A program made the translations under genes and the position numbers. Below are positions 1-64,000 of a stretch of 64,000 bases of DNA, piece after piece. Positions within the stretch are counted from its first letter, which is position 1, and each line of letters starts with the position of its first letter. A model generated the notes under the pieces. The model did no database searches. It saw nothing but the letters and a program-made list of their open reading frames with translations, and was not told where the DNA came from. This stretch comes from Porticoccaceae bacterium (GTDB lineage: Bacteria > Pseudomonadota > Gammaproteobacteria > Pseudomonadales > Porticoccaceae), in contig JAQXEN010000044.1 of NCBI GenBank assembly GCA_029250825.1, positions 124,001-188,000 on the forward strand, given 5' to 3'.

Positions 1-751
1 GCAAGCCAGCGAAGGCATATTCTGAGAGTGTGTCTGGTACTGGGGTGACGGCGCCTAAGGTGGTGGCGGGGTCTGCGCCCAGTGCTATGGCAACCGGGTA
101 GGGCTTGCCGGGGAAGCGTTTTTGGAATTCACGGTAGTCGAGGGCGCCGCCACGGTGGGCGAGCCAGCGCATAATTAATTTGTTTTTGCCGATCTTCTGC
201 ATGCGGTAGATGCCGAGATTCTGGCGTTCTTTTTCCGGGCCGCGGGTGACTGCCAATGCCCAGGTAACCAGCGGAGCTTTGTCGCCGGGCCAACAGGTTT
301 GTATGGGCAATTTGTCGAGATTCACATCGTCCCCTTCAATCACTACTTCCTGGCAGGGGGGATTTTTGATCTGTTTTACAGGCATATTTAACACCTGCTT
401 AAAGTCGTGGCGCTTTTCCCAGAGATCGCGCAGTCCTTTGGGTGGCTCTGGTTCTTTTAAGAAAGCCAGCAGAGTGCCCACATCGCGCAGGGCGCTGACG
501 TTTTCTTGACCCATGCCCATAGCGACTCTGTTGGGAGTGCCAAATAGATTGCACAGCACCGGAGTGTTGTAGCCTTTGGGGTTTTCAAACAGTAAGGCGG
601 GACCTTTGGCGCGCAGGGTGCGGTCGCTAATTTCGGTCATTTCTAGATTGGGATCGACCTCCTGCTTGATGCGAACGAGCTCTCCTCGCTGTTCGAGGAA
701 AGCTAAAAATTCACGCAGGTCGGCATACTTCAAGGGGCTTTTAAATGTCAT
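1..751 (-). CDS. ubiD: 3-octaprenyl-4-hydroxybenzoate carboxy-lyase UbiD (3' end outside window)
   Basis: UbiD decarboxylates polyprenyl-4-hydroxybenzoate in ubiquinone synthesis, using prenylated FMN supplied by UbiX. About 250 N-terminal residues are visible, starting [20 protein letters not shown], with the family blocks [20 protein letters not shown] and NLGIYRMQ. The gene runs off the left edge, so the C-terminal half (about 240 residues in the family) is missing. The ATG at 751 is the only start matching the family N-terminus. It lies 63 bp downstream of the rho stop on the same strand, so co-transcription with rho is possible. The rho-ubiD neighbourhood is also known in Pseudomonas. 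Confidence 0.95.
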
Positions 752-814
752 CGTGCTGGGGCCTAGGTCAGTGCAACAGGCTTATGATACGCAAGCTGCA
801 CTTGTTTTGGCGCA

Positions 815-2074
815 CTATTTACGCCGCATTGCACCAAAGAATTCGGTGTTGTTTTTAAACCCTTTGAGCTTTTCGGTCATAAATTCAATTGCGGCTACGT
901 CCTCCATATCGTGGAGTAGCTTGCGCAGAATCCATACACGTTGCAGCTCGTCTTCATCCATCAACAGATCTTCGCGGCGGGTGCCGGAGCGACGTATATT
1001 GATCGAGGGGTAGACGCGCTTTTCGGCGATCTTGCGATCGAGAATCAGCTCCATATTACCGGTGCCTTTAAATTCTTCGTAGATTACTTCGTCCATCTTC
1101 GAACCGGTATCAACCAGGGCAGTGGCAATAATACTGAGACTGCCCCCATGTTCGATATTTCGTGCAGCACCGAAGAAACGTTTGGGCTTTTCTAATGCGT
1201 GGGCGTCAACACCACCGGTAAGTACTTTACCGGAGGATGGGATAACGGTGTTGTAGGCACGAGCTAAACGGGTGATCGAATCGAGCAGAATCACTACATC
1301 TTTTTTGTGCTCTACCAGTCGCTTGGCGCGCTCGATAACCATTTCGGCTACCTGCACATGACGGGTTGGTGGCTCATCAAAGGTCGATGCAATAACTTCA
1401 CCGCGCACGGTGCGCTGCATTTCTGTTACTTCTTCCGGGCGCTCATCGATAAGCAAAACGATAATGATACATTCTGGATTATTGCGAATAATTGACTGAG
1501 CAATATTCTGCATCATGATGGTTTTACCGGCTTTCGGCGGTGCCACGATCAAGCCGCGCTGTCCCTTACCAATTGGCGACACCAAATCAATAATGCGGCC
1601 GGTGAGGTCTTCTGTTGAACCATTGCCTGCCTCGAGAGTTAGGCGTTGATCGGGGAACAGAGGGGTGAGGTTTTCAAAGAGAATTTTGTGTCGTGCATTT
1701 TCTGGGGCATCGAGGTTAATTTCATCAACCTTGAGCATAGCAAAATAGCGTTCGCCGTCTTTTGGTGGGCGAATCTTGCCAGAAATGCCATCACCAGTGC
1801 GCAGATTAAAGCGTCTTATCTGGCTCGGTGATACGTAAATATCATCGGGGCCGGCGAGGTAGGAGGCACCTGCAGAGCGCAGAAACCCAAAGCCGTCAGG
1901 GAGTATTTCTAATACACCGTCGCCGTAAATATCATCGCCGCCTTTGGCGTGTTTCTTAAGTAAGGCAAAGATAATGTCTTGTTTTCTTGATCGAGCTAAA
2001 TTGTCGAGGCCGGCAGCGGCAGTCATCTTCAATAGTTCGTCAATTGGTTTTTGTTTTAGTTCTGATAGATTCAT
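815..2074 (-). CDS. rho: Transcription termination factor Rho
   Basis: Rho is a hexameric RNA-dependent ATPase that releases RNA at C-rich, unstructured sites. The 419 residues match the usual length. An N-terminal helical domain ([15 protein letters not shown]) is followed by the cold-shock-like RNA-binding fold with GFGFLRS near residue 64. The ATPase core then shows the Walker A motif APPKAGKT near residue 180, Walker B ([10 protein letters not shown]) and the C-terminal RKLLHDM block. No Shine-Dalgarno is obvious before the ATG: the minus strand reads CCTCCT there. About 200 nt separate the predicted promoter from the start codon, which fits the leader-based autoregulation known for rho in E. 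coli; that parallel is an inference. Confidence 0.98.
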
Positions 2075-2284
2075 AGGAGGGATATTTTAGGGTTGCTATA
2101 GGGTTTGAGAGAGGGTTGGCTTTGCAGCCGTTTTGTTTATTTAATTTTTTGGGTGTGGCTCGCCGATTATGATGTGCTATGCATTTCAGTTTTATTTGAG
2201 TGTGCAACAGCAGGGCTTATAAATAGCACCGAAAGTCGTTAGTGGGGGAGCCTACGTGGGGTAAAGGTTACTTGAATAGGTCGA

Positions 2285-2312
2285 AGTATAGCGCGCATTG
2301 ATCAAAGAGCAA
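2285..2312 (-). promoter_or_regulatory. Predicted sigma70 promoter for rho
   Basis: On the minus strand TTGCTC (2307-2312) is followed after 16 bp by TATACT (2285-2290). Transcription would start near 2278, giving an untranslated leader of about 200 nt before rho. The leader region 2075-2280 holds no gene that I can support. Confidence 0.5.
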
Positions 2313-2317
2313 GGAAA

Positions 2318-2347
2318 TTTTGCGGCCCCCGAAAGCAGGGCCGCAAA
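2318..2347 (-). terminator. Rho-independent terminator after trxA
   Basis: TTGCGGCCC (2320-2328) is the inverted complement of GGGCCGCAA (2338-2346). The minus-strand reading has A/T flanks (TTTGCGG... CCGCAAAATTT) a few bases beyond the trxA stop. It also insulates the rho promoter that begins just downstream. Confidence 0.7.
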
Positions 2348-2351
2348 GGTA

Positions 2352-2678
2352 TTACAAAATGCTGTCGACAAATTCCACAAGCTGAGCTTTGGATAGAGCG
2401 CCAACTTTGGTCGCTTCTACAGTGCCATTTTTAAATACCAGCAATGTTGGAATGCCGCGGACATTAAATTTTGCCGCTGTCTCTGGGCTGCTGTCCACAT
2501 CGACTTTGCAGATTTTTACACGTCCGGCATACTCCGTGGAGAGTTCATCGAGCAGTGGGGCAATCATTTTGCAGGGACCACACCAGGCCGCCCAAAAATC
2601 TACCAGTGCTGGAATATCTGACTGTAGTACATCGTTTTCAAAACTAGAATCGGTCGTGTGAACGATAGCGTCGCTCAT
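2352..2678 (-). CDS. trxA: Thioredoxin 1
   Basis: General cytoplasmic disulfide reductase recycled by thioredoxin reductase. The 108-residue protein carries the active-site motif WCGPCK and the cis-proline segment [12 protein letters not shown], with the standard fold and length. I chose ATG at 2678 ([10 protein letters not shown]) because GGAG lies about 9 nt upstream; an in-frame start 15 bp earlier would sit on top of that ribosome-binding site. It is transcribed in the same direction as rho but separated by a terminator and a new promoter. Confidence 0.97.
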
Positions 2679-2731
2679 AGTGTGTCTCCACAATTTATTA
2701 AGGTTATTGCCAGAAGCATGATTTGGCGGTC

Positions 2732-2761
2732 ATGTTACCATTCACTGCAGGTGACTCTCAA
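2732..2761 (-). promoter_or_regulatory. Possible trxA promoter
   Basis: The minus strand reads TTGAGA (2756-2761), 18 bp, TAACAT (2732-2737), about 50 bp before the trxA start. The match is moderate and rests on sequence inspection alone. Confidence 0.3.
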
Positions 2762-2820
2762 TGCTAAAAAGGCAGTTTATCTAAGGCCAAGATAATTGAA
2801 TAAAGCGTATGAGGGCTGGC

Positions 2821-2858
2821 TGAGAGTTGATTGAGAGTTGATTGAGAGTTGATTGAGA
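2821..2858. repeat. 11-bp tandem repeat TGAGAGTTGAT x3.4
   Basis: Three perfect head-to-tail copies of TGAGAGTTGAT (2821-2853) are followed by TGAGA, between the divergent trxA and flavoprotein genes. The array is AT-rich and non-coding. It could vary in copy number and alter promoter spacing, but nothing here shows that. Confidence 0.85.
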
Positions 2859-2930
2859 ACTAAGACTAATTGAGTCACAGAGAATAGAGAGAATGCTCTG
2901 TCGACAACGTTCTATTAAGAGGTGTTAGCG

Positions 2931-5069
2931 GTGATTAAAAAAATACTATTGATCCTGGCAATCGGCGCTCTACTCTTGGCCTATGGTGCCTTTGATGGTC
3001 AGCGTTACCTCTCGGTAGACTTCTTTCGTGAACTCTATGCCCAGCAGCCGCTGCTAACGGCGGCGGTATATTTTACTATCTATGTGATTGCCACGGCGGT
3101 GTCGATCCCAGGCGCTGCGCTGCTGACTATTATTGGCGGTATGCTGTTTGGCTTGTGGGCTGGCACTCTGCTGGTTTCTTTCGCCAGCTCTATTGGTGCC
3201 ACATTGGCTTTTTTGGTTTCACGTTTCTTGCTTCGGGATTGGGTTCAGGCAAAGTTTTCCAGCCACTTGAGCACTATTAATCAGGGTATTGAGAAACAGG
3301 GTGGTTATTATCTCTTTGGTCTGCGCCTTATACCTCTGTTTCCATTTTGGATGATCAATCTGGTGATGGGCCTGACCCCCTTGAAGACAACCACTTTTTA
3401 TCTGGTCAGCCAGTTGGGCATGCTGGCCGGTACGCTGGTCTATGTTAATGCCGGTGCCTCTCTGGGCAGTATTGATGAGTTTTCTGCGGCGGGAATTATG
3501 ACGCCAACGGTAATCTTATCCTTCTTACTGTTGGCGATTTTCCCCCTGTTAGTGCGTGGGCTGACCACTTGGGTGGAGCGGCGTAAACTTTATAGCGGCT
3601 TTAAAAAACCGAAAAAGTTCGACAGCAACTTAATTGTTATCGGCGCCGGCAGTGGCGGGCTGGTCAGTGCCTATATAGGGGCCACGCTCAAGGCTCGGGT
3701 GACGCTTATTGAGCGGGACAAGATGGGAGGCGACTGTTTAAATACAGGCTGCGTGCCGAGTAAGGCGCTGATCCGCGCAGCAAAATCTGTGGCTGAAATC
3801 AAAAAAGCCGGCCAGTTGGGTATTGATACTGCGGCACCGCAAGTGGATTTTGCTCGGGTCATGGGGCGAGTGCAGGATGTCATCAAAACCATTGAACCCC
3901 ATGATTCGGTCGAGCGCTTTACAGGGTTGGGCGTTGATTGTCTGTATGGCAATGCCAAGCTTATTTCACCCTGGGTGGTGGATGTGGACGGGCAGCAAAT
4001 CAGCGCTGAAAAAATTATTCTGGCCACTGGCGCACGGCCTACCATGCCGCCGATTCCGGGGCTGGATCAGGTGGATCCCCTGACCTCCGAAACCCTTTGG
4101 CAGTTGCAGAGCCTGCCCCAGCGGCTGCTGATTGTCGGTGGTGGGGCTATTGGCTGTGAGCTGGCTCAGGCCTTTCAGCGGCTTGGCTCTGAGGTCACGT
4201 TGGTTGAGATGCAGTCCCAGCTATTACCGCGAGATGATCAGCAGGTTGCAGCCTATATGCAGCAGTGCCTTGAGTCAGAGGGTGTGCGAGTACTGACTAA
4301 TTACGGCGCGAAACAGTTTCAGTCTCAGGGTGAGCAGGGCCTTGCGGAGCTGTCGTCTGCAGCTCAGGAAAGTCTTGAACCACTGCAGATTGCCTTTGAT
4401 CGGGTGTTGGTGGCCATCGGCCGCACTGCCAATACTGAGAGTCTTGGTCTCGAGGCGCTGGGCATTCCACTCAATCCCAATGGCACTATCACCACCGATG
4501 ATTATCTGCGCACCTGCTACCCGAATATTTTGGCCTGTGGCGATCTGGTTGGACCCTATCAGCTAACTCATGCGGCCAGTCATCAGGCTTGGTTTGCCTC
4601 GGTCAATGGTCTGTTCGGACGGTTTAAAAAATTTCCTGTGGACTATCGAATCATGCCTCAGGTGGTGTTTACCGACCCACAGATTGGTCGCGTGGGTCTC
4701 AATCAGAGGGGTGCTGCGGAACAGGGAATTGAAGTAGAGATAACCCAGTATGATCTCTCCGATTTAGATCGTGCGATTGCCGATAACGATGCTGAGGGTT
4801 TTATTCAGGTGCTCACGGTTCCGGGTAAGGATCGGATTCTTGGGGCGACTATTGTGGGGCCCCAAGCGGGCGAGTTGATCAATGAGTTTGTGTTGGCGAT
4901 GAAACATAATCTGGGACTAAATAAGCTGCTGGCAACTATTCGCAGTTATCCGACACTGAGTGAGGGCAATCGATTTGTGGCGGGAGAGTGGAAGCGCAAC
5001 CATGTGCCCCATAAGTTGCTGAGGATTCTGCAGCGTTATTTGGGCCGCAATTTGAAATCTCGACGCTAA
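2931..5069 (+). CDS. TVP38/TMEM64 membrane domain fused to a mercuric-reductase-like FAD disulfide oxidoreductase
   Basis: The N-terminal 220 residues hold several hydrophobic segments and the TVP38/TMEM64 (DedA-related) core around GAALLTIIGGMLFGLWAG and FGLRLIPLFPFW. From about residue 230 a class I pyridine-nucleotide-disulfide oxidoreductase begins: FAD site VIGAGSGGLVSAY, redox pair CLNTGCVPSK, NAD site VGGGAIGCELA, second FAD motif ACGDLVGPYQ, and a C-terminal dimerisation domain. Substrate unknown; no mercury-binding N-terminal domain or terminal Cys pair is seen. Both candidate starts are GTG. I prefer 2931 because AGAGG lies 8 nt upstream; GTG at 2922 would overlap it. The product is an inner-membrane protein with a cytoplasmic redox enzyme. 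Confidence 0.9.
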   Translation: MIKKILLILAIGALLLAYGAFDGQRYLSVDFFRELYAQQPLLTAAVYFTIYVIATAVSIPGAALLTIIGGMLFGLWAGTLLVSFASSIGATLAFLVSRFLLRDWVQAKFSSHLSTINQGIEKQGGYYLFGLRLIPLFPFWMINLVMGLTPLKTTTFYLVSQLGMLAGTLVYVNAGASLGSIDEFSAAGIMTPTVILSFLLLAIFPLLVRGLTTWVERRKLYSGFKKPKKFDSNLIVIGAGSGGLVSAYIGATLKARVTLIERDKMGGDCLNTGCVPSKALIRAAKSVAEIKKAGQLGIDTAAPQVDFARVMGRVQDVIKTIEPHDSVERFTGLGVDCLYGNAKLISPWVVDVDGQQISAEKIILATGARPTMPPIPGLDQVDPLTSETLWQLQSLPQRLLIVGGGAIGCELAQAFQRLGSEVTLVEMQSQLLPRDDQQVAAYMQQCLESEGVRVLTNYGAKQFQSQGEQGLAELSSAAQESLEPLQIAFDRVLVAIGRTANTESLGLEALGIPLNPNGTITTDDYLRTCYPNILACGDLVGPYQLTHAASHQAWFASVNGLFGRFKKFPVDYRIMPQVVFTDPQIGRVGLNQRGAAEQGIEVEITQYDLSDLDRAIADNDAEGFIQVLTVPGKDRILGATIVGPQAGELINEFVLAMKHNLGLNKLLATIRSYPTLSEGNRFVAGEWKRNHVPHKLLRILQRYLGRNLKSRR

Positions 5070-5105
5070 GGTTTCTGGCTCCAAAGCCGTCTAGTCCAAA
5101 TTCAT

Positions 5106-6062
5106 CTAATCTAAACTGTGCTCATCACTACTGGCATAGTCAGGCATGCTCTCTTGAGCCGCTACAGACTGGGGATCAATATGAATAATGATTTCCGAGC
5201 CGGGAAAGACTGAGAGGATTCGTGCCTCCACTTCATCAGATATCTTGTGGGCGGCCATCAGGCTGAGATCATCATCCAGTTCTAGATGCAGTTGAATAAA
5301 GGTCATGGTCCCAGAGTGGCGCGAGCGCAGATCGTGCATTCCCCGGACACTGGGATGTGCCAGCACCAAAGCTTTTATGCTGTCGCGATCTTCGTCTGGT
5401 AGTTCGCGATCCATTAGGTGATCGTAAGAGGTGATAATAATTTCCCGCGCGCTATAGAGAATATAGGCTCCGATCACCGCGGCAAAAACGCCGTCGAATC
5501 CGGGCCAGCCTAGACTCACTAGTATCAGGGCAATAATCACGCTGCCATTGACCAGCAGGTCGGTGCGATAGTGCAGGGCATCGGCTCGAATTGCCGTGGA
5601 GTTGGTTTTGCGAATCACATGCTGTTGAAAGCTCAGTAAGCCGAGTGTCGCGACAATCGAAATCACCATCACAACAATACCTAACTGCACAGACTCAACC
5701 GCTACCGGATTGATAATACGCTCGGCGGCTTCGAAGAGCAGAAACCCTGCAGATCCAGCGATAAACAGTGACTGACTCAGACCGGCCAAGGCTTCGGCTT
5801 TGCCGTGGCCAAAGCGATGCTCTTTGTCTGCCGGTGTCAGGGCATGACGCACCGCGACCAGATTGATTATTGAAGCCAGAGCATCGAGCATGGAATCGAT
5901 CAGGGTGGCGAGCAGACTGACGGAACCCGAGGAGCCCCAGGCGAAAAATTTTAAGGCAATCAATACCAGCGCCACAGAGGTTGAGGCATAAGTGGCCAGA
6001 CGCAGCAGGCGTGCAGTCTCCTGTGGAGGCAATTGATTGATCGTTGAGTTGGTGTCGCTCAT
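5106..6062 (-). CDS. fieF: Cation diffusion facilitator (FieF-type Zn/Fe efflux)
   Basis: The 318-residue inner-membrane protein has about six transmembrane segments and a C-terminal cytoplasmic metal-sensing domain. The motif LATLIDSMLDALASI carries the TM2 aspartates that bind metal in this family, HRFGHGKAEALAG the loop histidines, and IRADALHYRTDLLVN the TM5 HxxxD pair. It exports divalent cations using the proton gradient; Zn versus Fe specificity cannot be read from sequence. It converges with the upstream flavoprotein gene, with 36 bp between stops. Confidence 0.9.
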   Translation of the reverse strand: MSDTNSTINQLPPQETARLLRLATYASTSVALVLIALKFFAWGSSGSVSLLATLIDSMLDALASIINLVAVRHALTPADKEHRFGHGKAEALAGLSQSLFIAGSAGFLLFEAAERIINPVAVESVQLGIVVMVISIVATLGLLSFQQHVIRKTNSTAIRADALHYRTDLLVNGSVIIALILVSLGWPGFDGVFAAVIGAYILYSAREIIITSYDHLMDRELPDEDRDSIKALVLAHPSVRGMHDLRSRHSGTMTFIQLHLELDDDLSLMAAHKISDEVEARILSVFPGSEIIIHIDPQSVAAQESMPDYASSDEHSLD

Positions 6063-6126
6063 GGGGCTATTTTAACACTCTAGTGTTCTGATGCTCTGCA
6101 GTTTAACAAATTTAACCGATCAGTCC

Positions 6127-7275
6127 CTAGGAAAACCCCTGAAGAACGCTATTCAAAAACTGATAGCCCAGCGCGGTCGTTTTATAGCGCTGATCGTCCA
6201 CTTCCAAGAGCCCCTGAGACTGCAATTTTGCTACCTGGTGGGCAATGCGTGCAGTGGCGAGACCGGTGCGCGGGGTAAAATAGTCGGCCCTGATACCATC
6301 CCGCAGACGCAGACCATTCATCATAAATTCCACCGCCAGCTCGTCCACTGCTATTGGTTTCTGCTGCGCTAGAGTCAGTGGATCCCGGGCCAGATAGTTG
6401 TCGGGCTGGCGAGTTTTGTTGCTGCGCAAAATGCTATTTTTATCCATTAGACTGATCTTGCCATGGGCCCCGGCGCCAATGCCGAGATAGTCACCAAACT
6501 GCCAGTAGTTCATATTGTGTTGTGAGAGACAGTCCTTTTGCGCAAAGGCGGAGACTTCGTACTGAGCGTAACCGCGGTTATCCAACAGCTCCATGCCCGC
6601 CTGTTGGATATCCACTAGAGCGTCTTCCTCAGGTAACTTTGGAGGTCGTGAGTAGAACTCGGTGTTGGGTTCGATAGTTAGCTGATACCAAGAAATATGC
6701 ACTGCGCCACTGTCACTGGCCTGTTGCAGATCTCGGCGCGCCTGCTCTACTGTCTGGCCCGAAAGGCCATGCATTAGGTCGATATTAAAGTTGTCAAAGC
6801 CGGCTCGCCGCGCGGTTTCGATCGCCCCTAGAGCTTGAGTGCCATCGTGAATACGGCCTAGCTGTAATAGATGTTGATCGTTAAAACTCTGGATGCCAAT
6901 CGATAGGCGGTTAACGCCGGCACTGTAGAAACCGCTGAATTTACCCTGCTCGGCAGTTCCGGGATTAGCCTCAAGGGTGATTTCTATATCTGCTTCAAAG
7001 CCGATAAGCCGTTCTGCGGCATTGAGTATCTCGCCAATACCCGCCGCTGAAAACAGACTCGGGGTGCCACCGCCAAAAAATATCGAGGTAAGTTTTCTGC
7101 CCTGCGCCCATTTCTGATCCTGCTGTAGGTCAGCAATCAATGCCTTGATATAGGCCTGCTCTGGAATCTCGCTGCCGGCAGTGTGAGAGTTAAAGTCACA
7201 GTACGGGCATTTGCGCACACACCAGGGTATGTGCACATAGAGAGAGAGGGGCGGTAATTCCAGTGCGCTGTCGAT
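6127..7275 (-). CDS. hemW: Radical SAM heme chaperone HemW, with a non-standard start
   Basis: HemW binds and delivers heme, is related to oxygen-independent coproporphyrinogen oxidase, and has the radical SAM motif CVRKCPYC followed by FFGGGTPS. The first canonical start is GTG at 7236 (VHIPWCVRK), but the family-typical ELPPLSLY lies immediately upstream, in frame, without ATG, GTG or TTG back to the rdgB stop at 7303. Candidate rare starts are ATC at 7275 (AGG seven nt upstream), CTG at 7263 and ATT at 7302. I annotate from 7275 but the exact start is open. The rdgB stop is in the same frame, so readthrough would make an RdgB-HemW fusion. C-terminal winged-helix domain present. Confidence 0.9.
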   Translation of the reverse strand: MDSALELPPLSLYVHIPWCVRKCPYCDFNSHTAGSEIPEQAYIKALIADLQQDQKWAQGRKLTSIFFGGGTPSLFSAAGIGEILNAAERLIGFEADIEITLEANPGTAEQGKFSGFYSAGVNRLSIGIQSFNDQHLLQLGRIHDGTQALGAIETARRAGFDNFNIDLMHGLSGQTVEQARRDLQQASDSGAVHISWYQLTIEPNTEFYSRPPKLPEEDALVDIQQAGMELLDNRGYAQYEVSAFAQKDCLSQHNMNYWQFGDYLGIGAGAHGKISLMDKNSILRSNKTRQPDNYLARDPLTLAQQKPIAVDELAVEFMMNGLRLRDGIRADYFTPRTGLATARIAHQVAKLQSQGLLEVDDQRYKTTALGYQFLNSVLQGFS

Positions 7276-7302
7276 GGGAAGGCCTGTTGGTTGTAGTGGA
7301 AT

Positions 7303-7917
7303 CTAAACAGTCTGCAGATTAGCTGCAGCACTGCTGGCTAACTTTTCAAGTAACTCGCGGATAGCTTTGCCCCGGTGACTGATGCGGTTTTTTTCCTGCT
7401 TGGGAATCTCAGCTGCATGACAGTTTAATGCCTCCACATAAAATAGCGGATCATAACCAAAGCCTCCATCGCCCTTTGGCTCCATTGCGATATGTCCTTC
7501 CCAACTGCCCTGACAGATAATCGGAGTGGGGTCCGTGGCATGGCGCATATAGACGATAACGCACTGATAGCGTGCGCTACGCTGCTCCAGTGGGGCATCT
7601 CCGAGCACCTCGAGGAGCTTTGCATTGTTGCTGGCATTGTTGGCCTCTGGGCCAGCAAAGCGTGCGGAATAGATACCCGGTGCGCCATTCAATAGATCCA
7701 CTTCGAGTCCCGAGTCATCGGCGATCGCGGGCATTCCCGACATCAGGGCAGCGTTGCGCGCTTTGAGAATGGCATTTTCCACAAAGCAGAGTCCGGTTTC
7801 ATCCACATCTTCTATGCTCAGCTCCTGTTGAGGGACTATCTGCATATCCAGCTCGGCCAGCATGTCGTTCAGTTCTTTTATTTTTCCGGCATTGCTGCTG
7901 GCCAATACAATTTTCAA
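7303..7917 (-). CDS. rdgB: XTP/dITP pyrophosphatase (RdgB/HAM1)
   Basis: Hydrolyses dITP, dXTP and XTP to monophosphates so that deaminated purines are not built into DNA. The 204-residue protein has the family signature ASSNAGKIKELNDML, the metal and base site ADDSGLEVDLLNGAPGIYSA, GDGGFGYDPLF, and SHRGKA near the C-terminus. It sits in the minus-strand order metX-metW-DUF4426-rdgB-hemW, the same as in Pseudomonas, and ends 27 bp before the assigned hemW start. Confidence 0.97.
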   Translation of the reverse strand: MKIVLASSNAGKIKELNDMLAELDMQIVPQQELSIEDVDETGLCFVENAILKARNAALMSGMPAIADDSGLEVDLLNGAPGIYSARFAGPEANNASNNAKLLEVLGDAPLEQRSARYQCVIVYMRHATDPTPIICQGSWEGHIAMEPKGDGGFGYDPLFYVEALNCHAAEIPKQEKNRISHRGKAIRELLEKLASSAAANLQTV

Positions 7918-7970
7918 GCGCCTTTCCTCTAATTTGATGGTGATACAGATGTCAGCTCTGATGGCTGAGC

Positions 7971-8405
7971 TTAGTCGTGATACATTTTTTTCTGAAACTT
8001 AAGCTTATAAGATGGCTTGTTTGGATCTGAGCGCACCGAGATCTTAAAGGTTAAGAAGTCTTCATTTTCAAACTCGAAAGGTGCCAGATAATAGACTGCC
8101 CCCTGTTCTCGAATTTCAACAAACTCCAGTGCTTGGCTCATCTGAAAAATATTGTAGACATTGCCAGTTATCACCGCGGGCTTGCCAGTTCCTGAGTCTA
8201 AAACCACGGCTATATTGACCAGCCCTTTATCTTTGCCGCGCACAATTTGATTGGCCACAGCGACATCGGGATCGATAAATGTGCTGTTAAAGGCACTAAA
8301 AAAAATCTTATTATCACCATCCTGTTTGTAGACCTTGTCGTCGCCGACAGCGGCCATGGGCAGAGCTAGGGACATAAAAGAAATTACTAAGAGTAAATAT
8401 TTCAT
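7971..8405 (-). CDS. DUF4426 periplasmic protein
   Basis: A 144-residue protein with an N-terminal signal peptide (hydrophobic run LLLVISFMSLALPMAA) and a mature region rich in beta strands. It matches the DUF4426 family usually found between metW and rdgB in gammaproteobacteria. Function unknown. The conservation lies in the gene order and in segments such as NSTFIDPDVA. It has its own SD-like GGAG upstream and follows metW by 41 bp, so it is probably co-transcribed with the methionine genes. Confidence 0.85.
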   Translation of the reverse strand: MKYLLLVISFMSLALPMAAVGDDKVYKQDGDNKIFFSAFNSTFIDPDVAVANQIVRGKDKGLVNIAVVLDSGTGKPAVITGNVYNIFQMSQALEFVEIREQGAVYYLAPFEFENEDFLTFKISVRSDPNKPSYKLKFQKKMYHD

Positions 8406-8446
8406 TGGCTTAATCCTCCATGGTGGGCCAAGAGACCCGGAAAGTA

Positions 8447-9055
8447 TTATTTGCTCAGGTGATAGACCGCGGTTTCAGCAAATAGATTGGGCCACAGGTT
8501 TTTGAGTTGCCGATCAAGAAAATGTTCACCGACAAACTGTTTACGCAGAACTTTTATATTTCGCTCACGACACAGAGCCTCGAAATCACGGTAAGTAAAA
8601 AAGTGAATATTGGGGGTGTCATACCACTGATAGGTGAGCTGTTTGGTCACTGGCATACGACCGCGCAATGTAAGGTAAGCACGGGCTTTCCAATGGCCGA
8701 AATTGGGGAATGTAATCACACACTGAGTACCAATTCGGAGCATTTCATCGAGCACCAGATGGGGGAAGCGCATGGCCTGTAGTGCCTGAGTCATAATCAC
8801 GGTGTCGAAGCTGTCATCGGCAAAATTGGCCATGCCTTTGTTGAGGTCCTGCTCCACAACATTGACACCCTTTGCCACACACTGGTTGATTGAGTCCGGA
8901 TCTATCTCGAGACCATAGCCGCGGATATGCAGATCTTTTTGCAGCTGGGCGAGCAATGTGCCGTCGCCACAACCCAGATCGAGAACCCGGGAGTTGGGCT
9001 TTACCCAAGAGTGGATGGAATCATTTATTTGGCCTCTACTGGCTACTGGATTCAT
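8447..9055 (-). CDS. metW: Methionine biosynthesis protein MetW
   Basis: A 202-residue SAM-methyltransferase-fold protein with motif I VLDLGCGDGTLLAQL, which partners with MetX in homoserine acylation; in several proteobacteria MetW is needed for MetX activity. Its ATG overlaps the metX stop (ATGA at 9052-9055), which indicates translational coupling. HFFTYRDFEAL and FLDRQLKNLWPN near the C-terminus are family-typical. Confidence 0.95.
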   Translation of the reverse strand: MNPVASRGQINDSIHSWVKPNSRVLDLGCGDGTLLAQLQKDLHIRGYGLEIDPDSINQCVAKGVNVVEQDLNKGMANFADDSFDTVIMTQALQAMRFPHLVLDEMLRIGTQCVITFPNFGHWKARAYLTLRGRMPVTKQLTYQWYDTPNIHFFTYRDFEALCRERNIKVLRKQFVGEHFLDRQLKNLWPNLFAETAVYHLSK

Positions 9056-10209
9056 GCTGTGCCCTCCAATTTATCGGCGACCCTGCTGAGATAATTACCC
9101 AGCACTTCTTCGTAGCGTGGGTTGGGCAGCAGAAAGGCATCGTGCCCCTGATCCGAATCAATTTCGGCGAAGGAGACATTTTTCCCCGCGGCAATTAGGG
9201 CGTCTGTAATCTCTCGGGAACGCTGGGGTGAAAACCGCCAGTCGCTGCTAAATGCCACCACTAGAAAATCGCAGTTGGCATGGCCAAAGGCCTGAACGGG
9301 ATCATTTTGATACTCCCGGGAGAGATCGAAGTAATCGAGCATCTTAGTAATCAGAATATAGGCATTGGCATCAAAGTCTCCGGAGAACTTTTCTCCCTGA
9401 TAGTTGAGATAACTTTCTATCTGGAACTCGATGGGTGCAGCCTCCCCCTGAGTAAAGGTTCCGGAGCGCAGCTCGCGACCAAATTTCTGCCCCATTAATT
9501 CATCAGACAGGTAAGTGACATGGCCGATCATGCGCGCCAGGGCCAGACCGCGGCGTGGCGCGGTATTGTTCTCTAGATAGTTGCCATCACAGAAGTCTGG
9601 GTCGGACTGAATCGCTCGGCGAGCCAGCTCATTAAAGGCGATATTTTGGGCTGTGAGCTTCATCGATGAGGCGATAACAATGCTATTGGCTAACTTATCT
9701 GGATGTTCCAGCGCCCAGCGCATCGCCTGCATGCCGCCGAGGCTGCCGCCGATCACCGCCGCCCAGCACTGAATGCCGAGGTGCTCCATCAAAAGGCGCT
9801 GGGACTCGACCCAGTCTCTGGCGCGCAGCACCGGGAACTCTGCGCCCCAGGGCTTGCCACTCTCTGGATTAATGGTGGTGGGGCCGGTGCTGCCAAAACA
9901 GCTGCCGATATTATTCAGTGAAACAATAAAAAAACGATTGGTGTCCATAGCTTTGCCGGGACCAATATAACTGTCCCACCAGCCGGGCTTTTCGTTGTCG
10001 CCATAAACGCCAGCGGCGTGATGGCTGCCACTTAGGGCGTGGCAGATTAACAGGGCATTACTTTTGTCAGCATTCAGGGTGCCATAGGTTTCAACCATTA
10101 GCTCGTGACTGGGCAGCACGACGCCGCAGGCCAGAGTCAGAGGCCTGTCGATAAGAATCTTTTCCGCCGTTACCACGCCGACTGAGGTTGCGCTGATGCC
10201 TGATGTCAT
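9052..10209 (-). CDS. metX: Homoserine O-acyltransferase MetX
   Basis: Acylates homoserine with acetyl- or succinyl-CoA as the first committed step of methionine synthesis. The 385 residues show an alpha/beta hydrolase fold with nucleophile Ser156 in VIGGSLGGMQ; the Asp and His of the triad lie in the C-terminal third (DSDQGHDAFLL). The oxyanion segment CHALSGSHHAAG is also present. Whether it uses acetyl- or succinyl-CoA cannot be settled here; linkage with metW is often seen with succinyl-CoA users. It is first in its operon, with a good promoter just upstream. Confidence 0.95.
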   Translation of the reverse strand: MTSGISATSVGVVTAEKILIDRPLTLACGVVLPSHELMVETYGTLNADKSNALLICHALSGSHHAAGVYGDNEKPGWWDSYIGPGKAMDTNRFFIVSLNNIGSCFGSTGPTTINPESGKPWGAEFPVLRARDWVESQRLLMEHLGIQCWAAVIGGSLGGMQAMRWALEHPDKLANSIVIASSMKLTAQNIAFNELARRAIQSDPDFCDGNYLENNTAPRRGLALARMIGHVTYLSDELMGQKFGRELRSGTFTQGEAAPIEFQIESYLNYQGEKFSGDFDANAYILITKMLDYFDLSREYQNDPVQAFGHANCDFLVVAFSSDWRFSPQRSREITDALIAAGKNVSFAEIDSDQGHDAFLLPNPRYEEVLGNYLSRVADKLEGTA

Positions 10210-10249
10210 TGATACACTCTTTTGGGATTTGCTCTAGGTTAAACGTTTG

Positions 10250-10278
10250 AGTCTAAGAGGCTACCTAGTTTAACGCAA
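10250..10278 (-). promoter_or_regulatory. Predicted sigma70 promoter for metX operon
   Basis: The minus strand reads TTGCGT (10273-10278), 17 bp, TAGACT (10250-10255), placing transcription start near 10243 and a leader of about 33 nt. No SAM riboswitch fits in so short a leader. Confidence 0.5.
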
Positions 10279-10417
10279 CTTTAGCCCTAGGCTTTTATTA
10301 AACAGACTCTGGCGCAGATAAACCTAGGCAAAGGCGAACAAAGAGATGCGGGAGCTATTTTTAATCTCGGCATTGTCGGATAGACTGGAGATCCAAATTC
10401 GCCCGGATAAAAAAAGC

Positions 10418-11461
10418 ATGATATATAAAAAGTTGGGAAACACTGATATAGATGTGTCGTTAGTTGGTTTGGGGACTATGACTTACGGCCAACAAAACAC
10501 CTCTGATGAGGCCTGTGAACAGATGGATTACGCCTTTGCACAGGGCATTAATCTGCTCGACGTCGCCGAGATGTATCCGGTGCCACCAAGGCCAGAGACC
10601 GCTGGCCGAACTGAAAGCTATGTCGGCGACTGGCTTCGACAGACTGGCAAGCGCAAAGATATTGTTCTGGCGACCAAGGTTGCCGGCCCTTCAAGCGCTC
10701 TTGGTGTCACCCATATTCGAGACGGTTCACGACTCAACGCGGACCATATCCGCCGCGCCGTTGAAGGTTCTCTGGAGCGATTGCAGACTGATTATATCGA
10801 CCTCTACCAGGTTCACTGGCCAGAGCGCTCAACCAACTACTTTGGTCAGCGCGGCTACAATCATCGCCCCAGCTTAGACGGCATTGCCATTGAAGAAACC
10901 TTTGTCGCACTGGCGCAGTTGGTGGACGAGGGATTGATCAAACATATAGGTGTCTCCAACGAGACCCCCTGGGGCGTGATGGAGTATTTGCGTCTGGCCC
11001 GTGAGCTGGATTTGCCGCGTATTGCCACGATTCAGAACCCCTACAGTATTCTTGGTCGAGCATTTGAAAATGGTCTTGCTGAGATGAGTATTCGTGAAGA
11101 AGTAGGTCTATTGGCTTATTCACCCCTGGCCTTTGGCGTGCTCAGTGGCAAGTATATGCACGGTGCTCTGCCCGCCGGCTCACGTATCGAACTGTTCCCG
11201 CGCTTTGCACGCTACAGTAGCGCCAATTCACAGGCCGCCACCGAGGGTTATTTTGAGGTGGCGAAAAAGCATGGTCTGAGTCTGGTTGAGCTGTCACTGG
11301 CATTTGTCTGCCAGCAGCCCTTTGTTGCCAGCTGCTTGATCGGAGCCACCACTATGGATCAGCTCAAACAGAATATTGACGCCTGTCAGGTGGCCCTGTC
11401 TGATGAGGTCAAAGCGGACCTGGAAGAGGTTTATCAGCAGTATCCAGATCCGGCGGTTTAA
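10418..11461 (+). CDS. tas: NADP(H)-dependent aldo/keto reductase, Tas type
   Basis: A 347-residue TIM-barrel oxidoreductase that reduces aldehydes or ketones. The tetrad is visible: Asp and Tyr in LLDVAEMYPVP, Lys in LATKVAG, His in YQVHWPER. VPPRPETAGRTESYVGDWL is typical of E. coli Tas, whose physiological substrate is unclear. I chose ATG 10418 (MIYKKLGNTDIDVS) because the upstream 24 codons are unlike the family and GGA lies about 10 nt before it. It is divergent from metX and alone on its strand. Confidence 0.9.
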   Translation: MIYKKLGNTDIDVSLVGLGTMTYGQQNTSDEACEQMDYAFAQGINLLDVAEMYPVPPRPETAGRTESYVGDWLRQTGKRKDIVLATKVAGPSSALGVTHIRDGSRLNADHIRRAVEGSLERLQTDYIDLYQVHWPERSTNYFGQRGYNHRPSLDGIAIEETFVALAQLVDEGLIKHIGVSNETPWGVMEYLRLARELDLPRIATIQNPYSILGRAFENGLAEMSIREEVGLLAYSPLAFGVLSGKYMHGALPAGSRIELFPRFARYSSANSQAATEGYFEVAKKHGLSLVELSLAFVCQQPFVASCLIGATTMDQLKQNIDACQVALSDEVKADLEEVYQQYPDPAV

Positions 11462-11475
11462 CTGACCAAGCCTAG

Positions 11476-12048
11476 CTAACCAACGAGTGATTGCACTGCG
11501 CCGCCAAGGATTGGCAGCAGTTTGTTGCGAATAATCATCAGGCTGAGAATCGCCACCATTGGCGAGATATCCATCATGCCGATGGGTGGAATAAGACGCC
11601 GAAAAGGGCGCAGATAGGGTTCGGTAATCTGGCCCACCAATCGCACGGAGGGGTGGTTAGTCGTGCCTACCCAACTGGATATGGCAAGAATAAAGATGCC
11701 CCAGAAATACACTTCAATCAAGGCGTAGAGCAGGTCAAAGGCGGCCACTGGAATATACATAACAATATCCAACAGCCCGACACCGGTGATTAGGCCCATA
11801 ATCAAATAGAACGACCACTTGACCAGAATTGCCGCCGTTAGCACTGCCAAATTCAGTGTGCCAATGGTCGGCAACAGCTTGTTTAGCGGGTTCACGATTG
11901 GCGCCGTCAGTTTAAACATGGTCTGGGAGATGGGGTTGTAAAAGTCCGCCTGAACCAGTTGTAGTAACAGCCTAATCAGCAGGATAAAACTGCAGATCTG
12001 CACCGCGAGACTGAGAATATAGATCGGCGTTTCGCCAAGTGCGTTCAT
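11476..12048 (-). CDS. yggT: YggT family membrane protein
   Basis: A 190-residue inner-membrane protein with two copies of the YggT unit, each with hydrophobic helices followed by a conserved proline/arginine block (NPLNKLLPTIG and EPYLRPFRRLIPP). Cellular role not firmly known; the family is linked to osmotic or cation stress. It follows proC-yggS on the same strand with a 122-bp gap, an order shared with Pseudomonas. Confidence 0.9.
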   Translation of the reverse strand: MNALGETPIYILSLAVQICSFILLIRLLLQLVQADFYNPISQTMFKLTAPIVNPLNKLLPTIGTLNLAVLTAAILVKWSFYLIMGLITGVGLLDIVMYIPVAAFDLLYALIEVYFWGIFILAISSWVGTTNHPSVRLVGQITEPYLRPFRRLIPPIGMMDISPMVAILSLMIIRNKLLPILGGAVQSLVG

Positions 12049-12170
12049 AAAAAATCCTTACAATTATTGTCTGTTATAAAAGCTAATCCTGTATCGACTA
12101 GCTTCTTTCTATTTAAAGCAGTGCTCTTTAATGGCGCTTATTTCAGGCCGCTTAAAGCAAAGCCGCTCTG

Positions 12171-12983
12171 TTAAGAAAACTCATCCGCCATCTCTCGAGC
12201 GCGACTCTGCGCTGCCTGCATCGCTTGACGAATCGTCTCTTCCACATTCAGCTCTTGGAACTTTGCAATGGCCGCCCGAGTAGTGCCCCCAGGCGATGAT
12301 ACCTGCAGACGCAACTCTGTAGTGTTGTGTTCGCTGGTGCTGGCCATCTGTGCTGCTCCAAGGGCGGTCTGAATGGTCAGTTCACGGGCCACCTGCTCGG
12401 ATAGGCCCAATTCCTGGCCCACTCGCTGCATAGTTTCCATAATGAGAAAGAAGTAGGCCGGCCCGCTTCCGGATACCGCAGTCACCCCATCGATCTGCGT
12501 CTCGTCATCAACCCAGCAAGAGATACCCACGGCATTGAAAATCGCTTCAATAGAGGCCTTCTGTTTATCGCTCACTAGCTCATTGGCAAATAGGCCGGCA
12601 GCGCCACAGCGCACCATCGACGGCGTATTGGGCATGACTCTAACGATAGCTCGACTGTCGCCGAGCCAAGCTTGAAGATTGCTCAGTTGAATACCTGCGG
12701 CCACAGAGACCACCACGCTAGCTGGGCTGATTGAACCGGCGAGATCTTTTAGTACCTCCGCCATAACCTGGGGTTTAACCGCCATCACAACAATCTCAGC
12801 CCCTGACACTGCGGCGTGATTGTCTGACGTTGTAGCGATGCCATAGGCCTTCTGCAGGCGCTGGCATTTTTCTTCACCGCGATTGCCGACACAAATTTGT
12901 TGTGGCTCAAAGCCATTGGCTAACATGCCGCCAATAATGCTCGAGGCCATATTGCCGCCGCCAATAAATGCGATCTTGCTCAT
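12171..12983 (-). CDS. proC: Pyrroline-5-carboxylate reductase
   Basis: Reduces pyrroline-5-carboxylate to L-proline with NAD(P)H. The 270-residue protein has the N-terminal dinucleotide-binding motif IGGGNMASSIIGG, VMPNTPSMVRCGAAG in the middle and the C-terminal signature beginning VSGSGPAYFFLIMETM, which extends to the SPGGTT loop. Its ATG overlaps the yggS stop by 4 bp, so the two are translationally coupled. Confidence 0.97.
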   Translation of the reverse strand: MSKIAFIGGGNMASSIIGGMLANGFEPQQICVGNRGEEKCQRLQKAYGIATTSDNHAAVSGAEIVVMAVKPQVMAEVLKDLAGSISPASVVVSVAAGIQLSNLQAWLGDSRAIVRVMPNTPSMVRCGAAGLFANELVSDKQKASIEAIFNAVGISCWVDDETQIDGVTAVSGSGPAYFFLIMETMQRVGQELGLSEQVARELTIQTALGAAQMASTSEHNTTELRLQVSSPGGTTRAAIAKFQELNVEETIRQAMQAAQSRAREMADEFS

Positions 12984-13681
12984 TGCTGTTGCTCCCTTTT
13001 TCCGAATATATCAGTGCCTACGCGAACCATTGTGGAACCCTGAGAAATCGCTGCTTCAAGATCCCCGGACATGCCCATAGAGAGGGTATCCAGTTTCTCT
13101 GAATTGTCCAGTGACTGATTGATCTGCTCACGCAATTGGGCGAGTTTATAAAAGGCTGTCTGTTGCGTTTTAAAACTGTTTTCGGCCCGGGGAATGGCCA
13201 TTAGCCCGCGCAGCCGCAAGTTGGGCAACTCTGCTATCTGCAGTGCTGTGGGTAGCAATGCCTCAGGAGCAAATCCGGACTTGCTCGGCTCATTATCTAT
13301 ATTCACCTGCAGGCAGATATTCAGTGGCCCCAGTGATTCTGGGCGCTGATCATTGAGGCGTTGGGCAATCTTTAAACGATCGACGCTGTGCACCCAGCTA
13401 AAGTGCTCAGCGGCATTGCGCGTTTTATTGGATTGCAGAGGGCCAATAAAATGCCAGCACAGATTTTCGCCCTCTAGCTGGGCGATCTTATCCAGCGCTT
13501 CCTGAAGATAATTCTCGGCAAACTGGGTTAGACCGGCGCCCATTGCCTGACGAATATGCTCGACGCTACGGGTTTTGCTCACCGCCAGCAAAACTATGCT
13601 GTGGGGATCGCGCCCGCACTCAGCCGCACTCTGTTCTATGCGTTTGCTTACATCGGCAATGTTATTTTCAATCTTTGGCAT
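12980..13681 (-). CDS. yggS: PLP homeostasis protein YggS (PLPBP/COG0325)
   Basis: A 233-residue, PLP-binding, non-enzymatic protein that buffers pyridoxal phosphate and affects amino-acid pools. Lys36 in LLAVSKTRS would hold PLP, and the barrel ends with SMGMSGDLEAAI and GSTMVRVGTDIFG, which bind the phosphate. It is first of yggS-proC and divergent from pilT with only 77 bp between the start codons, so the two promoters overlap. Confidence 0.96.
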   Translation of the reverse strand: MPKIENNIADVSKRIEQSAAECGRDPHSIVLLAVSKTRSVEHIRQAMGAGLTQFAENYLQEALDKIAQLEGENLCWHFIGPLQSNKTRNAAEHFSWVHSVDRLKIAQRLNDQRPESLGPLNICLQVNIDNEPSKSGFAPEALLPTALQIAELPNLRLRGLMAIPRAENSFKTQQTAFYKLAQLREQINQSLDNSEKLDTLSMGMSGDLEAAISQGSTMVRVGTDIFGKREQQQ

Positions 13682-13758
13682 ATACTTATCAGGTTATTGA
13701 GAGTTTGGTGGACAGTTTAACGGACCATTTATTGCCGCAAGGATTAAGCGAGAAAAGC

Positions 13759-14793
13759 ATGGATATAACGGAGTTATTGGCCTTTAGTGCCAAAGAGGGC
13801 GCCTCAGATTTACATATTTCCGCAGGGCTTCCCCCAATTATAAGAATGGATGGCGATGTGCGGCGGATCAACCTGCCGCCCATGGAGCACCGGCAAGTCC
13901 ACAGTTTGATCTACGAAATAATGAATGACAAGCAGAGAAGAGATTTTGAGGAGTTTCTCGAAACGGATTTCTCTTTTGATGTGCCGGGAATCGCTCGATT
14001 CCGAGTCAATGTGTTTTACCAAAATCGCGGTGCGGCGGCGGTATTTCGAACCATCCCCTCTAATGTACTGACCCTCGAACAGCTGGGTATGGGGGATATT
14101 TTTAAAAAGCTCGCCTTGATGCCACGAGGCTTAGTGCTGGTTACCGGTCCCACTGGCTCGGGTAAATCCACCACCTTGGCGGCTATGGTGGATTACGTTA
14201 ATGACAATCGCTACGACCATATATTGACCATTGAAGACCCCATAGAATTTGTTCACCAGAGCAAAAAATGCCTGGTCAACCAGCGTGAAGTGCACCGCGA
14301 TACTCACGGCTTTACTGAGGCTCTGCGCTCAGCCCTGCGTGAAGATCCGGATGTTGTATTGGTGGGAGAGCTGCGTGACCTCGAGACCATTAGGTTGGCA
14401 CTTACAGCGGCCGAAACTGGCCACCTAGTATTTGGCACCCTGCACACCACCTCAGCGGCCAAGACCATCGACCGAATTGTCGATGTGTTTCCCGGGGGTG
14501 AAAAGCCAATGATTCGCTCCATGCTCTCGGAATCCCTGCAGGCGGTGATCTCCCAAACCCTGTTGAAAAAAATTGGCGGTGGCCGTGTGGCAGCTCATGA
14601 AATCATGATCGGCACGCCGGCGATTCGCAATTTGATTCGCGAGGACAAGGTGGCGCAGATGTACTCGGCGATTCAAACCGGCGGCGCTCTGGGTATGCAG
14701 ACCCTCGATCAATGCCTGCAGAACCTTGTTAGTCAGCGCTTGATCAGCTCAGATGTGGCTCGTGAAAAAGCCAAAATGCCAGATAGTTTTTAA
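13759..14793 (+). CDS. pilT: Type IV pilus retraction ATPase PilT
   Basis: Hexameric ATPase that disassembles pili and powers twitching. The 344 residues equal the Pseudomonas length and begin MDITELLAFSAKEGASDLH. Walker A is GPTGSGKS with Lys136, followed by the Asp box ILTIEDPIEFVH, Walker B and the His box GTLHTTSAAKTIDR. The C-terminal AIRNLIREDKV helix, needed for retraction in studied PilT, is intact. Although the frame is open upstream, the family N-terminus fixes the start at ATG 13759. pilU follows after 11 bp. Confidence 0.98.
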   Translation: MDITELLAFSAKEGASDLHISAGLPPIIRMDGDVRRINLPPMEHRQVHSLIYEIMNDKQRRDFEEFLETDFSFDVPGIARFRVNVFYQNRGAAAVFRTIPSNVLTLEQLGMGDIFKKLALMPRGLVLVTGPTGSGKSTTLAAMVDYVNDNRYDHILTIEDPIEFVHQSKKCLVNQREVHRDTHGFTEALRSALREDPDVVLVGELRDLETIRLALTAAETGHLVFGTLHTTSAAKTIDRIVDVFPGGEKPMIRSMLSESLQAVISQTLLKKIGGGRVAAHEIMIGTPAIRNLIREDKVAQMYSAIQTGGALGMQTLDQCLQNLVSQRLISSDVAREKAKMPDSF

Positions 14794-14804
14794 GGAGAAG
14801 AACT

Positions 14805-15953
14805 ATGTCAGCTCAGACCTTTGAAAATCTGGTTAATTATATGACCAAGAAAAAGGCCTCAGATCTTTTTATCACCGTTGGCCTGCCACCCTGCCTGAAG
14901 CTCAATGGCTCGGTTATGCCAGTGAGTAAAAACAAACTCTCCCAGAGCGATTGCGAAGAATTTGTTCTCGGCACCATGAATGCCGAACAGAGAGAAGAGT
15001 TTAAGAGACACAAAGAGCTCAACTTTGCCGTGGTCAGTGACAGTGCTGGGCGCTTTAGAGCCAGTGCGTTTTATCAGCGCAGCGAGATCGGTATGGTGCT
15101 GAGACGCATTGAAACTCAAATCCCCTCGCCAGACTCACTGCTGCTGCCACCGATTTTAAAAGAGCTGGTCATGAATAAGCGCGGCATAGTTATATTTGTC
15201 GGCGCCACCGGCACCGGTAAGTCCACATCCTTGGCGGCATTGATTGGCCACCGCAATAAAAACAGTCGCGGACATATTGTCTCCATTGAAGACCCGATTG
15301 AATTTGTCCATGAGCATCTGGGCTGCATAATTACTCAGCGAGAAGTGGGTGTGGATACTGAGTCTTTTGATGTGGCCCTCAAGAATACTCTGCGTCAGGC
15401 GCCGGACGTTATTTTAATCGGCGAGATCCGCACACCGGAAACCATGCAGCACGCCATTACCTTTGCCGAGACCGGTCACCTGGTGCTGGCAACATTACAT
15501 GCCAACAATGCCAATCAGGCTCTCGACCGTATCAGTCATTTCTTCCCTGCAGATCGCCATGATCAGATGTGGATGGATCTGTCGCTCAATATGCGCGGTA
15601 TTGTAGCCCAGCAGTTGGTGCCCACAGTGGAGGGCAAGGGCCGCCGCGCGGCGATTGAAGTGCTGCTCAATACACCATTGGTGGCGGATATTATTCGCAA
15701 GGGTGAGGTGCATAAATTAAAAGAAATTATGGGCAACTCCACTGAACATGGGATGCAGACTTTTGATCAGGCGCTCTACGAACTCTATATTAAAAAGCAG
15801 ATTAGTTACGAGAATGCCATCGCCCATGCGGATTCAAAAAATGATCTGCGCCTGATGATTAAAATGCAATCCGATAACTATGTGGAGCAGTTAGGGGCCA
15901 GCGCCGATGATTTGTCGATTGAGGAAGACAGTTCAAATAAGCTGCGCTGGTAG
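14805..15953 (+). CDS. pilU: PilT-dependent retraction ATPase PilU
   Basis: PilT paralogue that assists retraction under load. The 382 residues include Walker A GATGTGKS with Lys139, the Asp box IVSIEDPIEFVH and the His box ATLHANNANQALDR. A strong SD (AAGGAG) sits just upstream, overlapping the end of pilT, so the two form an operon. The C-terminal tail after residue 340 (LRLMIKMQSDN onwards) is longer than in PilT, as in other PilU proteins. It converges with ruvX. Confidence 0.97.
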   Translation: MSAQTFENLVNYMTKKKASDLFITVGLPPCLKLNGSVMPVSKNKLSQSDCEEFVLGTMNAEQREEFKRHKELNFAVVSDSAGRFRASAFYQRSEIGMVLRRIETQIPSPDSLLLPPILKELVMNKRGIVIFVGATGTGKSTSLAALIGHRNKNSRGHIVSIEDPIEFVHEHLGCIITQREVGVDTESFDVALKNTLRQAPDVILIGEIRTPETMQHAITFAETGHLVLATLHANNANQALDRISHFFPADRHDQMWMDLSLNMRGIVAQQLVPTVEGKGRRAAIEVLLNTPLVADIIRKGEVHKLKEIMGNSTEHGMQTFDQALYELYIKKQISYENAIAHADSKNDLRLMIKMQSDNYVEQLGASADDLSIEEDSSNKLRW

Positions 15954-15986
15954 AGGCTCTCATCAAAATGCTCTGGTAAAAACAGT

Positions 15987-16424
15987 CTAGGGCGCACTAC
16001 CAATCGATGGCGAGTCGAGCCAGCTTTGCAGAATCAGTGATGCGGCTATATGGTCAATCTTAGTGAGATCCTGAGTGCCCTGATCTCGACCTATAGATTT
16101 GGCTTCACGGCTGGTCAGGCGCTCATCGACCATTTCCACCTCCACAGCAAAACGACCCTGCAGGCGACGAGCAAATTTACGTGCTCGGCTACTCAGTTCA
16201 CTTTCACTGTCATCCATATTTAGCGGCAGTCCCACCACCACCAGATCCGGCTGCCACTCTTTAAGTAGCTTTTCCACCTGATCCCATTTGGGAACCCCAT
16301 CAACCGCTTTGAGAATCGTCAGGCCAGAGGCTGAGGAAGTCAGAGTTTGCCCACTGGCAACGCCGATCTGCTTGAGGCCAAAGTCAAAACCCAGCAATCT
16401 TTTATGTTCACCGGACTCAGGCAT
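15987..16424 (-). CDS. ruvX: Holliday junction resolvase-like protein RuvX/YqgF
   Basis: RNase H-fold nuclease implicated in 16S rRNA 5' processing; a junction-resolving role has also been proposed. The 145-residue product has LLGFDFGLKQIGVASG with the first catalytic Asp, VVVGLPLNMDDSES, and VDERLTSREA. ATG 16424 (MPESGEHKRLL) is preferred: it overlaps the yqgE stop by 8 bp, and the residues before it match nothing in the family. It ends the operon gshB-tonB-yqgE-ruvX. Confidence 0.94.
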   Translation of the reverse strand: MPESGEHKRLLGFDFGLKQIGVASGQTLTSSASGLTILKAVDGVPKWDQVEKLLKEWQPDLVVVGLPLNMDDSESELSSRARKFARRLQGRFAVEVEMVDERLTSREAKSIGRDQGTQDLTKIDHIAASLILQSWLDSPSIGSAP

Positions 16425-16995
16425 GGCCAGCTTGATGAGAGAGCATGCGCAAGTCCAAACCAATGCAGAATGCCGCTGCTGATGCGCGTTTAGCGCAGTC
16501 GGTGTGAAACAGAATCTCAGCCTCGGCAGGAATTGTCAGCCAGCTATTTTCTCCCAGTTCGCGCTCCAGTTGTCCGGCCTCCCAACTTGAGTAGCCGAGC
16601 GTCACCAGAGAGTCTTTGGGGCCTTTGCCGAGAGCCATATCGCTGAGAATATCCCGGGATGCGGTAAGACAAATCTGATCGGAGATGGTCAGTGTCGACT
16701 CCCACTGCTGTTCGCAATTGGCGTGGAGAATAAATCCACGATCCCGTTGCACCGGGCCGCCATCAAAGAGTAAGGGCCGCCCAAACTCATCCTGATAATC
16801 CAGTTTTAGTTGATCAAATATGGCTTTTACCGGAATATCCATCTGCTGATTGATAATAAGACCCATAGCGCCATCAGAGTTGTGCTCGCAGATGTAGACC
16901 ACGGAATCAGAAAAAGTCGGATCATCGAGACCTGGCATAGCCAGCAAGAAGTGGTTTTTTAGGCTGTTTATCTTTTTCGGCTTCAAGGTTTCCAT
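16417..16995 (-). CDS. yqgE: UPF0301 protein YqgE/AlgH
   Basis: A 192-residue cytoplasmic protein of the UPF0301 family; in Pseudomonas the homologue AlgH was linked to alginate regulation but the biochemical role is unsettled. The family blocks HFLLAMPGLDDPTFSDSVVY, CEHNSDGAMGLIIN and FDGGPVQRDRGFILH are clear. I use ATG 16995; a TTG nine bases earlier is possible. It is coupled to ruvX by overlap. Confidence 0.93.
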   Translation of the reverse strand: METLKPKKINSLKNHFLLAMPGLDDPTFSDSVVYICEHNSDGAMGLIINQQMDIPVKAIFDQLKLDYQDEFGRPLLFDGGPVQRDRGFILHANCEQQWESTLTISDQICLTASRDILSDMALGKGPKDSLVTLGYSSWEAGQLERELGENSWLTIPAEAEILFHTDCAKRASAAAFCIGLDLRMLSHQAGHA

Positions 16996-17044
16996 AATGC
17001 GCAATATGGGGTTTTAGCGACTTAAACTCAAGTCTTGAATCGGA

Positions 17045-17860
17045 TTAGTTTGTGGTCAGTACATTGTTAGACTGGTATTGCCAGGTGCGGATAATGTGAA
17101 TCTCATCACGATTGCGCAGCTCTTTGGGGAAGGGATTAAACGGCGCAGCCAGTTGAACCGAGCGCACAGCGGCCTGATCGAGCAATCGCGATCCCGAGCC
17201 TTTAGAGACTTCGATACGCTTAATGCGGCCATTGGCGAGCAGCACCACAACTAATTGCACCTGACCAAAAATGCCTTTGGAGCGAGCTTCTCTAGGGTAA
17301 TTAACATTGCCGATCTGCTCGACCCTGTCTTCGAAATAGTGCATGTAGGCCGCGGCATCTGCCGACTTGGCCGACACTGAGGTCATGCGCAGCACTCGGG
17401 GCAGGCTGCTGTAGGCCTGTTTAAGCCGAACAAGTTCCGCCTGCATAACACCTATATCAGGCTCTTTTGTTGGTTGCTGATCTGAGTTGGATTCTTGGTT
17501 TGATCGACTGGCTTGAGTCTCGCTCTTGTCATCACTATGGCTCAACAGTATCTGTTCGGCGGGATTTGGTCGCTGTTGCTCAATGGGCGGTCGCTGGCCC
17601 GGGTCTTGGGTTTGCAGCTGTTGCTGTTGGTCGTCCGTTCCCAGCTGATTGGTCTGGGCAATAAATTCTGCTTGCTCTGGCGCTTTATCGCTGTGGTGCA
17701 GAGCGAGAGTGACATCCATAGACTGGCTGGGAGGGGGGCCTGCGGGTACCGCGAAGCTTAAACCAATTAATAGCAGGACATGGCCTGCTAGTGCCGCTGA
17801 GAATGTCTTACGCAGGCGTTGCTGGCTGGTATTCCAGAGTCCATCGATAAAGCTATCCAT
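17045..17860 (-). CDS. tonB3: Energy transducer TonB (TonB3-like)
   Basis: Inner-membrane TonB-type protein: one N-terminal membrane helix (AALAGHVLLLIGLSFAVPAG), a long Gln/Pro/Ser-rich periplasmic spacer, a coiled segment, and a C-terminal TonB box-binding domain (YPREARSKGIFGQVQLVVVL ... AAPFNPFPKEL). It lies between gshB and yqgE facing away from pilG, exactly where P. aeruginosa has tonB3, a gene implicated in twitching motility. The ATG at 17860 is chosen; an in-frame TTG at 17914 would overlap gshB by 20 bp and add 18 residues. No ExbB/ExbD genes are nearby. Confidence 0.85.
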   Translation of the reverse strand: MDSFIDGLWNTSQQRLRKTFSAALAGHVLLLIGLSFAVPAGPPPSQSMDVTLALHHSDKAPEQAEFIAQTNQLGTDDQQQQLQTQDPGQRPPIEQQRPNPAEQILLSHSDDKSETQASRSNQESNSDQQPTKEPDIGVMQAELVRLKQAYSSLPRVLRMTSVSAKSADAAAYMHYFEDRVEQIGNVNYPREARSKGIFGQVQLVVVLLANGRIKRIEVSKGSGSRLLDQAAVRSVQLAAPFNPFPKELRNRDEIHIIRTWQYQSNNVLTTN

Positions 17861-17894
17861 CAACAAAGCTATCCACGGCTTAGGCTGCTCACCT

Positions 17895-18854
17895 CTAGTG
17901 GCTTTTCTGATCAAGTTTGGCGCGCACGGCTTTTATGAGGCGCTCACCAATCTGAGTGCCCTCGGCATTATCGATCTCGCGGATACAGGTGGGACTGGTG
18001 ACATTAATTTCAGTGAGGTAATCGCCAATCACATCGAGACCTACAAAGATCAGTCCACGCTCTTTTAATGTTGGGGCAACCTGCTGGGCAATCCATAGAT
18101 CTCGTTCACTGAGAGGCTGCACCACACCTTGACCGCCGGCGGCCAGATTTCCGCGGAAATCACTACCTGTTGGAATACGTGCCAGACAGAAGGGAATTAT
18201 CTCGCCATCGACTACCAAAATCCGCTTATCACCCTGAGAGATTTGCGGCATAAACTTCTGCGCCATAATCGTCTCACTGCCATATTGGGTCACTGTCTCG
18301 AGAATCACATTTAAATTTTGGTCTCCCTCTTTGACACGGAAAATCGAAGTGCCACCCATGCCATCAAGAGGTTTGTAAACCACATCCTGATGCTCGGCTA
18401 AAAAGCTTTTCAGTCGCGTCTGATCGCGGCTGACCAAAAGCGGGGGAACACACTTGGGGAACTCTGTGGCAAACACCTTCTCGTTGCAGTCACGCAGACT
18501 CTGAGGTTTGTTTATCACCAGAGAGCCGCGGCGCTCCGCGGCCTCAAGAATATAGGTTGAATAGATAAACTCGCTATCGAAAGGCGGATCCTTGCGCATA
18601 ATTAACACATCCATCTCCTCCAGCGCGGCGTCTCTGCTGTCTCCCAGTTCGAACCATTTATTCGAATCATTGAAGACCTTCAAGGGACGCAGCTGGGCCT
18701 TGGGTCCAGTATTGTCTATATAGAGATCCTGCTGCTCCATATAAAAGAGATCGAATCCCTGAGACTGAGCTGCTAGCAAGATCGCCAGAGTGGAATCTTT
18801 GGCAAAAGAAATGGATTGGATGGGGTCCATAATGACGCCGAGGGAAGTGCCCAT
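17895..18854 (-). CDS. gshB: Glutathione synthetase
   Basis: Joins gamma-glutamylcysteine and glycine with ATP. The 319-residue ATP-grasp protein starts MGTSLGVIMDPIQSI, matching the family. It contains KPLDGMGGTSIFR (ATP-binding loop), GDKRILVVDGE and the C-terminal metal site DYLTEINVTSPTCIREID. It is first in the minus-strand operon and diverges from pilG across a 210-bp region. Confidence 0.97.
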   Translation of the reverse strand: MGTSLGVIMDPIQSISFAKDSTLAILLAAQSQGFDLFYMEQQDLYIDNTGPKAQLRPLKVFNDSNKWFELGDSRDAALEEMDVLIMRKDPPFDSEFIYSTYILEAAERRGSLVINKPQSLRDCNEKVFATEFPKCVPPLLVSRDQTRLKSFLAEHQDVVYKPLDGMGGTSIFRVKEGDQNLNVILETVTQYGSETIMAQKFMPQISQGDKRILVVDGEIIPFCLARIPTGSDFRGNLAAGGQGVVQPLSERDLWIAQQVAPTLKERGLIFVGLDVIGDYLTEINVTSPTCIREIDNAEGTQIGERLIKAVRAKLDQKSH

Positions 18855-19028
18855 AAAATGACAGCCTTAAGTTGATATTTGCGCTATAACTAAGTGTGGC
18901 AACTGAGACGGCCGATGCCCTGAAAAAATCTGTGACCTATAAATCAATTTTTTTATTAAGTTTAGAGGCTTGTGGATTATATATTACAAGTGTGTTTAAA
19001 ATTCCATTAGTTAAGTGATATTGGCAAT

Positions 19029-19044
19029 ACTTAATGCGTTAAGT
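19029..19044. promoter_or_regulatory. 16-bp palindrome upstream of pilG
   Basis: ACTTAA, TGCG, TTAAGT forms a perfect 6-bp dyad ending 20 bp before the pilG start codon. It lies within the shared pilG/gshB upstream region (18855-19064), which has no gene. It could be an operator, but no regulator can be named. Confidence 0.3.
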
Positions 19045-19064
19045 GGTTTTAAAGTGGTGAAAAT

Positions 19065-19442
19065 ATGGAAGTTCAGGGCCTAAAAGTCCTTGTCATAGAT
19101 GACAGCAACACAATAAGACGAACCGCAGAAACCTTGCTGGCAAAAGCTGGCTGTGACGTTTCTACCGCGTCAGACGGTTTTGATTCCCTATCCAAAATTG
19201 TTGACATCAGAACGGATGTTATCTTTATTGACATCATGATGCCGCGTCTAGATGGCTACCAAACTTGCGCCCTAATCAAAAATAAGCCCGACTATAAATC
19301 TACCCCAGTCATTATGCTGTCGAGCAAGGATGGTCTCTTCGACAAAGCCAAGGGCCGGATTGTCGGTGCCGACGACTATTTGACCAAGCCTTTTGGTCGC
19401 GCAGAACTACTTGATGTACTAGAAAAACTTACCCAAAACTAA
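19065..19442 (+). CDS. pilG: Twitching response regulator PilG
   Basis: Single receiver-domain protein (125 residues) that promotes pilus extension at the leading pole in the Pil-Chp system. The acidic pair Asp12-Asp13, phosphoacceptor Asp56 (FIDIMMPRLDG), Ser/Thr switch residue (VIMLSSKDGLFDKAKGR) and Lys of YLTKPF are present. It is the first gene of pilGHIJK-chpABC, and phosphoryl groups would come from ChpA. Confidence 0.97.
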   Translation: MEVQGLKVLVIDDSNTIRRTAETLLAKAGCDVSTASDGFDSLSKIVDIRTDVIFIDIMMPRLDGYQTCALIKNKPDYKSTPVIMLSSKDGLFDKAKGRIVGADDYLTKPFGRAELLDVLEKLTQN

Positions 19443-19467
19443 CTAAAGGATCTAGAGGTTTTAGCAA

Positions 19468-19830
19468 ATGGCAAAAGTATTGATTGTGGATGACTCTCCT
19501 ACCGAAACATATAAGTTGGCCAATATTCTTGAGCGCAATGGATTTTCGGTACTCTCGGCGGACTCTGGTGAACAGGGACTTAATCTAGCGCGAGATGAGC
19601 AGCCGGATGTGGTTTTGATGGATATTGTGATGCCCGGACTAAATGGCTTTCAAGCAACGCGACAGCTCAGCCGTAACAAGGATACGCAACATATCCCAGT
19701 CATTATTGTTACCGCTAAAAATCAGCAGGCAGATCAGGTTTGGGGTGAGCGTCAGGGCGCCAAAGCCTATTTGGTAAAGCCCATCGATGAGAAGCAGTTA
19801 GTTTCAGCCATCACTAGCGTCTTAAATTAG
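19468..19830 (+). CDS. pilH: Twitching response regulator PilH
   Basis: Second stand-alone receiver (120 residues), which in Pseudomonas counteracts PilG and favours retraction or acts as phosphate sink. It shows Asp8-Asp9, phosphoacceptor Asp52 (LMDIVMPGLNG), the Thr switch in VIIVTAKNQQ and Lys in YLVKPID. It follows pilG by 25 bp, with AAAGGA upstream. Confidence 0.97.
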   Translation: MAKVLIVDDSPTETYKLANILERNGFSVLSADSGEQGLNLARDEQPDVVLMDIVMPGLNGFQATRQLSRNKDTQHIPVIIVTAKNQQADQVWGERQGAKAYLVKPIDEKQLVSAITSVLN

Positions 19831-19841
19831 GAAGACGAGCA

Positions 19842-20375
19842 GTGTCTAAAGTCAAAAAGCTTTTTTCAGCAATCAGTGGCGTGGCGGGCCGTTTCAGTGA
19901 GACGGTCTATGGCCTGCCCGCACAAAAGCAAATAGTCGAGGCACGCAAATTAATCGCGTTCAATGTGCTCGGCTATGACTATCTGATTCCCTTGGATGAA
20001 GTAAGCGAAATACTTGAACTGCCTGAGTCCATAAAACTGCCTCGCGTTAAATCTTGGATTACCGGTTTGGCCAATGTTCGGGGCCGTCTTTTGCCCATTG
20101 TTGATCTCGCCGCTTTTCTTGGTGGCAGCCTGTGCAGCACAGTCCGTGATCGCCGTGTGCTGGTGCTGGATATCAACAGTGTTTACGTTGGCGTTATTGT
20201 CGACAGTGTTCAGGGCATTAAATCCCTGCCTGTAGATCAACATCAAAGCGTATCTAGCCAATGTCCAATGGCCCGTTTCACCGATGGAATATTTATCGAG
20301 GAAAAGCAGTCACTGTCACTTTTTTGTGCACGCAAACTGATTGAGGACGATCAGTTTATGACAGTCGCTATTTAG
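19842..20375 (+). CDS. pilI: CheW-like adaptor PilI
   Basis: A 177-residue CheW-domain protein that couples the receptor PilJ to the kinase ChpA. The domain begins near residue 35 (LIAFNVLGYDYLIPLDEVSEIL) and includes ITGLANVRGRLLPIVDL. It starts with GTG at 19842; AGGA overlaps the pilH stop at a good distance. Three-gene spacing is tight, so PilH and PilI are likely made from one message. Confidence 0.95.
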   Translation: MSKVKKLFSAISGVAGRFSETVYGLPAQKQIVEARKLIAFNVLGYDYLIPLDEVSEILELPESIKLPRVKSWITGLANVRGRLLPIVDLAAFLGGSLCSTVRDRRVLVLDINSVYVGVIVDSVQGIKSLPVDQHQSVSSQCPMARFTDGIFIEEKQSLSLFCARKLIEDDQFMTVAI

Positions 20376-20471
20376 TTTTTAAGTTCTAGGTTTTTAATTT
20401 TAGGTTTTAAAATTATTCAACTGTGCAACTGCAAGAAATAATTGCAATACCGAATAGACATGGAGGATTAC

Positions 20472-22802
20472 ATGAGCAAATCTACCGGCAAAGGATCGCT
20501 TTTTCGCAGCTTAATTATCGCGCTGGGCATCATCTGTATCGCCGCTGCGGCGTACAGCATCGTTGAGGTCAACAGACAGACCAAAAACGACCAAATGAAC
20601 AATCAAAGCATCGCTAACCTACGCATAAAGGCACTGCGTATTACCAAGTTGGCTGACGATGCTGTTGCGGCGAGAGAGGAAGCTTTTAGCTCCCTCACCG
20701 GCCTGAGTTCAGAGATGGAACGGGGCTGGAAAACCTTACAGCAACTGCTCAATAGTCAGGGTGAAATTTCACGCCCGCAAATAAAATTAGTCGCTGACAG
20801 TTGGAGTAAAGTTCAGGGTGAATTAAACCAGTTAGCTGATAGCCGTGAGACAGTTATTTTTGTCTCCACTGTTGCCAGAAAGCTTAATGCCACTCTGCCT
20901 CAGGTTCAGGACAACGCAGGTCAGGTTGTGGACTCCTTGATCGCCCAGTCAGCACCTGCCGGGCAGATCGCAATTGCTCAGGAACAGCTCTGGCTGATTG
21001 AACGTATCGGTCGCAATATCGACAAAATGATCCTTGCTAGTGGTGATGCCAATGTTGCTGCGGATCAGTTTAAAAGTGATTCCAATGTATTTCACGATAC
21101 TCTGGACTCGATGAAAAATGGCAACTTTATTCTTGGTATTACGAAAGTAAAAAATAAGGAAGCTCTGGCTAGCATTGATAAAATTCAGACGTCATTTGAA
21201 GTGGTCGCCAATGATATTGATCGAATCTATAGCTCGGCCAACAATCTCTCTAGTGCACGAAAGTCCGCCGAGAACCTGCTCGCCGATGTGCCGGTTCTAC
21301 TGACCCAGCTCGACAATCTGGATAACACCGTCGCCGGTCTTGCCGATTCGAAAAAACGCTTATTTAACGATGTCACCAGTCTCTCCTCCATCGCCGGTTT
21401 CTTTGCGGCACTGGTGATATTGGGCTTTATTAACTTTAGAGCGACACGGCGAAATCTTATTGAAGCGGAGCAGGTAAAAGATAAAAACCAGCAGGCGATC
21501 TTGCAGCTGCTAGACGATATCTCAGATCTGGCTGACGGCGATTTGACTGCAGAGGCCACGGTTACCGCCGACTTTACCGGTACCATCGCCGACTCGATTA
21601 ACTTCGCTATCGGCGAACTGCGAAGCCTAGTGGAAAATGTCGCTAGCTCCTCGGCAAAAGTGGCAGGTTCTGCAGATGAAACTCGTGCCACATCGCTGCA
21701 GTTGGCTGAGAGTGCCGAACACCAGGCTCAGGAAATTGCCGGCGTCTCGGCGGCGATTAACGAAATGGCCATCACAATTGATCAGGTCTCTTCCAATTCC
21801 GCTGAGTCAGCTGCTGTAGCAGAGCGCTCAGTATCCATCGCCAAGAATGGTACTCAGGTTGTACGCAATACCATTGAGGGCATGGACACTATCCGCGAGC
21901 AGATTCAGGACACATCTAAACGTATTAAACGCCTCGGTGAAAGTTCACAGGAAATCGGCGATATCGTATCGCTGATTAACGAGATTGCCGAGCAGACCAA
22001 TATCCTTGCTCTAAATGCCGCGATACAGGCGGCGATGGCCGGTGAGGCCGGTCGTGGTTTTGCCGTGGTAGCGGATGAGGTTCAGCGTCTCGCCGAGCGC
22101 TCCGCCACAGCCACCAAGCAAATCGCCGGCTTGGTAAAAACCATTCAGAGTGACACCAATGAAGCGGTGAGTTCAATGGAACAGACCACCGCTGAGGTAG
22201 TTAAGGGTGCTGAGCTGGCCCACAGTGCAGGTATCGCCTTGGAAGAAATTGAAAGTGTATCAACCAATCTTGCAGAGTTGATTCAGGATATTTCAGAAGC
22301 GGCAAAACATCAGGCCACCACTTCAGCCCATATTTCCAACACCATGAATGTAATTCAGGAAATTACTTCCCAAACCCTATCCGGCACTAATGATACCGCC
22401 ACCTCTATTGGTGAGCTGGCCGAGATGGCTGTGGAAATGAAGCATTCTGTAAGTGGCTTTATTCTTCCCGATTCGGTTCAGGATCCAGCCCTGAGCGATG
22501 CGGGGGAGCCAGACTCAGAGTTAGATAAGCAATTGGACGATGATCAGTTGGGAGCAATGTTTGCCGTTGCCACTGAGCCACAGCCAGATCACCATGAGGC
22601 TGATAGTGAAGGCTTGCTTGCAGAGGACGGTACTAAAGGTGAAGGCTTGAATTTGGATTTTGTCGCCAGCACCGACTTTGATCAGGACTTTAACGAAGAC
22701 CTCGAGGTTGATATTGAAGATCCAGAAGAGCTTTTGCATCTGGAAGAATTTGAGGCGGAAATCGAAGCCATGCTGAGTGATGAGGGTGATAAAAAGGCAT
22801 AG
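20472..22802 (+). CDS. pilJ: Type IV pilus chemoreceptor PilJ with an acidic C-terminal extension
   Basis: Membrane receptor of the Pil-Chp system: TM1 at about residues 14-35, a helical periplasmic sensor region with two PilJ-type modules, TM2 near residue 310 ([14 protein letters not shown]), HAMP, and an MCP signalling domain with hairpin tip near residue 525 ([20 protein letters not shown]). ATG 20472 follows GGAGG at ideal distance; the open frame before it is ignored. Length 776 is about 90 more than P. aeruginosa PilJ. The extra sequence is a tail from about residue 663 with 38 Asp/Glu in roughly 113 residues. No C-terminal CheR/CheB-tether pentapeptide is evident. Confidence 0.96.
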
Positions 22803-22831
22803 ATAAACAGTCGATAAAAAAGGGCTTTTCA

Positions 22832-23716
22832 GTGGCCGTTAAAGCAGAGAAGGCAATTCTTCAGAGCAGCGAAATGGGCTATTTCGATATTTGGAAAGCG
22901 GCCATTGAAGAGCGTACCGGTGTTCAGATTACATCTGACCGCGAGTGCGCCTTAGCCGCTTTGCTGAATCGAAGAATGCTCGAATTAGACCTTATCGATG
23001 TGGATGAGTATCTAAGTGAAACCCTGGATGTCACCCGAGGTGCACAGGAGTGGAGCGGTCTGGTGGACGGTTTGCTGGTTAAAGAAACTAGCTTCTTCCG
23101 TCATCGCCCCTCATTTGATCATGTGGCTCAGTGGGTTAAAGAGACAGTTATGGGCAAGCAGTTTGTCGGGCCACTCTGGGTATGGAGTCTCGGCTGTTCA
23201 ACGGGTGAGGAAGCCTACTCGCTGGCAATCATAGTTGAGCGCGCTATGAGAGAGGTCGGTCGCGAACCGCGCTTTGGCATTATCGGTACTGATATCAGTC
23301 GCGAAGCTATATTTCAGGCCCGTCGTGGTATATATCGCGCCAGCAAGATGAGTGCGGTTGATCAGTCTACCTACGACAATTATTTTGATCAGGTGGGCAA
23401 ACAGCTGTGGCGAGTAAAAGCAGATTTAAGACGCCGGGTCTGTTTTCTGACAAGCAATATTCTGACCGATAAATCGCCTTTAATCCGGCGCAAGATGCAT
23501 CTTATTTACTGTCAGAATATGTTGATTTATTTTCGCCGCTGGAAGCGCCGTGAACTAGTCAACCAATTAACCGAACATCTGGATAACCGCGGTTGTTTAA
23601 TGTTGGGTTTAGGGGAATTAAGTAATTGGATTCCAGAGGGATTTGCACGCGTTGCGCCGCGAGGTGTTCAGGCATACACCCAGATTGAGACCGTTGAACA
23701 GGGAGAGGTTCTATGA
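22832..23716 (+). CDS. pilK: CheR-type methyltransferase PilK
   Basis: A 294-residue SAM-dependent methyltransferase that methylates receptor glutamates, presumably on PilJ. An N-terminal helical CheR domain precedes the catalytic core with WVWSLGCSTGEEAYSLAI (SAM motif I) and GTDISREAIFQARRGIY. MHLIYCQNMLIYF contains the family motif N-x-L-I-Y-F. The start is GTG 22832 with AGGG nine nt before it. Its stop overlaps the chpA start (ATGA at 23713). Confidence 0.93.
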   Translation: MAVKAEKAILQSSEMGYFDIWKAAIEERTGVQITSDRECALAALLNRRMLELDLIDVDEYLSETLDVTRGAQEWSGLVDGLLVKETSFFRHRPSFDHVAQWVKETVMGKQFVGPLWVWSLGCSTGEEAYSLAIIVERAMREVGREPRFGIIGTDISREAIFQARRGIYRASKMSAVDQSTYDNYFDQVGKQLWRVKADLRRRVCFLTSNILTDKSPLIRRKMHLIYCQNMLIYFRRWKRRELVNQLTEHLDNRGCLMLGLGELSNWIPEGFARVAPRGVQAYTQIETVEQGEVL

Positions 23717-23907
23717 GCGACGCTGAACTAAAAAGAATTAAAACATTCACCGGACTTGAATGGTTGGTGGGAGAGATCGAAACCAGTTTGGACGCAGCTT
23801 TTAATGAGCTAGAAGCATTCACTCGAAATAATGATGATGAAACTAAAATACGTTTTTGTCTTGGTCACCTGCATCAGATAACCGGCCCTTTCAAAATACT
23901 TGAGTAA
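23713..23907 (+). pseudogene. chpA: 5' segment of chpA, cut off by an in-frame TAA
   Basis: 64 codons encode the start of ChpA: LEWLVGEIETSLDAAFNELE and RFCLGHLHQITGPFKILE match the N-terminal histidine-phosphotransfer-like domain of Pseudomonas ChpA. The frame ends in TAA at 23905-23907 but continues open on the far side with GCIFLVEEMESLTQAIIDKQ, which aligns without a gap to the next part of ChpA. A single T-to-A change of TTA (Leu) would explain the stop. The start overlaps the pilK stop by 4 bp, showing that this is the native chpA start. Confidence 0.85.
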
Positions 23908-23934
23908 GAAGGCTGTATTTTTCTAGTTGAAGAA

Positions 23935-26900
23935 ATGGAGTCTTTGACTCAGGCAATTATTGATAAACAAGTTTCCAATATAAATGAAGCCTGTGAAATT
24001 TTGGTTCAGGCAATTGTTAAGTTGCCAATTTATCTCCGGCAGATTTTGTCGAATCGCGAAGATCGTCCCGAGACCCTTATTTTATTATTAAATGATCTGC
24101 GCGCGGCGCAAGCAGAGCCGTTAGTTTCAGAGGGCGTTTTATTTGCGCCAAACTTAGAGTCCTTTAAAAATCAAGCCGAGACTCAGCTCTCAACAGATCC
24201 CAGCCAGCCAACTAGCGATATGATCAAGCGTCTTCGTCAGGTCTATCAACTATCTCTAATCAAAGTGATAAAAGAACAGGACAAGGGGACTAACTACTCC
24301 AATCTTGAAAAAGTTTTGCAGCGCATGGCTGAGCTATCCAAGGGCACTTGGCGAGCTAGCCTTTGGTCCATAGCGGGTCAAACCCTCAGGTTGGTGGCAT
24401 CCGGGGAACTCAAATTTGGTCTGGCGCTAAAAAAACTTTTCCGCACACTGGATACGCAATTAAAGCTGCAGGCCGCAGAAGTTGCTGTGGGAGAGTGCAG
24501 CGCTCCAGAGAGCGGGATATTTAAAAACCTACTCTATTACCTGACCACAATTCAGCCCGAATCAGACGCCTTAAAACGTATCTGGGGGGAGTATAACCTT
24601 CCCCACGCCTTTCCAGCCGGAACCATCAATCCCGATAATGGGCGCCTGGTACCCCAGTATGATCCCCTAGTTGTGCGCTCTCTCGTTGTGGCTATCCAAG
24701 GCGAGTTAGCCGCAGTGCGTTCAGCACTTGAGCGATTTTCCATTGAGGGTGGACTCTCTGCTGACGAAGTTCGAGAGGCGCTGCCGGTACTGGGCAATAT
24801 GGCTGACACCTTAGCTCTGGTAGGTCAGGGGAAACTGCGCGATGCCACCAGTAAGGTGGACAAAACACTACAGCAAATATTCTTTAATCAAGATCAGGGC
24901 ATCGAAGATCAGGGCATCGAAGATCAGGATATCGCCGATGCCGTGCAAAAGCTTGCTGAAATAGAATTGGCACTGAATACCTGGGCCGCTAGCCCTGACA
25001 AATTCTCTGGAACAGTAGATCTGGATAGCCAGCAAAATCAGTTTGAATTCGACGCTGCCAGCCAGGTGCTTTTGGCGGAAGCGCGCACCGATATTGAACG
25101 CATTAAAGAAGCGGTTGTTACCTTTATAAACTCCCAGTGGGATTTGCAATTGCTCGCCCATGTACCGGCAATGTTCAAGGAATTGCAGGGGGCGCTTTGC
25201 ATTGTCGGGTTGTCCCGGGCCGCGGCGGTTGTGGCTGGCTGTGCCGCCTATGTGGAAAATATTCGTGCAGAGAGGGGGCTTAAGGTTGAATGGCACGCTC
25301 TGGATACCTTCGCCGATGCGATTACGATTGTTGAGTACTATCTCGAGCAAATTCCTGCCGATGGTAACCTCAAGCAGGATGATGTTTTGATCGCGGCCGA
25401 GGAGAGCATCCAGTCCTTGCTACTAGAAGCCGAAACCGATCATTCCCTCGGGGAACAGGCAGTGGTAGCAAGCAGTGAGTTGCATGCAGAGCCGGAAGAA
25501 ATCATTCATGAGTTGGCTCTGCTAAATGAGTTAAGTGAGTCTGAGGAGCTAGATCAGCCAGAGGAATTAGAAGAGCCACAAGAACTAAATGTCAGCCCGC
25601 CCCAGAAGCTGCAATCGAAAGCCCGTAAGGAGGAATCCCCACAGGGCCAAACAATTGTTGAAGACGATGACGATTACCAAGTGGATGCGGAAATTATTGA
25701 AATTTTTGTTGAAGAAGCGGATGAAGTTCTCGAGTCTCTCAACAGATTGCTGCTCAGCTGGAAAGACCAACTTGAAGACAAAGAGACTCTAGCGACTGCC
25801 AGACGTGCATTTCATACGATTAAAGGCAGCGGTCGCATGGTCGGCGCTATGGTTGTTGGTGATCTGGCCTGGTCGATTGAAGAGCTGTTAAATCACGCGA
25901 CCAATGGGCATCTAAAATGCACGGAGACGATGGTCGACCTTGTGGCCGAGGCGACTAACTTGCTCGGAAAAATGATTCCGGCTTTTGCTGCCAATCAGCC
26001 CTGTGAAGAATCTGAGCCTATGGCGGCAATTGTTGAAGTGGCGAGACGCCTGGGTGAGGGTGAGACCGTTGGCCAACTTCCCGCGGAACTGTTAGATCTC
26101 GAAATAAATGCCGTGCTTGAGTCAGATCCGGCTCAAGCTCCGAAGACGGATATAGATGAGTCTTATGGCATCGTTGATAAAGAGCGAGCCGCAGACGCCA
26201 CTGATAACAAACTAGAGGATCAAGCAGAACACGAAGCCATACTGTTAGAGATGTTTTTTAATGAAGCTCAGGGCCATTTGAAAACCATTGACGATTTTGT
26301 ACTGCAAGCTCGAAATTCGGCACCGCTTTACAAGGCCCCCTCTCCAGCGCTGCAAAGAGCCTTACATACCCTGAAAGGCACTGCAGAGATGGCTAGCTTC
26401 TCAGAACTTAGCGAGTTGGTGACACCGCTTGAGGAGTTTATTAAAGAGCTGCATCACCATCGTATTTTTGTCGATGAGGATATTATTCATCTGGTTGAAG
26501 ATGCGGCACATTTTTTTCGCGCTATTTTAGGTCGCATGACCGGTGGTGAAACTGTCGAGCTGCAGGGGCTGCCGCTGTTCCGCGCGCGACTTTCAGAGCT
26601 GCGGGAAAAGGCCATTGGCCATTTATTGCGTGGTGCCGAAAATGATAACGACGGCAAGGATTTTGTCGCAGTAAAACGCCTTATGGCAGAGGGCCTGCTG
26701 GCGCTGCAGAATTATCCTGCGCTGTATGATTATTTAGAGCGTCAAACCACGCCGCCTAGAGTGATATTTAATCAACTGCTATCGGATTTAAACAGTATTC
26801 AGCAACAGCTAATGGATGCTGATATAGCGCCAATTTTAGAACTCGCCGGATTGATGACGCCGATCTATCGTGCCTTGCTAGAGCTGGGTTCGGTGCCCAG

Positions 26901-29841
26901 TCAGAATATTATCAGCACTTTAAAAGAGAGCCATGAAGATCTGCTCAACCTATTCGATATGTTGGCAGCGGATCAGGATCTCAGTGTGCTGTCGGCTGCA
27001 GACAGAGATCGATTAGCTGTTGTAGAAACCCAACTCAGAGAGCAGTTAGTTGAAAAAGCGGCATTGATTGAAGCTTCTCATACTCAAGCTTCACAGATTT
27101 CAGCATCCAAGACTCAAATACTAGAGCCAATAGAGTTACAAGCTGCCTCAGTGGAAACTGCGGTGGAAGAGATTATTGATGAAGTGCTTGTCGATGAAGT
27201 GCTTATGGATGAAGCCCCTGAAGATAAAGTGCTCAATGCAGAACTGCCTACTCAAGATCAGCCTGAAGCCATCGATAAATCTGAGCTGATTCTTCCCGAT
27301 GAAGCTCTCAGCAAGCCATTGATGGATCTGGACGACAGTGCTCAGCACTTCGAGAGCGAGGAAAGGAGTAGTGAAGTCAGCCTACTCCCCGCTGCCGCTA
27401 ATAGCACTGCATCTCTGGTGGACTTAGAGCTGGATAATGAAATTATTGGTGTCTTTGTGGAAGAGGCCGATGACATTGTCAGTCACATTGAAGAGCTGGT
27501 AATGGCCTGGCGATCCAACCCCAAAGAGACTGAACTGCCAGACCGCCTCAAGCGCGACCTGCATACCCTAAAAGGGGGTGCGCGCATGGCTGGATTTAAT
27601 GGGTTGGGAGATCGTGCCCATATCATTGAATCGCTGATCGATGACACCAAGGTTTACGATAAACGCTTTTTTAAGGCCATCATTCCCCATCAAGAAAAGC
27701 TTGTTAGCGCCTATGACATAGTGCGACAGATCGCTCATGGGGGTGACCTTGTTGTCCTGCGCAAACAGCTAGTGGATTTTGAGCAGGGCGACTTAGTTGA
27801 TCAGAGAGATACAGATCAGAGTAGCGCCGTTATTACTGAAGAAGGCAAGAAGCAGGGCAGATCTGACTCCGCGGCGGATTTTATAAAGTCTCTGGCAATC
27901 CCCCAAGCAGAGGGATCCAGTCAGTCAATGCAGCCTTCCCAGAATGACTCCGGGGCAAAGCAACAGCCGGTGTTTGATCGCAGTGCTATTCAAGGTGAAA
28001 TCAAAGAAGTTGTTCGAATTGGTGCAGAAGTGCTCGACACTCTGGTCAATCTCTCTGGGGAAAATATTATTTTCCGGGGTCGAGTCGAAGAACAGCTCAG
28101 TGAGTTCACCCAGTTTCTCGATGAAATGGATGCCACCGTGGATCGTCTTCAGGGTCAGGTGCGGCGTCTGGGAACTGAAACTGAGGCGCAGATAGATTAC
28201 CGCCGTGAGCAAATTGAAGCTTCCGGGGAGGCGGATAATTTTGATCCCCTCGAAATGGATCGCTATTCCCATTTGCAGCAGTTAACCGGCTCTCTAATGG
28301 AATCCGCATCGGATTTACACGATCTAAAAGAGACCCTCAATGAAAAATTAATTGGCACTGAAACATTGCTGTTACATCAGTCTCGGATTAACACCGATTT
28401 GCAGGAAGGCTTGATGAAGACACGTATGGTGCCCTTCGCAAGAATTGTTCCGCGACTGCGCCGGATTGTTCGCCAGGTGGGTATAGAACTGGGCAAAAAA
28501 GTTGAATTGCGCATGGATAATATTCAGGGCGAGATGGATAGGTCGGTTCTCGACAGGATGGTCGCGCCACTGGAGCATATGATCCGCAACTCGGTGGACC
28601 ACGGCATTGAAACCGAAGCCGAGCGTTTAAAAGCCGGTAAGCCAGCAACCGGCAGTATTGTTATTACCACCTATAGGCAGGGCGGCGATATTGTTATCCA
28701 TCTAGCGGATGATGGCCGTGGCCTAAATGTTGAAAAGATTCGCCGCCTCGCTCTGGAAAAAGAGTTGATCACCGAGGATGCGGCACTCTCAGCCTATGAA
28801 ATTTCACAGTTTATTTTTCATCCCGGCTTTACCACATCCGACTCGATCAGTCAGATATCGGGCCGCGGTGTGGGCCTCGATGTAGTGAATAGCGAAGTAC
28901 GCCAGTGCGGCGGGCGTGTGGAGATTGAAACCTCCGCCGGTCTCGGGACCCAGTTCACCATAGTCTTGCCCTTCACCCTCTCTGTAAATCGCGCTCTGAT
29001 GATTAATGTCACAGGAGATCACTACGCACTGTCGCTCAACTCAATTGATGGAGTTCACTTTATGCCCCGCGCCGCTGTGAACGAGGCGGTCGCCAATGAC
29101 AATCTGATCAACCATGTGGGTGTTGAATACGAACTCTGTTATCTGGGAACCCTGCTCAATCCAGAGATATCAAAGCGCCCTGACAGTCTCAATGAGGATG
29201 TCGCACTGGTGCTGTTCCATTCCGATAACCGGCGCTTCGCGGTACAGGTTGACGAGATTGTTGGCACCAAAGAGATTGTTGTGAAGACCCTTGGCTCTCA
29301 GTTTTCAAGTGTTCCAGGGCTTGGCGGCGCAACGATTTTGAGCGATGGTCAGGTGGTGGTTATTATTGATCTCAATGAATTGGCGAGAGTCTCCATTGTC
29401 GACCTGCCGCGCATTGGCCAGAGTGCTGAAAGAGGTCTTGAGCATGAGTCCCGTTCATCTCAGGAGGTCTCGCCGAGCATATTGGTGGTGGACGATTCGG
29501 TGACAGTGAGAAAAGTCACCAGCCGTATTCTGCGCCGCCAAGGCTATCGCGTGCTTACCGCTAAAGACGGCGTTGAAGCACTCAAGAGCATGCAAGAAGA
29601 GATCCCCGCGGTGATGCTATTAGATATTGAGATGCCGCGCATGGACGGCTTTGAAGTTGCCACTCGAATGCGCGCCAGTGCAGAGCTGTCGAATATCCCG
29701 ATTATTATGATTACCTCGCGAACCGGTGATAAACATCGCCAGCGTGCAATGGAGTTGGGAGTTGATCACTATATGGGTAAGCCCTATCAAGAGGAGCACT
29801 TGTTAGAAACCTTGGATGAGCTGCTTTCTGCTCAAATATAA
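23935..29841 (+). CDS. chpA: Hybrid chemosensory histidine kinase ChpA/PilL, main portion after an in-frame stop
   Basis: A 1968-residue fragment containing nearly all of ChpA. Three intact HPt domains have phosphorylatable His627 (AFHTIKGSGRM), His811 (LHTLKGTAEM) and His1210 (LHTLKGGARM). A dimerisation and HATPase core follows (IRNSVDHGIE near residue 1550, DDGRGL, GRGVGLDVV), then a CheW domain and a C-terminal receiver with Asp1897 (LLDIEMPRMDG). It is in the same frame as the 5' segment; ATG 23935 is the first start after the TAA, with only weak GAAG before it. If unrepaired, translation would need reinitiation. With the 5' part the protein would be about 2040 residues, shorter than P. 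aeruginosa ChpA. A 15-bp repeat (24892-24936) encodes DQGIE-like units. Confidence 0.93.
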   Translation: MESLTQAIIDKQVSNINEACEILVQAIVKLPIYLRQILSNREDRPETLILLLNDLRAAQAEPLVSEGVLFAPNLESFKNQAETQLSTDPSQPTSDMIKRLRQVYQLSLIKVIKEQDKGTNYSNLEKVLQRMAELSKGTWRASLWSIAGQTLRLVASGELKFGLALKKLFRTLDTQLKLQAAEVAVGECSAPESGIFKNLLYYLTTIQPESDALKRIWGEYNLPHAFPAGTINPDNGRLVPQYDPLVVRSLVVAIQGELAAVRSALERFSIEGGLSADEVREALPVLGNMADTLALVGQGKLRDATSKVDKTLQQIFFNQDQGIEDQGIEDQDIADAVQKLAEIELALNTWAASPDKFSGTVDLDSQQNQFEFDAASQVLLAEARTDIERIKEAVVTFINSQWDLQLLAHVPAMFKELQGALCIVGLSRAAAVVAGCAAYVENIRAERGLKVEWHALDTFADAITIVEYYLEQIPADGNLKQDDVLIAAEESIQSLLLEAETDHSLGEQAVVASSELHAEPEEIIHELALLNELSESEELDQPEELEEPQELNVSPPQKLQSKARKEESPQGQTIVEDDDDYQVDAEIIEIFVEEADEVLESLNRLLLSWKDQLEDKETLATARRAFHTIKGSGRMVGAMVVGDLAWSIEELLNHATNGHLKCTETMVDLVAEATNLLGKMIPAFAANQPCEESEPMAAIVEVARRLGEGETVGQLPAELLDLEINAVLESDPAQAPKTDIDESYGIVDKERAADATDNKLEDQAEHEAILLEMFFNEAQGHLKTIDDFVLQARNSAPLYKAPSPALQRALHTLKGTAEMASFSELSELVTPLEEFIKELHHHRIFVDEDIIHLVEDAAHFFRAILGRMTGGETVELQGLPLFRARLSELREKAIGHLLRGAENDNDGKDFVAVKRLMAEGLLALQNYPALYDYLERQTTPPRVIFNQLLSDLNSIQQQLMDADIAPILELAGLMTPIYRALLELGSVPSQNIISTLKESHEDLLNLFDMLAADQDLSVLSAADRDRLAVVETQLREQLVEKAALIEASHTQASQISASKTQILEPIELQAASVETAVEEIIDEVLVDEVLMDEAPEDKVLNAELPTQDQPEAIDKSELILPDEALSKPLMDLDDSAQHFESEERSSEVSLLPAAANSTASLVDLELDNEIIGVFVEEADDIVSHIEELVMAWRSNPKETELPDRLKRDLHTLKGGARMAGFNGLGDRAHIIESLIDDTKVYDKRFFKAIIPHQEKLVSAYDIVRQIAHGGDLVVLRKQLVDFEQGDLVDQRDTDQSSAVITEEGKKQGRSDSAADFIKSLAIPQAEGSSQSMQPSQNDSGAKQQPVFDRSAIQGEIKEVVRIGAEVLDTLVNLSGENIIFRGRVEEQLSEFTQFLDEMDATVDRLQGQVRRLGTETEAQIDYRREQIEASGEADNFDPLEMDRYSHLQQLTGSLMESASDLHDLKETLNEKLIGTETLLLHQSRINTDLQEGLMKTRMVPFARIVPRLRRIVRQVGIELGKKVELRMDNIQGEMDRSVLDRMVAPLEHMIRNSVDHGIETEAERLKAGKPATGSIVITTYRQGGDIVIHLADDGRGLNVEKIRRLALEKELITEDAALSAYEISQFIFHPGFTTSDSISQISGRGVGLDVVNSEVRQCGGRVEIETSAGLGTQFTIVLPFTLSVNRALMINVTGDHYALSLNSIDGVHFMPRAAVNEAVANDNLINHVGVEYELCYLGTLLNPEISKRPDSLNEDVALVLFHSDNRRFAVQVDEIVGTKEIVVKTLGSQFSSVPGLGGATILSDGQVVVIIDLNELARVSIVDLPRIGQSAERGLEHESRSSQEVSPSILVVDDSVTVRKVTSRILRRQGYRVLTAKDGVEALKSMQEEIPAVMLLDIEMPRMDGFEVATRMRASAELSNIPIIMITSRTGDKHRQRAMELGVDHYMGKPYQEEHLLETLDELLSAQI

Positions 29842-29847
29842 CAGCTT

Positions 29848-30516
29848 ATGCAGCAGCTAGACGCCAAAGAAAAAAACCACAGACAGCAGGGTCGAGAACG
29901 GGTTGAAAAGCAGGGCCAAGAGCACCCAGAAAAGCCTGTAAAAGTTTGGCTGCTGGGTGCCTCTGCTGGAGGCTTGCAGGCGGTACGTCATTTTTTAAGT
30001 CAAATTACTCCCCGTGATGATGTCGCTTTCGTCTATGCTCAACATATAGCGGCTCAGCAAATGGCAACTCTACTGAAGATAATAGAAACCCATACAGGCT
30101 GGCCGGCAAGAGTGCCATCCACAGGGCAGCTTATAAAACCCGGCACAGTGACGGTGATATCATCAGAGTTTGAAACCCGAATTAGCAAGCAGGGTTGGGT
30201 GTTGCGTTTCGCCTCTCCCTGGCAGGGTCAGTACGCACCATCTATTGACCAGCTAGCCAATCGCCTGGCCTTGCTCTATCGGCGCGATTGCGGGGCGATT
30301 ATCTTTACCGGCATGGGTGATGATGGTGCTCGAGGCTGTCAGGCAATTAAGCAGTTTGCGGGGCAGGTATGGATTCAAGAGCCCAGTGATTGCATGGTGC
30401 CGGCAATGCCGCAAGCGGTGACGCGGCGCTGTAAAGCCGACTTTATCGGTACTGTTGAAGAGCTTGCAAAAAAATTTAATACGGACGTTATTCAAATGGA
30501 GGCTTGTAGCCAATGA
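29848..30516 (+). CDS. chpB: CheB-type methylesterase ChpB, no receiver domain
   Basis: A 222-residue protein with only the methylesterase domain. The nucleophile lies in LLGASAGGLQAV (Ser), His in AQHIAAQQM, and Asp in IFTGMGDDGARG. About 30 charged residues precede the domain and no receiver is present, so its activity would not be switched by ChpA phosphotransfer in the usual CheB way. It starts 6 bp after the chpA stop and its own stop overlaps the next start by 4 bp. Confidence 0.9.
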   Translation: MQQLDAKEKNHRQQGRERVEKQGQEHPEKPVKVWLLGASAGGLQAVRHFLSQITPRDDVAFVYAQHIAAQQMATLLKIIETHTGWPARVPSTGQLIKPGTVTVISSEFETRISKQGWVLRFASPWQGQYAPSIDQLANRLALLYRRDCGAIIFTGMGDDGARGCQAIKQFAGQVWIQEPSDCMVPAMPQAVTRRCKADFIGTVEELAKKFNTDVIQMEACSQ

Positions 30517-31004
30517 GTATGTTTTTTCTAGATCAAAAGAATCCGATTGCCCAGGTCGACTGCCTGTCGATCAATACCGGGAATTCAAACCTATTGGTTC
30601 CCATGCCGGCCATTGCCGAGATTATTCTCAGTCAGGAAGTTATAAATGACGAGGGCAAGCCTCAGTGGATGTTTGGCTGGATTAAGTGGCGCAATCTCAC
30701 TATCCCGCTGATTGATTTTGCCGCAATGCAACGGGATGAACCCTGTGCAGATTTCGGCAGCAGTACACGTATCCTGGTGCTCAACAGCCTAGTTGAGGGC
30801 CATGAGCATCGCTATTACGCAATTATCTGCAAAGGATTCCCCCACACCATTCGAGTAGAGGAGGACAGCGCCCTGTCAGCTCAGGACGAAGTGGAAATCG
30901 CCACCTGTATCAGCTTGAGTTTTGATCTCGATGGCCAGCACTTAGACCTGCCTGATTTTGAAGAGATAGAAACCCATTTGTGCAGCATTCCCCAAAATCA
31001 CTAA
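30513..31004 (+). CDS. chpC: CheW-like protein ChpC
   Basis: A 163-residue single CheW-domain protein (LLVPMPAIAEIIL and FGWIKWRNLTIPLIDF are typical adaptor strands), the second adaptor of the cluster. It is probably last in the pilGHIJK-chpABC operon: a 150-bp gap follows and the next gene is metabolic. No ChpD/ChpE genes follow, unlike P. aeruginosa. The role as an alternative link to ChpA is inferred from the family. Confidence 0.88.
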   Translation: MSMFFLDQKNPIAQVDCLSINTGNSNLLVPMPAIAEIILSQEVINDEGKPQWMFGWIKWRNLTIPLIDFAAMQRDEPCADFGSSTRILVLNSLVEGHEHRYYAIICKGFPHTIRVEEDSALSAQDEVEIATCISLSFDLDGQHLDLPDFEEIETHLCSIPQNH

Positions 31005-31154
31005 TTAATTCTCTCCAGAAAATACCTGCCCTGCATCCCGCGGGGGTGGGTGACCTGCCGTCCACATATTAATAGTATTAAGCCATCTGTCCCAATGGTA
31101 GGCTTAGGCCCTAGATCGCCAACAAAAAATATAAAAACGATTAAGGAATTAGCC

Positions 31155-32777
31155 ATGAATGGTTTAATGATGGACTCCCAGCTGACCATAACGTCAATAA
31201 TGAAACACGCTGACCGCATTAACGGAAAAAGCGAAATTGTTTCGGTAACTGGCGATAACCCGCTGCATAGATACACCTATAAAGATGCCTTTCGCCGCGT
31301 GCGCCAGATGGCTAATGCTATGCAGAAGCTGGGTTTTCAATCCGGGGATCGAATTGCCACGCTGGCCTGGAATGACTACCGTCACTTTGAGCTGTACTAC
31401 GCCATTTCTTGTTCAGGGCAGGTGTGTCACACGGTTAATCCGCGTCTTTTCCCAGAGCAGATCGAATATATTATCAATCACGCCGAAGACAAGTTTGTTT
31501 TTACCGACCCCATGTTTGTGCCTCTATTGGAGCAGTTGCAGGATAGGCTTCCTACTGTTCAAGGCTATGTGGTCATGACTGATGCGGCAAATATGCCCGA
31601 GACTAGCCTTAAAAATGCCCACTGCTATGAGACCTTTATAGCAGATGAGTCAGAGAGCTTTGACTGGCCAGAGTTGGAAGAGAACAGCGCTAGCTCTATG
31701 TGTTACACCTCCGGTACCACCGGCAACCCCAAGGGTGTTCTCTATAGCCACCGCAGTACGGTTTTACACTCCATTGTTGGTTCCACGCCTGAAGTCATGA
31801 ACCTCGCCGCGAAAGACGTGGTTATGCCGATAGTGCCAATGTTTCACGTTAACGCTTGGGGAACCGCCTATAACGGCCCAATGGTTGGTGCCAAATTGGT
31901 GTTCCCCGGTCCAAAAATGGCAGACGGTGAGACACTGACCAATTTGATCAATTCAGAGAAAGTGAACTATTCCCTAGGTGTGCCCACGGTGTGGCTGGCC
32001 CTAGTGGGATATCTCAATGAAACAGGGAAAACCATAGAATCGCTTAATTCTGTAGTCTCTGGCGGCTCTGCATGCCCGCTGTCGTTGATGCAGGAAATGG
32101 AAAGGCACGGTGTGATCGTGCATATGGGCTGGGGTATGACTGAAATGAGTCCCCTTGGCTCCTACAATCGCCCTCAGGAGTGGATGCAGGACGGCACTCA
32201 GGAACAACAGGACACCTGGCGTGTTCGCGCCGGCCGTGTGGTCTTCGGGGTCGAAATGAAAATTGTCGATGGCGATGATAATGAGTTGCCCTGGGATGGG
32301 GTTGCCTCCGGCGTACTGCTCGTTAAAGGTCCCTGGGTTTGCAGTGGCTACTACCGTCTCGATGACAAGCCTGCAGTGGATGAAGATGGCTGGTTCAATA
32401 CCGGTGATATGGCTGCTATCGATGAGCAGGGCTATGTGACCATTACTGACCGAATTAAAGACGTGATTAAATCCGGTGGCGAGTGGATTAGTTCCATCGA
32501 TGTGGAGAATGCCGCCATGTCTCATCCCGATGTTCAAGAGGCAGCGGTCATCGGTGTCTCTCATCCCAAGTGGACTGAGCGGCCACTGTTGATCGTTATT
32601 CCTGTTGAGGGTTCCAGCCCGGATAAAGATGCCATATTGGCCTCTCTCGATGGCAAGATCGCCAAGTGGTGGACACCTGAAGACTGTGTTTTTGTCGAAG
32701 AGATTCCTCACACCGCAACTGGGAAAATCAGCAAGAAAGATTTGCGTGATCAGTTTAAGGAATACGCTTACTCCTAA
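31155..32777 (+). CDS. Medium/long-chain fatty-acid--CoA ligase (AlkK-like)
   Basis: A 540-residue AMP-forming ligase that activates fatty acids to acyl-CoA. The AMP-binding P-loop CYTSGTTGNPKGVLYSHRS, GWGMTEMSPLG, the hinge TGDMAAIDEQGYVTITDRIK and catalytic Lys in TATGKISKKDL are all present. The start MNGLMMDSQLTITSIMKHAD fits the AlkK group and has AAGGA upstream; the open frame before 31155 is ignored. Chain-length preference cannot be read directly. Monocistronic by position. Confidence 0.9.
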   Translation: MNGLMMDSQLTITSIMKHADRINGKSEIVSVTGDNPLHRYTYKDAFRRVRQMANAMQKLGFQSGDRIATLAWNDYRHFELYYAISCSGQVCHTVNPRLFPEQIEYIINHAEDKFVFTDPMFVPLLEQLQDRLPTVQGYVVMTDAANMPETSLKNAHCYETFIADESESFDWPELEENSASSMCYTSGTTGNPKGVLYSHRSTVLHSIVGSTPEVMNLAAKDVVMPIVPMFHVNAWGTAYNGPMVGAKLVFPGPKMADGETLTNLINSEKVNYSLGVPTVWLALVGYLNETGKTIESLNSVVSGGSACPLSLMQEMERHGVIVHMGWGMTEMSPLGSYNRPQEWMQDGTQEQQDTWRVRAGRVVFGVEMKIVDGDDNELPWDGVASGVLLVKGPWVCSGYYRLDDKPAVDEDGWFNTGDMAAIDEQGYVTITDRIKDVIKSGGEWISSIDVENAAMSHPDVQEAAVIGVSHPKWTERPLLIVIPVEGSSPDKDAILASLDGKIAKWWTPEDCVFVEEIPHTATGKISKKDLRDQFKEYAYS

Positions 32778-32885
32778 GTGTCAACCAACTGGTAGGTTTT
32801 GACGTTATAGGCTGTTCTAGAAAGAGGTTTTTATAAACTGAGCTCTAAAAAATAGACTCTACTAATATAATTAAGAGGACAGTGT

Positions 32886-33200
32886 ATGCGTAATGTATTT
32901 ATTTTTACCCTATTGGCGGCATTCTCGCTGGGTGCTCTGGCTGATCATCACAAAGGTGATCAAGACGGTAAGGCCCGCGACCATAAAGGCATGCTCAAAC
33001 AGGCTGATCAAGATGGTGATGGTGTCGTCTCTACCCAGGAGCATGAGCAAGCTCTGGAGAATATGGCCGATAAGCGCCGCGAACGTTTCTCGAAAATGGA
33101 CAGCGATGGTGACGGTTCTTTAAGCAAAGAAGAAGCCCGTGCAGCAAGGCGCGAGTATCGAGAGAAAATGAGAGAAAAGTATCAGCAACAGCACAAATGA
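32886..33200 (+). CDS. Periplasmic EF-hand protein
   Basis: A 104-residue protein with a signal peptide (VFIFTLLAAFSLGALA, cleavage before DHHKG) and two canonical EF-hand loops, DQDGDGVVSTQE and DSDGDGSLSKEE, each with Asp at positions 1, 3 and 5 and Glu at 12. It probably binds Ca2+ in the periplasm. The C-terminus is a basic helix rich in Arg/Lys/Gln. AAGAGGA precedes the ATG and an intrinsic terminator follows, so it is a single-gene unit. Biological role unknown. Confidence 0.85.
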   Translation: MRNVFIFTLLAAFSLGALADHHKGDQDGKARDHKGMLKQADQDGDGVVSTQEHEQALENMADKRRERFSKMDSDGDGSLSKEEARAARREYREKMREKYQQQHK

Positions 33201-33223
33201 TCAGCACTAAATTGTTAACCGCG

Positions 33224-33256
33224 AAAAGACTATTTGGAAACAGATGGTCTTTTTTC
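33224..33256 (+). terminator. Rho-independent terminator after EF-hand gene
   Basis: AAAAGACTATTTG (33224-33236), tetraloop GAAA, CAGATGGTCTTTT (33241-33253), paired with two G-U wobbles and running into a T tract. Confidence 0.8.
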
Positions 33257-33371
33257 TTTTTCGGCTTTTGTTATCGCTCTTTTTGTTCATCTGACCGCTT
33301 TAAAGGGCAAAGTATTTGCACCCCATAAGGAAGTCACGCATAGTTACGCCTGAATTGACTTCTGGTGTTTT

Positions 33372-34040
33372 ATGACTGATTTTTTGATTGCTCCATCCAT
33401 CCTATCTGCCAATTTTGCCCGCCTGGGGGAAGAAGTTGATGCGGTTCTTGAGGCCGGCGCAGATGTTGTCCACTTTGATGTGATGGACAACCATTATGTG
33501 CCCAACCTAACGATCGGTCCGATGGTCTGTAAAGCACTGCGAGACCACGGTGTCACGGCACCAATCGATGTGCATTTGATGGTGCAGCCGGTGGATGATT
33601 TGATCCGCATGTTTGCCGATGTCGGTGCAACTTATATCACCTTTCATCCCGAGGCTTCCAATCATGTTGACCGTTCTCTGCAGTTGATTCGCGATCTCGG
33701 TTGCAAAGCTGGTCTGGTATTAAATCCAGCAACCAGTTTAGAAACAGTGCGCTGGGTGATGGACCGCATGGATATGTTGCTACTGATGTCAGTAAACCCC
33801 GGTTTTGGCGGTCAGAAATTTATTCCTGCGACACTGGATAAACTGGTGGAGGCACGCCAGCTAATCGATAACAGCGGCCATGATATTCGTCTAGAGATAG
33901 ATGGCGGCGTAACCGTTAACAATATTCGTGAGATAGCCGCTGCTGGCGCTGACACCTTTGTCGCGGGCTCGGCAATTTATGGCGCTGACGACTACGCTGA
34001 AGTTATTGCCAAGATGCGCAATGAGTTGGCTAAGGCATAA
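33372..34040 (+). CDS. rpe: Ribulose-phosphate 3-epimerase
   Basis: Interconverts ribulose-5-P and xylulose-5-P in the pentose phosphate pathway. The 222-residue TIM barrel has [14 protein letters not shown], the metal-site segment [31 protein letters not shown] and [11 protein letters not shown]. The trp promoter and leader follow, so rpe is transcribed independently of trpE. rpe near trpE also occurs in Pseudomonas. Confidence 0.97.
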
Positions 34041-34099
34041 GTTAGAGGGCTACAGCACATAAAGTGCTAGGGTAATTGATAATCTTTCCGCGCTGAAGG

Positions 34100-34127
34100 T
34101 TGTTGCCTCGGTGCAATTGATTACAAT
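34100..34127 (+). promoter_or_regulatory. Predicted sigma70 promoter of the trp operon
   Basis: TTGTTG (34100-34105), 16-bp spacer, TACAAT (34122-34127). Transcription would start near 34134, about 20 nt before the leader peptide start. Confidence 0.5.
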
Positions 34128-34133
34128 AGCACC
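34110..34133. promoter_or_regulatory. Imperfect 24-bp palindrome overlapping the trp -10 box
   Basis: GGTGC-A-ATTG, ATTA, CAAT-A-GCACC is a dyad with one mismatch. It covers the spacer and -10 element, the position of a repressor operator. It does not resemble the E. coli TrpR operator with its CTAG cores. Confidence 0.45.
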
Positions 34134-34153
34134 CTACGTTTTGGAGTTAGTTT

Positions 34154-34216
34154 GTGAAAAGTTCGAGTTCTAAACAGTTTGACAGTAACTGTCACACCTG
34201 GCGTTGGCGCAACTAG
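34154..34216 (+). CDS. trpL: trp operon leader peptide
   Basis: A 20-codon frame beginning GTG with GGAG 8 nt upstream, ending HTWRWRN and a TAG at 34214. Two Trp codons (34199 and 34205) near the end, close to a promoter and in front of trpE, are the hallmark of ribosome-mediated attenuation. Too short for routine gene calling. The inference rests on the Trp codons, the SD and the downstream alternative base pairing. Confidence 0.75.
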   Translation: MKSSSSKQFDSNCHTWRWRN

Positions 34217-34260
34217 AGTAGCCGAGGCGCACTGACGCCTGCACCGCCACATTCTGTCAA
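34179..34260 (+). promoter_or_regulatory. Candidate trp attenuator with mutually exclusive pairings
   Basis: GGCGT and GCGC in the Trp-codon segment (34200-34210) can pair with ACGCC and GCGC at 34227-34239, competing with a local hairpin AGGCG/CGCCT (34225-34240). Separately, TTGACAG (34179-34185) can pair with nearby CTGTCA (34189-34194) or with CTGTCAA (34254-34260) just before the trpE SD. No U-run follows either hairpin, so a standard intrinsic terminator is not seen. Confidence 0.5.
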
Positions 34261-34277
34261 CGAACAAGGATCCGATC

Positions 34278-35768
34278 ATGAACGCCGAACAATTTGCTAA
34301 GTTAGCCCGTCAAGAATACAACCGTATTCCCGTCACCCGCGAGGTGCTGGCTGATTTAGAAACCCCCCTAAGTGTGTACTTGAAATTGGCTCTTGGGCCA
34401 AACTCCTATCTATTTGAATCAGTGCAGGGCGGCGAGAAATGGGGCCGTTACTCATTAATTGGTCTGCATACTTCCACGGTGCTTAAATTATTTGGCAGTC
34501 GACTCGAAATTATTCGAGACGGCAAGCCGATGGTCAATCGCCAGACCACCGATCCCCTGGGTGAGGTGGAGCGCTTTCGACAGTTATTTAGTATGCCGGA
34601 TCTGCCTAATCTACCGCGTTTTACCGGCGGCCTGGTGGGCTACTTTGGCTATGACACTGTGCGCTTTGTCGAGCCTCGGCTCGCCGAGAGTGCGCCAGTA
34701 GATATGTTGGGCACACCGGATATATTATTGATGGCGTCAGATGAGGTGGCGATCTTCGACAACCTCTCCGGCACCATTATGCTAGTGGTTCATGTCGACG
34801 CCAAAGACCGAGACGCATTGGCCAAAGCCGAAGCTCGTCTCGATCAGTTAGAGGCTAAGTTAGAGCAGCCAGCGCCGCAACTGCCGCCGATGAATATGGC
34901 CGCCGATGGTATCTCTGAAGAAGACTTTGTCTCCAGTTTTGGCGAACAGGACTTCAAGGCCGCGGTGAATAAAGTTAAGCAATACGTGATGGCCGGTGAT
35001 GTGATGCAGGTGGTGCCATCTCAGCGCCTATCAGCGCCATTTAACGCCGAACCGATTAATCTCTACCGCGCTCTGCGGCGTCTCAACCCCTCGCCTTATA
35101 TGTATTTCCTCGATCTAGATGACTTTCATATTGTCGGCTCATCGCCAGAAGTTCTCGCCCGTCTCGAAGATGGCGAGGTGACCGTTCGGCCGATTGCCGG
35201 CACCCGCAAGCGCGGCGCAACGGTGGAAGAGGATCAGGCGATGGAAGATGAGATGCTCGCGGATCCAAAAGAGATTGCTGAACACCTTATGCTGATTGAT
35301 CTCGGGCGCAACGATGTCGGCCGCATCAGCAAAACCGGCACTGTTGTAGTAACCGAAAAAATGGTTGTTGAGCGCTACTCCCACGTTATGCACATCACCT
35401 CCAATGTAGTGGGCCAAGTCACCGATGATATGGGTGCCCTAGAAGTTCTCAAAGCGACACTGCCCGCTGGGACCCTAAGTGGTGCACCAAAAATTCGCGC
35501 CATGGAAATTATCGACGAAATCGAGCCAGTAAAGCGAAATATCTACGGTGGTGCAGTGGGCTATATCGGCTGGAACGGTAATATGGATACCGCCATTGCC
35601 ATCCGCACTGCGGTGATCAAAGACAATATGCTACATGTTCAGGCTGGCGCCGGCGTGGTTGCCGACTCGATTCCCGACTTAGAGTGGAAAGAGACCAACA
35701 ATAAAGCCCGTGCCTTAATGCGCGCCGCAGCCATGGTCTGCAGCAAAAGCTCGGGAGAGTCAAAATGA
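34278..35768 (+). CDS. trpE: Anthranilate synthase component I
   Basis: Makes anthranilate from chorismate with ammonia supplied by TrpG. The 496 residues contain the Trp-feedback element [19 protein letters not shown] near residue 45, then the chorismate-binding core with [22 protein letters not shown] and [22 protein letters not shown] precedes the ATG. Its stop overlaps trpG by 4 bp. trpE is joined to trpGDC here, unlike P. aeruginosa, where trpE is separate. Confidence 0.98.
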
Positions 35769-36343
35769 TATTAATGATTGATAACTATGACTCGTTTACC
35801 TATAACATTGTCCAGTATCTGGCTGAGCTAAAAGCCGATGTTCAGGTCTATCGCAATGATGAAATCAGCATTGCCGATATAGAGCGTTTGGCGCCAGAGA
35901 AGATTGTGATCTCTCCCGGCCCCTGCACACCCAATGAAGCGGGTATCTCCGTGGAGACCATCACGCATTTTGCCGGTCGCCTGCCAATTCTCGGAGTCTG
36001 TCTTGGGCACCAGAGTATCGCGCAGGCCTTTGGCGGCAAGATTGTTCGTGCCAAGCAGGTGATGCACGGTAAAACCTCGCCCATGCATCACAGTAATAGC
36101 GGCGTGTTTTCCGGCTTAACCAATCCCTTTGAAGCCACTCGCTATCACTCCTTGGTGATCGAGCAGAGCAGTCTGCCGAGCTGTCTTGAAATCACCGCCT
36201 GGACAGAAAATGCCGACGGCAGCATCGATGAAATTATGGGAGTGCGCCACAGGGAGCTGCCCATCGAAGGGGTACAGTTTCACCCTGAATCAATATTGAC
36301 CGAGCATGGCCACGACCTGCTGAATAATTTCCTCGAGGGTTAA
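35765..36343 (+). CDS. trpG: Anthranilate synthase component II (glutamine amidotransferase)
   Basis: Supplies ammonia from glutamine to TrpE. The 192-residue class I amidotransferase starts [14 protein letters not shown], has nucleophile Cys79 in [15 protein letters not shown], and the His-Glu pair in VQFHPESIL. The start overlaps the trpE stop (ATGA), and trpD follows after 2 bp. In some relatives the same subunit also serves PabB; no pabB is visible in the window. Confidence 0.97.
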
Positions 36344-36345
36344 GC

Positions 36346-37383
36346 ATGGATATTAAACAGGCTTTAGATAGCGTTGTACTGGGCAAAAGTCTCTCGGCCT
36401 CAGAGATGCGTGATGTGATGCGTCAAATCATGACGGGCAACGCCACAGAAGCACAGATCGGAGGTTTCCTCGTTGCCCTGCGCATGAAAGGCGAGAGCAT
36501 CGATGAGATCGCCGGTGCCGTTGAAGTGATGCGTGAGCTGGCCACCGGCGTCAAAGTATCCGGTGAAGGTCTAGTGGATATCGTGGGTACTGGCGGCGAT
36601 GAGTCAAATCTCTTTAATGTCTCTACCGCCTCTACCTTTGTTGTGGCCGCAGCTGGTGGCTCTGTTGCTAAACATGGCAATCGCTCAGTGAGCAGCAATA
36701 GCGGTGCCGCCGATGTGCTTGAAGCCGCCGGAGTCAATTTGAATCTCAGCCCTGACCAAGTGGCGCTCTGCGTACAGGAATTGGGCGTTGGTTTTATGTT
36801 TGCGCCGGCTCATCACAGCGCCATGAAACATGCGATTGGCCCACGCCGCGAGCTGGGTCTGCGTACCATTTTTAATATCCTTGGGCCGATGACCAATCCT
36901 GCAGGTGTCACTCGGCAGCTTATTGGCGTCTATGATCAGGCCCTCTGTAAACCTATGGCTGAAGTACTCGGACGTCTGGGTGCTGACCACATCATGGTGG
37001 TGCACTCCGCCGATGGTCTCGATGAAATTAGTATTGCCACGGAAACTGCAGTGGCAGAATATAAAGACGGTCTTGTTCGGGAATACAGCATTGCCCCTGA
37101 AGACTTTACGCTAGAGCGTCAGAGTCTTGACGGCCTCAATGTAGACAATGCCGAGCAGTCCCTAGCACTGATTGTGGATGCGCTGGGCAAGCAGGCCACT
37201 GCCAGTGGTCTAAAAGCTGCCGATTTAATCGCCCTCAATGCCGGTGCCGCACTTTATGTAGCGGGTTGTGCCGAGAGTATTAAAGAGGGCGTTGCCATGG
37301 CCCAGGATGCCATAGGCGCAGGATTAGCTCGGGCTAAACTAACTGATCTGGGGACTTTTACTCAGGTCCAGCAAGACGCCTAA
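36346..37383 (+). CDS. trpD: Anthranilate phosphoribosyltransferase
   Basis: Transfers phosphoribosyl from PRPP to anthranilate. The 345-residue protein shows [17 protein letters not shown] (PRPP and metal site), [19 protein letters not shown], and the metal-binding DGLDEIS. Stand-alone, not fused with TrpG. Tight spacing on both sides places it within trpEGDC. Confidence 0.98.
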
Positions 37384-37401
37384 AAACAATGAGAAATTAA
37401 A

Positions 37402-38202
37402 ATGAGCTCAGATACACCGACAATCTTAAAAAAAATCCTCGCCCGCAAGCACGAAGAGATTGCCGAGCGCAGCGCGCTGGTGTCGATAGCCCAGTTAATT
37501 GAAAAAGCCCAGTCCGCAGAATCGCCCAGAGGGTTTGCCGCAGCACTGGCGGCCAAACTTGCCGCCGGTCAATCTGCAGTGATTGCAGAAATCAAAAAAG
37601 CCTCTCCGAGCAAAGGGGTTATTCGTGAAGACTTTGATCCAGCCGCCATCGCTGAGAGTTATGAGCAGGGTGGCGCCGCCTGTCTGTCGGTGCTCACCGA
37701 TGTGGATTTCTTTCAGGGCGCAGATGACTATTTACAGATGGCACGCGAGGCCACACAACTGCCGGTAATCCGCAAAGATTTTATTATCGATGATTATCAG
37801 GTTTATGAAGCGCGGGCTATGAGTGCAGACTGTATTCTATTGATTGTCTCGGCATTAACCGAACAGCAGCTGACTCACCTGCATGAGTTGGCGCAGTCTC
37901 TGGGTATGGATGTACTGATTGAAGTGCATGATGGCGCAGAGTTGGAAATCGCCCTAAAGCTGGACAACCCAATGGTTGGCATTAATAACCGCAACCTGCA
38001 CAGCTTTGAAGTGACCCTCGACAACACCTATCAACTGCTGGACAAAATCCCCGCCGGTAAAATCGTTATCACCGAGAGCGGCATACACAGCAGCGACGAT
38101 GTTGCCGCCATGCGCGCGCGCAATGTGAACAGTTTTTTGGTGGGCGAAGCGTTTATGCGCAGTGAAGAGCCGGGCCAGCGACTGGCGGAGATGTTTAGTT
38201 AA
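37402..38202 (+). CDS. trpC: Indole-3-glycerol-phosphate synthase
   Basis: Closes the indole ring from CdRP. The 266-residue TIM barrel has the catalytic segment [42 protein letters not shown] and [10 protein letters not shown]. No fused TrpF domain. It is the last gene of trpEGDC; trpF and trpBA are not in the window. It converges with the next gene, 24 bp away. Confidence 0.97.
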
Positions 38203-38226
38203 GGGTAAAAATCCTAAGAAATTTTG

Positions 38227-38718
38227 TTAGATATCTAATGTGACTTGCCAGTAGCCGACATCATGCCATGCGCCAAACTTATAGCCGACTTCGCTAAAAT
38301 GAGCTATTTTGGTCATTCCAAATTTTTCATGTAGGCGGCAGCTAGCGGGATTGGGAAGTGTGACTCCTCCTATCACAACATGGAATGAAAGTTCTTTTAG
38401 GCGTTTAAAGAGAGCCTGGTAGAGTAAAGTTCCAAGGCCCTTCGCGCAGTATTTCGGGGATAAGTAAACGCTCACTTCTACGGTATTTCTGTACGCTCCC
38501 CTTTTGTTCCAGTGGTCCGCACAGGCATAGCCCAAAATTTCTTTGTTCTCCTCAACAATAAACCAAGGAAGACCCGCTGACGTTATCTTCTTCACCCTTT
38601 GTTCTATCTGTTCTCGTGAAAGGGGGGCTTCTTCAAAGCTGATCACCGTATTAGCTATATAGTAATTATAGATATCGGCTACAGCATTGAGGTCATCGGG
38701 TTCAATTGGGCGAATCAT
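38227..38718 (-). CDS. GNAT N-acetyltransferase, phosphinothricin acetyltransferase-like
   Basis: A 163-residue GNAT enzyme: IRPIEPDDLNAVADIYNYYI at the N-terminus, ISFEEAPLS, the acetyl-CoA loop segment YLSPKYCAKGLGTLLYQAL, and C-terminal FGMTKIAHFSEVGYKFGAW. This is the Pat/YncA subgroup, which acetylates amino-acid analogues or methionine derivatives; the true substrate is unknown. Codon use looks more AT-rich than that of its neighbours. It is inserted between trpC and vfr, which adjoin in Pseudomonas, so a recent arrival is possible. Confidence 0.85.
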   Translation of the reverse strand: MIRPIEPDDLNAVADIYNYYIANTVISFEEAPLSREQIEQRVKKITSAGLPWFIVEENKEILGYACADHWNKRGAYRNTVEVSVYLSPKYCAKGLGTLLYQALFKRLKELSFHVVIGGVTLPNPASCRLHEKFGMTKIAHFSEVGYKFGAWHDVGYWQVTLDI

Positions 38719-38742
38719 TGTTAAAAAAACTCTAGTGAGATC

Positions 38743-39378
38743 TTAGCGAGTGCCAAACACCACCATAGTCTTGCCGGACACATTAACCAACCCCTGCGTC
38801 TCAAGCTCTTTGAGTACACGCCCAACCATCTCTCGGGAACAGCCAACAATGCGACCGATCTCCTGACGTGTAATCTTGATTTGCATGCCATCTGGATGGG
38901 TCATGGCATCCGGTTCTTTACAGAGGTCTAGCAGTGTTCTCGCCACTCGCCCGGTGACATCAAGGAAGGCCAAATCCCTAACTTTGCGCGTGGTGTCTCT
39001 GAGGCGTTGAGCGACCTGCTTGCTGATAGCGAACAGAAATGCGGGATATTTATTGCTCAGCTCAATAAATTTTGCGTAGCTGATCTCTCCCACTTCACAT
39101 TCAGTTTTAGTGCGGATCCAAGCGCTGCGATGCTCTTGGTCGAAGAGGCCCATTTCACCAAAAAAATCTCCCGGATTGAGATAGGCGAGAATGATCTCTT
39201 TGCCGTCACTGTCATCTTCAATCATCACTGTGACCGAACCCTTGATAATATAATAAAGGGTATCGCCGTGATCACCGGCGTAGATTATGGTGCTTTTCGC
39301 CGGATAGCGGCGTCTGTGGCAGTGGGATAAAAACTCTTCCACATTTTCAATATGTGGTGTCAGAGGTGCAGGCGCCAA
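38743..39378 (-). CDS. vfr: cAMP-responsive regulator Vfr/Crp
   Basis: A 211-residue CRP-family regulator, very close to Pseudomonas Vfr. The cNMP-binding fold has [20 protein letters not shown] (phosphate-binding loop with Arg and Ser). The C-terminal helix-turn-helix [20 protein letters not shown] is nearly invariant, predicting CRP-like TGTGA-N6-TCACA sites. It starts with TTG at 39378, supported by GGAG 8 nt upstream; no ATG or GTG fits the family N-terminus. In Pseudomonas Vfr controls virulence and type IV pilus functions; an equivalent role here is inferred. Confidence 0.95.
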
Positions 39379-39531
39379 TTTGTTTCTCCATTTACAAGTT
39401 TAGCAACATGCCGCTTTATATACTGTTTATCTGCGACTCCTGAATTTAATAGTAGTCAAAAAAAAATACTCGCGAGTAAAATTTGCAGTGACCCTATGGT
39501 AATCTTTGCGCTTCCGAAAATGAGGCTAGTT

Positions 39532-39951
39532 ATGAAGGCGACAATTAAGTGGGTAGACGGCGTGATGTTTCTCGGCGAATCTGGCAGTGGCCACTCTGTG
39601 GTGATGGATGGCGCTGAAAGTCAGGGTGGTCGCAATATGGGTGTTCGACCAATGGAGATGCTGTTGCTGGGGCTAGGTGGCTGCGCTTCATTCGATGTAA
39701 TGAGCATGCTCGCCAAGAGTCGTCAGCAGGTGACCGATTGTCGCACTGAGATCGAAGCGGTGCGAGTTGATGCTGTGCCGGCGGTCTTCAGCAAGATTCA
39801 TCTGCGCTTTGTAGTTACTGGAACCAGCCTTAAAGAGAGTCAGGTTAAGCGCGCCGTGGAGTTGTCGGCTGAGAAGTATTGCTCGGCGTCGATAATGCTC
39901 GCCGCTGCTGGGGTTGAAATGACCCATAGCTATGAGGTGGTCGAGGCCTGA
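39532..39951 (+). CDS. OsmC family protein (YhfA-like)
   Basis: A 139-residue OsmC-fold protein with the family layout PMEMLLLGLGGCASFDVMSM (first reactive Cys) and SAEKYCSASIMLAA (second Cys), the pair that reduces organic peroxides in characterised members. ATG 39532 is chosen because GAGG lies 6 nt upstream. It is divergent from vfr, as in Pseudomonas, where vfr and an osmC gene also adjoin. True substrate uncertain for this subgroup. Confidence 0.9.
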   Translation: MKATIKWVDGVMFLGESGSGHSVVMDGAESQGGRNMGVRPMEMLLLGLGGCASFDVMSMLAKSRQQVTDCRTEIEAVRVDAVPAVFSKIHLRFVVTGTSLKESQVKRAVELSAEKYCSASIMLAAAGVEMTHSYEVVEA

Positions 39952-39991
39952 TCTGGCAGTTTCAGGAATATCTCTGGGGCTAAATTCGAGA

Positions 39992-40116
39992 CAAAAAAAA
40001 GGAGCCCAAAGGTGGGCTCCTAAAAATTCCTGAGAAAGTCTCAAAGGAAGGGGTAGGGGTAAAACGGTGTAAGACCTGCTAGGCAGCAAATCTTTAAAAC
40101 TCTGTGCAACTTCTAT
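39992..40116 (-). ncRNA. Candidate small RNA, about 125 nt
   Basis: A minus-strand transcript would start near 40116 from a good promoter and end at a terminator: GGAGCCCA (40001-40008) pairs with TGGGCTCC (40013-40020), followed on the minus strand by eight T's (39993-40000). The RNA has a C-rich open stretch (ACCCCTACCCCTTCC, from about 40062), a small hairpin (TGAGA/TCTCA), a U-rich stretch and the terminator. No ATG frame and no SD occur in it. Its 3' half resembles the 3' end of the neighbouring small-gene unit. The U8 tail suits Hfq binding. Not recognised as a known RNA family. Confidence 0.6.
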
Positions 40117-40122
40117 ACACAT

Positions 40123-40151
40123 ATAATAGAAATCTGCCTCCCATACTGCAA
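40123..40151 (-). promoter_or_regulatory. Promoter of the candidate small RNA
   Basis: The minus strand reads TTGCAG (40146-40151), 17 bp, TATTAT (40123-40128). The -35 box touches the end of the 45-bp upstream element shared with the small-gene promoter. Confidence 0.6.
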
Positions 40152-40193
40152 ATGCATTGTTTGCATCTTAGTCATACCATTTTGTAATAACCT
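40149..40193. promoter_or_regulatory. Upstream activator-type element, copy 1
   Basis: It begins with CAAATGCATTGTTTGCAT and ends with ATACCATTTTGTAATAACCT. The second part contains a T-N11-A dyad (ATTAC...GTAT on the minus strand), as in LysR-type binding sites. Relative to the predicted start it covers about -35 to -77. It matches copy 2 at 40551-40594 in both blocks, with a variable 7-bp middle. Confidence 0.6.
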
Positions 40194-40271
40194 TGTTTTA
40201 CAAGCTGCGAAGGCAATAGGCTCGAATATTTGCCATGGTCTAGGCCACTGAGCAGATAGAGTTTTTTAAGA

Positions 40272-40301
40272 TAAAAAAAAGGGGCCCTAGGATGGGCCCC
40301 T
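40272..40301 (-). terminator. Rho-independent terminator of the 40-residue peptide gene
   Basis: GGGGCCC (40281-40287) pairs with GGGCCCC (40294-40300); the minus strand then runs into eight T's (40273-40280). It is similar in form and flanking sequence to the terminator at 39993-40020. Confidence 0.85.
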
Positions 40302-40354
40302 ATAAAAGAATCCTATAGCAAGGATTAAGAGGGGTTTGGTGCGAAGCCGCTGAT

Positions 40355-40477
40355 TTAGTGGGTCAGCGTCTTATCGGAAGCTTTGAGTTTTGGTGCTTTA
40401 ACGTTCGCGAAGTCGTCTTTCGCAATTGCAGCACCCGCTAATCCAGTGAATCCGATCAGTATGTATACGAGTGTCAT
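40355..40477 (-). CDS. 40-residue secreted or membrane peptide
   Basis: ATG at 40477, TAA at 40355, with GGAG 8 nt before the ATG. The product starts MTLVYILIGFTGLAGAAIA, a hydrophobic signal-like segment with a plausible cleavage site after AIA, followed by a 21-residue hydrophilic tail rich in Lys and Asp and ending DKTLTH. It has its own promoter, a leader of about 40 nt and a terminator, so it looks like a real single-gene unit. No family is recognised. It is divergent from the LysR-type gene, which probably controls it. Confidence 0.65.
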   Translation of the reverse strand: MTLVYILIGFTGLAGAAIAKDDFANVKAPKLKASDKTLTH

Positions 40478-40524
40478 GGTCTATCTCCGTGTGTTTATGG
40501 GCAGTTCGTTGCCCTATGTGTGAC

Positions 40525-40553
40525 AATATACGCAGGCCTATGTCATAATCCAA
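40525..40553 (-). promoter_or_regulatory. Promoter of the 40-residue peptide gene
   Basis: The minus strand reads TTGGAT (40548-40553), 17 bp, TATATT (40525-40530); predicted start near 40518. Same geometry as the small-RNA promoter. Confidence 0.6.
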
Positions 40554-40594
40554 ATGCATTGTTCGCATTATTTATATACCAAATTGTAATGACC
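40551..40594. promoter_or_regulatory. Upstream activator-type element, copy 2
   Basis: It begins with CAAATGCATTGTTCGCAT and ends with ATACCAAATTGTAATGACCT, matching copy 1 at 40149-40193. It lies between the small gene and the LysR-type gene, ending 12 bp before the latter's ATG, so a bound regulator would also cover its own promoter or ribosome-binding region. Confidence 0.6.
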
Positions 40595-40606
40595 TAAAGG
40601 TAACCC

Positions 40607-41581
40607 ATGAATCTGCAAAAGTTATCACGCCTAGACCTCAATCTATTGGTTGCACTTCAGGCTCTGCTAGAAGAAAAAAGCGTAACCCGCGCGGCCCAGC
40701 GCCTGTTTATTACCCAGCCAGCCATGAGCAGAGTGTTACAGCGTCTGCGCCAGCAGCTGGATGACCCGCTGTTTACCCGCACCGGGAATATATTGGTCCC
40801 GACCCCCAAAGCGGAAGAATTACAGCTCAGATTGCCGATGTTGCTAGATGGTATTCTCGATATGGTCACTGATGGTGAGTTTGATCCGGCCAGTTATGTT
40901 GGTGAGATCACTATCGCTATCCCTGAATTTATTGCTATCTCTCTGGCATCGCAGTTGACTGCCCTGTTAAATAAATACGCTCCGGGAGTAATTCTGTCGA
41001 TCTCCAGTGAAACGGATTCTGTCGCCGGGGAGCTGTCGGCGGGGGTGCTGGATTTTGCCATCGATATAAAACGGGATATAACTGCTGAGGTGACCACTCG
41101 GCACTTGGCGATTTTCAGTCCTTCGATCTGGATGCGCGAGGGTCACCCGCTGGCTAAAAAAAGTCGTGTGACTCTAGATGAGATTCTTCAATATCCCTAC
41201 GTGCAGTACTATTTGCTGATTGCAAAGCGGGTAAGTGCTCGCACTGACGCGCGTTTTGATCGAGCTTTGCGGGAGCAGGGGCGTTATCGTTCCAAGGCGA
41301 TGGTCACTAATCAGCTAATGACGGCAATCGAAACCATCTGTGCATCGGATTGCTTAATGGTATCGGCGAAGTTTGGTTCTGGTATGGAGCGGGAACTCTA
41401 TCGGATTGTCACCAAAGCCTATCCGGATGATCTTCCCCACGAGGGCACAGTTCCCTTGGTGCTACTACAGCACAAGCGCACTCTGGGTTCGCCAATTCAT
41501 CAGTGGTTGTCGGAGAAAATTGTCGACTTGGCACGGGATATGGAAAATCCTCACGAGCCTCAGTCAATGCTCTTTGATTGA
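40607..41581 (+). CDS. LysR-type transcriptional regulator
   Basis: A 324-residue LTTR. The N-terminal winged helix is LDLNLLVALQALLEEKSVTR followed by AAQRLFITQPAMSRVLQRLR, with DPLFTRTGNILVPTPKAEEL typical of the LeuO/NodD/NahR branch. The C-terminal part is a periplasmic-binding-protein-like effector domain; ligand unknown. AAGG precedes the ATG by about 8 nt. It is divergent from the 40-residue peptide gene and shares a 130-bp control region with it. Auto-repression and activation of the two adjacent small transcripts are inferred from site positions. Confidence 0.92.
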   Translation: MNLQKLSRLDLNLLVALQALLEEKSVTRAAQRLFITQPAMSRVLQRLRQQLDDPLFTRTGNILVPTPKAEELQLRLPMLLDGILDMVTDGEFDPASYVGEITIAIPEFIAISLASQLTALLNKYAPGVILSISSETDSVAGELSAGVLDFAIDIKRDITAEVTTRHLAIFSPSIWMREGHPLAKKSRVTLDEILQYPYVQYYLLIAKRVSARTDARFDRALREQGRYRSKAMVTNQLMTAIETICASDCLMVSAKFGSGMERELYRIVTKAYPDDLPHEGTVPLVLLQHKRTLGSPIHQWLSEKIVDLARDMENPHEPQSMLFD

Positions 41582-41587
41582 GAGCCG

Positions 41588-42238
41588 TTAGAGTCGATAA
41601 CTGCTTGCAGTCATAGCCCCGGAAACCAATGTCATCAATTTCTTAACCGGTTTTGGGAAGGGATAGCCGCCGGCATTTAGGGCGCTTTCGGCATGATGTT
41701 TCTCATCTACCAGCATTTGCTCAATCACCGCGCGGCTTTTGTGATCATCTTCCGGTAGCTGGTCTAAATGTTCTTGCAGATGGTTGCACACCTGCTCTTC
41801 GGTAGCGGCAACAAACCCAAGGCTCAACTTGTCGCTAATTAAGCCCGCAGCGGCACCAAGACCAAAAGACGCGGCATACCAAACCGGATTTAGTAGGCTG
41901 GTTCGGCCATCGAGCTGATCAATCCGCTCTTCGCACCAAGCCAAATGATCAATTTCTTCGGCAGCAGCCTCTTCCATCTGCTGGCCCACTTCAGGGAGCT
42001 TGGCGGTCAGCGCCTGACCCTGATAGAGCGCTTGAGCGCAAACTTCACCGGCATGATTAACACGCATTAAGCCCACTGCATGTTTGCGTTCTTGCTCAGT
42101 CAAGTCACCCTCGGTGGCATCTTTGGCCGGCGAACCTCGCTGTGGCGCTGGGGCGCTGCCAGCAATTGTGCGCAGAGCTTGGTCCGCCTGAACAATAAAC
42201 TGGTCAAATACAGAAAGTGTTGGCTTTGACTGGGACAT
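41588..42238 (-). CDS. coq7: 3-demethoxyubiquinol 3-hydroxylase
   Basis: Di-iron monooxygenase that adds the C6 hydroxyl in ubiquinone synthesis. The 216 residues carry the two helical iron-binding repeats, including [27 protein letters not shown] and [14 protein letters not shown] 42238 ([14 protein letters not shown]) matches the Pseudomonas length (215); an upstream in-frame start is ignored. In Pseudomonas coq7 also lies near vfr and osmC. It converges with the LysR-type gene, 6 bp between stops. Confidence 0.95.
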
Positions 42239-42321
42239 AAAGGATCTTCTCAAGAGTGTATTGGCTTTATCGACATTAACCATTAGTCAGAACTGTAGTG
42301 ACTTTGGCTGCGCTTGTCTAA

Positions 42322-43053
42322 TTATACGGCGCTGCCAGTGGAGTCAGTTTTCTTGATGAAGATAAACGGCAGGTAAAACAGCGCAAAGAAAACCATCGCC
42401 ACCATTTCGGCCACCAGAATATACAGTGGCCAAGGCCCAAATAGATCGAGAATCGATGCATTGCCTGGCTTGCTCACCAGATAAAAGTAGTTGGCATCCA
42501 TCAGCAGATTTAATCCATAGAGAGCAATGGAATAGACATTTACCCAGGCAAAGGTAATCACAACCCCCTTGAGCCGCGGATACATCTGAAAGGCAAAAAT
42601 ATTATGGATTACCAGCACTACGAGACCGCCGTGGACGATCCAGTATTTAAAAAACTCATTACTGGGAAAGCCAATATAGAGATCCGGCGTCAGCATCGCC
42701 TGCACTGTGCCCGCCATAATAAGAAAATAGAGTACTTCGAGGCGGCGTTGATTGGGACGCCAAAATAGCAGGGGCGCTAATATGGCAAATAGATTACACA
42801 GGGATATGGGCAGATCGATCAAAAGATTAAAGCGATCAAAATAGATTTTGATGGCACTAAACAGAGCCACTGTGATTACTAGGAAGATCGAAATTATTCT
42901 GCTAAACAGGAGATTCTGCCTTGTATCGAAATTGCGGATTCCCCAGACCGTGGCCAGCATACAGAGGCCAAACACTATCAGAGCGCCGAGATGTTGTCCG
43001 CCAAATGCCTGAAACTCAATCTCAACGCTGAGAAATTGCTGCCACAAAGTCAT
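42322..43053 (-). CDS. TIGR02206 (YwaF-like) integral membrane protein
   Basis: A 243-residue protein with about seven hydrophobic segments. The family core is recognisable in LPISLCNLFAILAPL, the FFKYWIVHGGL histidine segment and DLFGPWPLYILVAEM. No biochemical function is established for the family. ATG 43053 starts just after the purD stop, so it is probably co-transcribed with purD; an earlier in-frame start overlaps purD. Confidence 0.8.
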   Translation of the reverse strand: MTLWQQFLSVEIEFQAFGGQHLGALIVFGLCMLATVWGIRNFDTRQNLLFSRIISIFLVITVALFSAIKIYFDRFNLLIDLPISLCNLFAILAPLLFWRPNQRRLEVLYFLIMAGTVQAMLTPDLYIGFPSNEFFKYWIVHGGLVVLVIHNIFAFQMYPRLKGVVITFAWVNVYSIALYGLNLLMDANYFYLVSKPGNASILDLFGPWPLYILVAEMVAMVFFALFYLPFIFIKKTDSTGSAV

Positions 43054-43060
43054 TGCACTA

Positions 43061-44350
43061 TTAACCCTGCTGCTCGCGCTCGATGGCGCGCCAAGCAATA
43101 TCGGTACGTTTGTAGATATCCTTAAACTTTATACCCGCAGCCAACTCATAGGCCGCTTGCTGAGCTTCGGCTACCGTATTGCCCAGTGCTGTGGCGCAGA
43201 GTACACGGCCGCCATTGGTGACAATCTGGCCATCTTTGATCGCCGTCCCGGCGTGGAATACTTTCGCGCTAGCGGTGCTGGCGGTCTCGAGACCAGTGAT
43301 TGCATCGCCTTTTGAATAGGCGGCGGGATAGCCTCCGGCTGCCAGCACAATACCGACTGCCGGGCGGGAATCCCAATTTGCCTGCTGTGAGTCCAAGGCG
43401 CCATCCAGTGCCCCTAGACAGTGGCTCACTAAGTCCGATTTAAGCCGCATCAAAATGGGCTGCGTTTCGGGATCGCCAAAGCGGCAGTTATACTCAATCA
43501 CCTTGGGGGTACCGTCCGCCATGATCATCAGGCCGGCATACAAAAAGCCGGTGTAATCATTGCCTTCATCCGCCATACCCTTAACGGTTGGATAAATCAC
43601 TTCATCCATTATGCGCTGATAAATAACATCGTTGACCACTGGCGCTGGAGAATAGGCTCCCATACCACCGGTGTTGGGGCCGCTGTCGCCGTCCCCTGCA
43701 CGTTTGTGGTCCTGACTTGTGGCCATAGGCAGGACATTTTTTCCGTCAACCATAACAATAAAGCTAGCTTCTTCACCGTCGAGGAACTCTTCAATCACTA
43801 CCCGATGCCCGGCTTCGCCGAAGGCATTGCCGGCGAGCATATCTTTAACCGCCGCCTCAGCTTCTGCCATGGTCATTGCCACAATTACTCCTTTGCCCGC
43901 AGCCAGACCATCTGCCTTGATAACAATGGGCGCACCGACCTTTTGCAGATAAGCCATAGCTTCATTTATATCGGTGAAATTTTGGTAAAAGCCGGTGGGA
44001 ATATTTTGGCGCAACAAAAAATCTTTAGTAAAGGCTTTGGATCCTTCAAGCTGCGCCGCGCCTTTGGATGGGCCAAAGATCGGCAACTCGCGCTGATTAA
44101 AGTAGTCAACAATACCGTCCACCAGTGGTTGCTCGGGGCCGACAATGGTCAGCCCAATATTGTTGTTGGCGGCGAAATCCGCCAGTGCTGCAAAGTCATC
44201 AATCGGCAGGGCAATATTTTCTACCTTAGCTTCTCTGGCGCTGCCAGCATTGCCTGGTGCCACATAGACAGTTGCCACATCGCTGCTCTGCGCCGCTTTC
44301 CATGCCAGAGCGTGTTCACGCCCACCTGAGCCAATAACCAATACATTCAT
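43061..44350 (-). CDS. purD: Phosphoribosylamine--glycine ligase
   Basis: Second step of de novo purine synthesis. The 429-residue ATP-grasp enzyme starts MNVLVIGSGGREHALAW, has IKADGLAAGKGVIVAM and the central GDGDSGPNTGGMGAYSPAP, then EYNCRFGDPETQ with metal ligands. In Pseudomonas purD is next to purH; here a plus-strand photolyase lies between them. Confidence 0.97.
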   Translation of the reverse strand: MNVLVIGSGGREHALAWKAAQSSDVATVYVAPGNAGSAREAKVENIALPIDDFAALADFAANNNIGLTIVGPEQPLVDGIVDYFNQRELPIFGPSKGAAQLEGSKAFTKDFLLRQNIPTGFYQNFTDINEAMAYLQKVGAPIVIKADGLAAGKGVIVAMTMAEAEAAVKDMLAGNAFGEAGHRVVIEEFLDGEEASFIVMVDGKNVLPMATSQDHKRAGDGDSGPNTGGMGAYSPAPVVNDVIYQRIMDEVIYPTVKGMADEGNDYTGFLYAGLMIMADGTPKVIEYNCRFGDPETQPILMRLKSDLVSHCLGALDGALDSQQANWDSRPAVGIVLAAGGYPAAYSKGDAITGLETASTASAKVFHAGTAIKDGQIVTNGGRVLCATALGNTVAEAQQAAYELAAGIKFKDIYKRTDIAWRAIEREQQG

Positions 44351-44503
44351 TTGTCTAAATCCAAAGTCAAAAAATTAATGGCGCGATTGTAGCAGAGTAA
44401 ACCTGCAAATATGCTGTAATAGCGGTCTGAGTTAATTGCTGATTAGAGGATCTAGTCTGCGCCTGTAAGCCGTAAATAAATAATAAAAATAAAGGATTTC
44501 ACT

Positions 44504-45937
44504 ATCACACAGCCAATCATCTACTGGTTTCGCCAGGATCTCCGCCTTGCCGATAATCCCGCTCTAGCCGCAGCCTGTGAATCCGGCGCGGTGGTCCCTG
44601 TGTATATCTTTGATCAGACTAGCGACCAGGATTGGACTCTCGGTGGTGCCAGCCGCTGGTGGCTGCACCATGCCCTGCAGTCCCTAGACAAAACCCTCGG
44701 TGGCAAATTAAATATTTATACTGGCGATGCACTGCAGGTTCTTGCGGATATCAGTGCTGCAAGCTCAGCCAAAGCGGTTTATTGGAACCGCTGTTACGAA
44801 CCCAAGAGTATCCAGCGTGATGCCAACATAAAAACCAGTCTGAAAAATGCGGGGCTAGATGTTCAAAGTTTCAATGGCTCCCTGCTTTGGGAACCCTGGC
44901 AGGTACTGAAAAAAGATGAAACTCCCTATAAGGTTTTCACGCCCTATTATCGCAGAGGCTGTTTGCAAAAGCCTGCACCTCGATTGCCGCTGCCGGTTCC
45001 CGCGGCTATGGACCTGATCAAAGCTGATAATAGTTTGGCCGTAGATGATCTGGCCCTGTTGCCGGCTGTTGATTGGCACACCAAGTTGCACGGCGACTGG
45101 GATATCAGTGAAGAGGGTGCCAAAGATCGACTGGATGATTTTGTCTTTAACGGCATCCAAGATTATCGCGAGGGCCGCAACTTTCCCAACAAGAAAAATG
45201 TCTCACGCCTGTCGCCCTATTTTCACTTCGGCCAGATGTCGGTCAATACCGCCTGGTATGCAGCCAATGATGCGGCGGCATTAATCGATAATGAAAGCAA
45301 TCTGGACACATTTTTAAGTGAGCTAGGGTGGCGTGAATTTTCCTACTATCTGCTCTATCACTTCCCCAAATTACCTACTGACAACTTGCAGCCACGCTTT
45401 AATGTTTTCCCTTGGGCGAAGAATACCGATGCCGAGCTCAAGGCCTGGCAAAAAGGTAAAACCGGTTACCCCCTAGTGGATGCCGGCATGCGTGAGCTTT
45501 GGAACACCGGCTATATGCACAATCGTGTGCGTATGGTGGTGGGCTCATTTATGGTGAAGAATTTACTTATTCACTGGCACAGTGGCGAGCGCTGGTTTTG
45601 GGACTGTCTGGTTGACGCGGATCTTGCTGCCAATAGTGCCAGCTGGCAGTGGATCGCCGGTTGCGGTGCTGATGCTGCGCCGTTTTTCCGGATTTTCAAT
45701 CCCATCACTCAGAGTGAGAAGTTTGATAAACAGGGGGATTATATTCGGCGCTATGTGCCGGAGCTGGCAGAGATGCCGGCCAAGTATATTCACGCCCCTT
45801 GGCTGGCGCCGGCGGAGGTTCTCAATGCCGCTGGGGTAGAGATTGGCACTGACTATCCAGCGCCGATTGTCGATATCAAAGAGTCTCGAGAGAGAGCTTT
45901 GGCGGCCTTTAAAATGACTAAGAATGATGTGCTTTAG
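44504..45937 (+). CDS. phrB: Deoxyribodipyrimidine photolyase, apparent ATC start
   Basis: Flavoprotein that repairs cyclobutane pyrimidine dimers with blue light. The N-terminal family block IIYWFRQDLRLADNPAL is encoded in frame upstream of the first canonical start (GTG 44591), so the real start must be earlier. AAAGGA (44491-44496) sits 7 nt before ATC at 44504, giving I/M-TQPIIYWFRQ and 477 residues, the normal length. FAD-site segments NVSRLSPYFHFGQMS, ELGWREFSYYLL, GYPLVDAGMRELW, MHNRVRMVVGSF and ASWQWIAGCGADAAPFFRIF are intact. It is on the strand opposite to its purine-gene neighbours, suggesting an insertion. Confidence 0.9.
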   Translation: MTQPIIYWFRQDLRLADNPALAAACESGAVVPVYIFDQTSDQDWTLGGASRWWLHHALQSLDKTLGGKLNIYTGDALQVLADISAASSAKAVYWNRCYEPKSIQRDANIKTSLKNAGLDVQSFNGSLLWEPWQVLKKDETPYKVFTPYYRRGCLQKPAPRLPLPVPAAMDLIKADNSLAVDDLALLPAVDWHTKLHGDWDISEEGAKDRLDDFVFNGIQDYREGRNFPNKKNVSRLSPYFHFGQMSVNTAWYAANDAAALIDNESNLDTFLSELGWREFSYYLLYHFPKLPTDNLQPRFNVFPWAKNTDAELKAWQKGKTGYPLVDAGMRELWNTGYMHNRVRMVVGSFMVKNLLIHWHSGERWFWDCLVDADLAANSASWQWIAGCGADAAPFFRIFNPITQSEKFDKQGDYIRRYVPELAEMPAKYIHAPWLAPAEVLNAAGVEIGTDYPAPIVDIKESRERALAAFKMTKNDVL

Positions 45938-45972
45938 GAAAAAAATCCTTTCAGGCTGAAGAAGGGGTCCTG

Positions 45973-46058
45973 TCTTCTCTCATGGCATCCATGCACTCAG
46001 AGAGGAGGCTTACTTTTATAAGCCTCCGGCTGAGTGCATATCGAATGCCGTCAGAAGA
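45973..46058. repeat. 86-nt stacked imperfect palindrome between phrB and purH
   Basis: Four paired blocks nest around one centre: TCTTCT/AGAAGA, GGCAT/ATGCC, ATGCACTCAG/CTGAGTGCAT and GGAGGCTTA/TAAGCCTCC, with short internal loops and a CTTTTA apex. It lies between two convergent genes. It has no T-run on either side, so it is not a typical intrinsic terminator. It could be a REP-like or MITE remnant, a structured RNA or a bidirectional transcription barrier. Confidence 0.7.
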
Positions 46059-46074
46059 TAGAACAACCAGACTG

Positions 46075-47649
46075 CTAGTGTCTAAAGTGACGCATACCGG
46101 TAAACACCATCGCCATGCCATGTTCATTGGCTGCGGCAACCACTTCATCGTCACGCATTGAGCCACCGGGCTGAATCACACAGCTAATACCGGCTTCCGC
46201 GGCATTATCAATGCCGTCACGGAAGGGGAAGAAAGCATCTGACGCCATTATCGCACCGGCCACTTCAAGTCCTGCATGCTCAGCTTTAATGCCCGCAATA
46301 CGCGCCGAGTTAATGCGACTCATCTGGCCAGCGCCAACACCTACAGTGCGATTGTCTTTGGCATAAATAATGGCATTGGATTTGACCATCTTGGCGACCT
46401 TCCAGGCAAAGATCATATCGGTCATTTCAGCAGTACTTGGCACTCGCTCGCTGACCACTTTGAGATCTTCTTCGGCGACCATACCGTTATCGCGATCCTG
46501 AATTAACAGACCGCCATTAACGCGCTTATAGTCAAAGTCCTGTGGACGCTCAGCACCCCAGGTGCCGCACTCTAGCAGGCGCACATTCTTTTTCGCGGTG
46601 ACTACGGCGACCGCTTCGGCAGATACTGAAGGGGCAATTATTACTTCGACAAATTGCTTCTCACAGATGTCCGCAGCAGTGGTTGCATCGAGCTCGCGGT
46701 TAAACGCGATAATGCCGCCAAAAGAGGATTCGGGATCCGTGGCGAAGGCCAGCTGATAAGCCAGATTAATATCCGTGGCCACGGCAACACCGCAGGGGTT
46801 AGCGTGCTTAACGATTACGCAGGCAGGCTGATCAAATTGCTTAACGCATTCCAGAGCGGCATCGGTATCGGCGATATTGTTAAAGGATAATTCTTTACCC
46901 TGTAACTGCTTGGCAGTGGCAACACTGGCTTCAGTGGGATTGGCTTCAACATAGAACGCCGCTTTTTGGTGGGGGTTTTCACCGTAGCGCATCTCTTGAG
47001 TCTTGTGATACTGAACGTTATAAGTGTCTGAGAAGTTGCGCGCCTGATTATCGATATCCCGAGCGCCAAAGTAATTGGCAATCATGCCGTCATAGGCGGC
47101 AGTGTGTTCAAAAGCTTTGACCATTAACTGATAGCGCGTGCTGTAATCCAGCTGGCCATTGTTGGCAGACATCTCTTCGAGCACCGCTTGGTAGTCGCCG
47201 GCATTAACCACGATGGCTACATCTTTGTGGTTCTTAGCTGCGGAGCGAACCATAGTGGGTCCGCCGATATCGATATTCTCAATCGCAGTGGGCAAGCTGC
47301 AGTTGGGGTCGGCAACGGTGGCGGCGAAGGGGTAGAGATTAACCACCACCATATCGATGGGCTTAATGCCATGTTGCGCCATCACTTCATCATCGGTGCC
47401 GCGGCGACCCAGAATACCGCCGTGAACTTTGGGGTGCAGAGTCTTGACGCGACCGTCCATCATCTCCGGAAAGCCGGTGTAATCCGACACTTCAGTTGCG
47501 GAGATTTGGTTTTCTCTAAGCAGGCGAAAGGTACCGCCAGTGGAGAGAATTTCAACACCCTGTGCGGTGAGTGCACGGGCAAAATCGACAATGCCAGTTT
47601 TGTCAGAAACGCTGATTAAGGCGCGTGAAACTTTTTTCAGGTCGCTCAT
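46075..47649 (-). CDS. purH: Bifunctional AICAR transformylase / IMP cyclohydrolase
   Basis: Catalyses the last two steps to IMP. The 524 residues divide into an N-terminal cyclohydrolase domain ([46 protein letters not shown]) and a C-terminal formyltransferase domain ([38 protein letters not shown]). The C-terminus ends RHFRH as usual. fis-dusB lies upstream on the same strand. Confidence 0.98.
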
Positions 47650-47666
47650 AGAGTCCTCAATGAAGA

Positions 47667-47948
47667 TTATAGAAGGTCGTATTGTTTTAATTTTTTGCGC
47701 AGGGTGCCGCGATTGAGACCCAATGTCTCCGCGGCCCTACTTTGATTTTGTCTGGTATATGCCATCACTGCTTTTAGCAGAGGGGGTTCGACCTCGGCCA
47801 TAACGATGCCGTACAGATCGTGAGTGGCCTGACCATCGAGGTCAGAGAAATAGCGCTGCATGGCTTCGGTGACACTCTGCTGCAGAGACTGTTGTTTGCT
47901 GCCAGCGTCCTGTGGTGCCGAACCTGTGCCGGTTTGCGCATACTTCAT
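47667..47948 (-). CDS. fis: DNA-binding protein Fis
   Basis: Small nucleoid-associated protein and regulator. The 93-residue product has the C-terminal helix-turn-helix [20 protein letters not shown] and the preceding [10 protein letters not shown] dimer helix. The start overlaps dusB by 4 bp (ATGA), the classical dusB-fis operon. It is also the last regulator before purH, 17 bp away, so purH could share the message. Confidence 0.97.
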
Positions 47949-48934
47949 GCCGCTAATTCCTGAAAAATATTGGGTTGCTGGAAGAACTGCTGCAGTAGAT
48001 TCTGCTGCTCAAGATGATCTTCGATACGATTAAAGTGACGGGCAAATTCTCGGCCCCCGGGCAGCACGCTGAAGTACCAGCCAATATGCTTGCGGGCAAT
48101 CTTAACCCCGGCATAGGCGCCGTAAAATTCATGTAGTGCCTGCAGATGGCGAGAGACCACGGAACCAATTTCGGCGATTGAAGGCTTGGCCGCCGCTTCG
48201 CCGTGGTCAAGAAAATGGTTAATCTGATTAAAGATCCAAGGATTGCCCTGAGCTCCGCGACCAATCATTACGGCTGCGGCACCGGTGTGCTGCAAAACAC
48301 TGAGGGCTTTTTCCGGAGAGGTAATATCACCATTGGCGATCACTGGAATTGAAACCGCAGAGACAACCTCGGCGATGGTGTCGTACTCCACCTCTTTGAC
48401 AAAGCGACAGGCTCGAGTGCGACCGTGAATAGCCAGTGCGGCAATGCCCGCATCCTCAGCTATTTTGGCAATAGTTACGGCATTACGATTTTGCCGATCC
48501 CAGCCAGTGCGAATCTTTAAACTGACGGGCACATCAACACTGTCCACTACAGCGCGAAGAATATCCTGCACCAGATCCGGGTGTTGCAGCAGTGCTGATC
48601 CGGCAGCTTTTTTTAACACTTTTTTGGCTGGGCAGCCCATATTGATATCGATAATTTCAGCGCCTTGCTGAACATTAAAGCGCGCTGCTTCAGCCATCAT
48701 CAAAGGATCATAGCCAGCTATTTGCACTGATCGCGGTGCCGGTTCATCGGCGAACTGGATGCGCAATTTGGATTTTCTGCTGGACCAGGTGCTGGGATCT
48801 GCGGCGACCATTTCAGAGACCACCATACCCGCACCCATCTCTCGGCAGAGCTGACGAAAGGGCAGGTCGGTGACACCAGCCATAGGTGCCAAAAGGGTCT
48901 TTCGATTGATCTGATAGGGGCCGATATTAAACAA
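47945..48934 (-). CDS. dusB: tRNA-dihydrouridine synthase B
   Basis: FMN enzyme that reduces uridine in the tRNA D-loop. The 329-residue TIM barrel has LLAPMAGVTDLPFRQL, INMGCPAKKV with the catalytic Cys, IHGRTRACRF and GRGAQGNPW. It starts TTG at 48934 with GAGG 6 nt before it; no better start is available. First gene of dusB-fis. Confidence 0.96.
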   Translation of the reverse strand: MFNIGPYQINRKTLLAPMAGVTDLPFRQLCREMGAGMVVSEMVAADPSTWSSRKSKLRIQFADEPAPRSVQIAGYDPLMMAEAARFNVQQGAEIIDINMGCPAKKVLKKAAGSALLQHPDLVQDILRAVVDSVDVPVSLKIRTGWDRQNRNAVTIAKIAEDAGIAALAIHGRTRACRFVKEVEYDTIAEVVSAVSIPVIANGDITSPEKALSVLQHTGAAAVMIGRGAQGNPWIFNQINHFLDHGEAAAKPSIAEIGSVVSRHLQALHEFYGAYAGVKIARKHIGWYFSVLPGGREFARHFNRIEDHLEQQNLLQQFFQQPNIFQELAA

Positions 48935-49025
48935 ATTCGCCTCGCGGGGAATGGTCTGCGCTTTAAAGGCGCAATGATACCCCGTGGCTAGCTGATTAAA
49001 AAGTGATCAATTGAAAAAGATAGCT

Positions 49026-49811
49026 TTATTGTTCTTTTAGCGCCACAGAATAATTCACTGCCTTGATGCCGGGATCCACAAGACGGAAATTGACTCGTCG
49101 CTGTTTGCCTTTGGGAATCAATTTAGGCTTTGCTGGAAGGCTTGTTGAATTATGGGCTAGATATTCTCTGGCCAGAAATACCCGCTCGGCAACAGTCTGG
49201 TTTTGCATATCGGCAAAGCGCAGAGCAATCTTGGGGAAGGGCTGATGGAACTGGGCGCGGTTCTCGATAATCAGATCCACAACCAGTGCGCCGGGTTGGT
49301 TGGGGTCTGACTGAACCATAAATTGTCGGACCCTGAGTTTGTCGATATCACGGAAAAGGTCGAGGCTGCAGCCGAGGTGCTTACAGAAGCTAGACAGGGG
49401 TTTGCGATAGGCTTCAGTCTGGCTTAGTTCGCGGCTAAAAAAGTAGCTGTACTGAGCGGCCAAAACTAGTGCGCCAAGCAAAATTATTATTAGCTTTGCA
49501 ATTACTCTGTTTGGGGTTTTGTCTTTTATCGCCGTTTGCTGCTGGTCAAATTCATTGTGTAGCAGTTCGGTTATCACCGGAAGTGCCGTGGTCTCTTCGG
49601 GCTTTTCCCTGTGCTCTTCATTTAGCTCTTCACTTGGCTCTTCTTTTAGTTCCTCGCTGGACGCTTGGGGCACTTCAATCTTATTGTCGCTGGCATTAAA
49701 CACTCCCATGCACTTACCGCAGCGCACCATGCCCTCTGCTATCTCTAGCTGCTCTGGTGTTAGGCGAAATTTGGTGGCGCAGTTGGGGCAGCCAGTGGTG
49801 AATTGTGACAT
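49026..49811 (-). CDS. Zinc-ribbon and DUF3426 membrane protein
   Basis: A 261-residue protein with an N-terminal MJ0042-type zinc ribbon (CPNCATKFRL ... VRCGKCMGVFNA), a low-complexity Glu-rich linker with repeated EEL/EEP units, a transmembrane helix near residue 110 (LIIILLGALVLAAQYSYFF), and a C-terminal DUF3426 domain with two Cys (CKHLGCSLD). Function unknown. It follows prmA, as it does in Pseudomonas. Confidence 0.85.
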   Translation of the reverse strand: MSQFTTGCPNCATKFRLTPEQLEIAEGMVRCGKCMGVFNASDNKIEVPQASSEELKEEPSEELNEEHREKPEETTALPVITELLHNEFDQQQTAIKDKTPNRVIAKLIIILLGALVLAAQYSYFFSRELSQTEAYRKPLSSFCKHLGCSLDLFRDIDKLRVRQFMVQSDPNQPGALVVDLIIENRAQFHQPFPKIALRFADMQNQTVAERVFLAREYLAHNSTSLPAKPKLIPKGKQRRVNFRLVDPGIKAVNYSVALKEQ

Positions 49812-49910
49812 GGAGATTCCAGCGGAGGTTTAGCTGAGTTTAGCAGTATGTGAAGCCTGCCGCTTATTCACAGAATCGGCTTTTTTTGTGCTCTTGAGCT
49901 GTTTAGGCGC

Positions 49911-50792
49911 TCAGGCTGTTTTACGCGCCGCAAGCTGTGCCCACTCTGATTCGATGGCGGGGTCATCAAAATTAAAGTTGGCCAGATAGGGCTGGGAAAC
50001 CGCCGAGATCTGATGCTCAAGCAATCCCGACAGGCAGATCAATCCATTGGTCGCGGTCAGGGTGGTGAGTTTCGGTGCCAGCTCGATCAGAGGTGCGGCA
50101 AGAATATTGGCCAGCATAGTTTGACCCTCTACAGTCTTGGGAAGGTCTTCAGGTAAATAGGTGCTGATACGCTCAGGGGCTATATTATTGCGCTGGGCAT
50201 TGTCTCTTGTGGCCAGTAGCGCCTGAGGGTCATTGTCTACTGCAATAACTTTTTTCGCGCCCAGTAACAGCGCGGCGATACCCAAAATACCCGAGCCACA
50301 GCCGTAATCGATTACCGTCTGGCCGCTCAGATCCTGCTTGTCGAGCCAGCGCAGGCAGAGGTGAGTGGTGGGGTGGCTACCGGTACCAAAAGCCAGGCCA
50401 GGATCGAGACTGAGATTAATCCCCTCAGGATCTGGCGGTGCAATCCAGCTGGGACAGATCCACAGCCGCTCGCCACACTTCATTGGCGAGAAATACTTCT
50501 TCCACTCCTGAGACCAGTCTTTATCTTCCAGTTGCTGCCAGCTCAATTGCAGAGATTGGGCAACCAACTCCTCGAGCTGCGCGCCGGTCTGCACTGTATC
50601 CGTGTCATCGGCAAACAGGGCTTTGATTATGCAGTTGTCCCAGAGCGGTGTTTCGCCAACTCCCGGTTCCAGAATGGGCTGGTCCGCGGCGTCTTCGAGG
50701 GTAACTGAAACTGCGCCGAGTTCCAGCAGTGCATCTTCAATGACACTGCTGGCATCACGGGTACTGGCAACAATTAGCTGGAGCCATTGCAT
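49911..50792 (-). CDS. prmA: Ribosomal protein L11 methyltransferase
   Basis: Trimethylates L11. The 293-residue protein shows LAFGTGSHPTTHLCLRWLD, SAM motif I VIDYGCGSGILGIAALLLG, then AVDNDPQALLATRDNA and the NILAAPL substrate loop. The N-terminal domain (MQWLQLIVAST...) binds L11. It lies 63 bp after accC on the same strand. Confidence 0.97.
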   Translation of the reverse strand: MQWLQLIVASTRDASSVIEDALLELGAVSVTLEDAADQPILEPGVGETPLWDNCIIKALFADDTDTVQTGAQLEELVAQSLQLSWQQLEDKDWSQEWKKYFSPMKCGERLWICPSWIAPPDPEGINLSLDPGLAFGTGSHPTTHLCLRWLDKQDLSGQTVIDYGCGSGILGIAALLLGAKKVIAVDNDPQALLATRDNAQRNNIAPERISTYLPEDLPKTVEGQTMLANILAAPLIELAPKLTTLTATNGLICLSGLLEHQISAVSQPYLANFNFDDPAIESEWAQLAARKTA

Positions 50793-50855
50793 GGGAAGAG
50801 CCTATTTGGAGAGGAGTTGAGTAGCCGTGAGTTGAGTAAAACGCCGGGCTGTAAA

Positions 50856-52196
50856 TTACAGCCCGAGTTTTTTCTCAAGATAATGAATATTGACGCCGCC
50901 TTTCTTGAACTCCGGATCCCGAACCAGATCCTGATGCAGTTCAATATTGGTTTTTATACCGTCAATCATCATTTCGTCTAGGGCGTTGCGCATGCGCGAC
51001 AAAGCCGAGTCACGATCGCGACCATAGGTAATAATCTTGCCGATCAGCGAGTCGTAATTCGGTGGTACCCGGTAGCCGTTATAGATATGGGAATCCACCC
51101 GCACGCCATTGCCGCCTGGAGCGTGATAAGAGGTGATGGTGCCGGGCTGTGGCATAAAGGTCACTGAATCTTCGGCATTGATTCGGCACTCGAAAGAGTG
51201 GCCGCGGAAGATCACATCCTTTTGCGTAAAGCTCAGTGGCCGCCCGCTGGCGATCATCAGCTGCTCTTTAACAATATCGATTCCGGTAATCATTTCTGAT
51301 ACTGGGTGCTCTACCTGAACTCGAGTGTTCATCTCGATAAAGTAAAAACCGCCGTCTTCATAGAGAAATTCAAAAGTACCGGCGCCGCGATAGCCAATTT
51401 CAATACAGGCTCTTGTGCAGCTTTCAAAAACTGCCTGACGGGCCTCTTCGGGAATGCCTGGGGCCGGAGCTTCTTCGAGAACCTTCTGGTGACGGCGCTG
51501 CAGTGAGCAGTCGCGATCGCCGAGGTGAATAGCATGGCCTTGGCCATCAGAGAGAACCTGAACTTCCACATGGCGAGGGTTGGTGAGAAACTTCTCCATA
51601 TAGACAGTGCCATCACCAAATGCGGCCTGGGCTTCAGTTTTGGTAATCGCCACTGAGTTAACCAGAGCTTCCTCTGTCTCGACAATACGCATACCGCGAC
51701 CACCGCCGCCCGCCGCGGCTTTGATAATCACCGGATAGCCAATCTTCTTAGCCATTGCCCGCAGTGCTGCCGGGTCATCGTTCAAGGGGCCGTCGGAGCC
51801 GGGCACCGTGGGCACGCCGGCAGATTTCATTGCCTTAATGGCAGCTACCTTGTCACCCATAATACGAATGCATTCAGCGGTGGGGCCGATAAACACAAAG
51901 CCGCTATTTTCTACCTGCTCGGCAAAGTCAGCGTTTTCCGCCAGAAAGCCATAACCTGGGTGAACTGCTGTGGCACCAGTCACTTCCATGGCGCTGATAA
52001 TCGCCGGAATATTCAGGTAGCTTTGCTGAGAGGGGTTGGGGCCGATACAGATAGACTCATCTGCCAGCTTGACGTGTTTAAGGTCAACATCCACTTTGGA
52101 GTGCACGGCAACCGTTTGAATGTTGAGTTCTTTACAGGCGCGTAAAATACGCAGAGCAATTTCGCCGCGATTTGCGATCAGCACTTTTTCGAGCAT
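50856..52196 (-). CDS. accC: Biotin carboxylase of acetyl-CoA carboxylase
   Basis: Carboxylates the biotin on AccB with bicarbonate and ATP in the first step of fatty-acid synthesis. The 446-residue ATP-grasp enzyme has [15 protein letters not shown], the glycine-rich [27 protein letters not shown], and [20 protein letters not shown]. It follows accB by 20 bp. Confidence 0.98.
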
Positions 52197-52216
52197 GATT
52201 TTATCCCTGGCTACAA

Positions 52217-52675
52217 TTAAACAATGGTGAACAGTGGTTGATCGTATTCGATAGGCTCGCCGTCTTCGGCCAGTATGGCGCCAATGGTGCCAGCTTTATC
52301 GGCTTCGATCTGGTTCATCATTTTCATCGCTTCGAGTATGCAGAGCACATCGCCGACTTTTACTGTGCTGCCGACTGAGACAAAAGCGCCCGAGCCTGGA
52401 GCAGGAGAGGCGTAGTAAGTGCCCACCATTGGTGATTTAACTATATGGCCAGCCAGTTCATCAGGGGCTGCGGCTGCAGGCGCTGCTGCTGCGGCAGCTG
52501 GTGCAGGGGCGGCAATAGCGACTGGCGCAGGGGCTGCCGGCGCTGGTGCGGCATAGGCTTGCACGGGAACACCGCGGCTGATGCGCACGGACTCTTCACC
52601 TTCAGTGATTTCCAGTTCATTGATGTTCGACTCTTCGAGCAATTCAATGAGTTTTTTGACTTTGCGAATATCCAT
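52217..52675 (-). CDS. accB: Biotin carboxyl carrier protein
   Basis: A 152-residue carrier whose Lys118, in [11 protein letters not shown], receives biotin. The N-terminal helix ([20 protein letters not shown]) is followed by an Ala/Pro-rich linker at about residues 40-70 and the barrel-sandwich domain, including the thumb-like SPAPGSG. It is co-transcribed with accC. Confidence 0.97.
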
Positions 52676-52734
52676 GTAGTTTTCTCTTTCTTAAATGGGT
52701 TCTAGAATTAGATGTAAAAATTGTTATAAAAAGC

Positions 52735-53172
52735 TTAGTCGAGCTTGCCGATCACTGCCTGCAGCGCCAGCTTGTAACTGTTGGCACCGAAGCCGCAGAT
52801 AACGCCATCGGCAATATCGGAAAAGTAGGAGTGATGACGAAAGGCCTCGCGGGCGTGCACATTAGATAGGTGCACCTCGATAAAGGGTATTTCAACACCG
52901 AGCAAAGCATCGCGAAGGGCTACGCTGGTATGGGTGAAGGCGCCGGGATTGATAATAATAAAGTCGACAGCTTCATTTCTGGCATCGTGAATCCGTTGAA
53001 TTAGCTCGAACTCGGCATTGCTCTGCAGTGTTGCAAGGCTGTGCCCCGCTGCAGCGGCCTGACTCACCAGAGATGCGTTGATCTGATCAAGGGATTCTCC
53101 GCCGTAGATTTCTGGCTCACGAGAGCCGAGCAAATTTAGATTTGGACCATGAAGTACCAGTAATGAAGCCAT
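52735..53172 (-). CDS. aroQ: Type II 3-dehydroquinate dehydratase
   Basis: Third step of the shikimate pathway. The 145-residue product begins [20 protein letters not shown], with the Tyr-bearing [50 protein letters not shown] 53172 has GAGG 7 nt upstream; an in-frame start 69 bp earlier lacks similarity. It heads aroQ-accB-accC-prmA. The 277 bp upstream to dsbD hold no supported gene. Confidence 0.96.
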
Positions 53173-53449
53173 TGGATCCCTCGGGAAAAGGTTGGTTGTC
53201 AGATTGGGAGGAGTCTGCCCGAAAACAAAAGTACTGTCCACGAATACTTTAAAAAATACTGTTTTCGCCGAAATTACCAGAATTTGACGACCATACTGTG
53301 CATGATCTCTGTTTTTATTGAAGGCGCTTTTGTCGAAACGGCGAAGATAGGCGGTTTTAGTGCCATTTTATCGCTCAAAAACCCTAAAATTCACCAAAAT
53401 CATCTAAATTCTGTAAATTTCAGGGTATTTGTCGATAAAAGTCGTGAAA

Positions 53450-55183
53450 TCAAATTGCGGCTTTCTTTAGCGCCTCAATCACCATCGATTCGGTGAGAAT
53501 CTGCGGCAGAATTTCTGCCTCACCCTGACCTCGAGGATAGAGCAGATACAGTGGCACACCGCTGCGATTGTAGCGCTCAAGTAGCGCGGTGATCTGTGGG
53601 TCGCTGTTGGTCCAGTCGCCCTTGACGTAGTTGATGCCTTGGTCGCGCATCAACTGCTTAACCTTGTCGGAACTCAGGGCAATGCGCTCATTAACTAGGC
53701 AGGTAATGCACCAGTCAGCGGTGAGATTGATAAACACCGGCTGATTATCCCCGCGCAGATCCTCCAGTAGTTGCGGTGAGTAAGTGAGAAAGTCTGGTTC
53801 GGCTTCCGCTTCAGAGATAGCCAGTACAGGCACAGCCAGAGCCGCGGCAAATGTTGCAGTGGCGAGAATTCGGGTGATTGCCTTGCTGTTTAGTTTCCAC
53901 AGCCATAGACCCATAACCAGCAGAACCAGGCCGATAACCACTGCCGCGGCAACATCGATTGATGTCTGACGACCGGCAACCCAGAGCAGCCACACCGCAG
54001 TCATATAGATGGGGAAGGCGAGAAATTGTTTAAACAGATCCATCCAGGGGCCGGGTTTTGGCAGTCGCTTGGTGAGTCCTGGAATCCAAGCCAGCAGAAT
54101 AAACGGCAGTGCCATACCGAGACCGAGAAAGGCAAATACTAATACTGCGATAGTGGCTGACTGGCTCAGGGCAAAACCTAGAGCCGGGCCCATAAAGGGA
54201 GCGGTGCAGGGGCTGGCAACCGTAGTGGCGAGCACGCCGGTCATAAAGGAAGAGCGCAGACCCTCTTCACTCTGACTGTTCTGGCCCATCGACATAAGAC
54301 TGCTGCCGATCTCGAGAAAGCCCGATAGTCCAAGACCCATAACAAAGAACAGATAGATTAAAAAGATTACAAATAGCGGCGACTGCAGTTGGAAGCCCCA
54401 GCCAATACTCTCACCGGCCGCGCGCAATGACAGCATGGCAACGGCGATCACCACAAAGCTCGATACAACGCCGGCAGTGTAGACCAGTCCGTGAATATGT
54501 CTGCTGCGATCGGTCTTGTGGTTCATGGTGAAACTCAACACCTTGATCGACAGTATTGGAAACACACAGGGCATCAGATTGAGAATCATGCCACCTGCTA
54601 GGGCAAAAAGTAGCACCAGTGCCAGTGGCAGAGATGTTGAGTCCCCGGGATTGCTTGGGGCCTCGGCAGTGTTAGGTGGCTGGGTGCTGATTTCAACAAT
54701 GCCGCTGGCCAGATCTATATCCAGCCACTGTTTATAGGGCGGATAGCAGAGGCCGGCATCGGCACAGCCCTGGGATTCAATCTGCAGGCTCAGGCGATCT
54801 GCTGTACTGGTAAAAGGCAGCTCGACACTGGTCTGCTGATAGTAGACCTCCACTTCTTTTTCAAAATAGTCATCCCACTTCACTAGGCCGCTGGCAAATG
54901 TTGGTGCAGCTAAAACCGCGCTGGTATCCACAGATCCAAACTTGAAGCGGTCACGGTATAAGTAGTAGCCGTCACGAATAGTCCAGTTGAGCAAAAGGCG
55001 CTGGTCTTCAGCCACAACCTCAAGGCTGTAAGCCTGTTCAACCGGAACAAACTCCGGGCTGGCAATCTCATTTGCCCAACTGCTGTCGCTGGGTTTAGTG
55101 AGAAAGTCACTCTCTGCTGTGGCCGTAATCCAGGCAAACATCAGAGTCAGACTCAGGAGGAGGTTGTGCTTTGTAATTTTCAT
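53450..55183 (-). CDS. dsbD: Thiol:disulfide interchange protein DsbD
   Basis: Carries electrons from cytoplasmic thioredoxin to periplasmic DsbC/DsbG and cytochrome c maturation partners. A signal peptide and N-terminal alpha domain with the Cys pair in CADAGLCYPPYKQW lead into eight hydrophobic segments containing the redox cysteines of LMPCVFPILSIK and VASPCTAPFMGP. A C-terminal thioredoxin domain has WCITC. Length 577 is normal. Adjacent, divergent copper-chaperone gene: a link to copper or cytochrome maturation is an inference. Confidence 0.95.
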   Translation of the reverse strand: MKITKHNLLLSLTLMFAWITATAESDFLTKPSDSSWANEIASPEFVPVEQAYSLEVVAEDQRLLLNWTIRDGYYLYRDRFKFGSVDTSAVLAAPTFASGLVKWDDYFEKEVEVYYQQTSVELPFTSTADRLSLQIESQGCADAGLCYPPYKQWLDIDLASGIVEISTQPPNTAEAPSNPGDSTSLPLALVLLFALAGGMILNLMPCVFPILSIKVLSFTMNHKTDRSRHIHGLVYTAGVVSSFVVIAVAMLSLRAAGESIGWGFQLQSPLFVIFLIYLFFVMGLGLSGFLEIGSSLMSMGQNSQSEEGLRSSFMTGVLATTVASPCTAPFMGPALGFALSQSATIAVLVFAFLGLGMALPFILLAWIPGLTKRLPKPGPWMDLFKQFLAFPIYMTAVWLLWVAGRQTSIDVAAAVVIGLVLLVMGLWLWKLNSKAITRILATATFAAALAVPVLAISEAEAEPDFLTYSPQLLEDLRGDNQPVFINLTADWCITCLVNERIALSSDKVKQLMRDQGINYVKGDWTNSDPQITALLERYNRSGVPLYLLYPRGQGEAEILPQILTESMVIEALKKAAI

Positions 55184-55364
55184 AGCCTTTCCGCTAAGTT
55201 ATTCATGACGGTAATATTGAATAGCGCTAGTATAATGCAGGGTAACAGTTCGCAGCGCGTTAAGCTGAGTACAATTCTTTACCGCTGGCGATTCAAGTCA
55301 GATCAATCATCGCGGTTTGCGATCAACATTCTTATGCCATGCTATAGTTTCATTAAGGACTTCT

Positions 55365-55940
55365 ATGAAAACTCGATTAATTTACGCTGTTATTTTTTGT
55401 CTCGCCATGCCCTTTGCATGGGCGACAAGCGCTGCTGACTTCTCCGTTGAGGATGCTTATATTCGTACTATGCCTCCAGGGCGAACGGCAACCGCAGGCT
55501 ATTTATACCTGACCAATAACAGTGATAGAGACTGCTCCATTATTGGCGGCAGCGCAGCGATTGCAGGCACCTTAGAAATTCACCAGCAACTCAATAGTGA
55601 CGGCATGATGAAAATGCGTCCGGTGGCTGCAGTGACAGTAACCGCGGGAGAGACCCTGCTGTTTAGACCTGGTGGTTATCACCTGATGCTGATCGATGTG
55701 CAAACTGATCTGGTAGCGGGTGAAATACACCCTGTCAGCCTGACAACCGAGGACTGTGGCAGTATCGAAATGGACGTTAAGGTACGCAGCCTGTTTCAGA
55801 AGTCTGCTCCTGCAGTTAAGGCCCATGATCACTCCAAACATAATCATTCCATGCCAGATCAGTCTATGCCAGATCACTCCATGCATGATCATTCCGGCCA
55901 CAGTATGCAAAAGATGAAAACCCACGGAATGGATAAATGA
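55365..55940 (+). CDS. PCuAC-type periplasmic copper chaperone with His/Met-rich tail
   Basis: A 191-residue exported protein: signal peptide (LIYAVIFCLAMPFAWA), then the PCuAC domain with its copper ligands, His in LEIHQQLNSDGMMKM, the Met residues, and YHLMLID. The C-terminal 40 residues form a copper-binding tail of repeated HS, MPDHSM and HDHS units. Homologues deliver copper to cytochrome c oxidase. ATG 55365 follows AAGGA; the upstream in-frame start is ignored. Its stop overlaps the next gene by 4 bp. Confidence 0.9.
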   Translation: MKTRLIYAVIFCLAMPFAWATSAADFSVEDAYIRTMPPGRTATAGYLYLTNNSDRDCSIIGGSAAIAGTLEIHQQLNSDGMMKMRPVAAVTVTAGETLLFRPGGYHLMLIDVQTDLVAGEIHPVSLTTEDCGSIEMDVKVRSLFQKSAPAVKAHDHSKHNHSMPDQSMPDHSMHDHSGHSMQKMKTHGMDK

Positions 55941-57007
55941 GATTTTGGCGTCGAATTAAAACTGTTGGCCAGAGACCTTTTCTCGATGCTGCCGAGCAAA
56001 TAGCTGATGGCTATTCGGGTAGCCAGCGCCCCAGCTATTTGCGCTATGCCCTGATCGCTTTACTCGCTGTCACTCTATTAATTCTCGGTCTGGCCTGGTA
56101 CTGGAGCGATGAGCCGGAGCTATTTGATGTGCATGGAGAAACGGAGAAAGCGCTGGCGGGTAAATCTCTGGTGGTGGGTGCCACCACCACCGCCACATTG
56201 ATCCACACCATTGAAGTGTTACTGCACAAGCCTGGTGGTTATCTGAGTAATGACATGATGCCTCCCGGCGTTTGGCTGGACAATATTCCCAGCTGGGAGT
56301 TTGGGGTGTTGGTACAGATTCGCGATCTCAGCAAGGCCAATCGAGAAGCCTTTAGCCGCTCGCAATCTCAGTCAACTGAAGACCCTGATCTGGCCGTTGC
56401 CGAGCCGCGACTGCATATTGATCACCGCAGCTGGGCGGTGCCCTGGCCTGAATCGGAATATGCCGATGGACAACAATACTTCCGCAGCTACCTCGAACGC
56501 CTAGCTGACAGTCAGGCCCCTAACGCACAGTTTTTTGCTCGGGCAGATAACCTGCGTTACTGGTTGGCCACCGTGGAAACCCGGCTTGGCAGCCTGTCTC
56601 AGAGACTTTCCGCCAGTGTTGGTCAGCGGCGCATTAATACCGATCTGTCCGGGGATGCCGGCGGTCGCCAATCGACACAGAATGCCAATGAGATCGATGT
56701 CAAAACCAGCTGGTTTGAAATTGATAATGTGTTTTATGAAGCCCGCGGCACCACCTGGGCGCTGCTGCACTTTTTAAAGGCAGTTGAAGTGGACTTTGCC
56801 GATGTGCTCAAGCGCAAAAATGCAGTTGCCAGTTTGCAGCAGATTATCCGTGAGTTGGAAATGAGCCAGCAGCCGGTCAATGCGCCAGTGATTGTTAATG
56901 GCGAAGGCTTTGGCCTGTTGGCCAATCACTCCTTAGTGATGGCCTCTTATATCAGCCGAGCCAATGCGGCGATGATTGATCTCCGAGAGTTGCTCTCTCA
57001 GGGATAA
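55937..57007 (+). CDS. DUF2333 membrane protein
   Basis: A 356-residue protein with one N-terminal transmembrane helix (YALIALLAVTLLILGLAWYW, about residues 36-55) and a periplasmic domain. HKPGGYLSNDMMPPGVWLDN and WEFGVLVQIRDLSKANREAF are typical of DUF2333. Function unknown. The start overlaps the copper-chaperone stop, so the two are translated together. Confidence 0.85.
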   Translation: MRFWRRIKTVGQRPFLDAAEQIADGYSGSQRPSYLRYALIALLAVTLLILGLAWYWSDEPELFDVHGETEKALAGKSLVVGATTTATLIHTIEVLLHKPGGYLSNDMMPPGVWLDNIPSWEFGVLVQIRDLSKANREAFSRSQSQSTEDPDLAVAEPRLHIDHRSWAVPWPESEYADGQQYFRSYLERLADSQAPNAQFFARADNLRYWLATVETRLGSLSQRLSASVGQRRINTDLSGDAGGRQSTQNANEIDVKTSWFEIDNVFYEARGTTWALLHFLKAVEVDFADVLKRKNAVASLQQIIRELEMSQQPVNAPVIVNGEGFGLLANHSLVMASYISRANAAMIDLRELLSQG

Positions 57008-57105
57008 TTAGCCCACAAATGTCACGACTTATAGTTAGTTGTAGATAAGATGCAGATGATTAAAGATTAGAAGATATAAAAAGTTACAAGGTTTAAAGGG
57101 TAGAA

Positions 57106-57137
57106 GGTATAAAAGGATAGAAAGGGTATAAAAGGAT
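57106..57137. repeat. 13-bp direct repeat at 19-bp period before the GGDEF/EAL gene
   Basis: GGTATAAAAGGAT occurs at 57106-57118 and 57125-57137 in a purine-rich, AT-rich leader that contains further imperfect copies (from about 57060). The second copy supplies the AAAGG next to the start codon at 57136. Confidence 0.7.
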
Positions 57138-59730
57138 GAATGATATCTTCCACATAGAAGGAGTTAGTGGAGCGGGGTCCGAGTTGAGTCGGGCCCTGAT
57201 TGCGGCGCGCCTGCAAGGGGGCGTAATGGTTGTGGACCGCAATCTAAGGGTGGTGATGATCGATCGCAAAGCCGCCGACTTCTGTCAGGTCTCACCGGGC
57301 CAGTCTCAGGGCAAACGATTCTACGCGTTATTTCCAGCACTATTGGGTAGTGGTTTCTCTGCCGAATTACACCAAATCATCAGTGCCAATGGCACCAGTC
57401 AGTTTACAAGGCCGGCTGACAATAGTCTGTTAGACCAATTCAGCGGAGCTTTTTCCCGGGACAGCTCGACTCTGTTGGGGGTGTCTATGACGGCTTATGA
57501 TGATGGTTCCAATAACTATGGTCTGATCCGATTTAATCTTCAGGCGGCGATTGCAAGAAGCCCCGATAAAATATCGCTATCTGAGGCTGAGGGTGCTCAT
57601 AAGATGGCTCTGGGTACTGTTCTCGATAACACTTTTGATAGCACTCTGGAGAGCGAGCAGGACCATAGCTCAAAAAAGCTAATAGCCGCTGGCGCCGAGC
57701 AATCGGACAGCTTTTTTGTCGATAAGCAGGCCGCCTATATCACCAGCGATCAATTTGGTTTTATCTCTCAGGTGAGTGCCGCCGCAGAGAGCCTGTTTGG
57801 CTACAGCAATGAACTGTTGCTCGGCAGCTCGGTGCGCACATTGTTTCCCGGACTCGATGAGGTGCAGGGCTTAGATCTTGAAGAAAATATTAATAGCCTG
57901 ATCACCCGGCATAGTCAGGGCTATATGCTTGCCGCCACCTCACAGGGTGAAAGCCGTTACCTAGATATCAAATTATTTCATTCTGCCAGCGCCTCAGATC
58001 AGCTGATTATCCTCTGTCGTGACTGTACCCAAGTAAGCCAACAGGCCGACCAGCTGATTAATCGCGGCCAGCTCTATGACCTTACATCACAGCATATTGC
58101 CGATGCTGTGGCGCTGGTGGATGCGGAAGGTTTTGTCTTGGAGATGAACCCGATTGCCGAGCAGTTATTGGGTTTTACTCTAGACAAATCGAAGCCTATG
58201 CAGATGCATGTGGCCATGCCCCTGGCCAATGAAGAGACTGGTATTGCCGAAACACCGATTCAGGATGCACTGAATAAGGCGATCAATGTTGAACCCAATC
58301 AATCACTGTTATTAAAAGTCCGAGGCGCAGCGCCTGTTAGCGTTTCGGTGTCGGTATTTCCATTGCGCGACGCGATGGGGCGTATCACCCAATGTCTGGT
58401 GATCTTCCGGCCTCTCAGTGAGGCACGACGTGTTTCAAGTCGCTTGCAGTGGCAGTCCATGCATGACTCTCTAACTGGGTTGCCCAATCGCTCCTCGCTG
58501 TCAAAACGTATCCAGAAAGCCATTGAGATTGCTCGCCATGAGGGCGCTATACACGCGTTGCTCTATATTGATCTGTATAATTTTTCGGTTATCAATGACA
58601 CCAGTGGCCATACCGCCGGGGATGAATTGCTCAAACAATTTGCCCAGCTGCTGATTGGACTAGCTGGTCCCAGTGATATCACCGCGCGCATTGGCAATGA
58701 TGAATTTGCCCTGCTAATTCATAGAGTAAATTATGACAAGGCGATGATGCTGGCCGAGCGTATTCTGGCGGAGGTCAAAGAGCTCAGAGTTCCCTGGGAG
58801 GGCGAGGTGCTGAAAATTGGTGCCAGTATCGGCGCCATACTGATCGATGACACAGCGCTTTCCGATATAGATCTGATGATCTCAGCGGGGTCGTCCTGCG
58901 CCACGGCTCGGGATAAAGGTCGCAACAAAATTCACTTCCAGTCCTTTAATGAAGAGGTGGCTCGCCGCCGCAGTCTCGCCACCAGCATGCCGAAAATTGT
59001 CTCGGCCTTGGACGAAGATCGCTTTACGCTGTTTGCCCAGCCAATTGTGCCCCTAACCGGCAGTGCGGCAACCGCAAAATATTATGAGGTGCTGGTGCGA
59101 ATGCGCGAAAGTGACGGCACCATTTTACCGCCTTCAGAATTTATTCCCGGAGCCGAACATTATTCGCTGATAGACGATCTGGATAAATGGGTGTTTAGCA
59201 ACTCCCTAAAATTTCTGCAGCGACTGCAATCCAAAGGCGCGGCTCTGCCACTGTTATCTGTGAACCTCTCCGGCAGCACCGTGGGTGACGAGAATGCCAT
59301 TGACTATATTCTCAGAGGGTTTAGTGACTCGGGAATATCGCCAAAATATATTCAGTTTGAAATTACCGAGACCGCAGCGGTAAAGCATCTGCATGAGGCG
59401 AAGCGATTGATTTCCACTTTGCGCTCGGTGGGTGTATCCATTGCTCTGGATGATTTTGGCAGTGGGCTGTCGTCATTTGCCTATTTAAAAGAGCTGCCCA
59501 TCGACTGCTTAAAGATTGATTCGAGTTTTATTCGGACGATGGAAAATAGCGATGTGGATTATTCGGTAGTCAGCACCATTAACCACCTCGGCCATATTAT
59601 GGGTGTCACCACTGTGGCCGAAGGGGTGGAAAATGAAAACCAAATGCGCCTGTTAAAGAAAATTGGCGTCGATTATTTGCAGGGCTTTCTGTTCCAACAT
59701 CCCCAGCCGCTGGATCAAATCGGCGGTTGA
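57136..59730 (+). CDS. PAS-GGDEF-EAL protein, probable c-di-GMP phosphodiesterase
   Basis: An 864-residue cytoplasmic signalling protein. Three PAS-like sensor segments lie at about residues 20-120, 195-290 and 320-430. The GGDEF domain at 440-600 is degenerate, with GNDEF instead of GGDEF near residue 519. The EAL domain at 615-860 has EVL with Glu651, VNLSGS (Asn), FEITE, LDDFGSGLSSFAYL, LKIDSSFI and EGVENENQ, the residues needed for hydrolysis. So c-di-GMP breakdown is likely, with GGDEF serving as a GTP sensor. It might connect to pilus behaviour, but no linkage to the Pil-Chp cluster is visible. No transmembrane segment. Confidence 0.9.
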   Translation: MNDIFHIEGVSGAGSELSRALIAARLQGGVMVVDRNLRVVMIDRKAADFCQVSPGQSQGKRFYALFPALLGSGFSAELHQIISANGTSQFTRPADNSLLDQFSGAFSRDSSTLLGVSMTAYDDGSNNYGLIRFNLQAAIARSPDKISLSEAEGAHKMALGTVLDNTFDSTLESEQDHSSKKLIAAGAEQSDSFFVDKQAAYITSDQFGFISQVSAAAESLFGYSNELLLGSSVRTLFPGLDEVQGLDLEENINSLITRHSQGYMLAATSQGESRYLDIKLFHSASASDQLIILCRDCTQVSQQADQLINRGQLYDLTSQHIADAVALVDAEGFVLEMNPIAEQLLGFTLDKSKPMQMHVAMPLANEETGIAETPIQDALNKAINVEPNQSLLLKVRGAAPVSVSVSVFPLRDAMGRITQCLVIFRPLSEARRVSSRLQWQSMHDSLTGLPNRSSLSKRIQKAIEIARHEGAIHALLYIDLYNFSVINDTSGHTAGDELLKQFAQLLIGLAGPSDITARIGNDEFALLIHRVNYDKAMMLAERILAEVKELRVPWEGEVLKIGASIGAILIDDTALSDIDLMISAGSSCATARDKGRNKIHFQSFNEEVARRRSLATSMPKIVSALDEDRFTLFAQPIVPLTGSAATAKYYEVLVRMRESDGTILPPSEFIPGAEHYSLIDDLDKWVFSNSLKFLQRLQSKGAALPLLSVNLSGSTVGDENAIDYILRGFSDSGISPKYIQFEITETAAVKHLHEAKRLISTLRSVGVSIALDDFGSGLSSFAYLKELPIDCLKIDSSFIRTMENSDVDYSVVSTINHLGHIMGVTTVAEGVENENQMRLLKKIGVDYLQGFLFQHPQPLDQIGG

Positions 59731-59747
59731 CTCTAAGGCCAGAGAGC

Positions 59748-60743
59748 TTACTTTAAACCCTCTTTGAGACCATCGTACTCAGCGCTGTGCAAGCGCGGAC
59801 CGTACTGGCCGACAACCGCGCTGGCGGCACGGTTAGCAAAAACGGCCGCGGATAGGCAGGAATAGCCCTGAGTGATACCGTAGAGATAGGCTCCGGCAAA
59901 CATATCGCCGGCACCATTAGTATCAACCGCAGTAATAGGTTGAGCCGCTGCGCGCAGATACTCATTGCCATCAAATACCACCGCGCCTTCACCGCCAAGG
60001 GTCACCGCAAACTCTGCGGCGCTATCCTGTAGCTGTTCCAATGCCTGATCCAAATTATCGGTCTGACACCAGCTTAGAGCTTCCTGTTCATTGCAGAACA
60101 GCAGGTCGACGCTATCTCCAACAATGCTTTTTAGGCCATCGCGAAAATATTCAACAATGCCTGGGTCAGATAAGCTCAGGGCAATCTTAGTCCCCGCCTG
60201 GCGAGCAATTTGGCAAGCCTCTAGAACCGCATTCAATGAACTCTCGCCGGTAACCAGATAGCCTTCAATATAAAGGTATTCTGAATTCTCAATAGCTTCT
60301 GGGTCGACATCCCCAGAGGCCAGGTCGGAACTGATTCCAAGAAAGGTATTCATGGTGCGGTCGGCATCATCGGTAATCATTACCAGGCATTTTCCGGTAA
60401 TACCCTCTGCAATCTGAGCTTCCACATTGTGGTCGACGCCATTGTCGGCCAGGTCCTGCATATAGAACCGACCATTATCATCGTCAGCCACCTTGCAAGA
60501 TAAGAAGCCCTTGCCACCAAATTGGCTGAGAGAGATAACCGTGTTTGCAGCAGAACCGCCACAGGCGCGCTTTGACATCACCATGTGATCACTGAGATTG
60601 TTTTGCAAGAAATGCTGACGCTCTTCATCCACTAATGTCATCAGACCTTTTTCAATTCCCAGGTCACTGAGATTTTTTTCACTGACTTCGATTTCAGTAT
60701 CGACCAGGGCATTGCCGAGACCGCAAACATGATATTTTTTCAT
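59748..60743 (-). CDS. PfkB-family sugar/nucleoside kinase (adenosine kinase-like)
   Basis: A 331-residue kinase with both PfkB signatures: the N-terminal CGGSAANTVISLSQFGG and the C-terminal DTNGAGDMFAGAYLYG with catalytic Asp. The ending resembles COG0524 proteins often annotated as adenosine kinase. The substrate cannot be fixed from sequence. It lies 18 bp after rpiA on the same strand, suggesting a link to ribose or nucleoside metabolism. Confidence 0.88.
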   Translation of the reverse strand: MKKYHVCGLGNALVDTEIEVSEKNLSDLGIEKGLMTLVDEERQHFLQNNLSDHMVMSKRACGGSAANTVISLSQFGGKGFLSCKVADDDNGRFYMQDLADNGVDHNVEAQIAEGITGKCLVMITDDADRTMNTFLGISSDLASGDVDPEAIENSEYLYIEGYLVTGESSLNAVLEACQIARQAGTKIALSLSDPGIVEYFRDGLKSIVGDSVDLLFCNEQEALSWCQTDNLDQALEQLQDSAAEFAVTLGGEGAVVFDGNEYLRAAAQPITAVDTNGAGDMFAGAYLYGITQGYSCLSAAVFANRAASAVVGQYGPRLHSAEYDGLKEGLK

Positions 60744-60761
60744 TGTTATAAACGCCGCTGC

Positions 60762-61442
60762 TTAAGCTTTTGGGTAGTGGGTGACAATGCCCTGCTGAGT
60801 TGCCAGAAATAATACGTCAGCCGCTTTTAGAGCAAAGAAGCCATTGGTCACTACGCCGGTAATCTGATTAATCTTCTCTTCCAGATCCCGGGCAGACGCC
60901 ACCGGGTATAGATGGTGGACATCAAGAATTTGATTGCCATTGTCGGTGATAATATTTTCTCGCCATACTGGATCGCCACCCAGTTTAACCAGTTCCCGGG
61001 CCACATAGCTGCGCGCCATAGGGATCACTTCTACCGGCAGGGGGAACTGACCCAAGTAATCGACCCACTTGCTCTCATCGGCAATACAGACAAATTCATT
61101 GGCCACTGCCGTGACAATTTTTTCTCGGGTGAGTGCTGCGCCGCCGCCCTTGATTAGTTCCAAATGAGGGTTGGCCTCATCGGCCCCGTCTATATAGATG
61201 GCAATCTCTGGTGCCGCATTGAGCTCGATAACCTCAATACCATGGCCACGCAATCGCTCGGCGGATGCCTCAGAACTTGCCACTGCCGCTTGAAAGCTAT
61301 TCTTGTGCTCGGCGAGCAAATCGATAAAGCAGTTGGCGGTCGAGCCGGTGCCAATACCAACAATACTCTCGGGGTTGATCTTGCCTAATGTGTACTCGAC
61401 TGCAGCGGCCGCTACCGCGAGTTTTAATTGATTCTGATCCAC
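60762..61442 (-). CDS. rpiA: Ribose-5-phosphate isomerase A
   Basis: Interconverts ribose-5-P and ribulose-5-P. The 226-residue product shows [34 protein letters not shown] and TREKIV, plus the C-terminal [11 protein letters not shown]. It starts GTG at 61442 with GAGG 6-8 nt upstream. It is divergent from ilvA, the same arrangement as Pseudomonas rpiA-ilvA1. Confidence 0.95.
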
Positions 61443-61586
61443 CTTTAACCTCAACCGTTGTTTGTTTTTGTAAGGGCGCAATTATACGGTGATAAGCGCA
61501 ATAAAACAGATTCATTGCTTTCAGACTGGCGTAAATCCGTTTATCAACTTACCATTGATTCTTCAGACTCAAATTATGGAAACTCC

Positions 61587-63101
61587 ATGTCGCACAAGTA
61601 CGTGAAAAAAATTCTCGATGCGCGTATCTATGACCTCGTGATCGAAACACCAATCGATCCAGCGCCACTGCTTTCTCAGCGTCTCGATAATGAGGTGCTA
61701 TTAAAACGCGAAGATTTGCAGCCGGTATTTTCATTCAAGTTGCGCGGTGCCTATAACAAACTGCGCCAGCTTAGCGATGAACAGCGCAGCACTGGTGTGA
61801 TTGCAGCTTCAGCGGGAAATCATGCTCAGGGATTGGCTCTGGCGTCAAAAAAGATGGGTGTCAAAGCCACTATCGTAATGCCCAAGACTACTCCGCAAAT
61901 TAAGGTTGATGCTGTGCGTGCTCGCGGCGCCAAAGTAGTGTTGTTTGGCGATAGCTATGATGGGGCATCCGCCCATGCACAGAAGTTGGTTGCAGAGAAA
62001 GGCTTGGTATATATCCACCCCTTCGATGATCCGGATGTTATTGCTGGGCAGGGCACCATTGGCATGGAAATTTTGCGCCAATTACCCGGTGACCTAGATG
62101 TTATTTTTATTGCTGTCGGTGGTGGCGGTCTCTGCGCCGGTGTTGCCGCCTATGTGAAATACGTGCGTCCGGATGTAAAAATTATTGCGGTGGAAGCCAA
62201 TGACAGCGCCTGTCTCGATGCCGCGTTAAAAGCGGGTCGCCGAGTGCGCCTAAAGGAAGTGGGCATTTTTGCTGATGGCACTGCGGTTGCGCAAATCGGC
62301 AAAGAAACTTTCCGTTTACTCAAAGACTTGGTCGACGAAGTGATCACTGTCAGCACCGATGAAATCTGTGCGGCAATTAAAGATGTCTACAGTGACACTC
62401 GCGCTATTTGTGAGCCATCCGGAGCTATGGGTCTGGCGGGTCTTAAAAAATATGTCGAACGCGAAGGGGTAAAGGGACAGACATTACTGTCGGTTCAGTG
62501 TGGCGCTAATATCGATTTTGATCGCCTGCGCTATATCTCTGAACGCACCGAGATCGGTGAAAAGCGTGAAGCCGTGCTGGCGGTGACGATCGATGAAAAG
62601 CCCGGCAGCTTTAAGCTGTTTTGCAAAGCTATGCATAAGCGCAATATCTCCGAGTTCAATTACCGCTTCAGCGATGCCAATAAGGCACATATTTTTGTTG
62701 GCGCGCAGGTAGCTGACGATGAGGACCGTCATCAGTTGGTTGGTGAGCTTCGTCAACAGGGATACACGGTTGCCGATATGACCGACAACGAAGTGGCGAA
62801 ATCTCATATTCGTCATATGGTAGGAGGGCGCTCACCCCAGGTGGGAGAAGAGCAGGTATTCCGTTTTGAGTTTCCCGAACGTCCTGGTGCGCTGTTGAAT
62901 TTTCTCAATGAGCTGGGGGGTGGGTTTAATATTTCCATGTTCCACTACCGCAATCACGGTTCGGCCTTTGGGCGCGTATTAGTGGGCATTCAGGCAACCA
63001 AGAAAGATCTCAAAAAGCTCTCGGGCTTTCTCGACAATCTCGGTTATCACTATGTTAATGAAACTGAGAATGAAGCCTATCAGTTCTTTCTGGGCTCTTA
63101 G
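61587..63101 (+). CDS. ilvA: Threonine ammonia-lyase, biosynthetic
   Basis: Makes 2-oxobutanoate for isoleucine synthesis. The 504-residue PLP enzyme has Lys51 in FSFKLRGAYNKL, the phosphate loop VGGGGLCAGVAAY, and the SVQCGANIDFDRLRY join to two C-terminal ACT-like regulatory domains that bind isoleucine and valine. ATG 61587 (MSHKYVKKILDARIYD) is chosen over earlier in-frame starts because it fits the family and has GGA 7 nt upstream. Confidence 0.96.
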   Translation: MSHKYVKKILDARIYDLVIETPIDPAPLLSQRLDNEVLLKREDLQPVFSFKLRGAYNKLRQLSDEQRSTGVIAASAGNHAQGLALASKKMGVKATIVMPKTTPQIKVDAVRARGAKVVLFGDSYDGASAHAQKLVAEKGLVYIHPFDDPDVIAGQGTIGMEILRQLPGDLDVIFIAVGGGGLCAGVAAYVKYVRPDVKIIAVEANDSACLDAALKAGRRVRLKEVGIFADGTAVAQIGKETFRLLKDLVDEVITVSTDEICAAIKDVYSDTRAICEPSGAMGLAGLKKYVEREGVKGQTLLSVQCGANIDFDRLRYISERTEIGEKREAVLAVTIDEKPGSFKLFCKAMHKRNISEFNYRFSDANKAHIFVGAQVADDEDRHQLVGELRQQGYTVADMTDNEVAKSHIRHMVGGRSPQVGEEQVFRFEFPERPGALLNFLNELGGGFNISMFHYRNHGSAFGRVLVGIQATKKDLKKLSGFLDNLGYHYVNETENEAYQFFLGS

Positions 63102-63130
63102 ATTTTAGACTCTAGATTCCTAGGCTATTG

Positions 63131-63190
63131 GATTACAAGTTTTAGGTTTATAAGCTCTAAGTTTACAAGCTCTAAGTTTACAAGCTTTGG
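63131..63190. repeat. 15-bp tandem repeat, four units
   Basis: Units GATTACAAGTTTTAG, GTTTATAAGCTCTAA, GTTTACAAGCTCTAA and GTTTACAAGCTTTGG run head to tail between ilvA and pyk. The middle two differ at one base. Non-coding. Confidence 0.85.
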
Positions 63191-63193
63191 CAC

Positions 63194-63211
63194 TCGGCCC
63201 CCAGGGGCCGA
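63194..63211. terminator. GC-rich hairpin between convergent ilvA and pyk
   Basis: TCGGCCCC (63194-63201) and GGGGCCGA (63204-63211) form a perfect 8-bp stem with a 2-nt gap. On the plus strand AATACTTTATT follows, a weak T-rich tail. It probably ends ilvA transcription, possibly pyk too. Confidence 0.5.
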
Positions 63212-63223
63212 ATACTTTATTCC

Positions 63224-64000
63224 TTAAAGCAGATCGGCAATCTGGCGAATCTGAATCGCTTCAATACCGTCGCCGGCCAGGGTATCTGAAATCACTACCA
63301 CTCGATCTTCCGGCGAAAATTCATCACGCTTAATCATAATCGCCGCGGCTGCCGATAGAGTGGCATCGGAATCCTTGCCGAAATCAATTTGATAGCTCAG
63401 CACATTGCGGTTCAAAACTAACTGGCGCCTGGTTTCACCGCTGTTGGTAAAGGCGCAGATAATCGACTCCTGTGGGTGACAGTTGGTCACGCGGTTAGCC
63501 ATGCGGCCGCGCTTGGTGGGTACGATAATCGCCTTTGCTGAAATTGCTTCAGCAAGATTAACCGCCGCCTGAGCAATCTGTTGTTTGTCACCTTCGATCA
63601 ATAGATTGTCGGTGAATCTTAGGCCGCGACTGCTCTCGGTGGAGCGTGCGATACGATCGAGAATCTCAACGCATTTAACCGGATACTTGCCCACGGTAGT
63701 CTCGCCAGAGAGCATAATCGCATCGGCTTCTTCATACACCGCATTGGCCACATCGGTCACTTCGGCGCGAGTTGGATTGGGGTTTTCAATCATCGACTCA
63801 AGCATATGGGTTGCAACAATGGCGCGAGTACCCATTTCCGCGCAGGTGCGCAGAATACGTCTCTGAATGCGCGGCAACACCTCAAGGGGAACCTCGACAC
63901 CGAGATCGCCACGGGCGACCATAACGCCATCTGCCGCCTCAATGATTTCAACCATATTGGTGATCGCTTCCTGATCTTCCAGTTTGGCGATAACTTTAAT
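63224..64000 (-). CDS. pyk: Pyruvate kinase (5' end outside window)
   Basis: The C-terminal 258 residues of pyruvate kinase, entering from the right edge: AKLEDQEAITNMVEIIE, DGVMVARGDLGVEVP (Mg/ADP site), THMLESMIENPNPTRAEVTD, ANAVYEEADAIMLSGET, and the C-terminal domain ending IRQIADLL. It converts phosphoenolpyruvate and ADP to pyruvate and ATP. About 220 N-terminal residues, including part of the barrel, lie beyond the window. Which isozyme (PykA or PykF) cannot be decided here. Confidence 0.96.
   Translation of the reverse strand: MKVIAKLEDQEAITNMVEIIEAADGVMVARGDLGVEVPLEVLPRIQRRILRTCAEMGTRAIVATHMLESMIENPNPTRAEVTDVANAVYEEADAIMLSGETTVGKYPVKCVEILDRIARSTESSRGLRFTDNLLIEGDKQQIAQAAVNLAEAISAKAIIVPTKRGRMANRVTNCHPQESIICAFTNSGETRRQLVLNRNVLSYQIDFGKDSDATLSAAAAIMIKRDEFSPEDRVVVISDTLAGDGIEAIQIRQIADLL

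Follow-up and report, generated by a model that had tools for sequence, protein, structure and literature searches.

Two tandem units beside a LysR-type regulator gene in a Porticoccaceae bacterium: predicted sibling small RNAs, one of them probably dual-function

What do two short, similar units, standing in tandem opposite a LysR-type regulator gene, produce: a peptide, an RNA, or both? They lie in a 64,000-nucleotide stretch (the window) from a Porticoccaceae bacterium whose nearest named relatives are SAR92-clade/HTCC2207 bacteria. The locus order is OsmC, two minus-strand units, and the divergent LysR gene; by sequence, each unit has its own LysR-type operator, promoter, and T8 terminator. 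An earlier note had described the tandem units, their −35/−10 pairs with 17-bp spacers, their GC hairpins ending in T8, and an upstream element common to both, and we found all of these, the units at the coordinates it gave. Aligned locally, the two units match best in the upstream element (score 48), and the terminator region by itself scores 41 (300 shuffles: mean 18.1, sd 2.2, maximum 29). The LysR gene is strongly matched in 34 of 35 genus genomes, source genome counted; G012 (assembly 71% complete) yielded a weak LysR match alone and no 3′ module. The features are as follows.

39993 to 40116, minus strand: left unit, a ~124-nt predicted sRNA that has no conserved frame (fold, alignments)
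39993 to 40021, minus: terminator hairpin and T8, left unit (predicted fold, RNAalifold)
40027 to 40049, minus: pre-terminator hairpin, left unit (predicted fold; visible in alignment)
40048 to 40060, minus: double C-rich seed ACCCCTACCCCTT, left unit (unpaired in predicted fold)
40073 to 40092, minus: 5′ hairpin of left RNA (predicted fold; sequence poorly conserved)
40123 to 40151, minus: promoter, left unit, −35 TTGCAG, 17-bp spacer, −10 TATTAT (sequence)
40142 to 40189, minus: upstream element, left unit (sequence)
40152 to 40166, minus: main LysR-type box, left unit, ATGCAAACAATGCAT (centre ~−43)
40174 to 40188, minus: operator upstream half, degenerate, left unit (centre ~−65)
40273 to 40301, minus: terminator hairpin and T8, right unit (predicted fold; alignment)
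40309 to 40326, minus: hairpin AATCCT-loop-AGGATT, then U-rich run, right unit (fold; compensatory changes in genus g35)
40327 to 40335, minus: C-rich seed ACCCCTCTT, right unit (unpaired in predicted fold)
40355 to 40477, minus: 40-codon gene MTLVYILIGFTGLAGAAIAKDDF..., one hydrophobic stretch (codon-position selection counts; hydropathy)
40485 to 40488, minus: Shine-Dalgarno GGAG of the peptide gene (sequence)
40525 to 40553, minus: promoter, right unit, −35 TTGGAT, 17-bp spacer, −10 TATATT (sequence)
40544 to 40591, minus: upstream element, right unit (sequence)
40554 to 40568, minus: main LysR-type box, right unit, ATGC-N7-GCAT (T-N11-A; centre ~−43)
40576 to 40590, minus: operator upstream half, degenerate, right unit (centre ~−65 from predicted start; 22 bp from main box)
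40607 to 41581, plus strand: gene for a 324-aa LysR-type regulator, divergently oriented to the units (Pfam HTH_1 E 1.9e-18, LysR_substrate 4.6e-14)

The best explanation, to which we assign a probability of about 0.72, is that LysR activates Hfq-type sibling sRNAs with a C-rich seed that pairs with Shine-Dalgarno (SD) sequences, one of the two being dual-function. The regulator, a dedicated one on this view, would activate a tandem pair of promoters on the strand opposite its own gene, each self-contained and each giving rise to a small RNA that works through its 3′ half. That half would comprise an open C-rich seed followed by a hairpin, a U-rich run, and finally the T8 terminator, as in sRNAs that bind Hfq. 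The seed would pair with G-rich SD regions of target mRNAs and block translation, and the right RNA would also encode a 40-residue, probably single-span membrane peptide. Transcription, LysR activation, Hfq binding, base-pairing, the action of the peptide, and the signal are the parts that we infer.

The operators have the same geometry in both units: the two box centres lie 22 bp apart, at ~−65 and ~−43 from starts predicted at ~40518 (right) and ~40116 (left). The operator consensus comes from 65 elements that were themselves picked by the box pattern. Scanning 8 genus genomes with the operator/promoter pattern (up to 2 mismatches allowed) gave 16 matches, one site being read on both strands, all beside LysR, and none for the reversed control; G008 had a single match. 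In HTCC2207 the pattern matched twice (control 0). Because the pattern is confined to the LysR locus in these 8 genomes, the regulator looks dedicated. The TGCATT box is kept in 33 of 34 second units at the genus loci read and is absent from that of G023. The earlier note had put both units under LysR; a LysR-type operator is indeed common to both, with regulation itself putative.

LysR might instead repress the units, or the boxes might be mainly autoregulatory and the RNAs driven by another signal. Autoregulation is common among LysR-type proteins, and the proximal box lies ~40 bp from the LysR start; the second unit, however, lies ~440 bp from that start with its own box pair at equal spacing, which autoregulation would not need. 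At six LysR loci in the sister genus g35 (L155 to L160) there is neither a neighbouring unit nor, in the ~100 bp before LysR, a AATGCATT-type box, so LysR may have other work. Five of these six genomes carry units elsewhere (G487 has no module match anywhere), and in two of them the same box stands ~190 bp before the distant module; such box-like promoters far from LysR are likewise superfluous for autoregulation. We consider repression or autoregulation unlikely and prefer activation of both promoters.

The right unit encodes a peptide whose codons 6-24, compared across 29 genomes, give pS 0.502 and pN 0.102, with 8, 2, and 18 of 19 columns variable at the three codon positions. The frames had been chosen by their MTLVY start, so the count was repeated in this way without those codons; it was also made over the whole 24 codons. 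It covers 29 of 30 frames, the G007 peptide, interrupted by N, being left out. By these counts the small gene of the right unit is real and under clear purifying selection, and its product is a probable single membrane span. The peptide tails vary across relatives. No peptide match approached a cut-off in Pfam (COX14 E 0.83, Pop8 0.17), PHROGs (0.16), NCBIfam (PRK13682 models 0.0097-0.073, MamG 0.049), or PDB (none). The selected frame and the RNA module appear to share a transcript, as judged from one promoter and one terminator.

The earlier note had called the right unit a small mRNA. The gene is real, but of the RNA modules at this locus the one that ends the right unit is conserved best, and because of this the unit is probably a dual-function RNA. 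Every one of the 34 genus LysR loci read has an exact 15-mer, ACCCCTCTTAATCCT, with 41 copies in total spread over units with and without the peptide; of 16 further loci, 13 have it and L129, L136, and L152 do not. The conserved 3′ seed is also present in sister genera. The 3′ module was found in 34 of 35 genus genomes, and in 48 of 50 in the larger genus set; none was found in G077 (assembly 73% complete). The hairpin shows compensatory changes in genus g35 (A-U to U-A and U-A to C-G). Within the genus it is invariant in alignment A2, giving no covariation there, an invariance that is partly by construction, as the 40 modules were taken by motif search; the terminator stems vary among aligned modules. 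The predicted right RNA has a folding z-score of −3.71, and none of 200 shuffles folds as well. R1 matches in G101, G102, and G105 have no C-rich stretch and were treated as unrelated terminators.

That the left unit is a small RNA, as the earlier note proposed, is supported in silico: C tracts, hairpin, and terminator are kept, and no frame is shared. Its folding z-score is −3.87 (0 of 200 shuffles fold as well). We aligned 22 of 23 left-type units (the G014 contig ends inside its unit); 16 are free of ATG, and the other 6 contain short frames that are not common to all units. Relatives keep the left-type C tracts, some having one tract only, and the RNAalifold consensus recovers the terminator only, not the middle hairpin. 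The claim that the left unit has no ATG is true for a transcript starting at ~40116, but an ATG just upstream, at 40122, opens a 144-codon frame running antisense into OsmC. The open C-rich stretch is unpaired in the predicted folds of both units. Their 3′ ends are alike, as had been noted, but unequally so: the right-unit module is better conserved.

Each of the 34 genus LysR loci read has two units, and an MTLVY peptide frame is present at 30 of them; the peptide unit is LysR-proximal in 19 loci, second in 11, and absent in 4. Four small genus genomes have two RNA-only units and no peptide, and they fall among peptide-bearing genomes in the LysR tree. At the two g23 loci read, the RNA is likewise retained without the peptide; second units of G025, G027, and G031 retain the peptide with a weakened RNA module. 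Peptide and RNA module are separable in evolution, and since some relatives keep the RNA without the protein, the RNA looks like the essential product. The units might still be chiefly small mRNAs or relics, the 3′ part a mere stable terminator, and the left unit a decaying copy. Such a view would suit the selection on the peptide and the recurrence of peptide frames of similar build beside LysR in deeper relatives; it sits poorly with an exact 15-mer at every genus locus while peptide tails and terminator stems vary, and with RNA-only units that persist genus-wide. We judge it very improbable, and favor sibling sRNAs of which one also encodes a peptide.

The unit duplication is old, two units being present across the whole genus. 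That the left unit is an mRNA copy with a lost frame, as the earlier note supposed, is plausible; bearing on its origin are the tree position of the peptide-less genomes and the loci with two peptide frames that occur in deeper relatives, as against the peptide units with weakened modules. Conservation of the left unit in relatives that keep LysR, which the note had named as a test, holds within the genus but not at the six g35 loci. Among 35 more distant loci, 28 have box and terminator next to LysR, compared with 0 of 3843 random window places; partial LysR L195 was left out of this count, and many Porticoccus loci in it are near-identical. Six Acinetobacter LysR loci have no box. Most of 14 second-tier LysR upstreams have no complete unit: both box and terminator are present in G381 and G157, a box only in G338, an altered box with terminator in G464, a terminator without box in G232, G448, and G351, and, in the G215 second copy, nothing but a short frame; nothing was found in G142, G178, G205, G174 (contig end), or the second copies of G399 and G351.

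The Hfq gene was matched in 34 of 35 genus genomes, source genome counted, and both units have the hairpin, U-rich run, and terminator with long U tail of the Hfq-type layout. Units, operators, conserved seed, peptide coding signal, confinement of the operator pattern to the locus in the 8 genus genomes scanned, separability, and Hfq gene presence are all computed results.

The scan for targets of the C-rich stretch gave seed matches in excess of the reversed control but no recurring gene among 8 diverse genomes. Matches of 9 nt before an ATG numbered 20, versus 6 for the reversed seed (two of the 20 are the module's own antisense, and one place is listed twice), and they had no orthologue common to two of the 8 genomes. 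In 5 close relatives, 8-nt matches numbered 46 versus 18 reversed, an excess that would be expected from any SD-like motif anyway; the reading covered 31 of the 46 (30 loci plus one). BLAST paired two sets of 8-nt matches, both of which we placed within longer or overlapping frames. A pair of receptors was identified by eye. By duplex energy this TonB-receptor takes ranks 3 and 7 among 58; it occurs in 26 of 48 genus genomes, and was not detected in the four peptide-less genomes at the threshold used. GGGG precedes the start in 22 of 25 orthologues (26 found, 25 parsed, the second start codon being used for five), compared with 2 of 57 gene starts taken crudely from the window. Its mRNA is a weak candidate target, because a motif search found it and the orthologues are related.

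With no conserved mRNA target established by the seed scans, and one regulator with two similar outputs suiting a titration device, the C-rich module might act as a sponge that titrates a protein or another RNA, rather than pair with the start regions of mRNAs. In a CsrA sponge, GGA motifs are expected in loops, whereas in the predicted folds here they lie in stems. VcdR, moreover, pairs with mRNAs via four consecutive cytosines (PMC8672173, in part). We hold a sponge to be quite unlikely and retain SD pairing as the probable function of the seed.

A wider reading is tentative, its parts taken jointly falling a little short of an even chance: a lineage-wide riboregulatory and micropeptide module of marine gammaproteobacteria, found in Porticoccaceae and on the same plan in Halieaceae. 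The main direct outputs of LysR would be one to three sibling modular transcripts, mixing an sRNA tail with a tiny membrane peptide and shedding either half independently. In one genus the units would be scattered from the LysR locus with box-like promoters kept, so that the regulator's output would run through riboregulation and membrane micropeptides. If true, this would be a previously undescribed family of sRNAs in a common marine clade, of which HTCC2207 is a cultured member, kept even in 1.2-1.4 Mb assemblies. It would offer a natural series of intermediates (small mRNA, dual-function RNA, pure sRNA), making the origin of sRNAs from small mRNAs testable by sister-species comparison, and a LysR with an apparently very small direct regulon, useful for finding its signal.

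Among known systems, Rfam at gathering score gave no family in the window. A permissive search of 39900-40700 gave five sub-threshold matches (mmgR twice, ylbH, sbrA, BjrC68), GcvB not among them. The mmgR/suhB RNA (RF00519) was the sole family matched to both units, at 23.5 and 17.4 bits; membership was rejected, since the gathering score is 41, far above either. GcvB consists of one RNA, in contrast to the two sibling RNAs here, and SgrR, differing from the regulator here, is not a LysR-type protein. In Escherichia coli GcvA-GcvB, as here, a LysR-type regulator is divergent from an sRNA gene, and gcvB has, for GcvA, two inverted repeats of 15 bp with centres at −65 and −43 relative to the start of the sRNA, the geometry (~−65 and ~−43) of the operators here with starts as predicted; GcvA also controls gcvTHP, whereas the pattern here matches RNA promoters only, among 8 genus genomes (PMC5002191, in part). 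In enteric SgrS/SgrT, a peptide frame likewise lies upstream of a nearly invariant 3′ pairing stretch, and a hairpin-plus-terminator layout is described for Hfq binding (PMC4021124, in part); the SgrS pairing stretch is conserved more widely than its peptide, as here (PMC8672173, in part). Unlike SgrS/SgrT, this locus has two sibling RNAs and a peptide without a match in the libraries searched. Vibrio cholerae VcdRP is also a dual-function RNA, with a 29-aa protein, a seed of four consecutive cytosines 3′ of the frame, and then a terminator; it differs in being repressed by CRP, and LysR goes unmentioned in the main text of the paper (PMC8672173). In Rhodobacter sphaeroides, the CcsR1-4 sRNAs are likewise linked to the 3′ portion of an mRNA for a small protein, ccaF1; unlike the case here, CcaF1 is a DUF1127 RNA-binding protein, and CcsR1-4 arise by processing of one 3′ UTR, whereas the units here have separate promoters (PMC8625941, in part).

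Two minus-strand units lie between an OsmC-like gene and a LysR-type gene in the window, which belongs to a genome of 2.33 Mb; these genes flank them as follows:

39532-39951, plus strand, OsmC-like gene, flanking the two units
40607-41581, plus strand, LysR-type gene, flanking the two units on the other side

The nearest named relatives are SAR92-clade/HTCC2207-group Porticoccaceae, whose LysR proteins reach 98% identity. The two-unit observation of an earlier note holds: each unit carries a two-site operator (sites of 15 bp, centres 22 bp apart), a −35/−10 pair spaced by 17 bp, and a closing GC hairpin with eight T's at its end, and the left and right units are alike far beyond chance (local alignment score of 48, whereas 300 shuffles reached at most 29). 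A 144-codon minus-strand frame (39688-40122) opens at an ATG slightly ahead of the left unit's inferred start and extends antisense into OsmC; it is most likely a chance frame.

The main operator site (box) has the form ATGC-N7-GCAT. We scanned 8 of 35 genomes of the window organism's genus with ATGCANANAATGCATTNGNNNTATG, allowing up to two mismatches, a search that weaker sites would escape; none of the 16 matches lay outside the LysR locus (in G006, one site was read on both strands), G008 had one match only, and the reversed pattern had zero matches in the same 8 genomes. Activation of the units is the likeliest role for LysR, because the −65/−43 operator spacing, counted from inferred start sites, equals that of GcvA at gcvB in the excerpted text of PMC5002191.

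Strong LysR matches were found in 34 of the 35 genus genomes, the window's own included, while G012 (71% complete) had a weak match only; the intergenic DNA matched in the same 34. We inspected the LysR-upstream region in all 34 and found two units at each locus, with reservations for G014, where the contig ends inside the second unit, G033, where sequence beyond the second unit's frame is masked, G007, and G023. The second unit has a TGCATT box at 33 of the 34 loci, G023 being the one without it. The number of units varies. Upstream of LysR in G007 (L065) there are apparently three units with N stretches between them, two of which have the MTLVY frame start, and G078 shows three consecutive module matches. 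Among the 34 loci, the peptide unit is LysR-adjacent in 19 and second in 11; four assemblies, sized 1.2-1.4 Mb and 84-92% complete, lack the MTLVY peptide. Because these four fall among peptide-bearing genomes in the LysR tree (support is modest: 0.69 for their grouping and 0.26 for the inner placement), peptide loss is the simplest account.

The peptide gene is real: with five frame-picking codons left out, pS was 0.502 and pN 0.102 across 29 genomes, and variable columns at first, second, and third codon positions numbered 8, 2, and 18 (all 24 codons gave pS 0.48 and pN 0.082). The window peptide has one hydrophobic stretch and matches no family in Pfam, NCBIfam, PHROGs, or PDB. Similarly built peptides, such as MIVPALTYVVLAITGLIGSAIAWEDL and MFIASMFGLYFALIGLIAWEDFQS, are found beside the same LysR in deeper relatives; their homology to the window peptide is argued from build and position, not from search score. 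Two LysR-linked loci, L176 and L283 (the latter from G116, genus g33), encode two tandem peptide frames of the GSAIA-acidic kind, possibly the ancestral state of the duplicated unit.

Each unit's 3′ module comprises a C-rich seed, a hairpin, a U-rich run, and a T8 terminator. The 40 modules of our alignment were chosen by motif search, and their invariance is therefore partly by construction; a count on raw loci is a fairer measure of conservation. All 34 genus loci contain the exact 15-mer ACCCCTCTTAATCCT (41 copies in total, with peptide units and non-peptide units both contributing), as do 13 of another 16 loci that played no part in defining the motif (some genomes counted twice), the exceptions being L129, L136, and L152. 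The C-rich stretch is unpaired in the predicted folds of both window RNAs. The earlier note called the right unit a small mRNA; its peptide frame is indeed under selection, but its 3′ module is conserved too, so it is probably a dual-function RNA. Comparison also supports the proposals that the left unit would be an sRNA and that LysR control would be common to both. In left-type units the 5′ half is not conserved, whereas the C tracts, the hairpin, and the terminator are; 16 of 22 have no ATG. Origin of the left unit by copying and frame loss is plausible. Second units in G025, G027, and G031 keep the peptide and have a weakened module. G025 also has a degenerate extra 3′ module (L115, G025:C49:3233-3299) behind an unrelated gene on a contig other than that of LysR, with no obvious box in the stretch inspected.

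A covariance model built from the alignment had matches in 34 of the 35 genus genomes. Across 112 genomes of the family there were matches in 69, comprising 48 (out of 50) from the genus, three from g23, eleven from the sister genus g35, and seven, weakly, from g29, g30, and g31. Both g23 loci read have one LysR-linked unit with no peptide frame. The g35 hairpin stem shows compensating changes (A-U to U-A and U-A to C-G); one of 22 folded sequences, L114, retains just three hairpin pairs. No LysR gene lies within up to ∼2 kb on either side of twelve g35 units from nine genomes, and six LysR loci of g35 (L155-L160) stand without a unit beside them. In five of these six genomes, whole-genome search located modules elsewhere (E ≤ 1e-9), at sites where g35 units had been observed before; in two of the five, a module lies ∼190 bp behind an operator pattern. 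The sixth, G487, has a box and no module match. Thus, g35 units have left LysR but kept box-like promoters, to which we infer LysR still binds. G128, also of g35, retains a LysR-linked RNA-only unit.

We also examined 35 LysR loci from further afield (L161-L196, leaving out L195), which are not independent, several from Porticoccus being near-identical. An AATRCATT box with a terminator at the right distance was found at 28 of them, at 0 of 3,843 random window places, and at none of six Acinetobacter LysR loci. Among the seven of the 35 that failed, L176 combines the box and two peptides with a more distant terminator, L178 and L192-L194 show a terminator without the exact box, and L172 and L179 failed in other ways. 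In Halieaceae the RNA sequence differs (CATCCAGGTCC...AACCCGCC), and it may be the same RNA or may merely follow the same plan. Upstream of LysR at the Halieaceae loci L181-L194 lies a conserved putative RNA, divergent from the LysR relative, with CATCCAGGTCC in most loci and a AACCCGCC-type terminator; it may represent an sRNA family of its own that has yet to be described.

The layout of an open, C-rich seed followed by a hairpin, U-run, and long-U terminator is that of Hfq-dependent sRNAs; Hfq was matched in 34 of 35 genus genomes. Perfect 9-nt seed matches in 8 genomes numbered 20, versus 6 for the reversed seed, with no gene recurring among the 8. In five close relatives, 8-nt matches numbered 46 versus 18; among the 31 of these 46 that were read, one receptor mRNA with the seed motif was common to two genomes. 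The gene of this TonB-dependent receptor (G000:C40:522-1121; orthologues L313-L338) has GGGG at its ribosome-binding site. This motif precedes the start in 22 of 25 parsed orthologues, versus 2 of 57 crude gene starts; the receptor duplexes rank just 3 and 7 of 58, and the receptor turned up in 26 of 48 genus genomes, the four that lack the peptide not being among them. We consider this mRNA a candidate target, though a rather unlikely one.

In titles and opening abstract lines of the literature searched on small RNAs of SAR92, HTCC2207, Porticoccaceae, and Halieaceae, we did not find this system; its parts are of known kinds, and we have not seen their combination, spread, and modular gain and loss described. 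VcdR pairs via four cytosines, according to excerpts of PMC8672173. SgrS is built like the right unit of the window: according to excerpts of PMC4021124, a peptide frame lies upstream of seed, hairpin, U-run, and terminator, in the same order.
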